Part shown: one piece after another, positions 1 to 45,199 of the stretch
Position numbering within the stretch: the stretch's first letter is position 1
Layout: every line of letters starts with the position of its first letter
Virus record (IMG/VR): IMGVR_UViG_3300021375_000054
Span: 1 to 45,199 of that record
Reading direction: 5' to 3' (one strand)
From: a virus
DNA length: 45,199 bases
Notes under the pieces: generated by a model
Told to the model about the DNA's origin: nothing
Seen by the model: the letters and a program-made list of their open reading frames with translations, nothing else
The model's database searches: none
Made by a program: the position numbers and the translations under genes

Positions 1-1
1 T

Positions 2-217
2 CTAGAGGGTTATTATTATATAGAGGAAAGTTTATACATCGATGAGGCTAACTCGCTTCATTCGTTCTGTACGTGGATTGATGACCACATCGGTGGCGCA
101 GGTCCAGTTAATATTGATATGCTTTGGTTAGGTTTTAAATACCCGGAAGTAGATAGATATTCTGAAGCTTGTGTAGAAATCAAGAAACAAATGGATGAAA
201 TTAAATCATACTGCTAA
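2..217 (+). CDS. 3' end of an unrecognised phage protein (5'-truncated by window edge)
   Basis: An open frame runs from the left edge (first complete codon at base 2) to TAA at 215-217, giving the last 71 residues of a protein whose start lies outside the window. The tail is acidic with aromatic residues and ends in a Lys-rich stretch finishing IKSYC. The next gene starts one base after this stop, so the two are probably cotranscribed. I do not recognise the family. The evidence for coding is the uninterrupted frame, ordinary amino-acid composition and tight spacing to the following gene. Confidence 0.6.
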   Translation, partial: LEGYYYIEESLYIDEANSLHSFCTWIDDHIGGAGPVNIDMLWLGFKYPEVDRYSEACVEIKKQMDEIKSYC

Positions 218-218
218 T

Positions 219-377
219 ATGGAAAGTAAAACCTTTAAATGTTGTATTTGCGACGAGCTCATTCTAAATGAGTATGGTAATAACCCATGGCCTGTAAAAG
301 ATACAGGTAAATGTTGTAATATATGTAACGAAACCGAAGTTATCCCTGCTAGAATTGATTACTATTTAGCAGGCTAA
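219..377 (+). CDS. Small CxxC zinc-ribbon-like phage protein (52 aa)
   Basis: The protein has two cysteine pairs, C8-x-x-C11 and C33-x-x-C36 (with extra C9 and C32), around a GNNPWPV segment, and ends VIPARIDYYLAG. The CxxC...GNNPWP...G-CCxxCN pattern matches small conserved phage proteins that look like structural zinc ribbons; no biochemical role is known to me. The start is taken at ATG 219, one base after the upstream stop. An in-frame ATG at 195 would overlap the upstream gene and add eight non-conserved residues. It is probably cotranscribed with both plus-strand neighbours. The zinc-binding call is inferred from cysteine spacing. Confidence 0.7.
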   Translation: MESKTFKCCICDELILNEYGNNPWPVKDTGKCCNICNETEVIPARIDYYLAG

Positions 378-390
378 TCCAAACAAAAAA

Positions 391-399
391 GAGGAGGTG
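391..399 (+). promoter_or_regulatory. Strong Shine-Dalgarno site
   Basis: GAGGAGGTG lies a few bases upstream of ATG 403 and is an almost perfect complement to the canonical anti-Shine-Dalgarno. The starts of the minus-strand structural genes I inspected have AT-rich leaders without such a site, so this one is an outlier. It also supports the reality of the short gene behind it. Confidence 0.7.
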
Positions 400-402
400 C
401 CT

Positions 403-555
403 ATGTCATGGGCCCACAGACCTTGGGAGATGCAATCCCAACAACGAGACAGAATGGAATGGGAAAGACGTGAATGGAAGCGTCGTGAGCTCGAAGAAGA
501 GCTTAGAAGAGAAGATCAAAAGGAGGCTTTGAGAAGAAAGTTGAAAAAAGATTGA
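403..555 (+). CDS. Small highly charged helical protein (50 aa), unknown function
   Basis: The reading frame runs from ATG 403 to TGA 553-555. After a Trp-rich N-terminus (MSWAHRPWEM) the protein is almost entirely Arg, Glu, Lys and Gln, with repeated E/R runs typical of a single long charged alpha helix. It has no signal peptide or membrane segment. The consensus ribosome binding site just upstream is the best evidence that it is translated, probably to a high level. It is the last of three plus-strand genes and faces the convergent minus-strand block. A role as a small host-takeover or nucleic-acid-binding protein is possible but is guesswork. Confidence 0.65.
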   Translation: MSWAHRPWEMQSQQRDRMEWERREWKRRELEEELRREDQKEALRRKLKKD

Positions 556-707
556 ATAGATTTGAAACCTTTTCTCCAGAGTCGCATATAAGGCATGTCT
601 TTAAGGCCAAAGAAAGATAAGTACCATTCCAGGGCTGGAAGCAGAGACTAGGCTGAAGGCAGAGATTTGGTACAGTTCTGGGCTTTCGCGGCTTGAAGCA
701 GACTTGG
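556..707. other. Convergent intergenic region with short imperfect repeats and weak hairpins
   Basis: This 152-bp gap separates the plus-strand genes from the stop of the minus-strand resolvase. It looks more GC-rich than its surroundings. It holds a perfect inverted repeat TTCCAG-GG-CTGGAA (627-640), and at its right border a 6-bp stem CAGACT/AGTCTG (699-715) that overlaps the resolvase stop and is followed by a short T run. Either could contribute to termination of the converging transcripts, but neither is a textbook terminator. I see no convincing ORF or tRNA here. Confidence 0.4.
634..707. repeat. Three imperfect 17-nt direct repeats
   Basis: Copies are GCTGGAAGCAGAGACTA (634-650), GCTGAAGGCAGAGATTT (652-668) and GCTTGAAGCAGACTTGG (691-707). 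The first two are spaced 18 nt apart. They sit in the non-coding convergent gap, and the function is unknown. Confidence 0.45.
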
Positions 708-1379
708 TTAGTCTGGCAAATTTTCCCCAAGTTGCTGAAGCAAATAATGATTAAGGAACCAGGCATCGACTAGATCGTCAAATGGCTTTGGCACTTTCTT
801 AACCTCTCCAATCTCATCTACACAATACTTAAATAGAGGACTGTTAGCTAACTCAGAAGACTGACAAACATTATCTAGGAATGACATCCAAAGAGCTAAC
901 TTATTCATATTCCCTTTACCTGCATGTTTCTTAATTGTAGTAGGTGCAACGGTCAGTAAATTTTTGACCTCGAGTTGGCTTATCATTTGTTCTTTTAGAA
1001 TTGCAGCTCCTGCTGCCATGTCAATCATATTATTAGTTCCCATTTTAGAACCATACGATGTACCTTCGAATGCAATATGATAATCTTGTTTCGTCTGCGT
1101 GATATTGACAATCAGGTTAATGATGTCATCTGCAGTCTTAATATATCTTTTGATTTTTGCGAACTCGTTCTTTGAGTAATCACCAACCACTAATTTCCAA
1201 TCGGGTTGATGAACTAGGGTCACATCTGAGAATGTGCCTATTTCTTCTTGTCGTTTCTGTTCGGCTTTTGTTCCTGAGCCAGCTTTAATATATGAGATAA
1301 AGTGATATTCATTCGTATCAGATTGCCAGACACAAATACCAGGGGAATTAAGCGAGAAGTCAACTGTAACTAAATTCAA
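708..1379 (-). CDS. RuvC-like Holliday junction resolvase (RNase H fold)
   Basis: The protein has the order of acidic motifs seen in RuvC-type nucleases: a first strand LVTVDFSLN with the catalytic Asp (about D7), an Ile/Ala-Phe-Glu motif (AFEGTSYGS), the segment APTTIKKHAGKGNMNK that resembles the RuvC PxxVKKxxxGxGxAxK region, and a C-terminal DDLVDAWFL with the last acidic pair. It would resolve branched DNA during phage recombination or packaging. No ATG is available in the N-terminal part of the frame. I chose TTG at 1379, one base after the upstream stop, because it places the catalytic Asp near residue 7 as in the family. A GTG at 1418 would overlap the upstream gene by 38 nt. It is the last gene of the late minus-strand block. 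Confidence 0.75.
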   Translation of the reverse strand: MNLVTVDFSLNSPGICVWQSDTNEYHFISYIKAGSGTKAEQKRQEEIGTFSDVTLVHQPDWKLVVGDYSKNEFAKIKRYIKTADDIINLIVNITQTKQDYHIAFEGTSYGSKMGTNNMIDMAAGAAILKEQMISQLEVKNLLTVAPTTIKKHAGKGNMNKLALWMSFLDNVCQSSELANSPLFKYCVDEIGEVKKVPKPFDDLVDAWFLNHYLLQQLGENLPD

Positions 1380-1380
1380 T

Positions 1381-1752
1381 TTAGAATCTTTTACCAAACG
1401 CAGCACCAAGAGCGGCACCGACTAATCTGGAGGTTAATAAATCGTAGAATATACCTTTTTGAATACCAAGTACTTTGGCTAACATCTTACCGACAGATTT
1501 ACCTAAAGCAAAACCGGTTAAACCACCGATAATAGAACCTAATAGACCTTCGTTGATTATATCTTCTTCTAGTCTATCTAGATCAAATTCACCAGTCTCT
1601 TCATTTAAGTATTGTTTTACAAATTCTTCTAGAGCTTGATCAACTTTTGCCTCTAATTCAGGAGTCCACTCAGACTGCAGACCCTCTTGTAAGAGTTGCA
1701 TGTCAACCTCTGTGATCTGTTGTTCAACTAAGTAATCATTAAATGTTTTCAT
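1381..1752 (-). CDS. Glycine-zipper membrane-associated protein (123 aa), unknown function
   Basis: The N-terminal two thirds are acidic and helical (many Glu and Leu), starting MKTFNDYLVEQQ. The C-terminal third has two glycine-zipper stretches (GSIIGGLTGFALGKSVGK and LVGAALGAAFGKRF) with small residues every four positions, typical of membrane-inserting or tightly packed helices. It lies between a tail-tube-fold gene and the RuvC-like gene. It could be a membrane-active protein such as a holin or ejection factor, or a small virion component. The sequence does not decide, and no family was recognised. Confidence 0.6.
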   Translation of the reverse strand: MKTFNDYLVEQQITEVDMQLLQEGLQSEWTPELEAKVDQALEEFVKQYLNEETGEFDLDRLEEDIINEGLLGSIIGGLTGFALGKSVGKMLAKVLGIQKGIFYDLLTSRLVGAALGAAFGKRF

Positions 1753-1766
1753 AATGTATATATCTT

Positions 1767-2318
1767 TTAATCTATTTCTAATCTTAGGTCTAGTTTATTG
1801 TAGAAGAAACTACATTCAAATGTATTAAAATCTGCAACATTCTCTGCCATATTTAGATTTAACTCGTTTATTGAGTTCATAATTATTTTATTGAATTCCA
1901 TGTATGCAACTGAAGCACCTTCACCGTCTAAAATCCTTAGAGTCATAGGTTCAATATAAGGCTCTTTAGTTTGTCTAGCATAATAGTATAAAAGCGTATC
2001 CATCATAATCCAATAATTAATGAATCCATCCAGTAACTGAAAAGTCACTGTAAATTCTCTTGTTATTGTATTTTGAATTGGTACCGCACCTCTATGATAC
2101 CTTGTTGTACCATCATTATCTGCCTGAGTAACTGGGTCAAATGTAATACCAGGTATATTAAGACCTTGGATAGAATAATTAACAAAATCAATTGGTTCTG
2201 CTAAAAGACCTCCAGGTACTTTATTCAAGTATGCTTTATACTTCTCAGCCACTTCATCTGGAATAAAGTTTCTTGGGAATCTAAAATCGTATGCGTTATT
2301 TCTACTATTTAATACCAT
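1767..2318 (-). CDS. Tail-tube-fold protein (gp19-like), putative
   Basis: The 183-residue protein has the pattern of T4-type tail tube monomers. There is an N-terminal arm (YDFRFPRNFIPDEVAEKY), a segment around SIQGLNIPGITF, then REFTVTFQLLDGFINYWIMM, then TLRILDGEGASVAYMEF followed by INELNLNMAENVADFNTFE and a closing ECSFFYNKLDLRLE strand. Tube proteins stack as hexamers inside the contractile sheath. The start ATG overlaps the stop of the 695-residue gene by one base (TAATG), suggesting coupled translation. Its position after fibre genes rather than beside a sheath gene means it could be a specialised tube or terminator paralogue rather than the main tube protein. Confidence 0.55.
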   Translation of the reverse strand: MVLNSRNNAYDFRFPRNFIPDEVAEKYKAYLNKVPGGLLAEPIDFVNYSIQGLNIPGITFDPVTQADNDGTTRYHRGAVPIQNTITREFTVTFQLLDGFINYWIMMDTLLYYYARQTKEPYIEPMTLRILDGEGASVAYMEFNKIIMNSINELNLNMAENVADFNTFECSFFYNKLDLRLEID

Positions 2319-4405
2319 TAGCTAAGTGTGAATTTACCTTTTGTTACCATGGTTTCATCTGTGCCATTATCTATACTAATATAGAATGTCTTAGATTGCA
2401 TACCTCTAATTGTGTTTGCGTTCTGTTCGTTTATCTTAAATAAGACTTCGCCTTTACCCATGTCAATATCTTTATTGTATACATGGTTAAACTTCAATTT
2501 AGTATTACCATCGTTAAAGGTTAATATCACTAGCTCTGCATTTTCAAAAGAGATATACTCGAAGTCATCACCTCTCTTTTTAGCAATTACAAATTTTACA
2601 TAAGTAGCAAATGGGGGAATTGAAATACTTAAGTCTCCCTCGTTTACAAATTCAGAAGTTTCTAACTCTTCAACTTCAGCTCTCATTTCTCCGGCGCCTG
2701 CGCCTGAGCCTGAGCCAATGCCTGTTAAATCTACTCTAGCACTTGAAGCAATTACATTGTACCTCTCTAAAAATACAGGTACATATTTTACAGGTCTAGG
2801 TAGATTGTCTGTGATAAAACCTTCTACTGTTTTATTAGAAGTTAAACTTGGTAATACATTATAGACTTCGGTCATTATATTCGGGCTATCAATCTTTAGC
2901 TTAGCTAATCTCTTTCCGTACCTAGCAGCTTGTGCAGTAGTTAAACTTGCTCTTTTAGTAATTTGAGTATTATCAGTTTGATTGTAAATTCTCATTGTTA
3001 CATCAATTGAGAAGTTTACAGCATTATGTGCATTTTGAATCACAGGTCTAAAGACAATAGGTGTACTAAAATCTTCATATTGTGTAAATGTATTGCTTGA
3101 AGTTTTTATTTGCGAAGTACCCACTTGTTCAAATACGTCAACATCGAATATTACAACAATATCGTCTGACGAAGATTGTATTCTACTTAAAATATGCCCC
3201 TCAAACCCTGCTAAAGAGTTATCTTTCTCACCATAAATTTTAAAATAATCTCCATCTTCAGCATCTTCAACTACAACTGTAAAGTCAACAAACTCGTCTT
3301 CTCTAGAAACTGTAAATGCATTCTCCTCTCCAGTATAAACAAAGTCATACCCATTAATAGTTTCTAATCTATCTAAGAGTTTAAAAGATATATTATAGTT
3401 AGAGTTAGTATTTAAGTCACTTCCGTTAAGTGTACCATCTCCATAAAATCTATCTAAGAATTCTTGGTTTTGTCCAACTAAAGCTGGAAGTTTAATGTTA
3501 ATATACTTTGACCAAAGAGTCTCACCTAAAATAAAAGGTCTAGGATTAGAGAACTCATAGTTACTTTGGTTTAAGTAAACTAACTGAGTTAAAAAGTTTT
3601 TAACTTGTGTCTGTCTATCAACGCTAACCTCAAATAGGAAACCTTCATATCCTCTAGCATCAAATGAAAAGCCAGACCTTAAGTGAAGCCTTACAGTATC
3701 ATATAAGATAAAGTTAATATTCTGAGTTGCGTCTTGTTGATAGTTCAACATGTCGTTTTCTCTAGAACCAGTCCACTCTACTGAGTTATTAATGAAATTA
3801 AGCTGCTCATAATTACCAGTTGAATCATAGCCTATAAGAGCGTATTTAGTTTTATTATCCCCAGGTACATTAACTGCATGGTATCTACCAATAGTTTGGT
3901 TAATATCATTTCCAGTTGCTTCATCTGGCGATGCAAATAGAGGGTTAGCTCTAGTATCAACCACAATTTTACCACCCTTTAATCCAGGGTAAGAGTATTC
4001 CGCCGTGCCGTTTACATTAGGAGTAAATTCACCGATCTGAGTTATTGCTGAATAAGAGTAAATACCTAAACTACCGCTAATTGAAAAATCAGCTGGATTA
4101 GCTAAAGCACTTAAATCAAATTTATATGTTTTACCGTTTTGTAATAGTAAAGTTCTAGCGGCAAAGTTTTCTACTGCTAAATAACCGGATATAGAGGTTA
4201 CATCAAAGTTCACTACATCAGCACCTAACTCATTAATTAAATGTCTAGTACTAAATGGATCTCCTTGAACCGTGTCTAAGAATTTAACCTCACTACCATT
4301 ATCATCTACTTCAATACGAAACTTTTCAGGATCGTTTTGGTCGTGGTAGATAAACTCAAGTAGAATGTCTTGGTCTATTCTAAAATATCTGGATGATTGC
4401 GCCAT
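2318..4405 (-). CDS. Large virion structural protein, unrecognised (695 aa)
   Basis: This mostly beta-rich protein starts with SSRYFRIDQDILLEFIYHD and has many short Tyr/Asp/Asn-rich strands, as in baseplate or fibre subunits. It has no signal peptide or membrane segment. Near residue 570 a flexible Gly/Ser/Ala linker (GSGSGAGAGE) separates the main body from a C-terminal domain of about 110 residues (SISIPPFATYVKFVIAKK to KGKFTLS). The same GSGAGAGE string occurs in the 1223-residue protein. It is three bases from the spanin-like gene upstream and overlaps the tube-fold gene downstream. It is most likely a tail-fibre or baseplate accessory protein; the exact role is unknown. Confidence 0.65.
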   Translation of the reverse strand: MAQSSRYFRIDQDILLEFIYHDQNDPEKFRIEVDDNGSEVKFLDTVQGDPFSTRHLINELGADVVNFDVTSISGYLAVENFAARTLLLQNGKTYKFDLSALANPADFSISGSLGIYSYSAITQIGEFTPNVNGTAEYSYPGLKGGKIVVDTRANPLFASPDEATGNDINQTIGRYHAVNVPGDNKTKYALIGYDSTGNYEQLNFINNSVEWTGSRENDMLNYQQDATQNINFILYDTVRLHLRSGFSFDARGYEGFLFEVSVDRQTQVKNFLTQLVYLNQSNYEFSNPRPFILGETLWSKYINIKLPALVGQNQEFLDRFYGDGTLNGSDLNTNSNYNISFKLLDRLETINGYDFVYTGEENAFTVSREDEFVDFTVVVEDAEDGDYFKIYGEKDNSLAGFEGHILSRIQSSSDDIVVIFDVDVFEQVGTSQIKTSSNTFTQYEDFSTPIVFRPVIQNAHNAVNFSIDVTMRIYNQTDNTQITKRASLTTAQAARYGKRLAKLKIDSPNIMTEVYNVLPSLTSNKTVEGFITDNLPRPVKYVPVFLERYNVIASSARVDLTGIGSGSGAGAGEMRAEVEELETSEFVNEGDLSISIPPFATYVKFVIAKKRGDDFEYISFENAELVILTFNDGNTKLKFNHVYNKDIDMGKGEVLFKINEQNANTIRGMQSKTFYISIDNGTDETMVTKGKFTLS

Positions 4406-4408
4406 GTT

Positions 4409-5215
4409 TTAAAATTGTAAAAATTTCGGTGACCAGTAAAGTCCAACACCAATCGATGGTCCTGTACTAATTACTTGATCGTTATTCAGGTTAATACCAT
4501 ATCCAACACCAAAGCCAACTAGCCACCTAGATTTCTTTTGGTCTCTTCTATTTAATCTGCTATTAACCAGATTTATATTTTCAATATCTTTAATCTCTAA
4601 TCCAGGATAACTAGTCGATAGCTTTAACCTATCAGCTCCGTCTACATTTTCAATTGCTGCCATCAGGCTTAGAGTTTGTTTTAATTCAAACTTAGTTTCC
4701 AATACTTTAAATTGTTCAAATTCATATTTAAAAGTAGAGAATCCTGTTAGTTCTCTAGAGTTACCATCACCAAAATCTTCTGATGACGCAAACGTAACCT
4801 TAGTAGTTGTTGTGTCTATAGTCTCAGTTGTTGTAGTTACACTTAGACTATCTTTAATTTCTAAGTTAGCTGAGATTAATGAGTTAACCTCTTTTAAATC
4901 ATTATTAAGTGCTAACGCTTTTTTATACTTCTTCGTTAACTTAGCTTGGCTAGATTCCATATTTGATAAATCAAATTCATAAGATCTAATCTGAGCAAGT
5001 TGATCGCCATTATCATTTCTTAGTATCGTAACAGAGTCTTGAGCTGCTTTAAAATTATTAAGTTGTCTACCCGCATCTTCTTGTGCTAATTTGACGTCTT
5101 GTTTTAAATTCTCAATACTATTACACTGTCTAAGAAATAACATAACGACAAGAGCTCCAGCAATAAATGTTACTAGAGTCTTATTCGAGAGTATGTTTTT
5201 TATTTTGTCTTTCAT
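4409..5215 (-). CDS. Membrane-anchored coiled-coil protein, spanin-like candidate (268 aa)
   Basis: A short basic N-terminus is followed by one membrane segment (about residues 13-29, TLVTFIAGALVVMLFL), then a long coiled coil (about 32-120), a Thr/Ser-rich stretch, and a C-terminal beta region ending in alternating Gly and hydrophobic residues (GFGVGYGINLNN, then IGVGLYWSP). This layout occurs in single-pass proteins of Bacteroidota phages and prophages that are candidate Rz-like inner-membrane spanins. The Gly-rich C-terminus resembles outer-membrane or periplasmic beta strands. A spanin would connect inner and outer membranes at lysis. No endolysin or holin was recognised next to it, so the lysis role is an inference. 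An N-anchored protein tied to tail-fibre assembly is the alternative. Confidence 0.5.
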   Translation of the reverse strand: MKDKIKNILSNKTLVTFIAGALVVMLFLRQCNSIENLKQDVKLAQEDAGRQLNNFKAAQDSVTILRNDNGDQLAQIRSYEFDLSNMESSQAKLTKKYKKALALNNDLKEVNSLISANLEIKDSLSVTTTTETIDTTTTKVTFASSEDFGDGNSRELTGFSTFKYEFEQFKVLETKFELKQTLSLMAAIENVDGADRLKLSTSYPGLEIKDIENINLVNSRLNRRDQKKSRWLVGFGVGYGINLNNDQVISTGPSIGVGLYWSPKFLQF

Positions 5216-5225
5216 AATTTTAATT

Positions 5226-7334
5226 TTAACATGCAGAACCTTGTGTTACTGTTACACTAGCACCACCTATCGCCTGAAGCGATGAATAGATCTGAGCTGG
5301 CGGCGCAGATGTACATATTTGTGTGGTCGAGTATGAACCAATTTGTACACTTAAATCACCGTAACCATCACAGTTAGGTACACCCTGAAGTGTTCCGCTC
5401 ACGTACGTGGTACTTTGGTTCATTAATGTATAATTCGTACAACCAGAGCCTGAACCTGAGCCTGAACTTGCAGTTGTTGTAGCTACTGTAGCTGAACTGC
5501 TCCATCTAGCGTATAATTGCAAGTGGTCGTAAATACCATCTGTACCGGTAAACGCACTCGTTGGAGGTACTGCACCTGGGGCGTATGACGTACCAGTGCC
5601 CATGTAACTAGTATTCCATGTATCGAATGTATAACCTGATCTAGTGAATGAGTTAGCAGCTACTGTTAGACCAGCTCCACCAGTACCAGCTCCTGTACCG
5701 GATCCAGTTCCGCCATTAGGGTCGTAACTAATCTTGTATGCAGGTGCACCAACTGCAGTAGCCTGTGCAATCACTTGTTGTCCTGCGTTACTATATCCAC
5801 TAGGTACTTGAAGAACTAAAGAATAAGTATTTGAACCTTCTGCCATAGTTGATGGGTTAAACGTTACTACGCTAGGACCATTCTGTGCCCAAGTATATTG
5901 GGTTGTGCTACCTTCTAAACCATCACTAACACTTAAGTTAGCCATAGAAGCCGTATATAATGGTAGAGTAGTAGCTGCAGTTGCTTGAGTTGTAGCTGCA
6001 GTTGCTTGAGTTGTAGCTGCAGTTGCTTGAGTTGTAGCTGCAGTCGCATTTACACCCACTTGAATTATAGAAATACTATCAGTTATACTCGAATTACTTG
6101 GGTGTGTAATTGCAATTACACCAGATCTTTGGCTTGTGCTTGTATTTTCTGCAACTGTAAATTCAGCTCTATTATTATTTGCACCTCCAGAATAAGTATT
6201 AAATGTTATCCATGATGGAGCTGTAACTAAACCAGAATTTAAAAGTTGTCCAGCAACTCCGTCAATTAGGTAAAGGAAGCTTTGACTACTTGCACTAGCA
6301 CTTACACCTGAACTTGGAGTCCATGTTACTGAATCAAATTCAATTGTTTGTGCAGCTACCGTAGTAGTTGCTGAAGTTGCTTGAGTTGTAGTTGCACTAC
6401 TGCCAGTCCAAGGATCTCCGTTAACATCTACTTCAACGTCTTCTCCGTTTGTAATTTCAATTGAGTTACCGTAAACAGAACCATCGTAATTTACTTCGAT
6501 GTTATCAGTTGGGTTTAGAGTAATTGTACCACTATATCCGCCACCTCCACATGGAGACATACAGAATGGAGTCCAACTTACTGTACCTGCATTATCTACT
6601 GCACCCCAGTATTGGCCTTGGTAATATCTAACCATACCAGCTTCTGGGCTAGCAATTGCACTTTCCGGTAATTTGAATGTAGAGTTTGCACCAAGAAAAT
6701 ATACGTTAGTGCCTGTACCATTACCTATTGAAAACTTATCAGTTCCTAAACTAAATTCAACAGTTTCAGCTGGGTTATTAAGGTTTGAACCAAATGTTTC
6801 AGCCAGTTTATATTTAACAAATGTATTTCCATCACCATCAACTTCTTCCGAAGATTCAAGAGTAATAGAAACATTATTTACAGTTCCGTTAATAGGTCCA
6901 TGCCAAAATGTAAGATATTCATCTGAAGTAGAGGCATGTTTACCAATAACTAAAGTTGATCTTAAACCAGTTAAGCCGTCATTATTATTTACATTGTCAT
7001 AAGTCTGATCTCCTAAGAAAATTACAGGATGATAAGTATCGCTCTCTAATTTTGGCTTAAGTATTACGTAATCTGGATTTGCTGCGTTACTAGGGTTAAC
7101 AGGAATTGTTTCCCATCTAGAAGTTGTAGTTCCAGTCTCACCTTTTAAACCTTGAGCACCTTTTTGTCCTTTAGCACCAGTTTGTCCTACTGAGCCCTGA
7201 GAGCCTTTTGTACCTTTTTGTCCTATTGGCCCACCTCCATTCGCAAGAATCTGGTCAAAGTTATAGTTAACCTTTTCCCACTTGATCTGGCTTGAGTCGC
7301 TAGGGTGTAGTATTTCTTGAATGTTTATGGCCAT
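5226..7334 (-). CDS. Collagen-like, BACON-containing tail fibre/adhesin (702 aa)
   Basis: The N-terminus (QIKWEKVNYNFDQIL) resembles fibre attachment regions. A collagen-like Gly-X-Y run follows (about residues 35-68, starting GPIGQKGTKGSQGS). A beta region leads to a BACON-like domain (about 320-430, with WITF, AEFTVAENTSTSQRSGVIAI and IIQVG). Next come a TQATAAT tandem linker (about 433-454), a domain with LSVSDGLEG, and a Listeria-Bacteroides (Flg_new/InlB-B-like) repeat (about 533-610, YDPNGG...GYTFDTW...LYARW). A Cys-containing C-terminal domain follows a SGSGSGSG linker. BACON and Flg_new modules are associated with carbohydrate or surface binding, so the likely role is host-cell recognition. 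It lies directly after the 2809-residue gene and shares modules with it. Confidence 0.75.
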   Translation of the reverse strand: MAINIQEILHPSDSSQIKWEKVNYNFDQILANGGGPIGQKGTKGSQGSVGQTGAKGQKGAQGLKGETGTTTSRWETIPVNPSNAANPDYVILKPKLESDTYHPVIFLGDQTYDNVNNNDGLTGLRSTLVIGKHASTSDEYLTFWHGPINGTVNNVSITLESSEEVDGDGNTFVKYKLAETFGSNLNNPAETVEFSLGTDKFSIGNGTGTNVYFLGANSTFKLPESAIASPEAGMVRYYQGQYWGAVDNAGTVSWTPFCMSPCGGGGYSGTITLNPTDNIEVNYDGSVYGNSIEITNGEDVEVDVNGDPWTGSSATTTQATSATTTVAAQTIEFDSVTWTPSSGVSASASSQSFLYLIDGVAGQLLNSGLVTAPSWITFNTYSGGANNNRAEFTVAENTSTSQRSGVIAITHPSNSSITDSISIIQVGVNATAATTQATAATTQATAATTQATAATTLPLYTASMANLSVSDGLEGSTTQYTWAQNGPSVVTFNPSTMAEGSNTYSLVLQVPSGYSNAGQQVIAQATAVGAPAYKISYDPNGGTGSGTGAGTGGAGLTVAANSFTRSGYTFDTWNTSYMGTGTSYAPGAVPPTSAFTGTDGIYDHLQLYARWSSSATVATTTASSGSGSGSGCTNYTLMNQSTTYVSGTLQGVPNCDGYGDLSVQIGSYSTTQICTSAPPAQIYSSLQAIGGASVTVTQGSAC
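5971..6044 (-). repeat. 21-nt tandem repeat encoding TQATAAT
   Basis: Three perfect 21-nt copies (5971-5991, 5992-6012, 6013-6033; plus-strand unit GTAGCTGCAGTTGCTTGAGT plus T) are followed by a partial fourth. In the fibre gene they encode a TQATAAT heptapeptide repeat linking the BACON-like domain to the next domain. Perfect identity at DNA level suggests recent expansion by slippage. A related non-identical stretch (TTTQATSATTT) occurs before the BACON domain near 6350-6400. Confidence 0.9.
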
Positions 7335-7338
7335 GTCC

Positions 7339-10300
7339 TTATGACGTTATTTTTACCATAGGTCTAATCCTATAGGAGTAACCTAATCTTTTATTATATA
7401 TCAACCTAAAATTAAGGGGCTTTTGTTCGTGAGCTTTAAAACTAAAGTTTTGATCCGCAATAAAGCCACCGTCATCTAACGCATCTAGTGTAGATGCATT
7501 TTCCAACGTTGATGCTACACCCTTTACTCTCTTTGTAAATAGTTTAATTTTGCTAACACCAAACGCATTTACTAGGTTATCACTAATGTATAATCTAGCA
7601 TCATCCTGTAATGTTGTTTTATCTTCAGCAGAATCTATCGGCAATACATACTCAGTAATTGCTGCTAAAACTCCTTCTTGACTTAACCTTCTATTTATTG
7701 TAAAGTCAATATAAAAATCTATTACAACCCTCTCTTTATCTTCAAACATCACAATATCAGTTGTATTAGTATTATTCCTTAGAATATCATCTAATTCTTC
7801 TTCTGTTTGTACCACCTCAGGGATAAACTGTAGTAACTCATAGTTGTCTGCAGTTTTCATAATGGTAGACGCAAGATAAGACTTCTCTTCTTTTGTCTCA
7901 AATGTACCAGGCACTGATTCCGATAATCCGCCTGATAGGGATCTGGTATAATAGTTTTTATCCCATGAAGATCTAAATACATGTACATCTTTTTTATCAA
8001 TTGCAATTTCACCAATTAAAGGATAAAGTGGCAACTTATCTGTAGAAGTAGATAGTTTAGTAATACCAGCGGTATTAAATTCATTTACTTTTCTATAGAA
8101 ATGATTTTTTATTTTACCCCAATTCTCATCATGATTACCACCATCATAGATAAACCCTAAATTAAAAGCAACTCCACATCTATTATATTTTCTATAATAA
8201 TCTCTAGCTAATTCAATTTCAGAAGTATCTGATAAAGAGTGCTTATACATTCTCTCTTCTAGACTAATTTCATTTACGTTTGATGTATTCTGTAAAGTAT
8301 TAGTCTTCATGTGAGAGTAAATATCTGTGAAAGTTACAACAGGTGTTGTATCAATCGTATAGCCACCATTATGTCTAATTAAGAATGGATAGTAAGTAAA
8401 ACTATTAGTTAAATTATAGCCAATATTGCTTGTCGACAACTTAAAGGACTCAGGTTTATCTTCATCTTCCGTAGTTATGATAAACGACTCCTTAATAATC
8501 TCTACACCATCTTCAATTAGAATAATAAATTTATTCTGTTCAATAGTACCGTTAGTTTCAACCGTAGTGTATTTTACATTACCAGGATCTCTAAGTAACA
8601 TCTCGGCTACGTTTTGTATACCTAACGCATTTAAAATATTTTCGTATGCATTTATACCTCCACCAATATATGTATATTCACCGTTCCATTGTAAGTAATT
8701 AGGTAGGTTAGATAAATCTATTGTAGGAGTTAACTCTATTCCATTTGAATCAAAACCATCCCCAAAATCACCGTTCGTAATATTCTTAACAGGCTGTGTT
8801 AATTTAATACTATCTTGTCCTAACACATCGTCAATATTTAATCTTAGAACTACATCACCAAATGCAGTGTTTAATTTAACTATAATAGCTCCGAATTCAT
8901 CGTTATCATTCTTGTTAATTTGTTCTAAGAATTGAGGTACGCTATCATCAGCATGTGTTAAAGCTTTTAAAACTAAATAGTCATCTACTTGGTCGTTAGT
9001 TTGGTTTAAAGAGTTAAAATCTAATTGTCCATCTAATTTTATATCTGAGTATTTAAAGGTACTATTCTCATTATCCCAAACAAGAGAGTGTTTTAATTCG
9101 TATAATAGCTTTTTAGTAAGAGTTTGATCTGCCCATAAATCATCTAAGCTTAATGAGATAAAGAATACAACAAACTTAAATTTCTTATTTTGAATTACTT
9201 CATATTCAATACCATTAGACTCTTGTGCAGTTTTTACATTTAACAAGATACTAAATCTATAACCATTAAAATCAGAAGACTTAATAAAATCTACAGGAGT
9301 TTCTGAAGTAAATTCTTTTCTATTTTTAAAGCTAACTTTTAATCCTTTAAAGATAGTCTCAGCAAAAGACAAGTCATTACCACCATCTACTTTAGTATAT
9401 TTCTTTTGTCTATTAGTTTTTACAAAAGTTTTATAGTTGTTTTCACCCTTAGTCTCAAATCCATCTGTAATAAAGAATCTATCGAAATAATCAAAATTAA
9501 CATCTTTAAAAATAGAAGGAGTCATTTCAAAACCTTCCATAAAGTTTATGTAACTAAACGAATCATTTAATCTATACTCGGGGCTCTCATTAGTTCCTTG
9601 ATTTTCAATTAAATGTTTTGGTAAATTATTTACATAGAACCATTCATGAGTCATGCCTAATCTGTTTCTATTCTCAAATGATAAATCTGCTGAGAAGTTA
9701 GATCTTCCAAATGCTTCGTTAGCATTTAGATAATAAGGCTCTTCACGTACAGTCACTGTATCTTTTAGAACCCATTTGTTAATTGTAGGTACTACTCTAG
9801 ATTCGACTGCAAACTCTTTTAAGTAGTTCTCCTGCAGTCTATCATATTCACTTTGAATTATATTTTCATTAAAATCATCAGCCTGTTCTTCAACTAATAC
9901 ATCATTTAATCCTGTAAAATACCTAGAAGGTTGGATTGTGTAATCATTGTTTTCTAATTCACCAAATGGATATAAATCATTTTGTGCATTTTGCTCTGGC
10001 TCGTAATTAATTTCTTGTGCAGTTTCGTACTGTAATTCTTTTAAATCAGAGTTAGAAGTATTATAGAAATCAAAATTCATATCATGAATATCGTATGCTG
10101 AGAATAAACCTAGTCTAACTAGATTATCAGCAAATACATTAATTTCACCGTTATCAATAGAGTTATCTCTTTCTAAAATAACTTTCTTGTATTGTAGTGG
10201 TAATCTTTCAATATCATCAACTATATCAATAACCTTATTGTAAACTCCCGAAGATTTAGTCTCTATATAATCATTAATGTTAATATCTTCAATAGAATCT

Positions 10301-13300
10301 AAAGTAACTAACATAGATTTATTAGCAGCATTACCACCAGTAAAGAAAAATACATTACTATTAGAAAGTACATCTGTTGAATTTTCAGATATATCTAACC
10401 TTAGTAAATTATTAACATCTTCGTTCGCAGCATTAATAGAGATAAAGTTATTTGCGTTTTCATCAGGTATCGCAATACCAGCTTGCAGTAGTCTATATCC
10501 AATAACGTCTGTTTTAATATAGAAATGTTCAGCTTTATCGTATGTTAGTGCTGTAAATCCGTTATCAACAGAATTAATAGACTTAACGATAGCAGAAGTT
10601 ACTTCAGCAAGAGTACCTTGATTTGAGAAACTAGTCGAGTTAAAATGACCTGGAGATAAACCATCAGTTCCAAAGAACATATTATTCTTTAAGTCGTAAG
10701 GTACTTGTAACTCTTCTATTCTAGCAATAGTAGTATTACCAGGTTGTGGAGATATTGTTGGTTCAAATGGAGAAAGAGACGCTCTCTTTTCATAGAACAC
10801 AATGCTATTATCAGTTTCTTTTTCAAAGACTAGGTTATCACTAAGAACATTAAACGTATTATTTAGTGTTTGAACCAAATCAGCAATATCTGTTGTAGTT
10901 ACAATAAATAAACTTTCAGGCTGTCCGTTTACAGAAATACCAAAAGAAAAATATTGACCAGCAACATATCTCTTAAATTGAAGTCTATATAACTGCTCTT
11001 TAGATGGGAATATTGCGAACCTATCATTAACTGCAGGATTTTCTACAACATCTACTTTAATAAAATCACTACCTGGAGCAGCATTTTTAACTATCTCGAC
11101 TGATCTTCCAGTAGGAGCTAATTTAATTTCATCCTTAATCTTATTGCCACTATCCTTTACTCTAACTTCTAGATTAGAAGCGTTATAGAACTGAGTAGGA
11201 TCGATTTTATAGAAGTTATCAGATATATGTGCATAACCTAAAACAGGAACCTCTTTCAATAAATTGTGAGCTGGAATAGCTGAACTAGAGTTATTATTAA
11301 TATCAGAGTTTAGACTTTTAAACTTAATCACACTTTGATTAATAGACTCTAATGTCCCGTAACCAGAATCTATATCATCTACATATAAACCAAAGTATCT
11401 ATTAACCTCATAGTCACCTGCATTGTTATCGTTAAATAAGAACTCCATGTTAATTAAATTAGCACATGCTAACTTATTTCTTTCAAAGCCGCTTGTAATT
11501 AAATCATTCTCAGAAATAACAGGCTGATCTTTCTTAACAAAATCTTCATATAGGTATTCACCTTTACTAGTAAATCCACCACCAGATAAATCAATACCAT
11601 TAAAAGTACTTCTCTCGTTTTTATCAAAGTTAATAGTCAATGGAGTCTTAGGGAAAGACTCAGACTGTACGTGGTTTCTAATATAATTACCGATGTCACT
11701 ATCTCTAGTTAAATCAAAAGTCTCAATAATCTCACTATTATTTAAAATAGTAGACATATTGTTAAAGTTACTTACTGAATCAAAATCTAAAGCTGATGGG
11801 TCATCAACTCTAAAGATTAAAAACTTAGAAGGAATCTTTTTATCTAACCAGATAGGAGCCATTATTCTAAAGTCTTCATCATGTAGCTTAGAATAGTTAT
11901 AGACTGTCCCGTAATGGTAATCTTCTTCTATTTGTTTATCAAAAGTTTCTTGTACTGAAAAATCAGAGAAACTCTTCTTTGTTAAATAAATTTGATCTGC
12001 AGGAGTTTTAGCCTGCTTAAAAAACTTATGTAAATCATAAGACCATTGACCATCTTTATTTAAACTAAATTTCTTATATTCAACAGATGCTAACTCTTTA
12101 GTAGCGTCAATCGACTCAATAAACATTTTGCCGGTTGAGTTAACTACTAATTTAGCGTTTGTTGATAGTTTTGGATTTGTCCTTAACAGAGGTTTAGATA
12201 CATTATCTAATTCATAGTTTTTCTCTAAATCAAAATTAGGTATAGATCTATTAATAACCTCGCCGTCATCAAATATCTGTAAGGTATACGTACCTTGTGG
12301 CTCAAATCCTAAAATACATTGGTTACATGACGTATATCCATATTTAATTGCCGCGCCACTAGTTAATCCCAAGTCTACGCCTGATATTGTAACAGTTCTT
12401 ACGTTTATGTTAGCATATTCAGACTTACTTTTAATAATACTAATTGCATCATCAGCATTAATAGCGTGAATCTTATGTGCAATTGTTAAACAACTAATTA
12501 GATTATCACTGTTAATAATTGTAGGGTGTGTTCCTGAATTTAGGTTAAGCCACATATCTTCTAAATAAGAGCTAGAACCTGGTTCGCTAGTATGTAGACC
12601 ATCTACAATATACATTGGCCAATAAGGATCTCCCTCTTCAAATTTAGCATCACATGAGAAGAACGCGTAGAATATATTCTCTCTACTAGTAGCCTGTGTT
12701 GGTGCGCAAACCTGTACACCATCTTCAATTATACCTAAACACAGATCAGTATTTAAACTAGGTCTTTCATATCTTGGAGTACAATCAGCTAACCCAGTAT
12801 TTGCGTTGGCTAACTCTAACTCAGCAGATGTTATATTATCACCTTTCCATCTAAAGTTTCCTGTATATCCACTTGAGTTGTCATTTTCCCAAACAGCAAA
12901 TTGAGCAACTGGACTATCATTAAAATCACCTAAGAATATAGTACTTGGCCAGGTTTCGTCATAGTCTAAAGAACTAGCAGCAGCCTCTGACGTAAATGCT
13001 ACTATTTGATTTTGTAGCAAGTATGTTAACTTCTCTAAGTTTGAAGCAGTATCTAAATCTGTCCCAGAGAATTCTGCATTTTGATCTGCTCTAAACCAAA
13101 TAGTACTTTGAACAGATGTGCCTGCGCCAGTACATGCTGCATCAATAGAAACAGGATCGTTTTCATTAAACCAAACTTTAGTAGAATATGTTTGATAGAC
13201 TATTGGATCTTCACATGTAGTTAAAGCACTCCAGTTTCCACCTGTTAGTCTATAATAATTACTACCTAAACTTACATCTGAATAATAACCAGCAGCAACT

Positions 13301-15768
13301 AGCAAACCGGCTGGTGCCGTAGCATCATTATATTGGTTTGCAAAGTATTCGTTAGAGAATAATTGGCCACCATTATCAACAACCTGTTGTAAAGTTGTAT
13401 AAGTTTCGTCTAAGTTTTGCCAAACAACTGCAGTTTCAAAGTTATCACCACATACATCATCCTCATCATTTCCAAAATTCACTGTAATCGGCCATGCATT
13501 ACCCGTTGTTACAGAACATGCAACTGTGGTTATGATCGAACCATCTGTTGTATTAATCTGTAAAGCCCTAGATCCGAAATTAGATTGCTCTACCGAAATC
13601 CATTTATTAGATTCCGAAGGAGCTAATAGTGGACTAGTTGGGTTATTAGCACCATCTATTTGTGTGTAAATTTTATCACCAGTTTGTAACTGGTTAATAT
13701 TACCTGCAGTAGCAGCATCTAAATACGCGGTAATCCCTTGATTAAGGTTACATGCTGTATTAGAATCTGATGTAAACTGAGATCTTTGAATTGATATAAA
13801 ACCAACACCCGTCACAGTTATTGAAAGTGTAAAGCTTCCAGTTGCCTGTGCTCCATAAATATCTTCTGCTGTAATAACCCAAGTTTCTGTTACTTGTTGA
13901 TTAGCAGGCACATTCCATGTACCAGAGTTATATGTCCAATCACCAGTCGGTTCATCAAAATTAAAAACAGAAGGAGTAGGAGATGATGTTTTTGTTGCAG
14001 TAAAAGTAATTGCGTGACCGTCTGGGTCATTAATAAATGCACTTTTATTTACAGTGTCTTGTATTGAATTAAACTGAGAAACCGGTTTATTATCTCCATT
14101 TGACGTCCATATTGGCGCTGCATTATTACCACCTGTCATTGTAAATCTAAAATTCACATGACCTGATTCTTCACCATTACTATCTTCTACTAGAATCCAA
14201 AAATCATCAGTTATATCTGCTTGTGTAGGGTTTAAGCTAACCTGACTTGTATATGAAAGTGCAGGTGGAATACCTGTTTGTGTTATTACCGATAATGCAT
14301 CGGTATAAGGTCCTGTTGAAGCGACACCAGTATAAGTACCTGCAGTTATCGCTACTTTATTACCTCCACTTGAATCTGTAAAGAAATAAGATAACTCATT
14401 ATTTGAATCTGAATCATCATTAACATAACTAGACAGGTTAAAACTAGGGTAAGTCGAACCGACATTTGCTCCTGAAATGATAAATTCATTTGGGCCAGAT
14501 ATAGTTGGTGGCTGGTTTGTTGGCGCAGTTACAGTTAATATAGCAGTTCCATTATCAGATGCACCCTCATCATCAAAAACCTCGTATGTTACAATAGAAC
14601 TTCCTGGTGATGTAGAGTCAGGTATAATCTTTATAGTTGGGTTACCATTATTGCCGTTACTTAAAACTGCAGGTAGTGATAATTGACCACCACCATCATT
14701 GTCATAAACAGTACAAGAGGCTGCCGATAGAATCCTTATTTGTAGAGAATCATCTCCAAAATTATCATCAAGATCAGAAACACCTCCAACACCAGTCCAA
14801 CCAGTACCTGTACTAAAATCTAATAGCCTTTCAAATGGGGTTGTATCTGCAATTAAATTAGTTGTATAATCAACCGCTACTGGAATAGCATTACTACCCT
14901 CTTGTGTAATCTTCCTCCATGCAGTCTGTACATTAGTCGGATCATCTGGGTGTTGCAATCTAATCTCAATCTCTCTTGAAGTAGTACCTGGATTTGCCGG
15001 TACATTAATTGTAATGTTACCGCCAGCAGTAGTAGAATTAGTAAGTATAATAGTAGGTGGTCCTGCCCATGAACCAGTAATGACATTTAACTCAAAATCA
15101 CCACCATCTAAGTTTTGGGTAGCACCTTGCATGTCATATTGTTCTAATGGAGCAGACGAAGAGTCTTGTCCACTAGAAGGAACAACAAAATCAGCAGCAT
15201 TATTGGCATCCCAACTAATTGCTGCCTGTTGAGTAACCGTAACTCCAGTAATAATAGCAGGTACCGTAGCACCAGTATTAGTATATCCTGCAGGTACGGT
15301 GATATTTACAGTATAAGTATCTGTTCCAAATACATAAGTCGCTGGATTGATGTTAGAAATCGTTCCAGTACCTGTGATATTAGCAGTAACTGTTGCACCT
15401 TCAACACCATCATCTACTGTTATCGTTCCAGCGTCTGCTAGTACCCATGTTGGTAAAGTTGTAGTTGGTAAAGTTGTAGCTAATGTTGTAGTAGCAGTTG
15501 AAACCACACCTCCAGTCGCGTTTAACTGAATAACATCGCCAGTATCGGATTTCCACCAACCATTGACAACATTACCACTATCTGTTATTTGGCCATCAAA
15601 TGGATTAGATAAACCGCCGACTGTACCATCTGAGTTAGTAGTAAAATAAGTGGGCGACTGTGCTGTATCATCAATGAATGTTATTTCATCATACAGGCCA
15701 GTATGCGCTAGCGCGCCTGCTGCGTCAACATAGCCGTTTGCCGATAAGTTTATTTGTAATACTGCCAT
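7339..15768 (-). CDS. Giant modular virion protein with N-terminal adhesin-like domains (2809 aa)
   Basis: The gene spans 8.4 kb, nearly a fifth of the window. Residues 1-91 form a small domain ending in GWWKSDTGDVIQL. A Thr-rich linker (TTTLATTLPTTTLP) leads to a domain with ITVDDGVEGATV (about 107-180), then a BACON-like domain (about 181-295, NPGTTSREIEI, then KITQEG). Next are cadherin-like or Ig-like repeats (about 300-655, with NDPDGHAITFTA and WVITAEDIYGAQ) and Cys-containing domains of flavobacterial type (about 660-1000, TACNLNQGITAYLD and GDKIYTQIDG). From about residue 1150 to the end it becomes a long, Asn/Asp-rich structural region with no obvious repeats. A plausible model is an adhesin module displayed on a large baseplate- or tail-associated scaffold. 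The ATG at 15768 has a modest AAAGG upstream and a hairpin-bearing leader. No enzymatic motif was seen. Confidence 0.7.
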   Translation of the reverse strand: MAVLQINLSANGYVDAAGALAHTGLYDEITFIDDTAQSPTYFTTNSDGTVGGLSNPFDGQITDSGNVVNGWWKSDTGDVIQLNATGGVVSTATTTLATTLPTTTLPTWVLADAGTITVDDGVEGATVTANITGTGTISNINPATYVFGTDTYTVNITVPAGYTNTGATVPAIITGVTVTQQAAISWDANNAADFVVPSSGQDSSSAPLEQYDMQGATQNLDGGDFELNVITGSWAGPPTIILTNSTTAGGNITINVPANPGTTSREIEIRLQHPDDPTNVQTAWRKITQEGSNAIPVAVDYTTNLIADTTPFERLLDFSTGTGWTGVGGVSDLDDNFGDDSLQIRILSAASCTVYDNDGGGQLSLPAVLSNGNNGNPTIKIIPDSTSPGSSIVTYEVFDDEGASDNGTAILTVTAPTNQPPTISGPNEFIISGANVGSTYPSFNLSSYVNDDSDSNNELSYFFTDSSGGNKVAITAGTYTGVASTGPYTDALSVITQTGIPPALSYTSQVSLNPTQADITDDFWILVEDSNGEESGHVNFRFTMTGGNNAAPIWTSNGDNKPVSQFNSIQDTVNKSAFINDPDGHAITFTATKTSSPTPSVFNFDEPTGDWTYNSGTWNVPANQQVTETWVITAEDIYGAQATGSFTLSITVTGVGFISIQRSQFTSDSNTACNLNQGITAYLDAATAGNINQLQTGDKIYTQIDGANNPTSPLLAPSESNKWISVEQSNFGSRALQINTTDGSIITTVACSVTTGNAWPITVNFGNDEDDVCGDNFETAVVWQNLDETYTTLQQVVDNGGQLFSNEYFANQYNDATAPAGLLVAAGYYSDVSLGSNYYRLTGGNWSALTTCEDPIVYQTYSTKVWFNENDPVSIDAACTGAGTSVQSTIWFRADQNAEFSGTDLDTASNLEKLTYLLQNQIVAFTSEAAASSLDYDETWPSTIFLGDFNDSPVAQFAVWENDNSSGYTGNFRWKGDNITSAELELANANTGLADCTPRYERPSLNTDLCLGIIEDGVQVCAPTQATSRENIFYAFFSCDAKFEEGDPYWPMYIVDGLHTSEPGSSSYLEDMWLNLNSGTHPTIINSDNLISCLTIAHKIHAINADDAISIIKSKSEYANINVRTVTISGVDLGLTSGAAIKYGYTSCNQCILGFEPQGTYTLQIFDDGEVINRSIPNFDLEKNYELDNVSKPLLRTNPKLSTNAKLVVNSTGKMFIESIDATKELASVEYKKFSLNKDGQWSYDLHKFFKQAKTPADQIYLTKKSFSDFSVQETFDKQIEEDYHYGTVYNYSKLHDEDFRIMAPIWLDKKIPSKFLIFRVDDPSALDFDSVSNFNNMSTILNNSEIIETFDLTRDSDIGNYIRNHVQSESFPKTPLTINFDKNERSTFNGIDLSGGGFTSKGEYLYEDFVKKDQPVISENDLITSGFERNKLACANLINMEFLFNDNNAGDYEVNRYFGLYVDDIDSGYGTLESINQSVIKFKSLNSDINNNSSSAIPAHNLLKEVPVLGYAHISDNFYKIDPTQFYNASNLEVRVKDSGNKIKDEIKLAPTGRSVEIVKNAAPGSDFIKVDVVENPAVNDRFAIFPSKEQLYRLQFKRYVAGQYFSFGISVNGQPESLFIVTTTDIADLVQTLNNTFNVLSDNLVFEKETDNSIVFYEKRASLSPFEPTISPQPGNTTIARIEELQVPYDLKNNMFFGTDGLSPGHFNSTSFSNQGTLAEVTSAIVKSINSVDNGFTALTYDKAEHFYIKTDVIGYRLLQAGIAIPDENANNFISINAANEDVNNLLRLDISENSTDVLSNSNVFFFTGGNAANKSMLVTLDSIEDININDYIETKSSGVYNKVIDIVDDIERLPLQYKKVILERDNSIDNGEINVFADNLVRLGLFSAYDIHDMNFDFYNTSNSDLKELQYETAQEINYEPEQNAQNDLYPFGELENNDYTIQPSRYFTGLNDVLVEEQADDFNENIIQSEYDRLQENYLKEFAVESRVVPTINKWVLKDTVTVREEPYYLNANEAFGRSNFSADLSFENRNRLGMTHEWFYVNNLPKHLIENQGTNESPEYRLNDSFSYINFMEGFEMTPSIFKDVNFDYFDRFFITDGFETKGENNYKTFVKTNRQKKYTKVDGGNDLSFAETIFKGLKVSFKNRKEFTSETPVDFIKSSDFNGYRFSILLNVKTAQESNGIEYEVIQNKKFKFVVFFISLSLDDLWADQTLTKKLLYELKHSLVWDNENSTFKYSDIKLDGQLDFNSLNQTNDQVDDYLVLKALTHADDSVPQFLEQINKNDNDEFGAIIVKLNTAFGDVVLRLNIDDVLGQDSIKLTQPVKNITNGDFGDGFDSNGIELTPTIDLSNLPNYLQWNGEYTYIGGGINAYENILNALGIQNVAEMLLRDPGNVKYTTVETNGTIEQNKFIILIEDGVEIIKESFIITTEDEDKPESFKLSTSNIGYNLTNSFTYYPFLIRHNGGYTIDTTPVVTFTDIYSHMKTNTLQNTSNVNEISLEERMYKHSLSDTSEIELARDYYRKYNRCGVAFNLGFIYDGGNHDENWGKIKNHFYRKVNEFNTAGITKLSTSTDKLPLYPLIGEIAIDKKDVHVFRSSWDKNYYTRSLSGGLSESVPGTFETKEEKSYLASTIMKTADNYELLQFIPEVVQTEEELDDILRNNTNTTDIVMFEDKERVVIDFYIDFTINRRLSQEGVLAAITEYVLPIDSAEDKTTLQDDARLYISDNLVNAFGVSKIKLFTKRVKGVASTLENASTLDALDDGGFIADQNFSFKAHEQKPLNFRLIYNKRLGYSYRIRPMVKITS

Positions 15769-15786
15769 TTACCTTTTTATCTTTTA

Positions 15787-15804
15787 TAGAGAGAATCCTC
15801 TCTA
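15787..15804 (-). promoter_or_regulatory. 5'-leader hairpin upstream of the giant gene
   Basis: TAGAGAG (15787-15793) and CTCTCTA (15798-15804) form a perfect 7-bp stem with an AATC loop. On the minus strand it lies just downstream of a GATATATA element and 18 bases ahead of the start at 15768. There is no U run after it, so it is not a classic terminator. It could be a stabilising 5' hairpin or an RNase processing site. Confidence 0.5.
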
Positions 15805-15813
15805 CTATATATC
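15804..15813 (-). promoter_or_regulatory. Candidate late promoter element GATATATAGT
   Basis: The minus-strand GATATATA core lies 35 bases upstream of ATG 15768, in one of the few wider gaps (70 bp) of the late block. The same core occurs in the gaps before the amidoligase-like, S1-like and tube-initiator-like genes. It resembles the AT-rich T4 late promoter TATAAATA but is not identical. The core also occurs inside genes, so confidence is limited. Confidence 0.35.
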
Positions 15814-15838
15814 CAACCAACCAGTGGGGACATATACA

Positions 15839-18800
15839 TTATCTAAGTAATCTCGCAGCTTTAATAGAATTTAAGTTCTTACCTTTTGGACCGTACTTAG
15901 CAAATACTTCTAAATCAAATGAGAACTGTTCGCCATACTTATCAAAAATATCTAAACCTATTTTCTTAGTATAAGTTAAGTTATTATACGCAAGTCTTCC
16001 GAAACCACCAATTCTACCAGTGTCAATAGATTCGTTATTGCCAAAGTAATCAGTCATTCTGTATTGAAATACTATATCTACTGAAACTGCGTTAGACTCA
16101 TTATCTTTTTTTGCTCTAATTTCTTTTGCTGACCTTTTAGTTTCACCGTCAACTTTTAAACTATCTAAGTTAATTGGCGACATGAATAAGTAAGCACCAC
16201 ATGATCTACCGCCTAGTAGGTATTGGTCATTTGCATCAAAAGACATTTTAATAGGTCTTACGATAGGACCTTTACCTGCAGCAATTTGAGATGTATTTAA
16301 CGTAGAATCAAATAAATCTGTACCTGCGTGGAATGCAGTTTGTTGTTTAGCTGTAATCTGTGTTGTATTTAAGTCATACCCGAATATACTAAATAGAGTA
16401 CCACCTGTTGCTTGAATAGCAGTTTTACTCATTGAGAATATCATAGATTTTCTAAGATCAGATAAATTAACACTTCCTGCTGAAATTGCACTATCCCAAA
16501 TATTCTCTAGTAATGGATGGTCTTTATGTACAAATAGACCGTTATTGTACTCACTTAATGTAACTGTACTAGTACTAGTTGTATTAACTTTATCAGCAGA
16601 CCAAGATCCAGTATAATCACTAAATGAACCTGCCCAAATAAAATCAGTGTTGTTATTAGTAATACCCCATTGAACATCATTGTTTGTACTTAACTCGTAC
16701 TCGTAATCATCAATTGTTGGTGTAATTGTAGTATTAAGAGGAGATACAATATAGTGTGGATTTTGATTTGCAATATCCATATATCTACTGTAAACAAACT
16801 GACCTCTTCTTTGCATTGACTGATAAGGTGCGTCCCATGTATTATCATAGGTACCTTCTCCAGCCCCTGCACCAGACCCTGTGTTATTAGGGATATTTTG
16901 ATATTGAACTGGTACTAAATCGTAATTACCCTCTTCTTGATAGTAATTATCTCTAATAACCTTGTTATCAATAGCCTCAGTACTTTGATCATTTTCTTTA
17001 ATACCAAACCCATTATCGTGTTCTGGAGTACCAGGATTAACCGACTTGTATGCTGGTTTAGTTCTATCACCGATTAACCTAGAAACTAATTCTAATTTAG
17101 TAGCTTTACTATTTTCTAATTGTAACTTAAATGTCTTAGTTACAATATGTCCTTTTCTAATCGTAAGATCAGCAACCTCATCTACGTAATAGCCTGCAAA
17201 TAATTGAGTATTTGTATCTTTTACGATATTAGTAACCGTTCCGTCTTCTGATGTAATCTTAACAATAAGTTCTCCAACCTCAGCTTCAACAGTACCTTTA
17301 AGGCCTGCAATCTGTGCTTCTAACTCCGCTATTTTATCATAGACTGAAATTGGCTTTTGTTCTGGAGATAAGAATCCAGATGCAATATTTGTTGCAACGT
17401 GAGCATAATAGTTTTCATTTGCAGTAAATGCATCTTCAACGTGAGTGTAAACTCCTTGTGCAGTTAACTCTTCAACTATTTCTACTTTAGCTAATTCAGC
17501 AGTGTTAACTTCTACTACTGCAGCAACATCAGTCGTATCAACCTCTTCTTCAGGGAAAGAAACTGTAATTGGCTCTGACCAATCAGATAAGATTGGATTA
17601 GCAGGATAACCAGCTTCTGAAACCGATTTAATTCTAATTTCTACTAATTCACCTTGATTAATAGCAATATCTAATTGATTAAAGTTAATCTCTTGTCCAT
17701 CCTCGATCTTAGTTTCTTGCCATGTAAATTTACTAGCAATATTACCATCGTTGTCAATAGATTTTGCTCTTTGTCTAACTTTAGATTTCTTTTCATTCCA
17801 GTTTGAGAAAATAGCCTGCTTTTCTCTACTCTCATCAGTAAATTTAAGCTGTGCTGCTTCTGCTGCTTTACCAGAAGTAGATAGGTATCTATATTGTATA
17901 ATAAACTGTACAACATTTTGGTCTAAAGTATCTGCTACTTGTTTGGCTGCAGGTACTGCCCAAAAACCTCTAATTCTGTATTTAGGGGAAATCTTAGTTG
18001 CATTAGATGAAGCAGATAGAGATTGAATCTGTGTTACAATCGAGTTGTAAAGTTTAGATTCTGATACTCTTTCTTCAATTAATGCATTTAATTCGTTCTT
18101 GTCTTTATCTTTTTGAACTTGAGATGCGTATTTCTTAGTTGCAATTTCAGATCTCTTCTTAGAAATAGTATCATCTAATTTCTTTACAGCCTCAAGTACT
18201 TTTGATTTGTCTGCAGATAACTTTTTGATTTTATCTGCTGAATCATTATCTGTTAAGTGTTTATTAATCTGAACAACTTTAAAGTTATCAGCACTTAATA
18301 CAGGAGAGTCTGGTGTTACACCTACTGTCGCAGGTGGAATATTATCCTCTTTGATAGACATAATAAGTTTACCAAAGTCAGCTACATTAGCTTTATAGTA
18401 ATCAGATAATAAAGTAATACTACCATCTTCTTGTAGAATCTCTAAGTCGTTTGAATAGAATCCAATACCAGGCGACCACTTCTCAGCTAAAATCTTAGAT
18501 TGAGGATCTAAAGCTTTTACAAAACATAAAACTCTTTCATCAAATCCTACTGGAATCTCTAAGTCTAAATTGTTATCTTCAACCTTGTATACCGATAAAG
18601 TACCTGCGCCGATCTTAATAGCCTCATAACCTTCAATCAACGTAAGCTCAACTTGACGCGTCGATGCGTCTAACTTTGTGATTCTATATCTTGTGTTTTT
18701 AGAACCACCAGTGACCATCAATTGATCTCCTACGCGTAATAATTCAGTCTCATCTAAATCTTTATCGCTATCCGAGTATGTTAGTCTATCTAAAGTATAT

Positions 18801-19510
18801 AATTTAATAGCCTGTTTTACAGTTACACCATCTTCTAAAACTTCTCTTTGTGAGTTTGAGATCGATATAACATCAAATGTACCAGTAAACTGTGTAGTTC
18901 TATAAGGCATATCTCTTAACTCTTCATCAAGCGTATATGCTATATTGTTATTGACAATATCTCTAATCGTAGTTAGATAATCAATGTTATCTTGGTTTCT
19001 GTAGTTTTCGTTAAAGAAATCTACTGCTACCTGATTAGTACCATCAAATAAAATTCTTTTTACTAAAACCCTTTCTGTATCGTTTGGAATTTGACCACTT
19101 ACATCTATTGTTGTAATCAACATAGGGTTTAAGAAATCTTCAGCAAAATAATTTGGCTTTGAGATAAACGCAGTAGGTCTAGCTAAAGATGTAATATCAG
19201 CTGCAGGAGTCTTTAACGAAGTGGTAATAATGTTTTGGAAAGTACCATCTGGTAATTTCACCTTAGTAGAACCTTTGCCTAAACCTGCTAGAGCTTTTAG
19301 ATTATTATCTAATCTCTCTAGTTCTCTCTTCATATAACCAAACCCAGGTACAGATACTATTTTAGTACCCTCGTCAGTTAGAATTTCTAACGGGATGTCT
19401 TTTTGGTTAGTAGTCACTGCTTCATTAATACGCTCAAACGTCTTAAGCGAGTTAGTATTAATCTCTAACAGTTTCTTTAGAGAATTAGATATAGAGTTGT
19501 TCGTGTTCAT
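15839..19510 (-). CDS. Large virion structural protein, probable baseplate/fibre component (1223 aa)
   Basis: An N-terminal helical part (SLKKLLEINTNSLKTFERINE, then YMKRELERLDNNLKALAGL) looks like an oligomerisation or attachment segment. A beta-rich region follows, then a coiled coil (about residues 420-490, KIKKLSADKSKVLEAVKKLD). After it comes a fibronectin-type-III-like region (about 510-660, with WAVPAAK, QFIIQYRYLS and VEIRIKSVSEAG). A GSGAGAGE linker near residue 880 precedes a C-terminal domain rich in Asn and Thr. No signal peptide is present. It sits between two other large structural genes, two bases after the 646-residue gene. Tail-fibre hinge or baseplate pin are reasonable roles. 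It was not matched to a specific T4 gene. Confidence 0.6.
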   Translation of the reverse strand: MNTNNSISNSLKKLLEINTNSLKTFERINEAVTTNQKDIPLEILTDEGTKIVSVPGFGYMKRELERLDNNLKALAGLGKGSTKVKLPDGTFQNIITTSLKTPAADITSLARPTAFISKPNYFAEDFLNPMLITTIDVSGQIPNDTERVLVKRILFDGTNQVAVDFFNENYRNQDNIDYLTTIRDIVNNNIAYTLDEELRDMPYRTTQFTGTFDVISISNSQREVLEDGVTVKQAIKLYTLDRLTYSDSDKDLDETELLRVGDQLMVTGGSKNTRYRITKLDASTRQVELTLIEGYEAIKIGAGTLSVYKVEDNNLDLEIPVGFDERVLCFVKALDPQSKILAEKWSPGIGFYSNDLEILQEDGSITLLSDYYKANVADFGKLIMSIKEDNIPPATVGVTPDSPVLSADNFKVVQINKHLTDNDSADKIKKLSADKSKVLEAVKKLDDTISKKRSEIATKKYASQVQKDKDKNELNALIEERVSESKLYNSIVTQIQSLSASSNATKISPKYRIRGFWAVPAAKQVADTLDQNVVQFIIQYRYLSTSGKAAEAAQLKFTDESREKQAIFSNWNEKKSKVRQRAKSIDNDGNIASKFTWQETKIEDGQEINFNQLDIAINQGELVEIRIKSVSEAGYPANPILSDWSEPITVSFPEEEVDTTDVAAVVEVNTAELAKVEIVEELTAQGVYTHVEDAFTANENYYAHVATNIASGFLSPEQKPISVYDKIAELEAQIAGLKGTVEAEVGELIVKITSEDGTVTNIVKDTNTQLFAGYYVDEVADLTIRKGHIVTKTFKLQLENSKATKLELVSRLIGDRTKPAYKSVNPGTPEHDNGFGIKENDQSTEAIDNKVIRDNYYQEEGNYDLVPVQYQNIPNNTGSGAGAGEGTYDNTWDAPYQSMQRRGQFVYSRYMDIANQNPHYIVSPLNTTITPTIDDYEYELSTNNDVQWGITNNNTDFIWAGSFSDYTGSWSADKVNTTSTSTVTLSEYNNGLFVHKDHPLLENIWDSAISAGSVNLSDLRKSMIFSMSKTAIQATGGTLFSIFGYDLNTTQITAKQQTAFHAGTDLFDSTLNTSQIAAGKGPIVRPIKMSFDANDQYLLGGRSCGAYLFMSPINLDSLKVDGETKRSAKEIRAKKDNESNAVSVDIVFQYRMTDYFGNNESIDTGRIGGFGRLAYNNLTYTKKIGLDIFDKYGEQFSFDLEVFAKYGPKGKNLNSIKAARLLR

Positions 19511-19511
19511 A

Positions 19512-21452
19512 TTATCTTAAAATATCTACTTCAAATACATAATTGATCGGATCGATACAAACGATTTCGAAGTAAGGTTTATTTGTAATTAACTGAGATG
19601 GAGAAATAGTTGCAATATTAATATTGAAACCTGTAGACTTACTAGTCCATAAGTTAATATCGTTGCCATCTACATCTATCGTATCAATAGCCACTTTAAA
19701 AATTTGACCTTTCTTCCAACCTATTGTTGAATCATCAATGTATATATTGAGGTTACTATTTAGCACCTCTTGGTTTAATAAGTTATTTAAACTTAATCTA
19801 TTTGAATAAGCATTTAGTTTGGCCCAAACACCGTATTGGTTTGCTAATGAGTTATCAAATGGTGCAGTAGCGGTTAATGCGCCAGTTGTAATCTGTGATG
19901 CAATATCCCATTGATATACATCAGATACAGCGTAACCCTCTACATCATTATTAACTTTAATTTTACCGGGAATAGATTTATCAACCGTAGTACCTTTTCC
20001 AGAAAAGATTACATCTGTATTATATTGTAATTCTACTGGGATAGTACCATCTACTAGTTGATTAATTTTTGTATGAGCATTATTAATTAGTGATAATAGT
20101 GCATTCGAATCTTGTAGTTGTAGTGAAGAAGCAGTAAAGTCATCTTCTAGCTCTTGAATTCTAGCCTCAAGTGCCGAAGCCCTTGCAGTACCTAAAATTA
20201 CATTCTCTAAAGAGTCTAATCTTTCTACAATTTTATTATACCTATTATTTGCTTGTAATAATAAATCCGTTGCATTCTCTAACGCAGTGGTTGTGTCCAT
20301 AAATAGATCCATTGAGAAAGTAGTAAAGTCATTTACACTTGTCTCAACACCTACGTTATCTAGTGAAGAATTAAATTTAAGATTTAATTTTAATGAGTAT
20401 GCGTTACCATTTAAACCGGTTACTTCATTTGGTTTAAACTTAATTTGCTCATGAATTTTTGTACCTGGTCCGTATGCATCTAAAATATCATCTAAAATTA
20501 GAATACCGTATAAGTTAGTCGATCTATTTGCTGGTACAGAAGAGCTATATAAATCATAATAAACTAAAACAGCGTTAAATTTAAACTGTTGTCCAGTTTT
20601 TGCATAGTCTAATAAAGACTCTACATCTGGATTATTTTGAATTGGCTCATAAGAAGCCGTATCGAAATCAATCTGTACTGAATTAGTAGCATTCGTTTGA
20701 ATGTCATAATATGGACCTGAATTTAAAGTCCACTGATCTACTACTGGTAATAGATTGATATTAGGATCAGGGTGTGTTTGACCTTCTCTACCTTCAACAT
20801 TAACCGCATTTACGTCGGTTGGATAGAGTTTAGTTGCAGATGTATTATACTCTGTTGGCTTAAACAGCACTAGAGGTGTATCACCTACCGATGTTGGCAC
20901 GTTAATATAAACTTCATGGTAAGTATTGCCTTGGTACGCTACGTCGTTCTCTGCGTCAATGCTACCTAAATACTTGACTACTTTATCGTAGTTCGAGCCA
21001 CCTAAAATAGAGTTATTATTTTCAGCGTATGCTCCTGTTGAAGACTCATTAGAATCAGTTGGTCTAAAATCTATTGCACCTAAAGAAGACAACCACTTAA
21101 AGAATATCTTCTCAGCATCAGATGCTAAGATAATCGGATCGTAATCATCATCCTTTAGAAGAATTTCTTCTAAGTTCAGTGCATAATTTTGGAATGTTTG
21201 AGCGAAATCCACATTGGGCTGGGTTGCATCGTATGCTTGACCAGAGGGTTGCTTTAAGTTTAACTCAAAGTCAATAGCGTTAGCTCCGTCAACAGATTGT
21301 GTGAAATCAGGTAGGTCTAGTAAAGCGAATTTACTAAACTCAAAATTGATGTCAGCACTGTTAAAGGCTCTAGTAATATCTCTCGCCGAAGAGGCGAAAG
21401 CATACATTGTGCCACCTTGCGGCTGTGGTATTCTTACTAATGGAGTTGCCAT
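19512..21452 (-). CDS. Virion structural protein with central coiled coil (646 aa), unrecognised
   Basis: The protein starts MATPLVRIPQPQGGTMYAFASSARDITRAF. It has a beta-rich N-terminal two thirds, a coiled coil at about residues 405-465 (NRYNKIVERLDSLENVIL, then EARIQELEDDF), and a C-terminal beta domain ending YVFEVDILR. The coiled coil between two beta regions is typical of trimeric fibre or pin proteins. It lies between a short fibre gene and the 1223-residue gene, with two bases to the next start. By position it could correspond to the baseplate pin or fibre-attachment proteins (gp8 to gp11 in T4), but I see no sequence signature that decides this. Confidence 0.55.
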   Translation of the reverse strand: MATPLVRIPQPQGGTMYAFASSARDITRAFNSADINFEFSKFALLDLPDFTQSVDGANAIDFELNLKQPSGQAYDATQPNVDFAQTFQNYALNLEEILLKDDDYDPIILASDAEKIFFKWLSSLGAIDFRPTDSNESSTGAYAENNNSILGGSNYDKVVKYLGSIDAENDVAYQGNTYHEVYINVPTSVGDTPLVLFKPTEYNTSATKLYPTDVNAVNVEGREGQTHPDPNINLLPVVDQWTLNSGPYYDIQTNATNSVQIDFDTASYEPIQNNPDVESLLDYAKTGQQFKFNAVLVYYDLYSSSVPANRSTNLYGILILDDILDAYGPGTKIHEQIKFKPNEVTGLNGNAYSLKLNLKFNSSLDNVGVETSVNDFTTFSMDLFMDTTTALENATDLLLQANNRYNKIVERLDSLENVILGTARASALEARIQELEDDFTASSLQLQDSNALLSLINNAHTKINQLVDGTIPVELQYNTDVIFSGKGTTVDKSIPGKIKVNNDVEGYAVSDVYQWDIASQITTGALTATAPFDNSLANQYGVWAKLNAYSNRLSLNNLLNQEVLNSNLNIYIDDSTIGWKKGQIFKVAIDTIDVDGNDINLWTSKSTGFNINIATISPSQLITNKPYFEIVCIDPINYVFEVDILR

Positions 21453-21473
21453 CTACAGTTTCGGTTTAATTTT

Positions 21474-22040
21474 TTATTGTACAGTTGTTTTATGTGAAGT
21501 CATCACATACCACACTGTGTTAAAACATCTCAGTGTTATCGTCGAGTTAAGACCATCTAAGCTAATTGAAGTAGCGCCTAGTGCAGCTCCTTGTCCAGTA
21601 TTTGCCTGAACTGCTACTGCAGAGTTTGCTACATTAATTATAGTAATCTCTTGTCCGTCATCTCCAACTGGAAGTGTGAATGCTCCGTCAATAAAATAGT
21701 TAGACTTATCTAAAGTACTTGGTGCTAAGTTAGTTGTTGCTGCTTGAGCAGTACCAACTACACCTGACTTAATAAGTTTACCATTTACATTAACAGACTG
21801 CATTGCTGCCGCGGTGCCAAATGTTGCACCTGCAGAACTAACAGATAATAAAGTTGAACCATCTACAACGTTTAGCTGTTGTGTTGTTGCTGAAGTTAAA
21901 CCACTTAATACACCAGTAGTAGGGTTTATTAAAGCTACAACTGAAGCTAACTCGTCATTTAATAATTCAAAGTTACTGTTGATAACTGGTCTCGATGATG
22001 ATACCGAATCTGTACCTAAAATTTCAGTAATGTTTGCCAT
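21474..22040 (-). CDS. Short tail-fibre-like protein (188 aa)
   Basis: The N-terminus (ITEILGTDSVSSSRPVINSNFELLNDEL) has the SxxxINxNFxxLN pattern found at the start of many phage fibre proteins, where it forms a helical trimer and attachment point. The middle is Ala/Thr/Ser/Val-rich with repeated short strands. The C-terminus (PVGDDGQEITIINVA, then LDGLNSTITLRCFN and WYVMTS) resembles the small beta-sandwich caps of phage fibres. The start lies seven bases after the gp7-like gene, as if the fibre docks on that wedge. It is likely a trimeric decoration or short fibre; the receptor is unknown. Confidence 0.6.
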   Translation of the reverse strand: MANITEILGTDSVSSSRPVINSNFELLNDELASVVALINPTTGVLSGLTSATTQQLNVVDGSTLLSVSSAGATFGTAAAMQSVNVNGKLIKSGVVGTAQAATTNLAPSTLDKSNYFIDGAFTLPVGDDGQEITIINVANSAVAVQANTGQGAALGATSISLDGLNSTITLRCFNTVWYVMTSHKTTVQ

Positions 22041-22047
22041 TTTTCGT

Positions 22048-24825
22048 TTATTTTACTTTTAACATGTTGCGTTTTACAACGTTCTTATTTCCATACGTGT
22101 CTTCAGCTTCCAATTCAATTGAGTAATTACCCGGTTCTTGAAAAATGTAAGTAAGCCACATATTATTATAGTATATATCATTGATTTCTGGGTTAGTTAT
22201 ATTGGTGATAGTCCATTTTGGATTTCTAGCACCTGGAAACTTAGAAATATCAGTTGATATAGTGACATGGGTAGATTTTTCAACTTCTGCCCAGTTTTTA
22301 AATACTTTTAAATTATCCCATGAAGGATTATATGCAACCGAGTGTATAAAACCATCTGGCTGCTCGTTTAATATAGAATTAGCTCCTTTAATAATCTCTA
22401 CGTTTTCAAAATCGTAGTTCTTAGAATACTCTTGACCTGAACATAAAATAAAGTAAAATAAATCTACATTATCAATATCATCATCATTATCTACATCAAA
22501 AAATACAGGATTATAGTTAAACTTAGAAATAATAGGATCTGTACTAGCTTCTAGTTCATTAGCAATAGCTTCCCAGCCAGAAACATCATTAGAACCATTT
22601 GGAGTTCCTGTTGTAATTATATGTTCTCCAGTAATTATTTCTTTTGTAGATGGATTTCTATGTGTAATTTTTAGCGTATCGCCCTGTTCAATCCAATCAA
22701 TCTTAAATGATGCAGTTAAATCTGGACCCACTCTCATGTTATCCCACCAGTTATGTACTGTGTCTTTCCAACCAAAAGAACATTCATCCCATTGATATGG
22801 TCCTGTAGTTTCAGAATAACCTGTATCTGAAAATGCGTCTACATATCTTCTAACCATCGAGAATCTTACACCTTGATCTTCTTCTCTATGTAAATAGTTA
22901 GCTCTATCTAGAGTTTGATAGAATGTTGCAATATTATCATCAATCTTAGCAGTATTATCTTGAGCAAAATCCCAGTAACCACCTGATTTATCCCAGTCTA
23001 GGAATTTAGAATCCCATGTTGAGATATTACCTTTCTTATCTACCTCTAACCACTTATAGATACCATATAATTCTAACTCTTTTAATTTAACTTCAAATAA
23101 GTCATCTTTTTTATAGTAAGACATGTGGCCGAATAGATCGTAAAATCTTAATTCAATAGTATATGCACCAACATAGGGTAAACTAACCGGCAATCTCTTA
23201 TAGTCATCTACAGGGCCTCTATATTCTTTATGCCATCCGTTTGGACCATCTATAATCCATTCAACTTCATAGACCCATCTCTTCCACCAGTTATTCCATG
23301 TTACTTTTAAGTTCTCATTTGCATCAACAGCGTCGTTCCAAACAAACTTAGCCTCATCCCAAACATCATCCCAAGATTCCATAGAATCTAAAATGACTGG
23401 ACATCCAATCGGAATTGTAGTTGAAGAGAAATTAGAGTTCCATGAATTCATTTCTCTATCATGGTAAGTCTCATAAAACTCTTCGTATACTGCTTTTAAC
23501 TCTGTTCTTTGAGCCTCTGTTAAATTAGACTCATCACCGATACCTAAATTTAAAAATGCATTATAGTTATTTGATAAACTGTCTTGATCTAGGCTTGGTT
23601 TTAAAACCATTGAAGTATCTTCAATAAAAAGATCTCTATCTTTAGGAAATACATCAAATTTTACTTTATGTCCCTCTGTAAAGAATCCAATTGGATTTTG
23701 AATCTTCCAGATATTTAAGTTCTTATTAGAGAAATAGTCGCCTTCCCCTGTAATATCTACAATTTTAGCTTCTAGGGGTAAAAAATCTCTTTGTAATCTA
23801 TTCTTTAAACCGTATAATTTAATTAAGACTTCATCAGGAGTATAATCAAACACTTCATCTACATTAGCAAAATCCCACTGATCGAATGTACCATTAGGCT
23901 CATTTAATCTATAGACTAAAGAGAATCTACTAGTTTTCTTCTGAGTAGCAGAAGGCATTTTAAACTTAAGTAGCTTTCTAGTCATCTCACCTCTAACAGA
24001 TGAGTTAGGTACTGGAATTGCATGTAGCTTACCAAAAGTCTTTGAGTCTTTATCTACATTAATCCAATACTCCTTGAGCGTAATTTTATCATAGCCAAAG
24101 AAATCGATTGCATTTAGAATAGCTTTATATGTACCAACAAAAGGCTTGATGTTATTAAGCTCTAATAAAAGCTCTCTTCTCTTTTGGTTTAGTAGCTGAT
24201 AGTCAGGATGCATCTCTGAGATGTCATGTGACTTAAATAACATAAAGTCTTCATCATCTAAAGCTGCGCCTAGGTTACCTAATAAGATCTTTAGTCTTTC
24301 ATCTTCTGCTTCTACCTCACAGTAGAATTCAATGTTAGCGATCACCGTAGCCCCTGCTTTAATTTGTAATACTCTCTTATGAATACCTTCATTTTCTGAA
24401 GATGCTGCGATATTAATTTGCAGCGCACTATTTAAGTTAGTATTAATTGACTTAAGATTATTTGCATCTTGTGAATCAATCGTAGTAAAGGGTGCTAATG
24501 TTTGTGTTTGAGTTTTAAGCTCTCTTACGTAAGCCTTTCCGCCGTCCATTCTCATGTCATACATAATCACATCTTTAGACTGATCAGATTCTAGAGCTGT
24601 CCAGCTAAAGTCTAGTGTAGTGATTTGCCCATCTGGAGAAACAGGTTTATTAATAACCGGGTCGCCGTTTAATAAACAATCTTCTAAGACAAATAGATTT
24701 ACAGTCTCATATAGATTTGTAGACACTTCGGGCATATAGACTTTACCAGTCCAAATACCATCCGTATCCTGAACTAGCTGGATCTCATAATCAGTACCAT
24801 TAAAGAATCTTAAATTATTCCACAT
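22048..24825 (-). CDS. gp7-like baseplate wedge protein with PKD-like domains (925 aa)
   Basis: It follows gp25- and gp6-like genes, the position of the gp7 wedge in T4-like phages, and its size is close to T4 gp7 (about 1030 aa). Around residues 215-260 a segment (NNIKPFVGTYKAILNAIDFF, then KEYW) resembles the GT-x-x-A...G...EW pattern of P2 gpI-type and gp7-type wedge proteins. Two Ig/PKD-like domains are visible: one around VGAYTIELRFYDLFG and one at the C-terminus (EPGNYSIELEAEDTYGNKN). PKD modules on a wedge protein may support fibre attachment or surface contact. The gene starts one base after the small 88-residue gene. The gp7 call rests on synteny plus this weak motif. Confidence 0.6.
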   Translation of the reverse strand: MWNNLRFFNGTDYEIQLVQDTDGIWTGKVYMPEVSTNLYETVNLFVLEDCLLNGDPVINKPVSPDGQITTLDFSWTALESDQSKDVIMYDMRMDGGKAYVRELKTQTQTLAPFTTIDSQDANNLKSINTNLNSALQINIAASSENEGIHKRVLQIKAGATVIANIEFYCEVEAEDERLKILLGNLGAALDDEDFMLFKSHDISEMHPDYQLLNQKRRELLLELNNIKPFVGTYKAILNAIDFFGYDKITLKEYWINVDKDSKTFGKLHAIPVPNSSVRGEMTRKLLKFKMPSATQKKTSRFSLVYRLNEPNGTFDQWDFANVDEVFDYTPDEVLIKLYGLKNRLQRDFLPLEAKIVDITGEGDYFSNKNLNIWKIQNPIGFFTEGHKVKFDVFPKDRDLFIEDTSMVLKPSLDQDSLSNNYNAFLNLGIGDESNLTEAQRTELKAVYEEFYETYHDREMNSWNSNFSSTTIPIGCPVILDSMESWDDVWDEAKFVWNDAVDANENLKVTWNNWWKRWVYEVEWIIDGPNGWHKEYRGPVDDYKRLPVSLPYVGAYTIELRFYDLFGHMSYYKKDDLFEVKLKELELYGIYKWLEVDKKGNISTWDSKFLDWDKSGGYWDFAQDNTAKIDDNIATFYQTLDRANYLHREEDQGVRFSMVRRYVDAFSDTGYSETTGPYQWDECSFGWKDTVHNWWDNMRVGPDLTASFKIDWIEQGDTLKITHRNPSTKEIITGEHIITTGTPNGSNDVSGWEAIANELEASTDPIISKFNYNPVFFDVDNDDDIDNVDLFYFILCSGQEYSKNYDFENVEIIKGANSILNEQPDGFIHSVAYNPSWDNLKVFKNWAEVEKSTHVTISTDISKFPGARNPKWTITNITNPEINDIYYNNMWLTYIFQEPGNYSIELEAEDTYGNKNVVKRNMLKVK

Positions 24826-24826
24826 A

Positions 24827-25093
24827 TTATCTAGTTCTATCGTCGTCTTTTTCTACTGTAAAGTTCTTGAAATTTCTTAAGTATCTCACTTGCGTTAACA
24901 CGTTAGTAATTATATCGTTAATAAATCCTAAGAATTCTCTCATAGTCTGGTTTCTTTGAATAAACCTAGACAATTGATTTTGAAGTAGACTATTATCATA
25001 GTCATACCTCGTATTCTTTAGATCATCTTTTCTATGCTTAGCTATTTTATATAGCCTTTTACGCTTGTATACTCTTAGGTCTTTAAATAACAT
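24827..25093 (-). CDS. Small basic protein between gp6 and gp7 (88 aa), unknown
   Basis: The N-terminal half is strongly basic (FKDLRVYKRKRLYKIAKHRK), followed by Arg/Asn/Gln-rich helices and an acidic-basic end (EKDDDRTR). Its ATG overlaps the gp6-like stop by one base (TAATG), and its own stop is one base from the gp7-like start. Expression is thus probably tied to the wedge genes. It is likely a small wedge-assembly or structural factor, but no family was recognised. Confidence 0.6.
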   Translation of the reverse strand: MLFKDLRVYKRKRLYKIAKHRKDDLKNTRYDYDNSLLQNQLSRFIQRNQTMREFLGFINDIITNVLTQVRYLRNFKNFTVEKDDDRTR

Positions 25094-26922
25094 TATTTCA
25101 AGGCTTTTCTATTTCCAGCCTGTACTCTAGTGTATATTGTTCTAGGTACTGGCGTTTCATCAAAGTTTACACTAAGTGCAGCTTCTGCGTTAATCGCAGC
25201 ATCATCAACAATTTCATCTCCATCTCTATCTAGCCATCCGCCCCTAAAGACAGCGACTTCTTCTTTTTCCATGATGATGTCACCCCACTCGTCTAAGCCT
25301 GCAATTGTATAGGGAATTTGTGTAGTAGCATCTACATCCACGGTCTTAACTTCCTCTATACGCTTAAAGAAAACATATTTTTGTTTGCCGTTACCAATTT
25401 CTTCTAGAACTACAGGTTCTTGTGGGACTACAGTTACAGTCTTAGACTCATAGTAACCCAGGCGTCTAGCTGTCTCTTCTGTTTCTGAGATGAATCTCAC
25501 ATTTACTGCATCAATACCATCAATCGTTTCTAAAATATAGACAATATCCGATTTAGGTAGTTTATCTCTTCTTGTAATGTTTAACATGTAATCACTAACT
25601 CTAGCTCTTACTTCGTTGTAAATTTCTTGTTTTGTATAACCTTCAAAATACCTAATGTTAATATCCATACTGTATTTTCTAATTTGAGGTTTTACAAAGA
25701 TAACTTCTGTTGTTACCATTTGTTGACCGCTATCCTGAATTACTTGTGACATTTTGTCATATTCATTTTGGTCAAAGAACATTTCGTTCAATGGAATCGA
25801 GAAGTAATCTTGATCTGCTAATAACTTTCTCTTAGCATCTGGAATAGCAAAAATGTAAATTACATTATCATCATCTAAATACTGATCTGATGTAGTATTG
25901 TAAGCATCCACATACGAGAATAATCCGTATCTTGATAGGAAATACTCGTAATTATCTGGAGTCGCTAAGACATAAGATTTAGAAGCCAGAGGCGCCATTA
26001 ACTTAGTGAACTCAACATTTTCAGCGTTCGCACCCATTTTAGGGGAAGAGGTTACATTTATTTCTAAATATTCATTTAAGTCAAAATTATTACCATTTGA
26101 ATCACTACCTTCAGACTGCCATTGGAATGTTAAATCTTGTCCGTCTGCTAAATTACCTTGAGCTCCTTTGTGTTTTACATATTCCACCATAATATCAGAT
26201 CCTCTTGTAGGTATTGCACCGAAGTTACCAGTACCAAAGTAAATATCTAAACCTCCAGCAACACCAGTCTTAATAATATAGCCTTTTTCTTCACTTAGCA
26301 AATCATACATTGAATCATGCTTAGTCCATTTTTGGCCGTTAACTGAAACACTAACTTTAGAATGATCTGTTAAAGATGCAATTTTTACATTATATGATTG
26401 CATAGGCTCTCCAGTTCCAGTAAATGTTTGTTGTTCAAATTTACCTTGAATGATAGCAACTTTAGTTTTAGTTTTATTAGATTTTTCTAATCTATATTTT
26501 TCTTGTGAAGATAATACAGTGTAGGTTAATCCATTTAATGGGCAAACTAGTTCAGATCTTGCGTCTACGTTTAAACCACTACCTGCAATCATACCTAGAT
26601 CTGCACCTACTTTCCATCTAAATTCAATTTCACCAGTTGCTGCAAACCCTCTTGTTGCATCATGTCCGGTTAATCTTGAAATACCATAAATAGACTCAGG
26701 TTGTTGAGCTGTATAAATGTTTTGCTCTACTAATGAATCTTCAATGTAGAACATAATTAATTCAGAGATCTCAGAAACTACATTTACAACTTGGGCAAAT
26801 GGAGATGCATCGGTAAACAACGTTCCGGCCCTCTTGTATACTCTAGAGATATATGTACGAGCATCTGACTGAATTTGATCTGCTCTTGTTCTTAATGTAC
26901 TTAAAAATTTTAGTTCCGCCAT
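25093..26922 (-). CDS. gp6-like baseplate wedge protein (baseplate J family)
   Basis: At 609 residues it is close to T4 gp6 (660). The N-terminus (LRTRADQIQSDARTYISRVY, then FYIEDSLVEQNIYTAQQ and IYGISRLTGHDATRGFAATG) and the following beta region (GSGLNVDARSELVCPLNGLTY) have the layout of baseplate J/gp6 proteins. These include an anchoring helical part and a series of beta domains with a C-terminal IDAVNVRFISE-type segment. Gp6 forms the dimer ring that joins wedges in the inner baseplate. The gp25-like gene precedes it by seven bases, the conserved gp25-gp6 pairing of contractile injection machines. Confidence 0.85.
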   Translation of the reverse strand: MAELKFLSTLRTRADQIQSDARTYISRVYKRAGTLFTDASPFAQVVNVVSEISELIMFYIEDSLVEQNIYTAQQPESIYGISRLTGHDATRGFAATGEIEFRWKVGADLGMIAGSGLNVDARSELVCPLNGLTYTVLSSQEKYRLEKSNKTKTKVAIIQGKFEQQTFTGTGEPMQSYNVKIASLTDHSKVSVSVNGQKWTKHDSMYDLLSEEKGYIIKTGVAGGLDIYFGTGNFGAIPTRGSDIMVEYVKHKGAQGNLADGQDLTFQWQSEGSDSNGNNFDLNEYLEINVTSSPKMGANAENVEFTKLMAPLASKSYVLATPDNYEYFLSRYGLFSYVDAYNTTSDQYLDDDNVIYIFAIPDAKRKLLADQDYFSIPLNEMFFDQNEYDKMSQVIQDSGQQMVTTEVIFVKPQIRKYSMDINIRYFEGYTKQEIYNEVRARVSDYMLNITRRDKLPKSDIVYILETIDGIDAVNVRFISETEETARRLGYYESKTVTVVPQEPVVLEEIGNGKQKYVFFKRIEEVKTVDVDATTQIPYTIAGLDEWGDIIMEKEEVAVFRGGWLDRDGDEIVDDAAINAEAALSVNFDETPVPRTIYTRVQAGNRKALK

Positions 26923-26929
26923 TAGTTAT

Positions 26930-27286
26930 TTATCTTAAATTTACTTGGATTTGATACTCGTTATTAATTGTAATATCTATATAACAAATATCCCTAACTT
27001 CACCCTTATAGAAACTAACCTCAACGTCAGTTGAGTAATCTCTAGATAGAGGGCAATAGTTATCCAGTTGGTTTACTATCTCGTTTTTGACTTGCCATTC
27101 GTTTTGATTTAAACTATAAACCAAATCTTCTAAGTTACAACCAAATTCAGGATTACCCAACACATCTTGCTTTCTTGTAAAAAGTACAGTTTCGATCTGA
27201 GCTATCAATTGATTTATTTCAGTAGAATTCTGAATAATACCAGTTTGATAGTTCGGGTCACCTATGTATTTAATGTAAAAATCCAT
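26930..27286 (-). CDS. gp25-like baseplate wedge protein
   Basis: The protein of 118 residues has the family core: INQLIAQIETVLFTRKQDVL, then NPEFGCNLEDLVYS, then a helix and closing strands with VRDICYIDITINN. The LFTxxGxxxxNPxFGxxLxxL pattern is the hallmark of the gp25/W-like family found in T4-like phages, P2-like phages and type VI secretion (TssE). Gp25 with gp6 forms the core bundle that controls sheath initiation. Its position directly before the gp6-like gene strengthens the call. The related lysozyme annotation sometimes given to this family does not imply enzymatic activity here. Confidence 0.9.
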   Translation of the reverse strand: MDFYIKYIGDPNYQTGIIQNSTEINQLIAQIETVLFTRKQDVLGNPEFGCNLEDLVYSLNQNEWQVKNEIVNQLDNYCPLSRDYSTDVEVSFYKGEVRDICYIDITINNEYQIQVNLR

Positions 27287-27306
27287 TTATATATGTATTC
27301 GGCTCA

Positions 27307-28149
27307 TTATGAGTGGAACATCCAGTCCACACCTTCATCACCCTTGATTTCTTCAATAATCGACTCTAATTCGGTGTCTCCCATGTCTTTTATTGCGTCA
27401 TAGTCAAATTCTACATTACCTGGCAATGCGAATTTAAAGATGCCAAGTTTGGCACCTAAGGACTGCTTAATCTTAGCAGAACAATATCTAAAGAAGATCT
27501 CGTCTTCATAGATAGCACAGTCTGGTAGAGTTTCATAAACTTGTAGGATAACATCTTGTTTAGGTGTATCTCCTAGTATTTTTAACTCACCAGTTAATCT
27601 CGAGTACTGAAATGAAATAGGATTTTCTAAAATCTGTCTAGACAAATCAGCCATCGATGCGTTTAATACATAATATTGTAATTCTTCAGCTGCTTCTGCT
27701 GGACCAGATCCATCATACATGCCTCTAAATAACATTTTTTCTAAAGCGAAATCACCACCACCTTGAAACCTCATATCAAGGCCTTGTCCAACTCCACCAA
27801 AACCACTTCCTAAATCATGAACTCCAAATACTGAAAATACAGCACCGGATCCATCTGTACTAGCGTTAGGTAGATTTAAAGATCTATGGTTTTTAAAATA
27901 TGTAGAATCAAATACCGAAGAAGGTATATGATAATAGTTTTCTCTTACAGAATCTTCATAGTTTTTATAGAACCATTTTTTAGCTCTTTTAACTATGTTC
28001 ATAATTTCTCTTTGAGGTAGGTTAACAGGAACCATACAAGCGCCTGTTAAATCATCTCCCAATTCTTGAAGAAATGCATTTAAACAGTTATCACCAAACG
28101 TTCTTTCGTTGTTTAGGTTGGTTTCGTTACCTGATCTAATTTCACTCAT
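27307..28149 (-). CDS. Neck/head-tail connector-like structural protein (280 aa), putative gp13/gp14 type
   Basis: The N-terminal helical segment (PVNLPQREIMNIVKRAKKWF) leads to a Gly-rich loop (GSGFGGVGQGLDMRFQGGGD). Helix and beta regions follow, then a C-terminal signature FRYCSAKIKQSLGAKLGIFKF with LPGNVEFDYDAIKDMGDTEL. This K-x-x-LG...LPG...G-x-x-EL arrangement resembles neck proteins of T4-like marine phages that cap the portal and join head to tail. The gene lies between the amidoligase-like and gp25-like genes, with a 20-bp gap before gp25. Alternative: another wedge or hub component. The call rests on recalled motif similarity. Confidence 0.4.
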   Translation of the reverse strand: MSEIRSGNETNLNNERTFGDNCLNAFLQELGDDLTGACMVPVNLPQREIMNIVKRAKKWFYKNYEDSVRENYYHIPSSVFDSTYFKNHRSLNLPNASTDGSGAVFSVFGVHDLGSGFGGVGQGLDMRFQGGGDFALEKMLFRGMYDGSGPAEAAEELQYYVLNASMADLSRQILENPISFQYSRLTGELKILGDTPKQDVILQVYETLPDCAIYEDEIFFRYCSAKIKQSLGAKLGIFKFALPGNVEFDYDAIKDMGDTELESIIEEIKGDEGVDWMFHS

Positions 28150-28150
28150 T

Positions 28151-29464
28151 TTATTTTTCTATTTTTGTGCTTACCACTATTTCAGTATTATCTTCAAACC
28201 TAGCATATTTACTAAGGCCTCCCTCTCTAAAGATGCCACCTTTCATTTTACCTTTGAAAATTCCGTCTCTACCAAACACATAACAGTTGGTAAGTTCGCA
28301 ACTTCCATGAACATAACTAGACTCTACTTTACAGTCAATCAATTCACAGCCTTTATATAATTGACATCTTAAAAGTTGTCCACCAGTTACAGTGCCTCCA
28401 AATATAGAGCTGTTCTCGATATTACCTGATAACTCGCAGTCTATAAATTCAAATCCATCTAAAAGATATGCAGCACCAAATTTACCGTCTTTAACTTGAA
28501 TCGAAGAATAGTCAGAATCATAATTAATAATTCCCTCTTCTAACGATCCATTTGACAAAAGATCTAGTACTTTTTTCTTAAATCGATCCCATTGAACCTC
28601 AATAACCTGCGGATCGTCTTGTAAATCCACTAATATATTTATCTTCGGCCAATGTTTATTTACTGCTTTATAGTCTTTTAGCATTTCTGTTAGAGGCTCG
28701 TTCTTTTTAAGAATCCTCTTAAGCTCTATTTTATTCTCTGGTGAGAATCTAGGATTATGGCAAGATTTCCATATAGACATGATAAATCCATCTGCTAAAT
28801 GTAGAATATCATCCGCTCTTTTTTCATAATTTTTACCACCTAAATATCTAAATTCTAGATAGTTCTTTTGAGCCTTCTCAAAGTTAATACCATAATACTT
28901 AGTATTAGCAAATGTAAAATTGTCTTTGTTAACCATATTCTCATTATAGTAGAAAGCCTCGTGTTTTGGCATAATCCATTTAATAGATTTTGCATAAGTA
29001 GAGTCTTCTCTATTTGGAAAATATTTATAGATTCTTGCCTCATCAAACTCAAGGATAAACTTCATCACATTCATGTGTTGAATCATATTTCTATCCTCTA
29101 AGTAATCTGGGTTAAAAGACATATTAAGATGAATTGACGCTCTATCTGACGTATAGCCATTTTCACGAATCCATCCTAACATTTTTATGATAACTAGCCT
29201 TGCGTTTCTATAAGGCATAGGACCTGTTACCAACTCAATAAGACCTGCACCACCTGACATATCAGGTTCCATCTTAAATACGTCTGCTGATGGTACAAAA
29301 TCTGAATGAGCCTTATCTTCTAGTTTGATCTTTCTACCTAAAAGTTTAGATACAGACTTTTGGGTCTCTTCTAATTTTAAGTTAGAATAGAATTCAAACT
29401 CGATGCCCATTTGACTGGCATTCAGAACTTCTGAGCGGTGGGCGTTACTTTTTAACTTTTGCAT
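28151..29464 (-). CDS. Amidoligase-like (COOH-NH2 ligase) enzyme with C-terminal beta-helix-like tail (437 aa)
   Basis: The N-terminal half has hallmarks of the putative amidoligase family (glutamine-synthetase-like COOH-NH2 ligases): MGIEFEFYS at about residues 19-27, an acidic segment (KMEPDMSGGAGLIELVTGP, about 64-82), and a later ASIHLNMSF with a conserved-type His (about 112). These enzymes are predicted to join a carboxylate to an amine using ATP. From about residue 350 the sequence turns into short repeats rich in Cys, Gly and Ser (FIDCELSG, SSIFGGTVTGG, ELIDCKVESSYVHGSCEL), resembling pentapeptide or right-handed beta-helix repeats. It sits among virion genes, one base before the neck-like gene. 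Substrate unknown; candidates are a virion protein, cell-wall peptide or host protein. The family call is from motifs only. Confidence 0.6.
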   Translation of the reverse strand: MQKLKSNAHRSEVLNASQMGIEFEFYSNLKLEETQKSVSKLLGRKIKLEDKAHSDFVPSADVFKMEPDMSGGAGLIELVTGPMPYRNARLVIIKMLGWIRENGYTSDRASIHLNMSFNPDYLEDRNMIQHMNVMKFILEFDEARIYKYFPNREDSTYAKSIKWIMPKHEAFYYNENMVNKDNFTFANTKYYGINFEKAQKNYLEFRYLGGKNYEKRADDILHLADGFIMSIWKSCHNPRFSPENKIELKRILKKNEPLTEMLKDYKAVNKHWPKINILVDLQDDPQVIEVQWDRFKKKVLDLLSNGSLEEGIINYDSDYSSIQVKDGKFGAAYLLDGFEFIDCELSGNIENSSIFGGTVTGGQLLRCQLYKGCELIDCKVESSYVHGSCELTNCYVFGRDGIFKGKMKGGIFREGGLSKYARFEDNTEIVVSTKIEK

Positions 29465-29490
29465 TAATCTAGAGTATGATATTACTTTTC

Positions 29491-29500
29491 AATATATATC
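29491..29500 (-). promoter_or_regulatory. Candidate late promoter element GATATATATT
   Basis: A minus-strand GATATATA core lies in the 53-bp gap after the S1-like gene, 26 bases upstream of ATG 29464. The spacing is nearly the same as for the element before the S1-like gene (27 bases), which supports a shared role. Confidence 0.4.
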
Positions 29501-29517
29501 AAACTCTGTGGCAATAG

Positions 29518-30804
29518 TTATTGGGGTAATTTTAAAAACACTTTCATGGAGTCCTCGTCAATTCTAGTAATTTGGACATCAATATCATCGCCTGATGTAT
29601 AATTACTTAAAGTATCTTTAGGCAACTCACTGATGTGTAATAAACCTGTTACACCCTCTTCTATATTTACAAAAACACCATATTCTTTTTTGGTTTTAAC
29701 TTTTGCAGTTACAATAGAAGGAATCTGGTATCTAGTATTAATGTTTATCCAAGGATTAACTGTAGTAACCTCTTTTTGTGTTAGTGTTATTTTAGTATTG
29801 CTAATAATATCTTTCACAAAGAAATTAATTGGATCGCCTGGTTTAATATCTCTAGCTTTAAATTTAGTCTGAGTCTCTTCATCTAATTCATTAGTGTGAA
29901 TCATACCTGTTAGACATTTGTCAAACTCTACGAATACTCCGTATTTAGCAGTTCCAGTTACTAGACCTGATTTTTGAATTCCTATATTATCTTTAAGATC
30001 TTTAATTGCACTAGGGATTAGAGCTTGTAGATATTTTCTATGTGATACTACAATTGTACCTCTATCCGGAGAGAAACTAACCGGTACTACATAAATCTCT
30101 TCGCCGATAATAGAACTAAAGTCAGATAATTTATTAATACCCGCAAGTGAACCAGGCATAAAGCAATCGATGCCTTGTACTTTCACAATATAACCACCGT
30201 TCTCAATCATGTTCTTAACAGTACCTATCCAAGCAGTATTACCCTCCTCGATAGAATCTCTAAGATCCATAAATGTTTTCTGCTTAACTCCACCTGTAAT
30301 TGAGCCAGTTAATGTACCTTTTGTTTCTGTGATTAAGACTGCAGTCTCTTCACCTGGTAACATCATTCTAACTTCTTCAGATTCTTTTGAAGCCTTTACA
30401 TATACAGACTCTCTATATCCAATATCAACAGTAATCCATTCTTGATCTACTGCATAGATTTCACCCGTATGAATTTCTCCAATACGTAGGCTTGGTATAA
30501 TTTCAGGGCTATTGTCACTTAAAATGTCATATAACTCTTGGGCATAGGGCTCTCTTGAATAGACCTTATCACCATTTTTAGTCTTAATATGTGGGTTGGG
30601 TTTTCTAGTTCTAGTAACACACGTAGCTTCGTATGCGTCCCATAAGAATTCGCCGCTCTCATCGTAGAACTGCGCATGGGGATCTTGAGTTTCCTCTTTT
30701 ACTTCTTTTACTTCTTCTGTGGGTTTTTGAATAGTTTCAACTAATTCAACTGTAGTGCCTTCTTGGGCTGCAGTAGTAATTCTGCGTCTTTTTTTGTCTG
30801 ACAT
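29518..30804 (-). CDS. Phage-encoded ribosomal protein S1 homologue, four S1 domains (428 aa)
   Basis: After a charged N-terminal region (residues 1-100) there are four S1/OB-fold domains at about 106-168, 187-256, 276-345 and 361-427. The third and fourth show the typical S1 signature (TAKYGVFVEFDKCLTGMIHT; KEYGVFVNIEEGVTGLLHIS); the second is more divergent (GGYIVKVQGIDCFMPGSL, then IIVSHR-type ending IVVSHRKYL). Bacterial S1 usually has six domains and binds mRNA on the 30S subunit to help initiation, especially where Shine-Dalgarno pairing is weak. A phage copy could bias initiation toward phage mRNAs or protect RNA. It is preceded by a candidate promoter and flanked by a metallopeptidase-like gene and the amidoligase-like gene. 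Confidence 0.85.
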   Translation of the reverse strand: MSDKKRRRITTAAQEGTTVELVETIQKPTEEVKEVKEETQDPHAQFYDESGEFLWDAYEATCVTRTRKPNPHIKTKNGDKVYSREPYAQELYDILSDNSPEIIPSLRIGEIHTGEIYAVDQEWITVDIGYRESVYVKASKESEEVRMMLPGEETAVLITETKGTLTGSITGGVKQKTFMDLRDSIEEGNTAWIGTVKNMIENGGYIVKVQGIDCFMPGSLAGINKLSDFSSIIGEEIYVVPVSFSPDRGTIVVSHRKYLQALIPSAIKDLKDNIGIQKSGLVTGTAKYGVFVEFDKCLTGMIHTNELDEETQTKFKARDIKPGDPINFFVKDIISNTKITLTQKEVTTVNPWININTRYQIPSIVTAKVKTKKEYGVFVNIEEGVTGLLHISELPKDTLSNYTSGDDIDVQITRIDEDSMKVFLKLPQ

Positions 30805-30831
30805 TTATTTTTATTTAAAAGGTATTAACAT

Positions 30832-30841
30832 ATTATATATC
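30832..30841 (-). promoter_or_regulatory. Candidate late promoter element GATATATAAT
   Basis: A minus-strand GATATATA core begins on the last base of the upstream stop codon, 27 bases before ATG 30804 of the S1-like gene. The leader between them is AT-rich, with no Shine-Dalgarno site. Confidence 0.4.
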
Positions 30842-31215
30842 TACTTAAGTATTCGCTTTATCCAAGTGTAATGTTTTCTACTACTTAGGTAACTTAAGTT
30901 ATCATCATGGTCATAGGCCTCCCTTTCAAAGGAGATATTATAGTAAGCCTCTTTTGCAGATTTATAGATTGGAATTTTAATAGCCCACTCTAACACATAC
31001 CATAGATAAAACGGTATCACCAACATTTCCTCTTGTTGTTTAATATGAATAGATTCATGGTTAATGATTCTAGCGGCTTTCTTTTTCCAATAAGACGTTG
31101 AATTATATTTCTCTCTTAAAACCACGAACGGCCAAAGAGTAATACCACCAACTCTCATAAACCAGCTGATGTTATTTAAAAATTTGTCGCTATACTTTAC
31201 AATAGGTGTTTTCAT
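30841..31215 (-). CDS. Small zincin-like HExxH protein of flavobacterial type (124 aa)
   Basis: The motif NHESIHIKQQEEM contains HExxH (H53, E54, H57), the zinc-binding and catalytic signature of zincins. A downstream ISFEREAYDHD (about 95-105) offers Glu residues as a third ligand. The hydrophobic helix after it (VIPFYLWYVLEWAIK) and the overall pattern closely resemble a short uncharacterised family frequent in Flavobacteriia (NHExIHxxQQ...FYLWYxxE...ISFEREAY). This is one of the better hints to the host and suggests host origin. No secretion signal is apparent. Substrate unknown. It lies 14 bases after another HExxH gene. Confidence 0.65.
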   Translation of the reverse strand: MKTPIVKYSDKFLNNISWFMRVGGITLWPFVVLREKYNSTSYWKKKAARIINHESIHIKQQEEMLVIPFYLWYVLEWAIKIPIYKSAKEAYYNISFEREAYDHDDNLSYLSSRKHYTWIKRILK

Positions 31216-31229
31216 ATACTTTATATATT

Positions 31230-31697
31230 TTATTTATTAATACTGGGCACAAATAATTCATCTGTAAGTTTTTCAGCATGTTGTTCCCATGGTCTATCTT
31301 CCCATGTTTGATTCCACCCAAATACTTGATTATTCCATAAGACTAGACCAAGCCCTTCTTTCAATAAATTATTTTCAAATTGATAAACATGTACAAGCTC
31401 ATGAAAAAAGGTTCTCTCTAATTTTTCTAAATTATATCTACTATTTAATTGAATTAGATAAACACCTGGCAATATTTCAGTTGTCAGCCCAACAATTCTA
31501 AAATCTAGGGGCGACATTTTAGTCTGTATAAATGGTACGCGAAATGGCGGATTTTGCATCAATGAATCTCTTATGAATCTTTGTGAACTCTCATTGCTAA
31601 CTACTTCACTAACTGTAGCTCTTTTAAAGATTAAGACTTCAGCACGCTGGGGTTTATTATCTTCTATAACTTGAGCTATAAAGAGTATAAAAACCAA
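31230..31697 (-). CDS. Putative exported zincin-like metallopeptidase (155 aa), start uncertain
   Basis: The core FFHELVHVYQFE carries HExxH (H99, E100, H103), and WEDRPWEQHAEKL (about 132-144) resembles the third-ligand ExxA element of small zincins. The first residues are hydrophobic (VFILFIAQVI), consistent with a signal or anchor. No ATG is available; TTG at 31697 is the start used here. The frame stays open upstream with a basic IFRK just before the hydrophobic run, so a rarer upstream start could give a fuller signal peptide. Beside the second HExxH gene it forms a metallopeptidase pair in the accessory cluster. Substrates could be host envelope or phage proteins; unknown. Confidence 0.55.
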   Translation of the reverse strand: MVFILFIAQVIEDNKPQRAEVLIFKRATVSEVVSNESSQRFIRDSLMQNPPFRVPFIQTKMSPLDFRIVGLTTEILPGVYLIQLNSRYNLEKLERTFFHELVHVYQFENNLLKEGLGLVLWNNQVFGWNQTWEDRPWEQHAEKLTDELFVPSINK

Positions 31698-31754
31698 CAG
31701 AACGAGAATTTTTCTAAAGATAATAATAAAGTTTAATTGATTAATATATGTATC

Positions 31755-31791
31755 ACAAAAAACTTTGTTATTTTAGGCAAAATAATTGCCT
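31755..31791. promoter_or_regulatory. Two adjacent inverted repeats in a divergent intergenic region
   Basis: ACAAA-AAAC-TTTGT (31755-31768) and AGGCAA-AATAA-TTGCCT (31775-31791) lie between the leftward metallopeptidase gene and the rightward gene at 31857. This is where a divergent control region would be expected. The second repeat is followed on the plus strand by seven T residues (31797-31803), so a hairpin terminator is the alternative. No consensus promoter was clear. Confidence 0.35.
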
Positions 31792-31856
31792 CTAGATTTT
31801 TTTATGTCAATTATTTTTCGTATATTAGTACTGTAATTAAACAACAACATAATACA

Positions 31857-32306
31857 ATGAATAATAAAAACGAAGCATGGGTAGTAGAGGGGCTCGAAGC
31901 TCAATTTAACTACAAAGAAATTACATGTAACGGAGTCGGTGGCTCAGGTTACCAAACTGTTCTAAAATACAAAGATCAAATTCAATCTATTTGCCAAGAG
32001 GTTCGAGACTTACTCGGAGATCGTCTTTTTGATAAGATGGTTGCTCAGGCACAAGAAAGAGATAAGGATGCTGATTTCCATACTGGACGTAGATATTCTA
32101 GTGTAGAAGACAATGCTTATAGATTGATTACTGGAATCGCTAAGCACGTTTGGTCTTATTTACCTAACGAACACCTAGCTGAGATGCACGTAGGAGCCGT
32201 TCTATCGATGTTAACAATTGACGAAAAGGTTTATATGGTACTTGATGCTCTTCGCGACTGTGCGTCTGCAGACCACTGGTATACTTACGAAAAAGACTGG
32301 GGTTAA
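31857..32306 (+). CDS. Unrecognised protein (149 aa), lone plus-strand gene in the late block
   Basis: ATG 31857 is chosen (MNNKNEAWVVEGLEAQ). The in-frame extension to 31737 is a hydrophobic, low-quality sequence that would run through the inverted repeats. The protein is globular and mostly helical, with several Trp and Tyr residues and acidic surfaces (QEVRDLLGDRLFDKM, YRLITGIAKHVWSYL, DALRDCASADHWYTY). It has no signal peptide, membrane segment or known catalytic motif. It opposes all surrounding genes and its stop is shared with the convergent 597-residue gene (TTAA at 32303-32306). Orientation suggests separate, perhaps early, expression. Function unknown. Confidence 0.7.
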   Translation: MNNKNEAWVVEGLEAQFNYKEITCNGVGGSGYQTVLKYKDQIQSICQEVRDLLGDRLFDKMVAQAQERDKDADFHTGRRYSSVEDNAYRLITGIAKHVWSYLPNEHLAEMHVGAVLSMLTIDEKVYMVLDALRDCASADHWYTYEKDWG

Positions 32307-34096
32307 AATACAATCGGTACAAAACCAACCATTGGCACTGGGCCAGCAGGAGTTGGAATACCACCAAGATAAAGCAGCTTAAATTCTAGCAGGTGTAGAG
32401 CATACGCGCCTGCAACTGCTGTACTTACTGCCATTGCCGGCGGTTGTGTTGCAGGTAGTTTACTAAAAGTCTTACCTGTATTCCAGGCTCTTCTTAAATT
32501 ATTTGCAAGTCTATTTGCACTTCCATAATAGATTGGAATATAGATACCTCCGAGAGGTGGTACAATTAGAGCAGGTGGTGCTGATGGTGATTTAGCAAAT
32601 GGTTGTATAATACATGCGTACCAATATGCAATCGTCACTCTGGCCATCATCATATATGGGTCTCCAGCATAACCATTAGAACTAGGTAACCAAGGATGGT
32701 CTACTGCTGTTAAATCTTCTTCACACTCTTCAGCCTTCTTTTTAGCACATAGAGCTCTATGGTATTCAAACTTAAATAGAGTACCTTCTGGTTTTGGGTT
32801 AATTTCAAAGAATGCCTTCTGTGCATCTGCCTTCTGAGAGGCCGCCTTTAATTTAGACTTTGGTACCTTTCTCCACTTCTTTTCCCATTCATTTTTTTCA
32901 TATTTGTTCTTTACCCAGTTTTTAGATTTAATAAATTTAGGCGCATTATTCACAACACCATCTGCGTTTGCTGAAAATACACCAGTTCTAACTCCGGGGT
33001 ACCAGCTAAATGTAGCCACAACATTAGAAGTTAATACCTTAGGTCTTTGACTAGGTGACTCTGGTGGGAAGTGTTCAAAATCATACGCCACTTGTATCTT
33101 ATATTCATTTAACGGGCATTCTAATTCGTATGGTAGAGTAATTGGTCCAGTAGGATCTTTCTTAATTCTTTTCTTTAATAGAGTAGTATTAAAGAAAGTC
33201 CAAGTGTTTTCTTCTTCTTCCGGATGTACTTCATGGATTGCTTCAATACAAAGAGTACTAACATTATCTGCTAACTGTTTCCAATCATAACCAGCATCTT
33301 TAATATCATTTCTAGCAGTAGTATTAACATTAGGATATGGCATACCAGACCAACCAGAACCAAATCCACTTGAATTGCTATAGTTTTCTTTACCTAAACA
33401 TGAAAGCCAAATATAGAACTCCCATTTCTCATTCTTGTTAGTTAGTCTCTCAAATTGTTGTAATAGTCTACTAGCGAAAATCTTTTCTAATTCATCTTGA
33501 GTCTCGTTACCACTAATACATGGAAATTGAAAAAACTTAAATTTATATAAGTCATATTCGTCTTTAGCGGCATCAACAAATTGATTAAAAGCTTTATCGT
33601 TTTCTTTTTCTAATTCTGCTAATGCTTCTGCATCTGGCTGTTGCACATCCGGGCAGAAATCAGCATACGCAGGATGTGACTCTTTACCCATTTGAATCAG
33701 ATTCCCGGCTTCATCATATTGATCTTGTAGAGGTATATCACCCTCTTTTAATAGTCTTTCAAAAGCCCAACCATAACCATCTTTTAATAACTTTTCTGCA
33801 GCACCATTATTCTTATGTAATTCAGCAACATGTGTTTGTGCTTTATCTTTTACAGCTTCAAGGTAGTGCTCTGCTACAGCGACTCCAAAATCATATCTAC
33901 CTGATTTAAGTGAAGTATTAAATGCATTAACATAGTCTCCCTGGTTAGATTTTAGGGCAGAGTTAAGTGGATTACCGAATTCAGATACTTGAGTGGGTGC
34001 TGGATATGAAACTACAGCACCTCCTGGTTTTGTGAACTGTTGACTTGTAATCGTGTTCGCTAGGTCTGGTATAAATTTAGGCCAAAGTGCGGGCAT
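32303..34096 (-). CDS. Unrecognised virion/hub-associated protein (597 aa)
   Basis: The N-terminus (PALWPKFIPDLANTITSQQF) is followed by a long helical region with charged stretches (KENDKAFNQFVDAAKDEYD), and a central segment with ECPLNEYKIQVAYDFEHF. The C-terminal 120 residues are Pro/Ala/Gly-rich and hydrophobic (PPALIVPPLGGIYIPIYYG, then PAMAVSTAVAGAYALHLLEF and a PVPMVGFVPIVF end), possibly membrane-active or packed in the virion. It starts two bases after the gp5-like spike gene. This suggests a protein associated with the spike or hub, perhaps released on injection. I found no domain match. Confidence 0.55.
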   Translation of the reverse strand: MPALWPKFIPDLANTITSQQFTKPGGAVVSYPAPTQVSEFGNPLNSALKSNQGDYVNAFNTSLKSGRYDFGVAVAEHYLEAVKDKAQTHVAELHKNNGAAEKLLKDGYGWAFERLLKEGDIPLQDQYDEAGNLIQMGKESHPAYADFCPDVQQPDAEALAELEKENDKAFNQFVDAAKDEYDLYKFKFFQFPCISGNETQDELEKIFASRLLQQFERLTNKNEKWEFYIWLSCLGKENYSNSSGFGSGWSGMPYPNVNTTARNDIKDAGYDWKQLADNVSTLCIEAIHEVHPEEEENTWTFFNTTLLKKRIKKDPTGPITLPYELECPLNEYKIQVAYDFEHFPPESPSQRPKVLTSNVVATFSWYPGVRTGVFSANADGVVNNAPKFIKSKNWVKNKYEKNEWEKKWRKVPKSKLKAASQKADAQKAFFEINPKPEGTLFKFEYHRALCAKKKAEECEEDLTAVDHPWLPSSNGYAGDPYMMMARVTIAYWYACIIQPFAKSPSAPPALIVPPLGGIYIPIYYGSANRLANNLRRAWNTGKTFSKLPATQPPAMAVSTAVAGAYALHLLEFKLLYLGGIPTPAGPVPMVGFVPIVF

Positions 34097-34098
34097 GA

Positions 34099-34815
34099 TT
34101 ACTTATTCTTTTGTTGGTAGTTAATATGAGTACTAGATAATTTTGCTACAGTTGCAGGAGTTGGTGGCATCGGAGGACCAGAAGGTCCAACACCGGTTGG
34201 ATGTATATGTGCATTGTAATCATCTAATAGAGCCTGTAGCCAGTCTTGTAGAGATTGACCTCTTACTGCTGGTTCAGTTTCATCTGCTCCAGGTTCGCCA
34301 GTATTAGAGACAAATATATCTCCACAGTCCATAAAGATTTTAGCATCGGTTGAGATCTTAATAAAACCTTCTTCGTCGATTTGCATCATAGGTCTTTCTT
34401 TCTTACCTTCACCTCTTGTTATTACAAGACCATCTTCTGGTGAATGATAAATTCTTACATTACGTTCTGCATCGTAAACTAAAGATATAACATCATGCGG
34501 TGCATCGGATGCCTCTAGGATGTCTCCTTTTAGATCATCATTCTGATCTACTTGAAACCAGTATTCTGGGTGATAGATGTTACCATTATCAAATCTAATT
34601 GCAACAATGTCACCAACCCTTGGCACAGCATGTGCACCGACCTGATCTCTATTCATAGGCGTTGCCCATGGAATCTGGTCGTCTGGTAACTTATCAAATT
34701 TACCGAATACTTTTACGCGACACCTACCTTGTAAGAGTGGATCTTCATTAATAACCACTTCACCAAGCCAGTGAGTCTCACGTAAGTTGTCTCTGTAAAG
34801 TTCATTATTATTCAT
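34099..34815 (-). CDS. gp5/gpV-like baseplate central spike protein (238 aa)
   Basis: Residues about 14-90 form the OB-fold domain of gp5/VgrG-type spikes: HWLGEVVINEDPLLQGRCRV, WATPMNRDQVGAHAVPRVGD and IVAIRFDNGNIYHPEYWF, the last matching the P-x-x-GD-x-V-x-V-x-F-x-G pattern. A stretch of short beta repeats follows (residues about 105-170, MMQIDEEGFIKISTDAKIF), as in the triple-helical spike. The end is a Pro/Gly-rich HIHPTGVGPSGPPMPPTP tip region. No lysozyme domain lies between OB fold and spike, unlike T4 gp5. The spike punctures the outer membrane at contraction. It overlaps the previous gene by eight bases. Confidence 0.85.
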   Translation of the reverse strand: MNNNELYRDNLRETHWLGEVVINEDPLLQGRCRVKVFGKFDKLPDDQIPWATPMNRDQVGAHAVPRVGDIVAIRFDNGNIYHPEYWFQVDQNDDLKGDILEASDAPHDVISLVYDAERNVRIYHSPEDGLVITRGEGKKERPMMQIDEEGFIKISTDAKIFMDCGDIFVSNTGEPGADETEPAVRGQSLQDWLQALLDDYNAHIHPTGVGPSGPPMPPTPATVAKLSSTHINYQQKNK

Positions 34816-36202
34816 GTACGTTATCGTTTATTGGGTCATCTCTATCTGGAGCAATTTCATCATAAACTTTCTTAGGACTAATATCTCCGTCTGGTGTAGA
34901 ATCAATTGCCATCGGATGTATATTATCATTAATACCACCTCCACCTGAAGGACCTCCCTGATTATTAGGTCCACCAGCTAAACCACCGGTAATACTATTA
35001 GATACAGCATTTATTAGGCCTCCATTAATAGCATCTTGTATACTACTTAATCCTCCAGCACCATGTACATTATCTAATAATAATCTAGCTGTTACATTGT
35101 CTTTTGCTTGGTCAAGCAGTCTACCGCCTAAACCACCTAATTGGTTACCATGTACATTACCAATTCCATTTGGTTGTAGGTTAAATCCATCTGCTGCATT
35201 TTGTACTTGAGCTAGAACTCCTTGTCCCGCGTCAACAATATCATCTTTAATACTACCTAATGTATCTTTTAAAACATCCTTTAAAGTAACAGGCTTCTTA
35301 TCAACAATCTCATTTATTCTTTGAGCAGGATCTGCAGGTGATTTTAATTGTTGGCTTGTTTTTTGAGGAGCAGCTTTATCTTCATTAAACATATTAGGTC
35401 CAAGTTTTTGGCTAATTTGCGTACAAGTTCCCCAGTGTATTTTAATAGTAGGTCTTTTTGCTTCTGGATTTCTACTTAAATCTGCAAAATAATCTGCAAT
35501 AGAGTTAATATCAAACTCACAGTGTGTAAATCTTAGGGCAATAAAGGGTCTAGAATCTGGGCTATCGCCAACACTGTCACTACTCCATGGAGCATGTAAT
35601 TCGACAGCATCTTGACCAACTTCTCTACTTCTTAATCTAGAATCTGGATTATCTACAATACCTAAATTTCTAGCGTCTGTATCACTTTGAAAATCTCTAA
35701 TCTCTGAGATATAAAGGTCGAATGAAAACTCTCTTAAATTTCTAGGTACAACTTCTACATATCTTTCAAAATCAAAACAAGATCTTTTATATAGATCCAT
35801 TAAGCCGATTGCGGTTAACTCAACGTTCTCTTCTAAACATTCAATTTCTAATACAGGTTTTTCAGAACCTCTCCAAGGCTCTTTCATGTCTCCGTAATTT
35901 AATGCTGCTTCAACACCCTTTAGTCCTTGCCAGAACCAAGGCATTTCTCTATTAACCTTTGTAAGAACTCTAGTAAAGTTTTTTAGATTTTTAGCATAGG
36001 CTTCTCCAACATCACTCCTTACGACTTGAGTTAAATATTTTTCTGCGGTACCATCAAGTAGGGGAGAATGTCCCACATCTGAGTGGTCGAACTGATGGAA
36101 AAGAAACATAAACGAAAGATATGTCGGATCCTCATGAACCGCGTTCTTTCTATATGCGCCTTTTCTAAAAGCGTTTCTACTTGTATTATCTGGTGCTGCC
36201 AT
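34808..36202 (-). CDS. Baseplate tube-initiator/hub-like protein (464 aa)
   Basis: The N-terminal 270 residues have a tube-like pattern: TYLSFMFLFHQFDHS, PWFWQGLKGVEAALNYGD, EIECLEENVELTAIGLMDLY, VEVVPRNLREFSFDLYISEI, ending with RFTHCEFDINSIADYF. This resembles proteins that initiate the tail tube on the hub (gp48/gp54 class). The C-terminal 190 residues are disordered-looking, rich in Gly, Asn and Asp (GGLAGGPNNQGGPSGGGG). The gene sits between the gp27-like hub and the gp5-like spike. The role is inferred from position and pattern; a hub adaptor is also possible. Confidence 0.5.
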   Translation of the reverse strand: MAAPDNTSRNAFRKGAYRKNAVHEDPTYLSFMFLFHQFDHSDVGHSPLLDGTAEKYLTQVVRSDVGEAYAKNLKNFTRVLTKVNREMPWFWQGLKGVEAALNYGDMKEPWRGSEKPVLEIECLEENVELTAIGLMDLYKRSCFDFERYVEVVPRNLREFSFDLYISEIRDFQSDTDARNLGIVDNPDSRLRSREVGQDAVELHAPWSSDSVGDSPDSRPFIALRFTHCEFDINSIADYFADLSRNPEAKRPTIKIHWGTCTQISQKLGPNMFNEDKAAPQKTSQQLKSPADPAQRINEIVDKKPVTLKDVLKDTLGSIKDDIVDAGQGVLAQVQNAADGFNLQPNGIGNVHGNQLGGLGGRLLDQAKDNVTARLLLDNVHGAGGLSSIQDAINGGLINAVSNSITGGLAGGPNNQGGPSGGGGINDNIHPMAIDSTPDGDISPKKVYDEIAPDRDDPINDNVHE

Positions 36203-36214
36203 GTATTATCTATC

Positions 36215-37741
36215 TTAATTTTCTGGTCGTAGTGTACTAGATCTAACTGGCCACTCTCTTCTAATTAAAGTCATTCTAGTTTGAATACCTGTTTCTGCTT
36301 CAAATATGTAATCTATATTTTCAATAATATAGAACCCAGATAAAAACTTATCCATCATTTGAGAGTAATCTTTTTCTGAATCCCCAGTATCTGCCGCTCC
36401 GAAAGGTTTCTCTTTTAAGCCGCCTTCTTCTTTAAATCTATCAGCAGTCTTTTCCGCTTCAATTTTAATAGGATCGTAGTGGTACATTAAAACAGGTATT
36501 TTACAAAATTTATATAGAGAAGGATTAAAGCCGGGTACTTTTACCTTTAACTTCATTTTTTCAATCTCTAATTCATTTTGTTTATTATGTAGTTTAGTAT
36601 AAATTGCGTTTTTATGAGTATTACCTAAACCGTCGTCTCCGGCATTTTGTCTACCCATATACTTATATTTAACTTGATCTTTATACCTTTCATCTTTAGG
36701 ATTACCTTTTAACGGCATATCAGTTTCTGGAATCTCTTCAGACTGTAATGCCTCAATTTTAAACTCTTGAAATCTATCACCCTTTTCTGAATTATTATCA
36801 TATAGTTGAATATTTCTTGCATTACCTGCAGCTAAACTAATTTGTTGTGAATTATTAATCACTTCAAACTCTTCAATAAAACAGCTTAATTGATCAAATT
36901 CTTTATTGTTAGTTAATAGCATTGGTACTTCTACATTATCCGAATCAAAATTATCTTCATCTGAATTCTTTTCAGCTAATTGAGATACTGCAAATGAAGC
37001 TAATGATTTTGTTACCTCATCTAGGCTTGGATTTTTAGAATTAAAGACCTTATTAATATCTACAAAATTTATATAGTAGTATTGGTCAAGATAGAATTTA
37101 ACAAATGCATCATCTGAAATATATGCATCACTAATTATTTTTTGAATAAAATCTAAATAGGTTTCATAAGCTTGTATTCTAGATTGTTTATCATCAGTAG
37201 AATCAATATTAGTAGCAAGTCCAAGTTCTAACTCTCTTGCAACTTTTTCTAAATGTTTTAAAGAAGTATCTGAATCTAATACTTGACAATCTTCGCCAAA
37301 TAGTTTAGGTACTTTAGTAATACCTTCTAATACTATTGTAGAACCACCTGCAACTCTAGATGGCATTGGCTCTATTGAAACTTCTATAATATCAAAATCC
37401 ATGTGGACTGATTTAAAAGTTTCTTGTTGTTTTGAGTTTAATAAAAGTGTAAAGAAGTCACCATCTCTTGGTAATGCATCCACTGAGAAGTTACCATTTC
37501 TATCTTCAAATGAAATCGTACACTTAGGTACATTACCACTTAGATCTAATTCAAAGTTTTGAATTTGATTTCTAGGAACTAATATATCATTACACAAAAG
37601 TAAAGGCTCTAGAGTACCTACATCTTTAGATTGCTTATCTGTTTTATCTCCTCCTGATTCTTCTGCTAATGCATCGAATTTAATTTCGGTTGGCAGAATT
37701 GCTGGTTCTACCACCGCTAAAATGTGGTTATTTAATTCCAT
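36215..37741 (-). CDS. gp27-like baseplate hub protein (508 aa)
   Basis: An N-terminal beta region (NDILVPRNQIQNFELDLSGN, VPKCTISFEDRNGNFSVDAL) resembles the first hub domain of gp27/VgrG/gpD proteins. A helical insert follows (YLDFIQKIISDAYISDDAFV with a Tyr-rich YLDQYYYINFVDINKVF), then a beta domain and a C-terminal closing segment (SGFYIIENIDYIFE, then TRMTLIRREWPVRS). The hub binds the spike on one side and the tube on the other. Placement directly beside gp53-like and spike genes supports this. Length is larger than T4 gp27 (391) because of charged insertions around residues 330-450. Confidence 0.65.
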   Translation of the reverse strand: MELNNHILAVVEPAILPTEIKFDALAEESGGDKTDKQSKDVGTLEPLLLCNDILVPRNQIQNFELDLSGNVPKCTISFEDRNGNFSVDALPRDGDFFTLLLNSKQQETFKSVHMDFDIIEVSIEPMPSRVAGGSTIVLEGITKVPKLFGEDCQVLDSDTSLKHLEKVARELELGLATNIDSTDDKQSRIQAYETYLDFIQKIISDAYISDDAFVKFYLDQYYYINFVDINKVFNSKNPSLDEVTKSLASFAVSQLAEKNSDEDNFDSDNVEVPMLLTNNKEFDQLSCFIEEFEVINNSQQISLAAGNARNIQLYDNNSEKGDRFQEFKIEALQSEEIPETDMPLKGNPKDERYKDQVKYKYMGRQNAGDDGLGNTHKNAIYTKLHNKQNELEIEKMKLKVKVPGFNPSLYKFCKIPVLMYHYDPIKIEAEKTADRFKEEGGLKEKPFGAADTGDSEKDYSQMMDKFLSGFYIIENIDYIFEAETGIQTRMTLIRREWPVRSSTLRPEN

Positions 37742-37747
37742 TCTTTA

Positions 37748-38563
37748 TTAATTACACGGCGCGCCGTCGTTAGATACATTAGTAGCATCTCCGGTGCCTT
37801 GTGGAGCATCTCCACTAGAGGTACCTCCACCATAATTAGTAGCAGAAGTTCCCTTGCCAGCACCTTGAGCACTGACAACTACGGTCCTAGGTCCCTGTCC
37901 GTCGTTTAACTTTTTATCTAGTTGAGTTTGAGTCAATCCTCTACCGCCACCAGAACCTGACGCAATACCAGTGCCTCCTCCCTGTGGAGAACTTACACCT
38001 TGAATATCTAGTAATACTTCTTGTACAACTGGGTCTGGATTTGCCGGATTTACATCTGCATTCTGGGCTTGAGCACCAAGAATGATATTGCCCTCCTTAT
38101 CAAATTTATATGTCTTCTTACCTAATGCAATTACGTTAGGAGGTAAGAGTACTTCTTTATTATACTTTTTCTTTAAAGCTTCTAATCTTCTCTTATCTTT
38201 CTCTGGCAGCCTTTCGCTTTTATCCTGTAAGAATTGATTCTTAATAGGGTTATCCTCCTGCATAAAGCCAGTAGGTCTTTCTAAACTAGAGATAGTTAAA
38301 CCTTTTGGCGGTATTTGAAGTTCATCACCTGGTTGTAAAGAGAATGGATCTGAAATACCGTTCCATTTTAGTAAATAGTCTACATGCTCCGGGCCACCAT
38401 AATACTTAATTGCAATTAGATCAGGTCTAGTAACATCATCTTCTACTACAACATGAGTCCTATATTTAACACTATCCCTATTCTGTAAAAACATCATAGT
38501 GGGTTGTGCTAAATTAAGTTTAGTTAAGTCTCCGGTCTTTCTTTTTAAAAATCTAAAATTCAT
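37748..38563 (-). CDS. gp53-like baseplate wedge protein with LysM-like domain (271 aa)
   Basis: Residues about 40-88 carry VTRPDLIAIKYYGGPEHVDY, then WNGISDPFSLQPGDELQIPP. This combines the RPDLIxxxYY pattern of T4 gp53 with a LysM-like motif (DPFxLxPGDxLxIP). In gp53 this domain helps clamp wedges together rather than hydrolyse peptidoglycan. After a charged middle segment, residues about 165-271 are Gly/Ser/Asn/Thr-rich and probably disordered, ending GAPCN. It precedes the gp27-like gene by six bases. Confidence 0.7.
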   Translation of the reverse strand: MNFRFLKRKTGDLTKLNLAQPTMMFLQNRDSVKYRTHVVVEDDVTRPDLIAIKYYGGPEHVDYLLKWNGISDPFSLQPGDELQIPPKGLTISSLERPTGFMQEDNPIKNQFLQDKSERLPEKDKRRLEALKKKYNKEVLLPPNVIALGKKTYKFDKEGNIILGAQAQNADVNPANPDPVVQEVLLDIQGVSSPQGGGTGIASGSGGGRGLTQTQLDKKLNDGQGPRTVVVSAQGAGKGTSATNYGGGTSSGDAPQGTGDATNVSNDGAPCN

Positions 38564-38564
38564 A

Positions 38565-40355
38565 TTAACCCGCTGCCATATCAGAACGATCTAGGTATCT
38601 ACCACCAGCCATTCTGCTTCTGTCTTTATTTCCGTATTGTGACATATCTACTACATCATCTAATCCTTTTTCTGCAACCTCAGGCTGTAGATACATTCTA
38701 CCTCTACCTGCATTAAACATAGACTCAATCTCTGATTTATCTCTAGGTCTACCAGGTTTAAGAGTTACTGTCATTTTTAATTTTGTAGGAAAGCCCTCAT
38801 AACCTAAAGGACCTTCAAATGAGAATTTAGCATCCTCTAAACATAGGTTACCACAAACCAACATCGGGTTCATTGGATTACCTACTGTTAAGTGCCATTG
38901 TCCAGTTGGGTCACCAGTTAAGAAAGCCTTAATTACTTCACCACCAGCAGGAGATCCCATTAACTTCATTAATGAACCTCCAATTACGTTATCCAATACT
39001 TTTGAATCTCCTAGAGCGTTAGGACCCTTTCCGTTCCTTAAACCATTAACGGCATTACCAACATCACCTAAGATGTTACCACCCATAGATTTTAATTGAT
39101 TACCAAGTGATTTTAAGTAACCAGAGTAATCTCCGGATTTTAATGCACTAAAGTCACCAAAGGGTTTACCAGTAGAACCAGATCCTGTACCCCTGGTCGC
39201 ACCACCCCAAAACGGAGCATTGTTATATGTAATTGATAATAGATTTACCAGAGTGTCCATGAAGGCTACTCTTGGCGAAGTATTATCAAATCCTCTTAAA
39301 TCATAGTAGAAGTTAAGAGTAAAATCGTTTTCAAATTTAAGGCCTTTATCATTTCTAGCTAATACAGATTTAATAGCATTGTAAGGACCATATACGTGGT
39401 TTGGAAATGTTGTACTTAATGGATCGTAACCATTTCCTTTTTCATTAACAAAATCAGACTGTGCAGCGGTATAGCCATTCGCACCAGCTTCTACTGCTTT
39501 AGTAATTGGACTTCCATCAATAAAAGAGCCTAAGGCTCCTCTCTTTTTATCGTTACTAGCACCTGTTACAGTTTGTACCTGAGAGTCTATTTGATCCCAA
39601 CCAAATCCTGTACCAAATGATAAAATATCTTCTAATTTATTATCTAGGGCCGGAGACAACCATGTAATAGCTCTTGCCAAATCAGGTTCTGATACATCTA
39701 ATTCAACACCATTTTCATCATAAGATTTTGCATTTAATAAATCATCTCCTACTGGAAAAGCAAATCTTCGCAATGTAATCATATAGTCATTTGAAATCTG
39801 ACCATAATGTTCACATTGAATAAAATCTCTAAATGAGTAGATAAACCCTATACCACCCTTACTTTGAGAGTATTCAACAATACGTTTTGCAGTAGGATTT
39901 AAGATATTATCTTCATCACCATGAATAGTAGATGCATTCCAAGATTTATATGCTGGATCGTTTTTAGTAACACCACCTGCATGGTTTCTATAAGCTAATA
40001 ATGACCATGCATTAGATTTAGATCTAACAGAGTTTACACCAGTAATTTTATCTGGAGTACCATCTTTAACCTCATAAGCCCTAGCAGCCAATGGATCTAG
40101 TCCAAATATTGAAGTAGTAGCACCTCTACCGCTAGAATCTGTATTCGGGGTAGAATTAATATTGTTTTGTCCTATAGAATTAACACTACCTGGCTCTAAC
40201 TGGTCTGCACCATCAGCTGGTGGTGAATTCTCACCAGCTTCATCACCATTTAAGTCTAAAGGGTGTCTACTAGTCTTCGTATCACCAGTTTCGTAATCTT
40301 TATAGACGTATATTGGTGGCGGTCCACTTTCAACTGTTATGAATTCTAAAGCCAT
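38565..40355 (-). CDS. Tail-tube initiator/baseplate protein, gp48/gp54-like (596 aa)
   Basis: The C-terminal third has a tube-type signature: GQWHLTVGNPMNPMLVCGNL, then DAKFSFEGPLGYEGFPTKLK, then MTVTLKPGRPRDKSEIESMF with NAGRGRMYL. This NPM...GN...FxxELGxxGFPTxLxxTVxLxxGRxRDxxxIxxMFN pattern is shared by baseplate tube-initiator-like proteins of large T4-like phages. The N-terminal 130 residues are low-complexity (PPADGADQLEPGSVNSIGQN). The middle has a Gly/Leu/Asn-rich stretch (FGDFSALKSGDYSGYLKSLG). It probably forms the first tube-like layer on the hub. A candidate promoter lies 21 bases upstream of its ATG. Confidence 0.6.
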   Translation of the reverse strand: MALEFITVESGPPPIYVYKDYETGDTKTSRHPLDLNGDEAGENSPPADGADQLEPGSVNSIGQNNINSTPNTDSSGRGATTSIFGLDPLAARAYEVKDGTPDKITGVNSVRSKSNAWSLLAYRNHAGGVTKNDPAYKSWNASTIHGDEDNILNPTAKRIVEYSQSKGGIGFIYSFRDFIQCEHYGQISNDYMITLRRFAFPVGDDLLNAKSYDENGVELDVSEPDLARAITWLSPALDNKLEDILSFGTGFGWDQIDSQVQTVTGASNDKKRGALGSFIDGSPITKAVEAGANGYTAAQSDFVNEKGNGYDPLSTTFPNHVYGPYNAIKSVLARNDKGLKFENDFTLNFYYDLRGFDNTSPRVAFMDTLVNLLSITYNNAPFWGGATRGTGSGSTGKPFGDFSALKSGDYSGYLKSLGNQLKSMGGNILGDVGNAVNGLRNGKGPNALGDSKVLDNVIGGSLMKLMGSPAGGEVIKAFLTGDPTGQWHLTVGNPMNPMLVCGNLCLEDAKFSFEGPLGYEGFPTKLKMTVTLKPGRPRDKSEIESMFNAGRGRMYLQPEVAEKGLDDVVDMSQYGNKDRSRMAGGRYLDRSDMAAG

Positions 40356-40376
40356 TAAAAATCTCTATTTGTTTTT

Positions 40377-40386
40377 TATATATATC
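40377..40386 (-). promoter_or_regulatory. Candidate late promoter element GATATATATA
   Basis: A minus-strand GATATATA core in the 55-bp gap ahead of the tube-initiator-like gene, 21 bases from ATG 40355. It would start transcription of the hub gene group. Confidence 0.35.
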
Positions 40387-40410
40387 TGACTATGTATCAG
40401 GATATTATAT

Positions 40411-41007
40411 TTAAACCCACTCTCCTCGGTCTAATTCATCGTGATTTGGTCGATATAAAATAGTATCTACCCAATCTTTGTCCTTAGGGTATCTATCACC
40501 TAAAAACTTTTCAAGTGCTTTAACGTATTCGCCTTTACTATGAAAATTAAATTGACCGGTGTATGTAGTACGGTTTGTGAGCTCGTAGACTTGCTTTAGA
40601 GCTACTTCTGTTTGAAAGTCTTGTATCTTATTAAATAGCCTATCCTGTTCAACCTTGGTCTTTACACAGAATACTGAGTCGACTACGACAAGATATTGTT
40701 TCCACTTCTCACCGTCAAAAACTCTTTCTTCTAGAGATTTTACAGTTTTATATTCTTGTCTTTTTAAATTTATTCTAGTTTCTTTGCCCTCAAAATCTCT
40801 AATAAAGCGGCCACCAAATAAGTATGCTTTTAAAAAGACTATATTATCATAGAACTTTTTAATACGAATTTGATACCTAGGGTTTACATCGTCAAATTTA
40901 ACGTCGTAAATTAGGCCTCGAACTGGAATAAGTACGTTTGGGTTTTGTGTAGTTGATATTAGAGCCTGTACATATTCACCTTTAGTAAATACCTTGTGTT
41001 TAATCAT
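40411..41007 (-). CDS. Unrecognised phage protein (198 aa)
   Basis: A basic, mixed alpha/beta protein (HKVFTKGEYVQALISTTQNP; NPRYQIRIKKFYDNIVFLKA; DFEGKETRINLKRQEYKTV). A KGEYVxAL segment occurs near both ends (about residues 9-15 and 157-163), hinting at two related halves. Its start overlaps the previous stop by eight bases. It is the last of a run of small genes before the baseplate group and could be an assembly factor. No motif supports a specific function. Confidence 0.6.
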   Translation of the reverse strand: MIKHKVFTKGEYVQALISTTQNPNVLIPVRGLIYDVKFDDVNPRYQIRIKKFYDNIVFLKAYLFGGRFIRDFEGKETRINLKRQEYKTVKSLEERVFDGEKWKQYLVVVDSVFCVKTKVEQDRLFNKIQDFQTEVALKQVYELTNRTTYTGQFNFHSKGEYVKALEKFLGDRYPKDKDWVDTILYRPNHDELDRGEWV

Positions 41008-41413
41008 GGTCTATAAATCTAACATTATCAAACTTGCTGAGTACACCTTTTTTAGGGTAATCACATCTATTGATAATAATTAGATCCATACTAAGGGGAG
41101 ACTCAACAGGAGTTATATCGTTAATAAACTTTTTAAAATTTAATATAGCATCTGAATTCAAGTCTTTGAACATATAGAGTAATTTAGCATCAGATGTCTC
41201 ATCCTCTATACGGTCATCAACCAGCTTTTGAATTAACTTTCTAATATACAGTGATACGATAATATCAGAAGGTTCCTTGCTATAAGGATCCGACTTAATA
41301 AGTCTATTAACTATATCAAAATATGAAATAGTTAAATCATAATCACCAGACTTAGATAGTTTTTCAAACTCAGTTCTAGTTTTACACCAAACACCTTCTA
41401 TTTGTAGTGTCAT
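41000..41413 (-). CDS. Unrecognised phage protein (137 aa)
   Basis: A mostly helical protein with alternating charged and hydrophobic residues (KTRTEFEKLSKSGDYDLTIS; IVSLYIRKLIQKLVDDRIED) and a beta-like C-terminus (MDLIIINRCDYPKKGVL). There is no signal peptide or catalytic motif. The ATG overlaps the preceding stop in ATGA fashion and its end overlaps the next start by eight bases, so it is translationally coupled on both sides. By position it could be a tail-assembly or chaperone protein, but the sequence does not show it. Confidence 0.6.
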   Translation of the reverse strand: MTLQIEGVWCKTRTEFEKLSKSGDYDLTISYFDIVNRLIKSDPYSKEPSDIIVSLYIRKLIQKLVDDRIEDETSDAKLLYMFKDLNSDAILNFKKFINDITPVESPLSMDLIIINRCDYPKKGVLSKFDNVRFIDHD

Positions 41414-41733
41414 TTCTTTTCCGAAGATCTTAGCCTTTCTATTTCTTTTTCTAGGGCTTCGATCTTATTTTTAATTTCAGTTTTATTTGGGACATACTGA
41501 TTACCCCAACCAGTAGATATTTTTAATTCATTCGGATCCATCTGCGTACCAGTGGTCAAACCTAAATCTAATACTAAGTCTTTTAAAAACTTAACTTGGT
41601 TTACCCTACCAGCAGCGCCTTCAAAATCATATACAACTCTGGATGTATATTCTTCACCGCCTCCATTGACATTATCATCAATGAGAAACTTTAACACACC
41701 GTTATCTGCCGGTTCGATTTGAACAGTAATCAT
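41410..41733 (-). CDS. Unrecognised small protein with C-terminal coiled coil (107 aa)
   Basis: The first 75 residues are beta-rich (MITVQIEPADNGVLKFLIDD, then GEEYTSRVVYDFEG). The last 25 form a heptad-like helix (KTEIKNKIEALEKEIERLRS). This beta-plus-coiled-coil build suggests an oligomeric structural or assembly protein. Its stop overlaps the next start by four bases (ATGA). Confidence 0.6.
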   Translation of the reverse strand: MITVQIEPADNGVLKFLIDDNVNGGGEEYTSRVVYDFEGAAGRVNQVKFLKDLVLDLGLTTGTQMDPNELKISTGWGNQYVPNKTEIKNKIEALEKEIERLRSSEKK

Positions 41734-41741
41734 CTACTAAT

Positions 41742-42233
41742 TTATTTTTGTCTAGCGTCTCTAGATGCTGTAGCTTCTTTTCGTAACGCTTTTCTTTTTT
41801 TCTTATCAGCCTGATAAGTTTCTTTATTTTTAATCACACTAAGAGCCCATGCTTCTTCTAGCATATCAATCTCTTTAGTATTGTAACCTTGTTCTTTCCA
41901 ATTATCTTTTAAACCTGGAACCTTAATACCATCTTCATTAGTATAACCTTCTAAAATACGTTCCAGTCTAGCAGCATTACGAGCTTCATTAGCATCAACA
42001 TGTTGCTGATGAATCTTTCTACCCTGTTCTAAATTCTGTTGTCTTATCTTAGATCTAACTTCACCAAGGTATGGCAACTTACTAAGGTACTTTAAAATAC
42101 CTTGTTGCTTCATCATGCGACGTCTCTGTTGTCTACTCCAATTAGTATGTGATGTCTGGGGCGTCGTTACTGCTTGCTCCACTTGCTCCTTCTGTTCTGG
42201 AGTTAGGTTGTTTTCTATTTGCTTTTCTGCCAT
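41742..42233 (-). CDS. Unrecognised basic/charged helical protein (163 aa), long overlap with upstream gene
   Basis: A highly charged, Gln/Arg/Lys-rich helical protein with a basic NWSRQQRRRMMKQQG segment near residue 31-45 and a Lys/Arg C-terminus (KKKRKALRKEATASRDARQK). ATG 42233 gives a 92-nt overlap with the end of the upstream gene in another frame. A second start at ATG 42116 (MMKQQGIL) would remove the overlap. I keep 42233 because the longer N-terminus contains a plausible acidic helix, but this is uncertain. Function unknown; scaffolding or assembly are options. Confidence 0.55.
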   Translation of the reverse strand: MAEKQIENNLTPEQKEQVEQAVTTPQTSHTNWSRQQRRRMMKQQGILKYLSKLPYLGEVRSKIRQQNLEQGRKIHQQHVDANEARNAARLERILEGYTNEDGIKVPGLKDNWKEQGYNTKEIDMLEEAWALSVIKNKETYQADKKKRKALRKEATASRDARQK

Positions 42234-42762
42234 TGTAGTATGTTTTAATAAATTCTTCAGCCTGTGGCTTTAATTGTTCTTGTAAGTTATCTATCTGACT
42301 CAGTACAAGCTCCAATATATGCTCGTTTAAATCTGATTTTGTAATATCCATCTGATCCTTAAATAATTCATAGACTTCTTTAGATGGTACATTAAGTTCA
42401 AGTGGCATAGAAATAGTATTCTTTGCACTGATCTTCTTTAACATTTCTAACATAACATTTACCTCTCCAGTAGTCTGAGTAGTTTTAGGTGCCTCTTTAG
42501 TTATTTCTTTAGGGCCACCCGGTCCACTATCATTATTTGTAAACCCAGGAGTTAAAAAAGGTTTTGCTAAATTATATGCATTCATTTCATCTTTAGCCTC
42601 TAATAACATTTCGTTTATTAAAGAGGTTCTACATCTTGTACCGTCTGTAAATACAGTGAATTCACCTTCAATAAAGTCTTCAGTTACTATTTGCCCAGCA
42701 CGTTCAGTTTTAGTCCAAACGTAAATTTTAGCTACTTTAGGTTCTGCTGTTTCTGTTGCCAT
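42142..42762 (-). CDS. Unrecognised phage protein (206 aa)
   Basis: The start is set at ATG 42762 (MATETAEPKVAKIYVWTKTE), preceded by an AT-rich leader. The longer frame to 42834 would overlap the upstream gene and adds a sequence of poor quality. The N-terminal 75 residues are beta-like (GQIVTEDFIEGEFTVFTDG). A Gly/Pro/Thr-rich linker (NNDSGPGGPKEITKEAPKTT) follows, then a helical C-terminal domain (LNEHILELVLSQIDNLQEQL) and a Ser/Asn-rich tail. It resembles small tail-assembly proteins by size and position only. Confidence 0.6.
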   Translation of the reverse strand: MATETAEPKVAKIYVWTKTERAGQIVTEDFIEGEFTVFTDGTRCRTSLINEMLLEAKDEMNAYNLAKPFLTPGFTNNDSGPGGPKEITKEAPKTTQTTGEVNVMLEMLKKISAKNTISMPLELNVPSKEVYELFKDQMDITKSDLNEHILELVLSQIDNLQEQLKPQAEEFIKTYYNGRKANRKQPNSRTEGASGASSNDAPDITY

Positions 42763-42772
42763 ATTTTTATTT

Positions 42773-43000
42773 TTAAATGTCTTTCGGATCAAAGTCAAAC
42801 TCAAGTTGACCAGTCTTTCTATAATTATACTCACGATTTAGAAAAAGTTTAATAAAGTCATGTGACTTAGTTGGACCACAGATGGCATCTCTCTTTTCAA
42901 ATAGGTTTTTCCAATAGGCTGTGAAATCATCTGTGCCCCATTGTGCTAGTTGTTCTTTAAGTTTGTCTACCTCTGGTAAGTTTAGTTTGTTAAATCCCAT
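42773..43000 (-). CDS. Unrecognised small protein (75 aa)
   Basis: ATG 43000 is chosen (MGFNKLNLPEVDKLKEQLAQ), because it lies one base after the stop of the oxygenase-like gene. A longer frame to 43063 would overlap that gene. The protein is helical and charged, with aromatic residues (FTAYWKNLFEKRD) and ends YNYRKTGQLEFDFDPKDI. No motif was recognised. The tight fit between two genes supports it being real. Confidence 0.6.
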   Translation of the reverse strand: MGFNKLNLPEVDKLKEQLAQWGTDDFTAYWKNLFEKRDAICGPTKSHDFIKLFLNREYNYRKTGQLEFDFDPKDI

Positions 43001-43001
43001 A

Positions 43002-43595
43002 TTATTGTTCTGTGTTAAAAAAGAATGTTTGAAATAGTCTACCACTATTAATGTCTTTGCCAAAATAGTCTAATGACGCATGAAAATAATCACCTCTATA
43101 AATTACTAATCTATTATATACATTAGCTATTCTATCTGTCATTTCCCATTTAGTCATATCTTGTGAATCTTGGTAGATATAGTCTAATAGTTTCTGGTTA
43201 ATAGTACCATCTTCATTTCTTGGTAATGTATCTAGGCCTGTTTCTTTATGTCTAAATAAACCAGTACCTCCTGATAAAGGAGCGTCTGGTGTTAAGTATA
43301 AAACTCCTGCCCACTTTGTACCACTATCAGCATGAATCCAAGTTCTATCTTGTGCTGTAGTATATTGATAAGAACCACAATAGCTTTCTAAGTTATGTGG
43401 ATCTGGCCATAAGATTTTACCATGCATAGGTTCAATGTGACTAGAAATATAGTCTCTTATACCATCGTTAATATCCGGTGCTGTTCTTTGGCCTGGATAA
43501 TTACCCATAACACCATAGTCTCTTGATAAAGCCCACGCCCTTACGTCATCGACATTGTCGTAAAAGTTATCTATAATTTGTAAACTATTTGCCAT
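43002..43595 (-). CDS. 2OG-Fe(II) oxygenase-like protein (DUF6445-type), 197 aa
   Basis: A double-stranded beta-helix pattern is visible: the first iron ligands as HxD at H88-A-D90 (TWIHADSGTKWAGVLYL), a distal His at about H172 (YRGDYFHASLDYFG) and an Arg about 14 residues later (SGRLFQTFFFN) for the 2-oxoglutarate carboxylate. The surrounding GVLYLTPDAPLSGGTGLFRH with the RLVIYRGDYFH strand matches small uncharacterised 2OG-oxygenase-like proteins found in bacteria and marine phages. Likely a hydroxylase or demethylase acting on protein, nucleic acid or a small metabolite; the target is unknown. It overlaps the helicase stop by one base (TAATG). Confidence 0.7.
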   Translation of the reverse strand: MANSLQIIDNFYDNVDDVRAWALSRDYGVMGNYPGQRTAPDINDGIRDYISSHIEPMHGKILWPDPHNLESYCGSYQYTTAQDRTWIHADSGTKWAGVLYLTPDAPLSGGTGLFRHKETGLDTLPRNEDGTINQKLLDYIYQDSQDMTKWEMTDRIANVYNRLVIYRGDYFHASLDYFGKDINSGRLFQTFFFNTEQ

Positions 43596-45199
43596 TAGTA
43601 TATTGTTTTAATTCTTTCTTCAAATGATGGAGGGAACGACCCTTTTTTATTTATCAGACTTCTAAAGCACGCGTCCAGGATATAGGTGACTGCCCAATCA
43701 TCTTTCGATCTGATACTACGACCAGCTCCCTGTTGTATTGCAATCCCTGTTTTCCAATCATACCATCCTGGAAATGTTTTCATTTTGGCTTTCACCAATG
43801 GATCTCCTAAAGAAGGATATGGTACTTTAAAAAAGATCTGGAATCTAGACTTATCGTCTTTTAAATCCAGACCCTCTAATAGTGAAGGCCCTAATAAGAC
43901 CTTACCGGCTGTTTTATTAAATAGATCAATCGCGCCACTCCTCTCTTTAGCCATGTCATAGGTTATGAAATTAAACCTACGCTTTGAATGTTGATTGATG
44001 TAGTTCATGAAATCATAGGAACCTGCGTGAATAATTCCACTCTGTCCTTTATGTTTCTCTAGGATTTTGTCTAAGGTCTTTACTACATGAGGGAGATTTT
44101 GTTCGCGTTCTCTAAAAGATAGTTTATGCCTGTTGACGAAAATGATGGGGGATTTTTTATAGTCGAAATTATTACTCATTCTAATAACTCTCGCATTACC
44201 CATTGCAGTATGTTTTGCAAATGATTTAATATCACCTAATGTTGCAGACATAAAGACTTTAAAGCCACTTTTCTTCTGTAAGAATTTATCAATCATCATT
44301 GCCTCTTCCAAACATAAGAATTGAACTTCATTCTCTTTCCTATTAATAACAATCGCGTCAGTGCCTAGTTCTTTAATTATGTCATGATAGTCATCAAACT
44401 TACACCAAATGTCTTTTAGTCTATCCATTCGCCCAAAAAAAGTCTGCCAATCCTTAGGGACATCTCCATTCCGATACTGTTGTTTGCTGCGCTTTAGGGC
44501 TGCAGTTCTGGCCTTGCGGTAAACCTTGGCAATACCTCTGAATTCGCTGATGTGCCTCATAAGCTCTTGGTGATCGTCTTCCCGCATTAAGCGGTCGACA
44601 ATATCTGCTATTCTATTCTCAGATACCCAGGCAGCTTCTATACCATGCTTCTGTATAAACCTATTCACTTCTCTAAATAACTTAGGTGTACCTTGATCTA
44701 TTCTAGGACTGAAATGTGATTGTACTATATTATCTACCTTATGTGCTTCATCAAAGAATACAAAGTCTCTTATAGGGAATGGTATCTCTCTGTCCTGTTC
44801 TTGCATCTTATCCTCTACATAATTCCTTTGTATTAGATAATATGAATAGTTGAAGAGAGCTACAGGTAGCTCCTTCGCGCGCTTTCTGCCCTGAAGATAC
44901 CCACAGGTTCCCCAGCAAGGTAATTTCTCTGCAGCTTCATACCCAATCCCTTTCATCTTACAATCAGCAAGAGAGAACGGCAGATCGTTTACGTTACAAT
45001 TATAGTTGTCTACTCCTCTTATACTTGGCCACTTAAGTTTTAGCCTTTTAAAGTCTTCTTCATACTGATCTTGTAACATTAGATCAGAGGTTACTAAATA
45101 ACCTCTTTTACCCAGTTCTTTTAGGACGTGCGCGGACCACATAGCAATTAGTGATTTACCACTTCCAGTTGGGGCATCTAAGATAATAGTCCCTTTAGG
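43595..45199 (-). CDS. DinG/XPD-like superfamily 2 helicase (5'-truncated at window edge)
   Basis: The frame is open to the right edge, so the N-terminus is missing. Near the edge is a Walker A motif (DAPTGSGKSLIAMWSA), followed by a Cys cluster typical of the Fe-S domain of XPD/DinG helicases (four Cys in NYNCNV, LADCKM, LPCWGTCGYL). Then come Walker B FFDEAHKVD (DEAH), a MSATLGD motif III, and C-terminal motifs V/VI (LLEGLDLKDD, PYPSLGDP, QGAGRSIRSKDDW). These helicases unwind DNA 5' to 3' or remove roadblocks and R-loops. In a phage it may serve replication, recombination or late transcription. An ATG at 45142 inside the frame would cut off the Walker A motif and is not the true start. Confidence 0.85.
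   Translation of the reverse strand, partial: PKGTIILDAPTGSGKSLIAMWSAHVLKELGKRGYLVTSDLMLQDQYEEDFKRLKLKWPSIRGVDNYNCNVNDLPFSLADCKMKGIGYEAAEKLPCWGTCGYLQGRKRAKELPVALFNYSYYLIQRNYVEDKMQEQDREIPFPIRDFVFFDEAHKVDNIVQSHFSPRIDQGTPKLFREVNRFIQKHGIEAAWVSENRIADIVDRLMREDDHQELMRHISEFRGIAKVYRKARTAALKRSKQQYRNGDVPKDWQTFFGRMDRLKDIWCKFDDYHDIIKELGTDAIVINRKENEVQFLCLEEAMMIDKFLQKKSGFKVFMSATLGDIKSFAKHTAMGNARVIRMSNNFDYKKSPIIFVNRHKLSFREREQNLPHVVKTLDKILEKHKGQSGIIHAGSYDFMNYINQHSKRRFNFITYDMAKERSGAIDLFNKTAGKVLLGPSLLEGLDLKDDKSRFQIFFKVPYPSLGDPLVKAKMKTFPGWYDWKTGIAIQQGAGRSIRSKDDWAVTYILDACFRSLINKKGSFPPSFEERIKTIY

Follow-up and report, generated by a model that had tools for sequence, protein, structure and literature searches.

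A putative amidoligase fused to a pentapeptide-repeat beta-helix behaves as a core gene of giant phages

Introduction

A 437-residue protein encoded in a stretch of virus DNA of 45,199 nucleotides (IMG/VR record IMGVR_UViG_3300021375_000054, here called the window) joins a predicted amide ligase of the glutamine synthetase (GS) fold to a C-terminal pentapeptide-repeat beta-helix, and its gene behaves as part of the vertically inherited core of giant-phage genomes. The amidoligase superfamily itself was already known: what is new is the fusion, together with the core-gene status in giant phages and the lack of the usual amidotransferase partner. Phage amidoligases have long been annotated, and to our knowledge no substrate has been demonstrated for any of them. 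The fusion was taken to be undescribed in a first-pass annotation of the window, and a literature search, which covered few subscription journals and preprints, has found no description of it; among viral structure models there is, however, one uncharacterised protein that is equivalent over the full length (A0A6J5PQ40, TM 0.85).

The gene and its homologues

The reading frame (Table 1) is a genuine gene and not a chance ORF, as established by a dN/dS of about 0.1 together with hundreds of homologues. Over the full length dN/dS amounts to 0.09-0.10, denoting purifying selection, with the core (0.07-0.09) held more tightly than the tail (0.11-0.18). At least 548 relatives have been confirmed in IMG/VR with a marine-type profile, and a second profile gave 326, the two sets overlapping. 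Matches to the protein were also obtained by tblastn in uncultured phages of 462-735 kb and in Salicola phage SCTP-2, and two profile scans of genome contigs yielded no bacterial relatives. In five out of five huge-phage genomes the gene was present as a single full-length copy.

Table 1. Coordinates of the fusion gene, its segments and motifs, and the adjoining genes of the window
Feature	Position	Strand	Remarks
Amidoligase-pentapeptide fusion ORF	28151..29464	(-)	437 aa; ATG at 29464, stop at 28151
GIEFEF, aa 20-25, GxExE metal-site motif (E22, E24)	29390..29407	(-)	Order-equivalent to GlnA GPEPEF; both E in 83/83
IELVTGP, aa 76-82, acidic motif (E77)	29219..29239	(-)	E77 in 83/83 non-redundant members
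SIHLNMSF, aa 110-117, HxNxS motif	29114..29137	(-)	Order-equivalent to GlnA MHCHMS; H112 82/83, N114 82/83, S116 83/83
LEFR, aa 203-206, ExR motif (E204, R206)	28847..28858	(-)	Order-equivalent to GlnA IEVR; 83/83
Variable, mainly helical segment, aa 241-307, connecting core and tail	28544..28744	(-)	Secondary structure of the model; identity among distant members lower than in the other two segments
Pentapeptide-repeat beta-helix domain, aa 308-430	28175..28543	(-)	Pentapeptide_4 in homologues, profile match, Foldseek
Neck / head-tail adaptor protein	27307..28149	(-)	phrog_211 E=4.6e-9; homologue annotated 'neck protein' in Tenacibaculum phage PTm1
gp25-like baseplate wedge subunit	26930..27286	(-)	PF04965 (GPW_gp25) E=0.0023, below cut-off; phrog_43 E=4.8e-5
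gp6/Baseplate_J-like wedge protein	25093..26922	(-)	PF04865 above cut-off; phrog_219 E=5e-29
RNA-binding protein, three S1 domains, just upstream	29518..30804	(-)	PF00575 E=1.2e-24, 3 stretches

The amidoligase core

The assignment to the amidoligases made in the first-pass annotation is borne out by the match of the protein to PF12224 (Amidoligase_2; E=3.4e-6, 27.5 bits, gathering cut-off 22) and by the presence of all three motifs that it had named (GIEFEF, IELVTGP and SIHLNMSF). The match was repeated in a genome-wide search, in which 14 control genomes gave none. It spans residues 18-137 only and misses the ExR motif, because the subfamily is divergent: at E<=0.01, PF12224 matches just 23 of the 79 homologues.

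The AlphaFold2 model, built from those 79 homologues, reached a pLDDT of 91.1 and a pTM of 0.85. Foldseek searches of the PDB with this model returned glutamine synthetase and bifunctional glutathione synthetase (probability 0.99-1.00, E of about 5e-4 to 1e-3), the best match being bifunctional glutathione synthetase 3ln7, and among viral structure models they returned many phage proteins named 'Amidoligase enzyme'. The global TM-score to GS is low (about 0.27 in Foldseek), which we attribute to differences in the extra domains. Fold and order of the catalytic motifs are shared with glutamine synthetase and glutamate-cysteine ligase, whereas similarity in sequence is undetectable and the beta-helix is an addition of the phage protein: by sequence alone no link was found between the core and solved structures, and a profile comparison of the family with E. 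coli GlnA showed no GS similarity (hhalign E=0.1).

The order of all four motifs parallels GPEPEF, EVATAGQNEV, MHCHMS and IEVR of E. coli GlnA, with no one GS acid assigned to E77. Of 83 non-redundant members, reaching down to about 30% identity, 82-83 retain each of the residues E22, E24, E77, H112, S116, E204 and R206. Both the GS-like fold and the acidic ATP/metal-binding residues, on which the first-pass annotation had hinged, are therefore present. With the GS-type motif residues invariant, the core is almost certainly a catalytic ATP-dependent COOH-NH2 ligase, as judged from alignment and model, and its placement in the class of amide ligases of GS fold is very probable.

The pentapeptide beta-helix tail

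The beta-helix-like tail had also been suspected from the letters alone, and comparison of the homologues and of the model supports the predicted C-terminal pentapeptide-repeat beta-helix as a feature present throughout the clade. Pentapeptide_4 matches 42 of the 79 homologues; the window sequence itself gives no significant match of this type, the class being defined by at least eight contiguous repeats. The family profile has a weak, MCBG-like match among solved pentapeptide proteins (E=0.002), in the model the residues from 308 onward form short strands, and Foldseek relates the tail to QnrB1, to 6fls and to an Orpheovirus pentapeptide protein. The hydrophobic periodicity of the window tail peaks at 5.2, not exactly at 5 (strict-5 shuffle p=0.10), and a period of 5 is found at p<0.05 in 74% of the 70 homologues that could be tested. 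Moreover, R413 is invariant across members, and the region can be aligned throughout the full-length family, being missing from the homologues of Agrobacterium phage Atu_ph07 and of SCTP-2.

The predicted beta-helix is shared with pentapeptide-repeat proteins such as Qnr and the McbG-like proteins; here, in contrast, it is a C-terminal domain fused to an enzyme, with no sign of gyrase function. A weak NCBIfam match to HalA in one relative fell on the pentapeptide region and far under the cut-off, and this identity was rejected. When the tail domain was sought on other nearby proteins, the only match was a repetitive protein at L187, which was judged to be a coincidence of repeats and discarded as a second carrier. 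This highly repetitive protein of WFNGTFNxGTF type (L187:11204-12643), encoded close to an amidoligase gene, is perhaps a beta-solenoid fibre.

Relatives with the core alone

The 490-kb jumbo phage Atu_ph07 encodes a 500-aa protein (AUZ94978, A0A2L0UZM1, 'Amidoligase enzyme') matched by the family profile at E=9.9e-20. It has the same GS-fold core and motifs as the window protein, but lacks the beta-helix tail and carries a long insertion following the ExE motif. Its gene is found at a distance of two genes from the portal gene, with prohead genes near, and would correspond to gp196 when counted from gp198 and gp204 of PMC6102473. That paper gives CDS 170-215 as one of the three clusters with most of the virion proteins identified by mass spectrometry, and gp196, so numbered, would fall inside this cluster, a placement by gene position.

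Furthermore, gp124 and gp125 of Salicola phage SCTP-2 (phrog_33777-like) match the profile at about 1e-10 each and bear the same motif set; they differ from the window protein in being a tandem pair, with insertions of about 300 aa and no beta-helix. The two divergent genes (gp125, gp124; L006:10924-14684) are annotated merely as hypothetical.

Locus organisation and inheritance

In the window, the S1-domain gene is followed after 53 bp by the amidoligase gene and this, after 1 bp, by the neck gene, with the gp25-like and Baseplate_J genes beyond. The position directly before neck and gp25/gp6 genes, as noted in the first-pass annotation, holds in the window and strictly within the marine clade, where tail genes flank the amidoligase in all 26 representatives and the neck gene follows 1-12 bp after it wherever both were found; it is not universal, since other giant phages differ. 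Of the 56 non-marine representatives, 50 have a member of a tail or neck family no more than 10 kb away, in several orders and on either strand, and over all loci such a gene was found within 10 kb in 76 of 82, a raw count over related loci, which are not independent cases. Outside the marine clade, the amidoligase of some giant phages lies near baseplate-hub genes or has the neck gene on the other strand, and in several lineages it is encoded on the strand opposite to its structural neighbours; a distance of more than 300 kb separates it from the neck gene in LR745206 and LR756502.

The divergence of the amidoligase follows that of Baseplate_J (r=0.977, 32 loci), of the neck protein (r=0.974, 41 loci), of the S1-domain protein (r=0.938, 31 loci) and of gp25 (r=0.908, 33 loci). 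Tracking the baseplate and neck proteins in this manner, the gene behaves like a core gene under vertical inheritance and unlike a moron. A profile search of the Lak, PTm1, pT24, PAU, MA9V-2 and MaF61 genomes gave no amidoligase match, and these phages do possess a homologue of the window's Baseplate_J protein and, in several cases, of its neck protein; related tails without the enzyme therefore exist, and a tail of this type does not in itself require it. The Baseplate_J and neck homologues come mostly from phages of Bacteroidetes hosts, which makes a Bacteroidetes a reasonable guess for the host of the window phage.

Several neighbouring genes were recorded in addition. Two small zincin-like HExxH proteins (30841-31215 and 31230-31697, minus strand; HESIH and HELVH) are encoded in the window between the genes for the baseplate hub and the S1-domain protein. 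The product of 38565-40355 has a predicted structure of low confidence (pLDDT 62), with weak baseplate-type matches only. At 43002-43595 (minus strand), a DUF6445 / phrog_1644 'minor coat protein', weakly similar to 2OG-Fe(II) oxygenases, is a second possible protein-modifying enzyme near structural genes; a hydroxylase of this kind could find a substrate in the tail-fibre protein of 5226-7334 (minus strand), which has collagen-like matches and whose gene contains a tandem repeat of 21 bp (5966-6044). Among the 56 non-marine loci, a DHH-family-like protein adjoins the amidoligase in 33 (for example L144:13270-14973) and an FKBP-like protein lies near it in 13.

Proposed function and alternatives

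The most likely reading, held tentatively, is that of a late-made ATP-dependent amide ligase, with the beta-helix as docking or dimerisation module, acting on a protein or peptide of the phage or its host during virion building. The enzyme would be made together with the late structural genes of the giant-phage clade. With ATP and a metal, a side-chain or terminal carboxylate, probably of glutamate, would be activated as acyl-phosphate in the ExE/E/H/ExR site, and would then be joined to an amine. The beta-helix, having no chemistry of its own, may dock the enzyme on its substrate or dimerise it, and the likeliest substrate would be a protein or peptide, of phage or host origin, in need of modification while virions form. 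Taken by itself, assembly-coupled action on a protein or peptide is a possibility which we put somewhat short of even. The first-pass annotation had envisaged a virion-linked enzyme that could modify a tail protein, a cell-wall peptide or a host target; the position of the gene might suggest that the enzyme is located inside the virion, which is rather doubtful.

The leading alternative is a modification of the cell wall. Known phage amidoligases share cassettes with genes for a glutamine amidotransferase, an ATP-grasp enzyme and a gamma-glutamyl cyclotransferase, and have been proposed to alter peptidoglycan (PMC5498523, PMC10580990, PMC3890496). The enzyme could likewise introduce an unusual gamma-glutamyl or similar amide into peptidoglycan precursors and so exclude competing phages, as for the phiEco32-type amidoligases. 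The phiEco32/LUZ24/RIO-1 types (PF12224, PF14395) share with the window protein the superfamily and the predicted amide-bond chemistry, and a GGACT-family gamma-glutamylamine cyclotransferase occurs in five enzyme-bearing giant-phage genomes or contigs and in none of seven jumbo phages that lack the enzyme, a distribution that is a weak hint of gamma-glutamyl amide chemistry. However, this cyclotransferase is absent from LR756500 and LR756504 and, where positions are known, does not cluster with the ligase (24-83 kb away in W02, about 52 kb in W03 and in W04). Moreover, no GATase_6 (glutamine amidotransferase) was found in 12 genomes and contigs of giant or jumbo phages, all 14 control genomes giving a match. 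A search with PF14395, the second COOH-NH2 ligase family, gave no match there, nor any in the control genomes. Finally, the phiEco32/LUZ24/RIO-1 amidoligases belong to accessory cassettes that also carry GATase, ATP-grasp and cyclotransferase genes, whereas the gene of the window clade stands among structural genes and not in an early cassette, and its product carries a fused beta-helix not described for known cassette amidoligases. We consider a cell-wall role unlikely.

A place in small-molecule metabolism, as a GS- or glutamate-cysteine-ligase-like enzyme producing a gamma-glutamyl metabolite, would agree with the best structural match in the PDB (3ln7), but no partner pathway gene was recognised in the neighbourhood, and the fixed beta-helix and the core-gene behaviour with tail proteins indicate a macromolecular partner, so that this role seems distinctly improbable. 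Takeover of translation, in which the enzyme would attach amino acids to a protein of the ribosome or of translation, in the manner of RimK acting on S6, with the S1-domain protein as partner, is less probable still. In the marine loci and the L115-L119 relatives the S1-domain gene immediately precedes the amidoligase, in LR756500 it lies nearby, and its divergence correlates with that of the amidoligase, but the surroundings of the enzyme in the remaining giant-phage lineages yielded no S1 homologue, the correlations with neck and baseplate are at least equal, and RimK is an ATP-grasp enzyme, unlike the GS fold. A catalytically dead amidoligase reused as neck or baseplate structural or scaffold protein, to which the adjoining neck gene might point, is highly improbable given the invariant catalytic residues and a dN/dS lowest in the catalytic core. 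A role as defence system was rejected, there being no PADLOC match.

To return to an assembly-coupled ligase, its more specific form, a GS-fold enzyme, virion-borne or acting during assembly, that covalently tags proteins of the neck or tail, or crosslinks them by isopeptide bonds, with ATP under guidance of the beta-helix, is itself unlikely. Core-gene status, association with tail and neck genes, fusion to a binding domain and absence of the amidotransferase narrow the search for the substrate to proteins of late infection, and make the question testable by mass spectrometry of virions, including those of the cultured relative Atu_ph07. If a crosslinking ligase were indeed at work, giant phages would possess a route of virion maturation or reinforcement chemically unlike the autocatalytic crosslinking of the HK97 type.

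Follow-up and report, generated by a model that had tools for sequence, protein, structure and literature searches.

The interval between the neck and spike genes

The window analysed here is the whole 45,199-nt stretch of the viral record IMGVR_UViG_3300021375_000054. A DNA-level search of phage records gave no match. Positions 28,151 to 32,306 and their surroundings contain the following features:

27307..28149, minus strand: neck gene (phrog_211), core, downstream of A, found in 80/80 IMG/VR loci
28151..29464, minus strand: gene A, predicted amidoligase (Pfam PF12224, fold, invariant motif residues, synteny)
29493..29500, minus strand: GATATATA, an A-leader element; GATATAT in 78/78 marine A leaders tested (five huge-phage loci and 2 loci with <100 nt upstream omitted)
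29518..30804, minus strand: gene B, S1-like, core
30826..30841, minus strand: GATATATAATATGTTA, a B-leader element that marks where the swap site ends on its inner side; GATATAT in 72/72 B leaders tested (five huge-phage loci and 6 loci with <100 nt upstream omitted)
30841..31215, minus strand: gene C, HESIH protein, cargo, phrog_15610
31230..31697, minus strand: gene D, TTG start, HELVH protein, cargo
31737-32306 from TTG or 31857-32306 from ATG, plus strand: gene E, cargo
31777..31840, plus strand: promoter-like cassette heading antiparallel cargo; 68.1 bits with model R1 in the window
32303..34096, minus strand: F597, core gene flanking the swap site, whose outer edge is the F597 stop codon

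The initial annotation described five genes, one of them divergent on the plus strand, lying between neck and spike genes and including two HExxH proteins, an S1-like gene and an amidoligase-like gene. This gene content was confirmed: all five ORFs are present, E being the divergent one, C and D carry the two HExxH motifs, B matches S1 (E-value 1.2e-24), A matches Amidoligase_2 (E-value 3.4e-6) and the flanking gene on the far side matches the spike family phrog_37871 in PHROGs. With regard to the two candidate promoters also proposed, a generic sigma-70 scan did not rise above chance (31 found vs. 24.7 in shuffles, sd 4.8), whereas comparison with relatives revealed three conserved promoter-like elements, namely GATATAT before A, GATATAT before B and the cassette before E. 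Across the window, copies of GATATATA were at chance level (7 vs. 5.0 expected; 23/100 shuffles reached 7). The GATATAT leader elements of B and A would act as late promoters; "late" here, like "early" for the cassette below, is a putative label.

Core genes and the predicted ligase

The order B, A, neck gene was found in 78 of 80 IMG/VR relatives; the two loci without B end at a contig edge, their contigs beginning 77 and 52 nt upstream of A. These loci were the best 80 of 136 and were fetched with A as the query, so that the presence of A in all of them is given by construction. The B-A order was also kept in the five uncut loci, out of five, that were fetched via E instead of A, and both genes are colinear in a 462-kb huge phage (LR756500). 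Within the tail block, B and A belong to the core.

A scored above the Pfam gathering cut-off for Amidoligase_2 (27.5 vs. 22 bits) and comprises a glutamine synthetase (GS)-type amidoligase domain (approximately residues 8-255) followed by a beta-rich repeat C-terminus. In a fold search, 50/50 chains among the matches listed were GS or GS-like, with Z values of 8.9-10.3. The conserved motifs of Amidoligase_2 are GxExE, HxN and EFR, and in A the residues G20, E22, E24, H112, N114, E204, F205 and R206 were invariant in 29 sequences. With its modelled glutamine-synthetase-type fold and invariant motif residues, A is a predicted ligase, whose target for amide-bond formation would be a tail protein or cell-wall peptides. 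Because ribosomal protein S6 is modified by RimK-type ligases, a direct partnership of A with B was considered; it was set aside, since A keeps its place in the tail cluster even where B is located elsewhere, and in Lak-A2 B is present but A is missing.

A role for A in modifying the peptides of the host cell wall, whether in lysis or in the exclusion of other phages, is possible, although we hold it to be less likely than not. Such a role has been proposed for other phage amidoligases (PMC5498523, PMC10580990), and the phage Amidoligase_2 proteins described in the passages cited share the Pfam family and the glutamine-synthetase-type fold with A. However, as far as those reports describe them, these enzymes are paired with a glutamine amidotransferase or an ATP-grasp protein (PMC5498523, PMC10580990, PMC3890496), and neither partner was recognised among the scanned neighbours of A, which is a single tail-block gene with a beta-rich repeat C-terminus and stays in tail clusters across huge phages. 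A literature search by topic found no published report of an amidoligase in huge-phage tail modules.

The swap site and its cassette

The five genes had been read as one accessory island inserted among the baseplate genes. The insertion is real and does split the tail genes, yet it covers only positions ~30842-32302, that is, C, D and E, while B and A are retained in fixed order at empty sites. The synteny check across relatives splits because two genes are kept in order while three vary, and the single-module reading of the interval is right in part only. The interval consists of two adjacent things: the core genes B and A, and a swap site with C, D and E.

This site, between the F597 stop codon and the leader of B, is either empty or holds one to five small genes. 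It is spanned by 59 relatives: in 12 it is an empty stretch of 44-49 bp, and in the other 47 it contains varying small genes; empty and filled sites have common edges, and the GATATATAATATGTTA element in the B leader is identical in both. As the 59 spanning loci contain near-duplicates, they were reduced, together with the window, to 35 distinct site contents, of which 6 have C but lack D, 2 have D but lack C and 12 have E but lack C. In these contents C (12) and D (8) are always accompanied by E, and the three genes, in changing combinations, do not travel as one module.

C matches phrog_15610, annotated as "protease" (E-value 4.2e-30), and has relatives in 111 phage records; none were found in bacterial genomes by the two patterns used. 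D matches PHROGs of unknown function. Single-sequence patterns retrieved no relatives of D, though such relatives do occur in the A loci, so that this miss is a matter of method. E is a predicted all-helical protein (model pLDDT 89.4), for which a fold search gave no convincing match. The repeats flanking the insert were short two-copy pairs only, and no recombinase gene was recognised in the swap site.

The ~64-bp cassette is present in 47/47 filled sites and in 0/12 empty ones. At the swap-site loci, all 54 hits of model R1 fall within the spot, which makes up 6.3% of the bases; since 13 spot copies served as its training set, the model detects those by construction, and hits elsewhere are independent. 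In the marine contigs, R1 gave 34 hits in 8/9 contigs, five of them being the spot itself and several weaker ones partial. A 12-mer of the cassette occurred in 25 copies in the nine marine contigs, compared to 5 for the reversed control. Further, an exact 42-nt cassette core was found in 73 copies in IMG/VR, 71 of them with an ORF within 90 nt. Thirty-one copies count as away from the spot, because the stored stretch shows neither F597 nor B nor A up to 4.5 kb from them; 25 of these have 3 kb or more of flanking sequence on one side, and six have <3 kb on both. Elsewhere in the genomes the cassette also precedes other small genes, and relatives of four cargo families of the spot recur behind it: E (96% identity), c15 (77%), c11 (57%) and c18. 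Huge-phage records lack the cassette save for three weak hits, which makes it a feature of the marine lineage only.

The cassette may act as an early or middle promoter, separate from the late ones, and cargo would be exchanged along with its promoter when cassette copies and flanking core genes recombine. Alternatively, the cassette could merely be a strong promoter kept by selection, with cargo changing through illegitimate recombination in which it plays no part. Its position just ahead of start codons at nearly all copies and the lack of a recognised recombinase gene on site agree with such a role; we consider it rather unlikely, however, given that the cassette is missing from every empty site and that the same gene families stand behind it at several places.

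T4-like phages carry elements that the cassette resembles, the promoter/stem-loop (PeSL) cassettes (Arbiol 2010, Comeau 2014, cited in PMC4503421). As characterised in the citing passage, both are short repeated regulatory elements before small exchangeable genes and are linked to gene shuffling; the likeness is one of description and concerns another phage lineage. Judged by its copies, the present cassette appears to share the promoter-like repeat directly before genes (71/73) and the association with shuffling (filled vs. empty sites, and cargo families at several places). As for the stem-loop, a terminator-like hairpin at 31775-31791 overlaps the window cassette, while folding is weak or missing at several other copies. 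No published report of the cassette was found in a literature search by topic rather than by cassette sequence.

A phage bS1 and the overall reading

B spans domains 1-4 of bS1 and has approximately 100 additional residues at its N-terminus. It aligns to positions 18-344 of the rpsA model (E-value 3.3e-42) and to residues 15-344 of E. coli S1 (bS1 in PDB), its S1 domains follow the order expected of bS1 (domains 1-2, then RNA-binding domains), and domains 3 and 4 keep their aromatic and His positions. B fell below the curated TIGR00717 (rpsA) cut-off (138 vs. 577 bits), which only 2/14 control genomes pass, and a test for a uS2-docking N-terminal helix did not reach significance, with 472 (window) and 110 (Lak) of 2000 shuffles equalling the score. 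B groups with copies from huge-phage records in a phage clade (99%). Shine-Dalgarno (SD) leaders were found in 0/31 and 12/201 genes, compared to 2.2 and 11.4 in shuffles. Taken from these comparisons, B probably belongs to a long-established line of phage bS1 proteins, here in a genome that lacks SD leaders. It would dock on host 30S subunits and favour A-rich, SD-less phage mRNAs during the mass production of structural proteins, amounting to a putative takeover of late translation. SD absence may also follow simply from a Bacteroidota host; as relatives of C were not found in bacterial genomes, the host rests on the phage records with C and on the prediction published for the largest related phages (PMC7162821, in the part cited).

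It is improbable that B instead forms part of the virion or enters the cell along with the phage DNA. Its place in the tail-gene clusters of marine relatives and five huge phages would suit a structural protein, but the retained bS1 domain order, the retained aromatic and His positions and the SD-less leaders point to translation. B has two described counterparts. rpS1 has been noted in SD-poor huge phages, the cited passage leaving open whether it is a true rpS1 (PMC7162821); those S1-domain proteins also occur where SD sites are rare, and copies from huge-phage records share a clade with B. B differs from that account in being a conserved tail-cluster gene that has a leader element of its own and covers bS1 domains 1-4. 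In Bacteroidetes phages, bS21 is described as expressed late (PMC9723584) and likewise as a ribosomal protein gene inside a structural block, whereas the present case concerns bS1 and tail rather than head genes.

A single host-interaction or virion-modification module of all five genes, inserted as a unit, found no support and is highly improbable: the genes are contiguous and the insertion genuine, but B and A remain at the 12 empty sites and C, D and E combine variably. We favour, with a probability of roughly 0.65, core genes B and A with GATATAT late promoters beside a cassette-driven cargo swap site, B acting on host ribosomes and A as a ligase. Tentatively, and with distinctly less confidence, this may extend to genome-wide swapping in the marine huge-phage relatives, in which a ~64-bp promoter cassette would carry genes as "promoter plus cargo" units from one docking site to another, with one such site in the tail block beside a bS1 gene that gives SD-less late tail mRNAs preferred ribosome access.

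With the cassette, the gain and loss of small host-takeover genes by very large phages could be tied to a concrete, testable element, at a site where no recombinase was recognised. Since it flags genes at 73 exact places in IMG/VR, a catalogue of the cargo can be drawn up from it. Further, huge-phage rpS1, whose reality was left open in the cited part of PMC7162821, emerges as a conserved tail-cluster member that is widespread among huge phages; a takeover of late translation thereby becomes directly testable.

Swap site between the core genes F597 and B

All five ORFs that the initial annotation had claimed in 28151-32306 were found, A to D being minus-strand genes and E a plus-strand gene. 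They are given here with the promoter-like cassette and the flanking core gene.

28151-29464 (-), A, amidoligase-like, domain match to Amidoligase_2
29518-30804 (-), B, S1-like, domain match to S1
30841-31215 (-), C, HExxH protein
31230-31697 (-), D, HExxH protein
31777-31840 (+), cassette, 64 bp upstream of antiparallel cargo, located by a sequence model
31857-32306 (+), E, all-helical protein
32303-34096 (-), F597, core flanking gene

The window, an IMG/VR virus record, is 45,199 bases long. At the DNA level, no near relative of the window was detected among phage records. The span from F597 to B was complete in 59 related loci, of which 12 were empty, with 44-49 bp between the F597 stop and the B start, and 47 were filled with one to five small ORFs each. 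Together with the window, these 60 sites reduced to 35 distinct contents representing 23 combinations. Among the 35 contents, E was present in 24, C in 12, the cargo family c1 in 11 and D in 8, along with rarer genes. C stood without D in 6 distinct contents and D without C in 2, and in none of the 35 was C or D present without E. C and D are parallel to the tail genes, and E, c1, c4 and others are antiparallel. The rarer cargo included a poly(A)-polymerase/CCA-type nucleotidyltransferase (c4; PF01743, E 9.7e-33; L081:7121-8278 (-)), present in six loci that amount to one distinct content, and a glycosyltransferase-like protein that includes a DXD sugar-binding region (c10; PF04488, E 9e-12; L051:5315-5971 (+), also L046).

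The five ORFs exist, and the order B, A, neck is conserved. A and B are core genes and only C, D and E occupy the swap site, where they come and go in varying combinations. The earlier reading of all five as one inserted module is not right.

A and B in the tail block

Among the best 80 of 136 IMG/VR loci fetched with A as bait, the neck gene followed A in all 80 and B lay upstream of A in 78; the two remaining contigs extend only 77 and 52 nt on that side of A. Since A had been the bait, E-fetched loci outside this set were also checked: six carried the swap site, with both A and B in five, and the sixth was cut off within B. For L097, which belongs to these five, A aligned in several pieces, perhaps owing to a frameshift or an assembly fault.

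At the protein level, six huge-phage records (462-735 kb) contained relatives of A, and two of these records were alike in length and match. Relatives of B occurred in 37 records, including the same six and 15 Lak phage records; in Lak-A2, a profile search found B and no A. The tail block of LR756500 is colinear with the window, with approximately 1.27 kb (18707-19974) between B and A where the window has 53 bp. Four further huge phages have A amid hub, gp7, neck or gp25 genes and B elsewhere: B adjoins a homologue of window 1767-2318 (weakly tail tube) in LR756504 and LR756501, and in two more it is about 5 kb from a homologue of window 15839-19510. On this conserved synteny in IMG/VR loci and huge phages, B and A have long belonged to tail-gene clusters and are not cargo, and their core status is well supported.

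GATATAT was present in the 100-nt leader of A in 78/78 and of B in 72/72 marine relatives tested (0.04 expected per leader) and in 2/2 hub leaders, but in none of the other leaders, namely F597 (0/53), neck (0/75), gp25 (0/79) and gp7 (0/68). The window holds seven copies of GATATATA, all on the tail-gene strand and six within 100 nt of a start, a total no greater than chance (reached in 23 of 100 shuffles). The B-leader copy, GATATATAATATGTTA, is nearly identical at empty and filled swap sites. We interpret the GATATAT leader elements as putative late promoters.

The cassette and its dispersal

A sequence model built from 13 cassette copies at the swap site matched 47/47 filled and 0/12 empty sites, and in 996 kb of tail-block loci all 54 matches fell inside the site, which makes up 6.3% of the bases. 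The cassette was much alike regardless of the first cargo gene. A swap site with a cassette is well supported by these comparisons.

Of 34 model matches in eight of nine IMG/VR contigs from relatives, five were the swap site, and in the nine contigs the cassette 12-mer occurred 25 times vs. 5 for a reversed-pattern control; five huge-phage records yielded three weak matches. Of 73 exact copies of the 42-nt core in IMG/VR, 42 were at the swap site. The remaining 31 lay at other places, and for 25 of these the flank on one side was 3 kb or longer. An ORF was present within 90 nt of 71 of the 73, and these ORFs belonged to 14 families. Cargo behind the cassette at other places included E (96% identical), c15 (77%) and c11 (57%), and likewise c18. 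This pattern resembles that described for the PeSL elements of T4-like phages, as cited in PMC4503421. Recombination may make use of the cassette.

Individual loci were also recorded. In L125 (G009, ~6 kb), E lies away from the tail block and has its own cassette, among ORFs that we take to be DnaJ-, PhoH- and RNase HII-like. L217, L225 and L227, in three different contigs, carry the same gene (MKKVIFDLDGTLALIDKRR...) behind the cassette, presumably encoding a HAD-like protein. In L222 (G003:C1:122100-123600), a sigma-70 region 2-like ORF (Pfam E 1e-4, narrowly short of the curated cut-off) follows a weaker cassette copy; it is possible that its product is a phage sigma factor reading one of two promoter types.

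Host and predicted roles of A and B

Relatives of C occurred in 111 phage records, and the hosts named among those shown were mostly Bacteroidota (Phocaeicola, Riemerella, Maribacter, Prevotella); the organisms also included one Shigella record. As the largest related phages are also predicted to infect Bacteroidetes, according to excerpts of PMC7162821, the host of the window phage is likely a member of the Bacteroidota. The right end of the window encodes a DUF6445 protein (43002-43595 (-)) and, next to it, one that has a helicase C-terminal domain (43595-45142 (-)).

The structure model of A (pLDDT 80.5, pTM 0.56) has an N-terminal glutamine-synthetase-type domain, on which all 50 listed chains agreed (Z 8.9-10.3); a Foldseek search by itself had no match with E ≤ 0.001. 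The C-terminus is a beta-rich repeat with weak Foldseek likeness to pentapeptide-repeat proteins. Because its motif residues do not vary even in sequences of as little as 29% identity, A is probably active as an enzyme. Its steady place among tail genes would favour a tail protein as substrate, and literature on other phages, in the portions consulted of PMC5498523 and PMC10580990, would favour cell-wall peptides.

B matched domains 1-4 of the rpsA model (E 3.3e-42; 138 bits vs. a cut-off of 577, which only 2 of 14 control genomes reached) and, among PDB chains, E. coli bS1. Across 79 sequences, domains 3 and 4 showed little or no variation at their aromatic and His positions. In a test for the uS2-docking N-terminal helix, 472 and 110 of 2000 shuffles scored as well as the window and Lak segments, respectively. 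The phage S1 proteins (nine marine, one from LR756500, four from further huge phages and one Lak) formed a clade apart from 15 bacterial S1 proteins, with 99% ultrafast bootstrap and a branch of 1.59.

SD-like sites were lacking, with counts at or below those of shuffles both in the window (0/31 genes vs. 2.2) and in 13 relatives (12/201 vs. 11.4), and adenine was enriched at about -14 to -11. In Flavobacterium, this part of the leader is reported to be close to S1 (PMC6847099, in part), and SD sites are described as rare in rpS1-bearing huge phages (passages of PMC7162821). For Bacteroidetes phages, sections of PMC9723584 describe a bS21 gene that lies in a structural block and is expressed late; bS21 genes were found in 6 of the 15 records searched here (LR745206, LR756501, LR756502, LR756504 and the contigs of L045 and L125). 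Taken together, the bS1-type match, the SD-less, adenine-rich leaders and these precedents suggest that B may act in late translation.

What the first reader, a model, noticed from the sequence alone, without database searches (positions are those of the whole stretch)
29518..30804. Phage-encoded S1 homologue with four S1 domains
Viruses encoding ribosomal proteins have been reported, but a four-domain S1-like protein in a phage whose own genes mostly lack Shine-Dalgarno sites is notable. S1 mediates initiation on weak leaders, so this protein may redirect host ribosomes to phage late mRNAs or replace host S1 on the 30S subunit. A charged 100-residue N-terminal extension may provide the docking site.
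Basis: partly seen in the sequence, partly recalled or inferred. Interest (0 to 1): 0.75.

Follow-up and report, generated by a model that had tools for sequence, protein, structure and literature searches.

The report
Phage-made copy of ribosome protein S1
An ocean phage carries its own shortened version of the bacterial ribosome protein that captures messenger RNA, kept among its virus-building genes in its many relatives, which suggests that it steers the host's ribosomes late in infection; phage S1 genes were already known, but this family looks older and more widespread than the first report of it implied.

Summary
An intact 428-aa gene on the minus strand encodes four S1 domains. They correspond to OB1-OB2 plus two RNA-binding domains of bacterial bS1, with an intact RNA-binding face and the Lys/Arg that anchors bS1 to uS2. 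The predicted fold matches 30S-docked bS1 best. All 13 sampled phage S1s form one clade (100/100) outside the sampled bacterial bS1s: an old, phage-specific family. The gene sits inside the tail/baseplate cluster. In 131 of 131 marine and intermediate loci the same gene follows it, and in 38 of 40 giant-phage-like loci it follows other late genes. Upstream lies a conserved promoter-like box shared with two late genes. The window lacks them (0 of 26), but so do five relatives with no S1 gene (5 of 163 genes; T4 26 of 40). Missing sites look like a Bacteroidota host trait. Phage rpS1 and the hijacking idea are in print (PMC7162821). Best reading: a late-made bS1 that docks on host 30S subunits; ribosome binding is untested.

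The parts
29518..30804 (-). phage bS1-type protein gene (428 aa, four S1/OB domains)
30826..30841 (-). conserved upstream box GATATATAATATGTTA, putative late promoter of the S1 gene; the box starts 37 nt before the start codon
   Evidence: only exact match in the window; 15-base core in 73 of the 204 loci scanned
30628..30648 (-). residues 53-59 FLWDAYE, motif shared with Bacteroidota bS1 N-termini
   Evidence: 88 of 89 marine phage S1s, 3 of 3 Bacteroidota-type bS1s, 0 of 11 other rows (one of them a wrong fragment)
30511..30543 (-). residues 88-98, helix in front of OB1, position of the uS2-docking helix of E. coli bS1
   Evidence: secondary structure; model 91-260 on docked bS1 3-174
30301..30489 (-). 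S1 domain 1 = OB1 (ribosome-docking domain; residues 106-168); Arg131 at the position of E. coli Lys43
30043..30231 (-). S1 domain 2 = OB2 (GGY ... FMPGS signature; residues 192-254)
29779..29973 (-). S1 domain 3 (RNA-binding type; Tyr288, Phe291, His303; residues 278-342)
29530..29718 (-). S1 domain 4 (RNA-binding type; Tyr375, Phe378, His390; residues 363-425)
28151..29464 (-). invariant 3' neighbour (amidoligase-like PF12224 plus a further C-terminal part), with its own GATATATA box at 29493-29500
   Evidence: (PF12224 E 3.4e-6)
25093..28149 (-). late neighbours, three genes: gp13-like neck (27307-28149), gp25-like (26930-27286), gp6/baseplate J-like wedge (25093-26922)
34099..34815 (-). 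upstream late neighbour: baseplate injector OB (gp5/VgrG-like) protein, directly 5' of S1 in the intermediate group

Best explanation
The gene encodes a phage-specific, four-domain bS1. It is made with the late (virion) genes, docks through OB1 and the helix in front of it on uS2 of the host 30S subunit, and uses OB2-OB4 to capture phage mRNAs, keeping or biasing translation towards structural proteins when output must be highest. It replaces or tops up host bS1 instead of poisoning the ribosome. Shown here: family, domain identity, kept RNA-binding and most anchor residues, predicted fold, common origin of the sampled phage S1s, fixed place among late genes, conserved promoter-like box. Inferred: late timing, uS2 docking, any preference for phage mRNA, Bacteroidota host.
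For: Domain 1 scores best on OB1 and domain 2 on OB2 in six of the seven bacterial S1s printed (Lactobacillus differs for domain 1). At Lys43 of E. coli (in the uS2 zinc pocket, PMC10123108 passages) 44 of 45 filled rows have K or R; OB2 G204 and F215 are invariant and Y205 is kept in 46 of 47; domain 3 F291 47 of 47 and H303 42 of 47; domain 4 H390 43 of 47. Best folds are bS1 on the 30S (9gut_B, Foldseek E 5.3e-25; 9guq_B Z 14.2 over 163 residues). E. coli bS1 without domains 5-6 is viable, and domains 1-3 suffice for 30S binding (PMC3858243 passages), so four domains are enough. Late context. Purifying selection. Precedent: phage bS21 enters ribosomes (PMC6375957 passages) and is co-expressed with structural genes in Bacteroidetes phages (PMC9723584 passages).
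Against: No ribosome binding, expression or host was observed. The OB2 lysine Lys117 is N, P, H, S or E in 44 of 47 rows. Docking aromatics do not align one for one: Tyr92 is Y in 24 of 38 filled rows, and the Phe5/Phe9 spacing differs by one residue. The rpsA equivalog cut-offs are missed by far (TIGR00717 138.8 of 577 bits; NF004952 157.1 of 524). Five relatives do without S1, so it is not needed for SD-less translation. Leader composition does not clearly differ between S1-bearing and S1-lacking relatives, so no leader code for a phage S1 is visible.
Confidence: 0.6

Rival explanations
1. It is a virion-associated protein: packaged with the genome or part of the tail, perhaps injected to act on ribosomes at once.
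For: It lies inside the tail/baseplate cluster in marine and intermediate loci (131 of 131 with the same 3' neighbour) and beside other late genes in 38 of 40 giant-phage-like loci. Encapsidation has been suggested for phage bS21 (PMC9723584, passages). OB folds occur in phage baseplates (34099-34815 is one).
Against: RNA-binding residues and OB1/OB2 bS1 identity are kept, which a purely structural role would not need; the cultivated tailed relatives lack it. No virion proteomics is held here.
Confidence: 0.15
2. It is a dominant-negative S1: it displaces host bS1 and shuts off host translation.
For: Overproduced OB1 alone displaces native S1 and stops bulk translation in E. coli (PMC3296737, passages). 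The phage protein keeps OB1 but has fewer domains than the six OB domains I count in Bacteroidota bS1.
Against: It keeps two RNA-binding domains under purifying selection, and four-domain E. coli S1 supports growth (PMC3858243, passages). Shut-off would be wanted early, not among late genes.
Confidence: 0.12
3. It works off the ribosome, as an RNA chaperone or nuclease cofactor protecting or remodelling phage late mRNA.
For: Host S1 has such roles in phage T4 and Q-beta biology (PMC13157829 passages); the authors of PMC7162821 leave 'on or off the ribosome' open (passages).
Against: The ribosome-docking half (helix, OB1, OB2) is kept; an off-ribosome chaperone would not need it.
Confidence: 0.1

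Closest known systems
rpS1-like proteins of huge phages (Al-Shayeb et al. 2020, PMC7162821)
   Same: Same protein family: the best phage hits are the 462-735 kb records; that these are that paper's genomes is inferred from their sizes. Same hypothesis: redirecting initiation, with SD-poor genomes (passages).
   Different: Here the family is a widespread core gene with fixed place and promoter-like box, and its link with SD loss disappears against S1-less relatives.
Bacterial bS1 (rpsA), Bacteroidota type
   Same: OB1-OB2 plus RNA-binding OB domains; N-terminal F-x-W motif shared with 3 of 3 Bacteroidota-type bS1s.
   Different: Four domains, not six; phage S1s form a separate clade on a long branch; equivalog cut-offs missed.
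Phage bS21 of Bacteroidetes phages (Chen et al. 2022, PMC9723584)
   Same: A ribosomal initiation protein placed among virion genes in Bacteroidetes phages; late expression shown there (passages).
   Different: Another protein; in that study other ribosomal proteins were lacking. Here bS21 occurs in 5 of the 15 records searched, all five S1-bearing.
PhiMa05 bS1 (PMC13157829; MW495066)
   Same: Phage-encoded bS1.
   Different: Lies beside ispH, bL21 and bL27 genes; does not group with this family in the best tree, though a joint clade is not rejected (p-AU 0.258).

Membership tests
bS1 (ribosomal protein S1) family | OB1 and OB2 of bS1 type, not just generic S1 domains | tested here: met
   Phage domain-1 and domain-2 profiles score highest on OB1 and OB2 in six of the seven bacterial S1s printed (L. 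fermentum prefers another domain for domain 1); fold match to 30S-docked bS1
bS1 (ribosomal protein S1) family | RNA-binding aromatic residues and His in the downstream S1 domains | tested here: met
   F291 47 of 47, H303 42 of 47, Y/F375 46 of 47, F378 31 of 47, H390 43 of 47; which residues bind RNA is recalled from S1-domain literature
bS1 (ribosomal protein S1) family | uS2 anchors: N-terminal aromatic helix, Lys43 | tested here: inconclusive
   Helix 88-98 predicted; K/R at the Lys43 position in 44 of 45; aromatic positions shifted by one, Tyr92 kept in 24 of 38
bS1 (ribosomal protein S1) family | scores above the curated rpsA model cut-offs | tested here: inconclusive
   Missed (138.8 of 577 and 157.1 of 524 bits); but TIGR00717 exceeds its cut-off in only 2 of 14 control genomes too, four of which are archaea
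bS1 (ribosomal protein S1) family | binds the 30S subunit | not testable with these tools
   needs biochemistry
rpS1 of huge phages | common origin with the S1s of the 462-735 kb phages and Lak | tested here: met
   13 of 13 phage rows one clade, 100/100; best phage hits
rpS1 of huge phages | genes rarely carry SD sequences | tested here: met
   0 of 26 in the window; 12 of 331 in the other S1-bearing loci used
rpS1 of huge phages | large genome | tested here: inconclusive
   The window record is a 45 kb fragment; the longest near relative is a 212 kb contig

The most novel reading that the evidence does not exclude
An ancient, phage-only lineage of ribosomal protein S1, in a widespread group of large phages of marine Bacteroidota, forms phage-specialised ribosomes late in infection (or is delivered in the virion) in hosts whose ribosomes ignore Shine-Dalgarno sequences and may rely on S1 to find A-rich leaders. 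The phage would thus own the host's main mRNA-selection protein.
Probability: 0.25. Interest if true: 0.8.

Novelty: new member of a known kind. Interest (0 to 1): 0.5.

Why it matters
It turns a scattered curiosity (S1 in 'a few' huge phages) into a core late gene of a widespread marine phage lineage with sequenced relatives that lack it. That gives a natural comparison: same phage type, same SD-less leaders, with and without S1. It also separates two things previously linked by correlation, phage S1 and missing Shine-Dalgarno sites. If the protein works on ribosomes, it would help test whether bS1 is the mRNA selector in Bacteroidota, an open question (PMC6847099, passages).

Tried and rejected
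Rejected: (1) S1 as the cause or cure of missing SD sites: S1-less relatives are equally SD-poor. (2) Recent capture from a host: phage S1s form one clade outside the sampled bacterial S1s; a joint clade with Bacteroidota is not the best tree but is not rejected (p-AU 0.149), so the donor stays open. Bacterial sampling was thin (12 rows, most from plasmid-labelled records, one of them the phage PhiMa05). (3) A T4-type late promoter TATAAATA: 1 match in the window against 9.4 expected, none within 100 nt upstream of a gene. (4) PHROGs: no family at E 0.001 for any of 11 phage S1s; the one weak hit (E 0.0076) was ignored. (5) tRNAs in the window: none. (6) A bacterial source by genome contigs: six loci, only L065 with clear companion phage genes.

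Limits: gene starts in the SD count are automatic (first ATG, at least 120 aa). Related loci are not independent. In the SD count 11 marine loci were used out of the 56; in the box count 21 marine loci; 29 sources, the window included. The box is a motif, not a mapped promoter; its count alone is not above shuffles (7 against 5.0): position and strand make the case. Host assignment rests on relatives; no CRISPR spacer was searched. The place of the Lak S1 is unsure (long branch). Statements that a point is not in print rest, in an open-access library only.

Full report
WHAT IS THERE. The coordinates 29518-30804 hold one intact gene on the minus strand, 428 aa. Pfam finds four S1 stretches (E 1.2e-24), and the best solved relatives are bacterial bS1 proteins (6bu8_Z, E 2.6e-42), aligned from OB1 to OB4. 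AlphaFold2 on 47 aligned sequences from the window and fetched loci gives mean pLDDT 79.7: residues 1-40 disordered, a helix at 88-98, and four OB barrels; pTM is only 0.53, so the arrangement between domains is not reliable. Foldseek and VIA-align put bS1 docked on the 30S first (9gut_B, E 5.3e-25; 9guq_B, Z 14.2 over 163 residues with rmsd 4.9).

WHICH S1 DOMAINS. Profiles of the single phage domains were run against bacterial S1s. Domain 1 picks OB1 and domain 2 picks OB2 in Parabacteroides, Prevotella, 9zcd_A, E. coli, Tsukamurella and Neochlamydia; in L. fermentum domain 1 prefers another domain. Domain 4 picks OB4 or OB5; domain 3 is ambiguous. So this is the ribosome-binding half of bS1 plus two RNA-binding domains. 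In E. coli such a set works: deletion of domains 5-6 is viable and domains 1-3 suffice for 30S binding (PMC3858243, passages).

RESIDUES. In 47 aligned phage S1s, the place of E. coli Lys43 (which enters the uS2 zinc pocket; PMC10123108, passages) is K or R in 44 of 45 filled rows. OB2 keeps G204 (47 of 47), Y205 (46, once F; E. coli Phe120) and F215 (47; Phe130), but loses Lys117 (K in 3 of 47). The RNA-binding face of domain 3 (Y/F288 47, F291 47, H303 42) and domain 4 (Y/F375 46, F378 31, H390 43) is kept.

N-TERMINUS. The region is not one new docking device. Residues 53-59 (FLWDAYE) fit a motif F-x-W-x(1,2)-[YFL]-[EQ] found in 88 of 89 marine phage S1s, 3 of 39 intermediate ones, 1 of 6 of the named huge-phage rows (Lak) and 0 of 40 giant-phage-like ones; and in 3 of 3 Bacteroidota-type bS1s against 0 of 11 other rows, one of which was a wrong fragment. 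Shuffled marine N-termini give it in 0.2%. This points to Bacteroidota bS1 as a relative, though most non-marine phage S1s lack it.

ORIGIN. A tree of 25 sequences puts all 13 phage S1s on one side of a branch with 100/100 support and a long stem. Sister groups are unresolved: joining them to Bacteroidota costs 11.9 log units (p-AU 0.149), to PhiMa05 7.5 (p-AU 0.258). Neither is rejected. The family is old within phages.

SPREAD AND PLACE. In 38 of 40 giant-phage-like loci S1 follows g08, g09 or g04 homologues (29, 1 and 8); for 2 no 5' family was seen, and none of the 40 has a window-gene homologue 3' of S1. The 462 kb phage LR756500 keeps 18 window gene families in order, S1 among them. The neighbours are gp5/VgrG-like, gp13-like, gp25-like and gp6-like virion genes. 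S1 evolves under purifying selection like these (median pN/pS 0.207 in 10 loci against 0.15-0.24 for g12 and g14-g17, 0.33 for g22).

A PROMOTER-LIKE BOX. Directly upstream of S1 lies GATATATAATATGTTA, the only exact copy in the window; its 15-base core occurs once each in 73 of the 204 loci scanned (two of the 73 are loci of the window itself). The shorter GATATATA occurs 7 times in the window, all on the coding strand, 6 within 100 nt of a start; in 21 marine loci 93 times sense and 0 antisense, 68 within 100 nt, mostly 27-39 nt; the control TATAAATA gives 22 sense, 35 antisense, 4 within 100 nt. Across 29 sources it marks mainly three genes: S1, the amidoligase-like gene and g27 (29, 29 and 31 of 129 boxes; 33 boxes were unassigned). 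The count by itself is not above shuffles. In the intermediate loci a similar AT-rich box often precedes S1. I read it as a late promoter; this is not shown.

SHINE-DALGARNO. The window has an SD core before 0 of 26 genes. The other S1-bearing loci used have 12 of 331 (marine 7 of 130; L058 0 of 37; L059 0 of 19; L060 4 of 44; L061 0 of 35; L062 0 of 35; Lak 1 of 31). T4 has 26 of 40. The key control is five relatives found by the wedge (gp6-like) and helicase searches: PTm1, pT24, PAU, MA9V-1 and MaF61. Their complete records hold no S1 by family profile or by Pfam S1, while all ten S1-bearing records ring; yet they have SD cores in 1 of 33, 1 of 40, 1 of 28, 0 of 29 and 2 of 33 genes. Missing SD sites thus go with the phage lineage and its hosts (Tenacibaculum, Chryseobacterium, Flavobacterium; PAU is recorded on Sphingomonas), not with S1. 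Bacteroidia ribosomes do not recognise SD sequences (PMC9976891, abstract); A at -3 and A-rich leaders matter, and bS1 has been suggested to bind them (PMC6847099, passages). This offers another reading of the correlation between rpS1 and missing SD sites in huge phages (PMC7162821, passages): host phylum as the common cause. That is my inference; I did not reanalyse all their genomes.

MECHANISM. The best-supported chain is: late transcription from its own box (inferred), docking on uS2 by OB1 and the preceding helix (inferred from homology and fold), mRNA capture by OB2-OB4 (inferred from kept residues), more or more selective phage translation late in infection (hypothesis). The precedent is phage bS21, which enters ribosomes (PMC6375957, passages) and is expressed with structural genes in Bacteroidetes phages (PMC9723584, passages). 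The rivals are a virion protein, a dominant-negative S1 and an off-ribosome chaperone.

NOVELTY. Phage S1 proteins and the idea of hijacking initiation were published (PMC7162821; also PMC13157829 for PhiMa05). What my searches did not find in print (open-access library only) is this marine clade's fixed place of S1 among tail genes, its upstream box, and the S1-less, equally SD-poor relatives. I rate it a new member of a known kind with medium interest.

Noticed in passing
window 29493-29500, 30834-30841, 40379-40386, 15806-15813, 7395-7402, 1757-1764 (all minus strand): GATATATA boxes on the coding strand only, just upstream of gene starts: a candidate late-promoter motif for this phage clade.
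   Followed up: partly
window 28151-29464 (-): Amidoligase-like (PF12224) protein with its own box, next to S1 in 131 of 131 marine and intermediate loci; function in a phage tail cluster unclear.
   Followed up: partly
window 30841-31215 and 31230-31697 (-): Two small proteins with an HExxH-like motif (HESIH, HELVH), upstream of S1, detected in only part of the relatives.
   Followed up: no
window 31857-32306 (+): A lone gene on the opposite strand inside the late cluster (about 149 aa; no Pfam or PHROG match for the longer ORF 31737-32306), kept in opposite orientation in many marine loci.
   Followed up: partly
L054 about 10001-11295 (record G001) and L185: The S1 gene appears broken into several frames in G001 and gives two S1 pieces in L185; sequencing error or real decay not decided.
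   Followed up: no
L111 (phage PAU record): PAU, recorded on Sphingomonas paucimobilis, has SD-less genes (1 of 28) and Bacteroidota-phage relatives; its recorded host may deserve a check.
   Followed up: no
L065 (contig ONCO01000010.1, filed as an Erysipelotrichaceae bacterium): Carries a phage-type S1 next to gp6-like and gp25-like genes on the other strand: probably a phage contig binned into a bacterial genome.
   Followed up: partly
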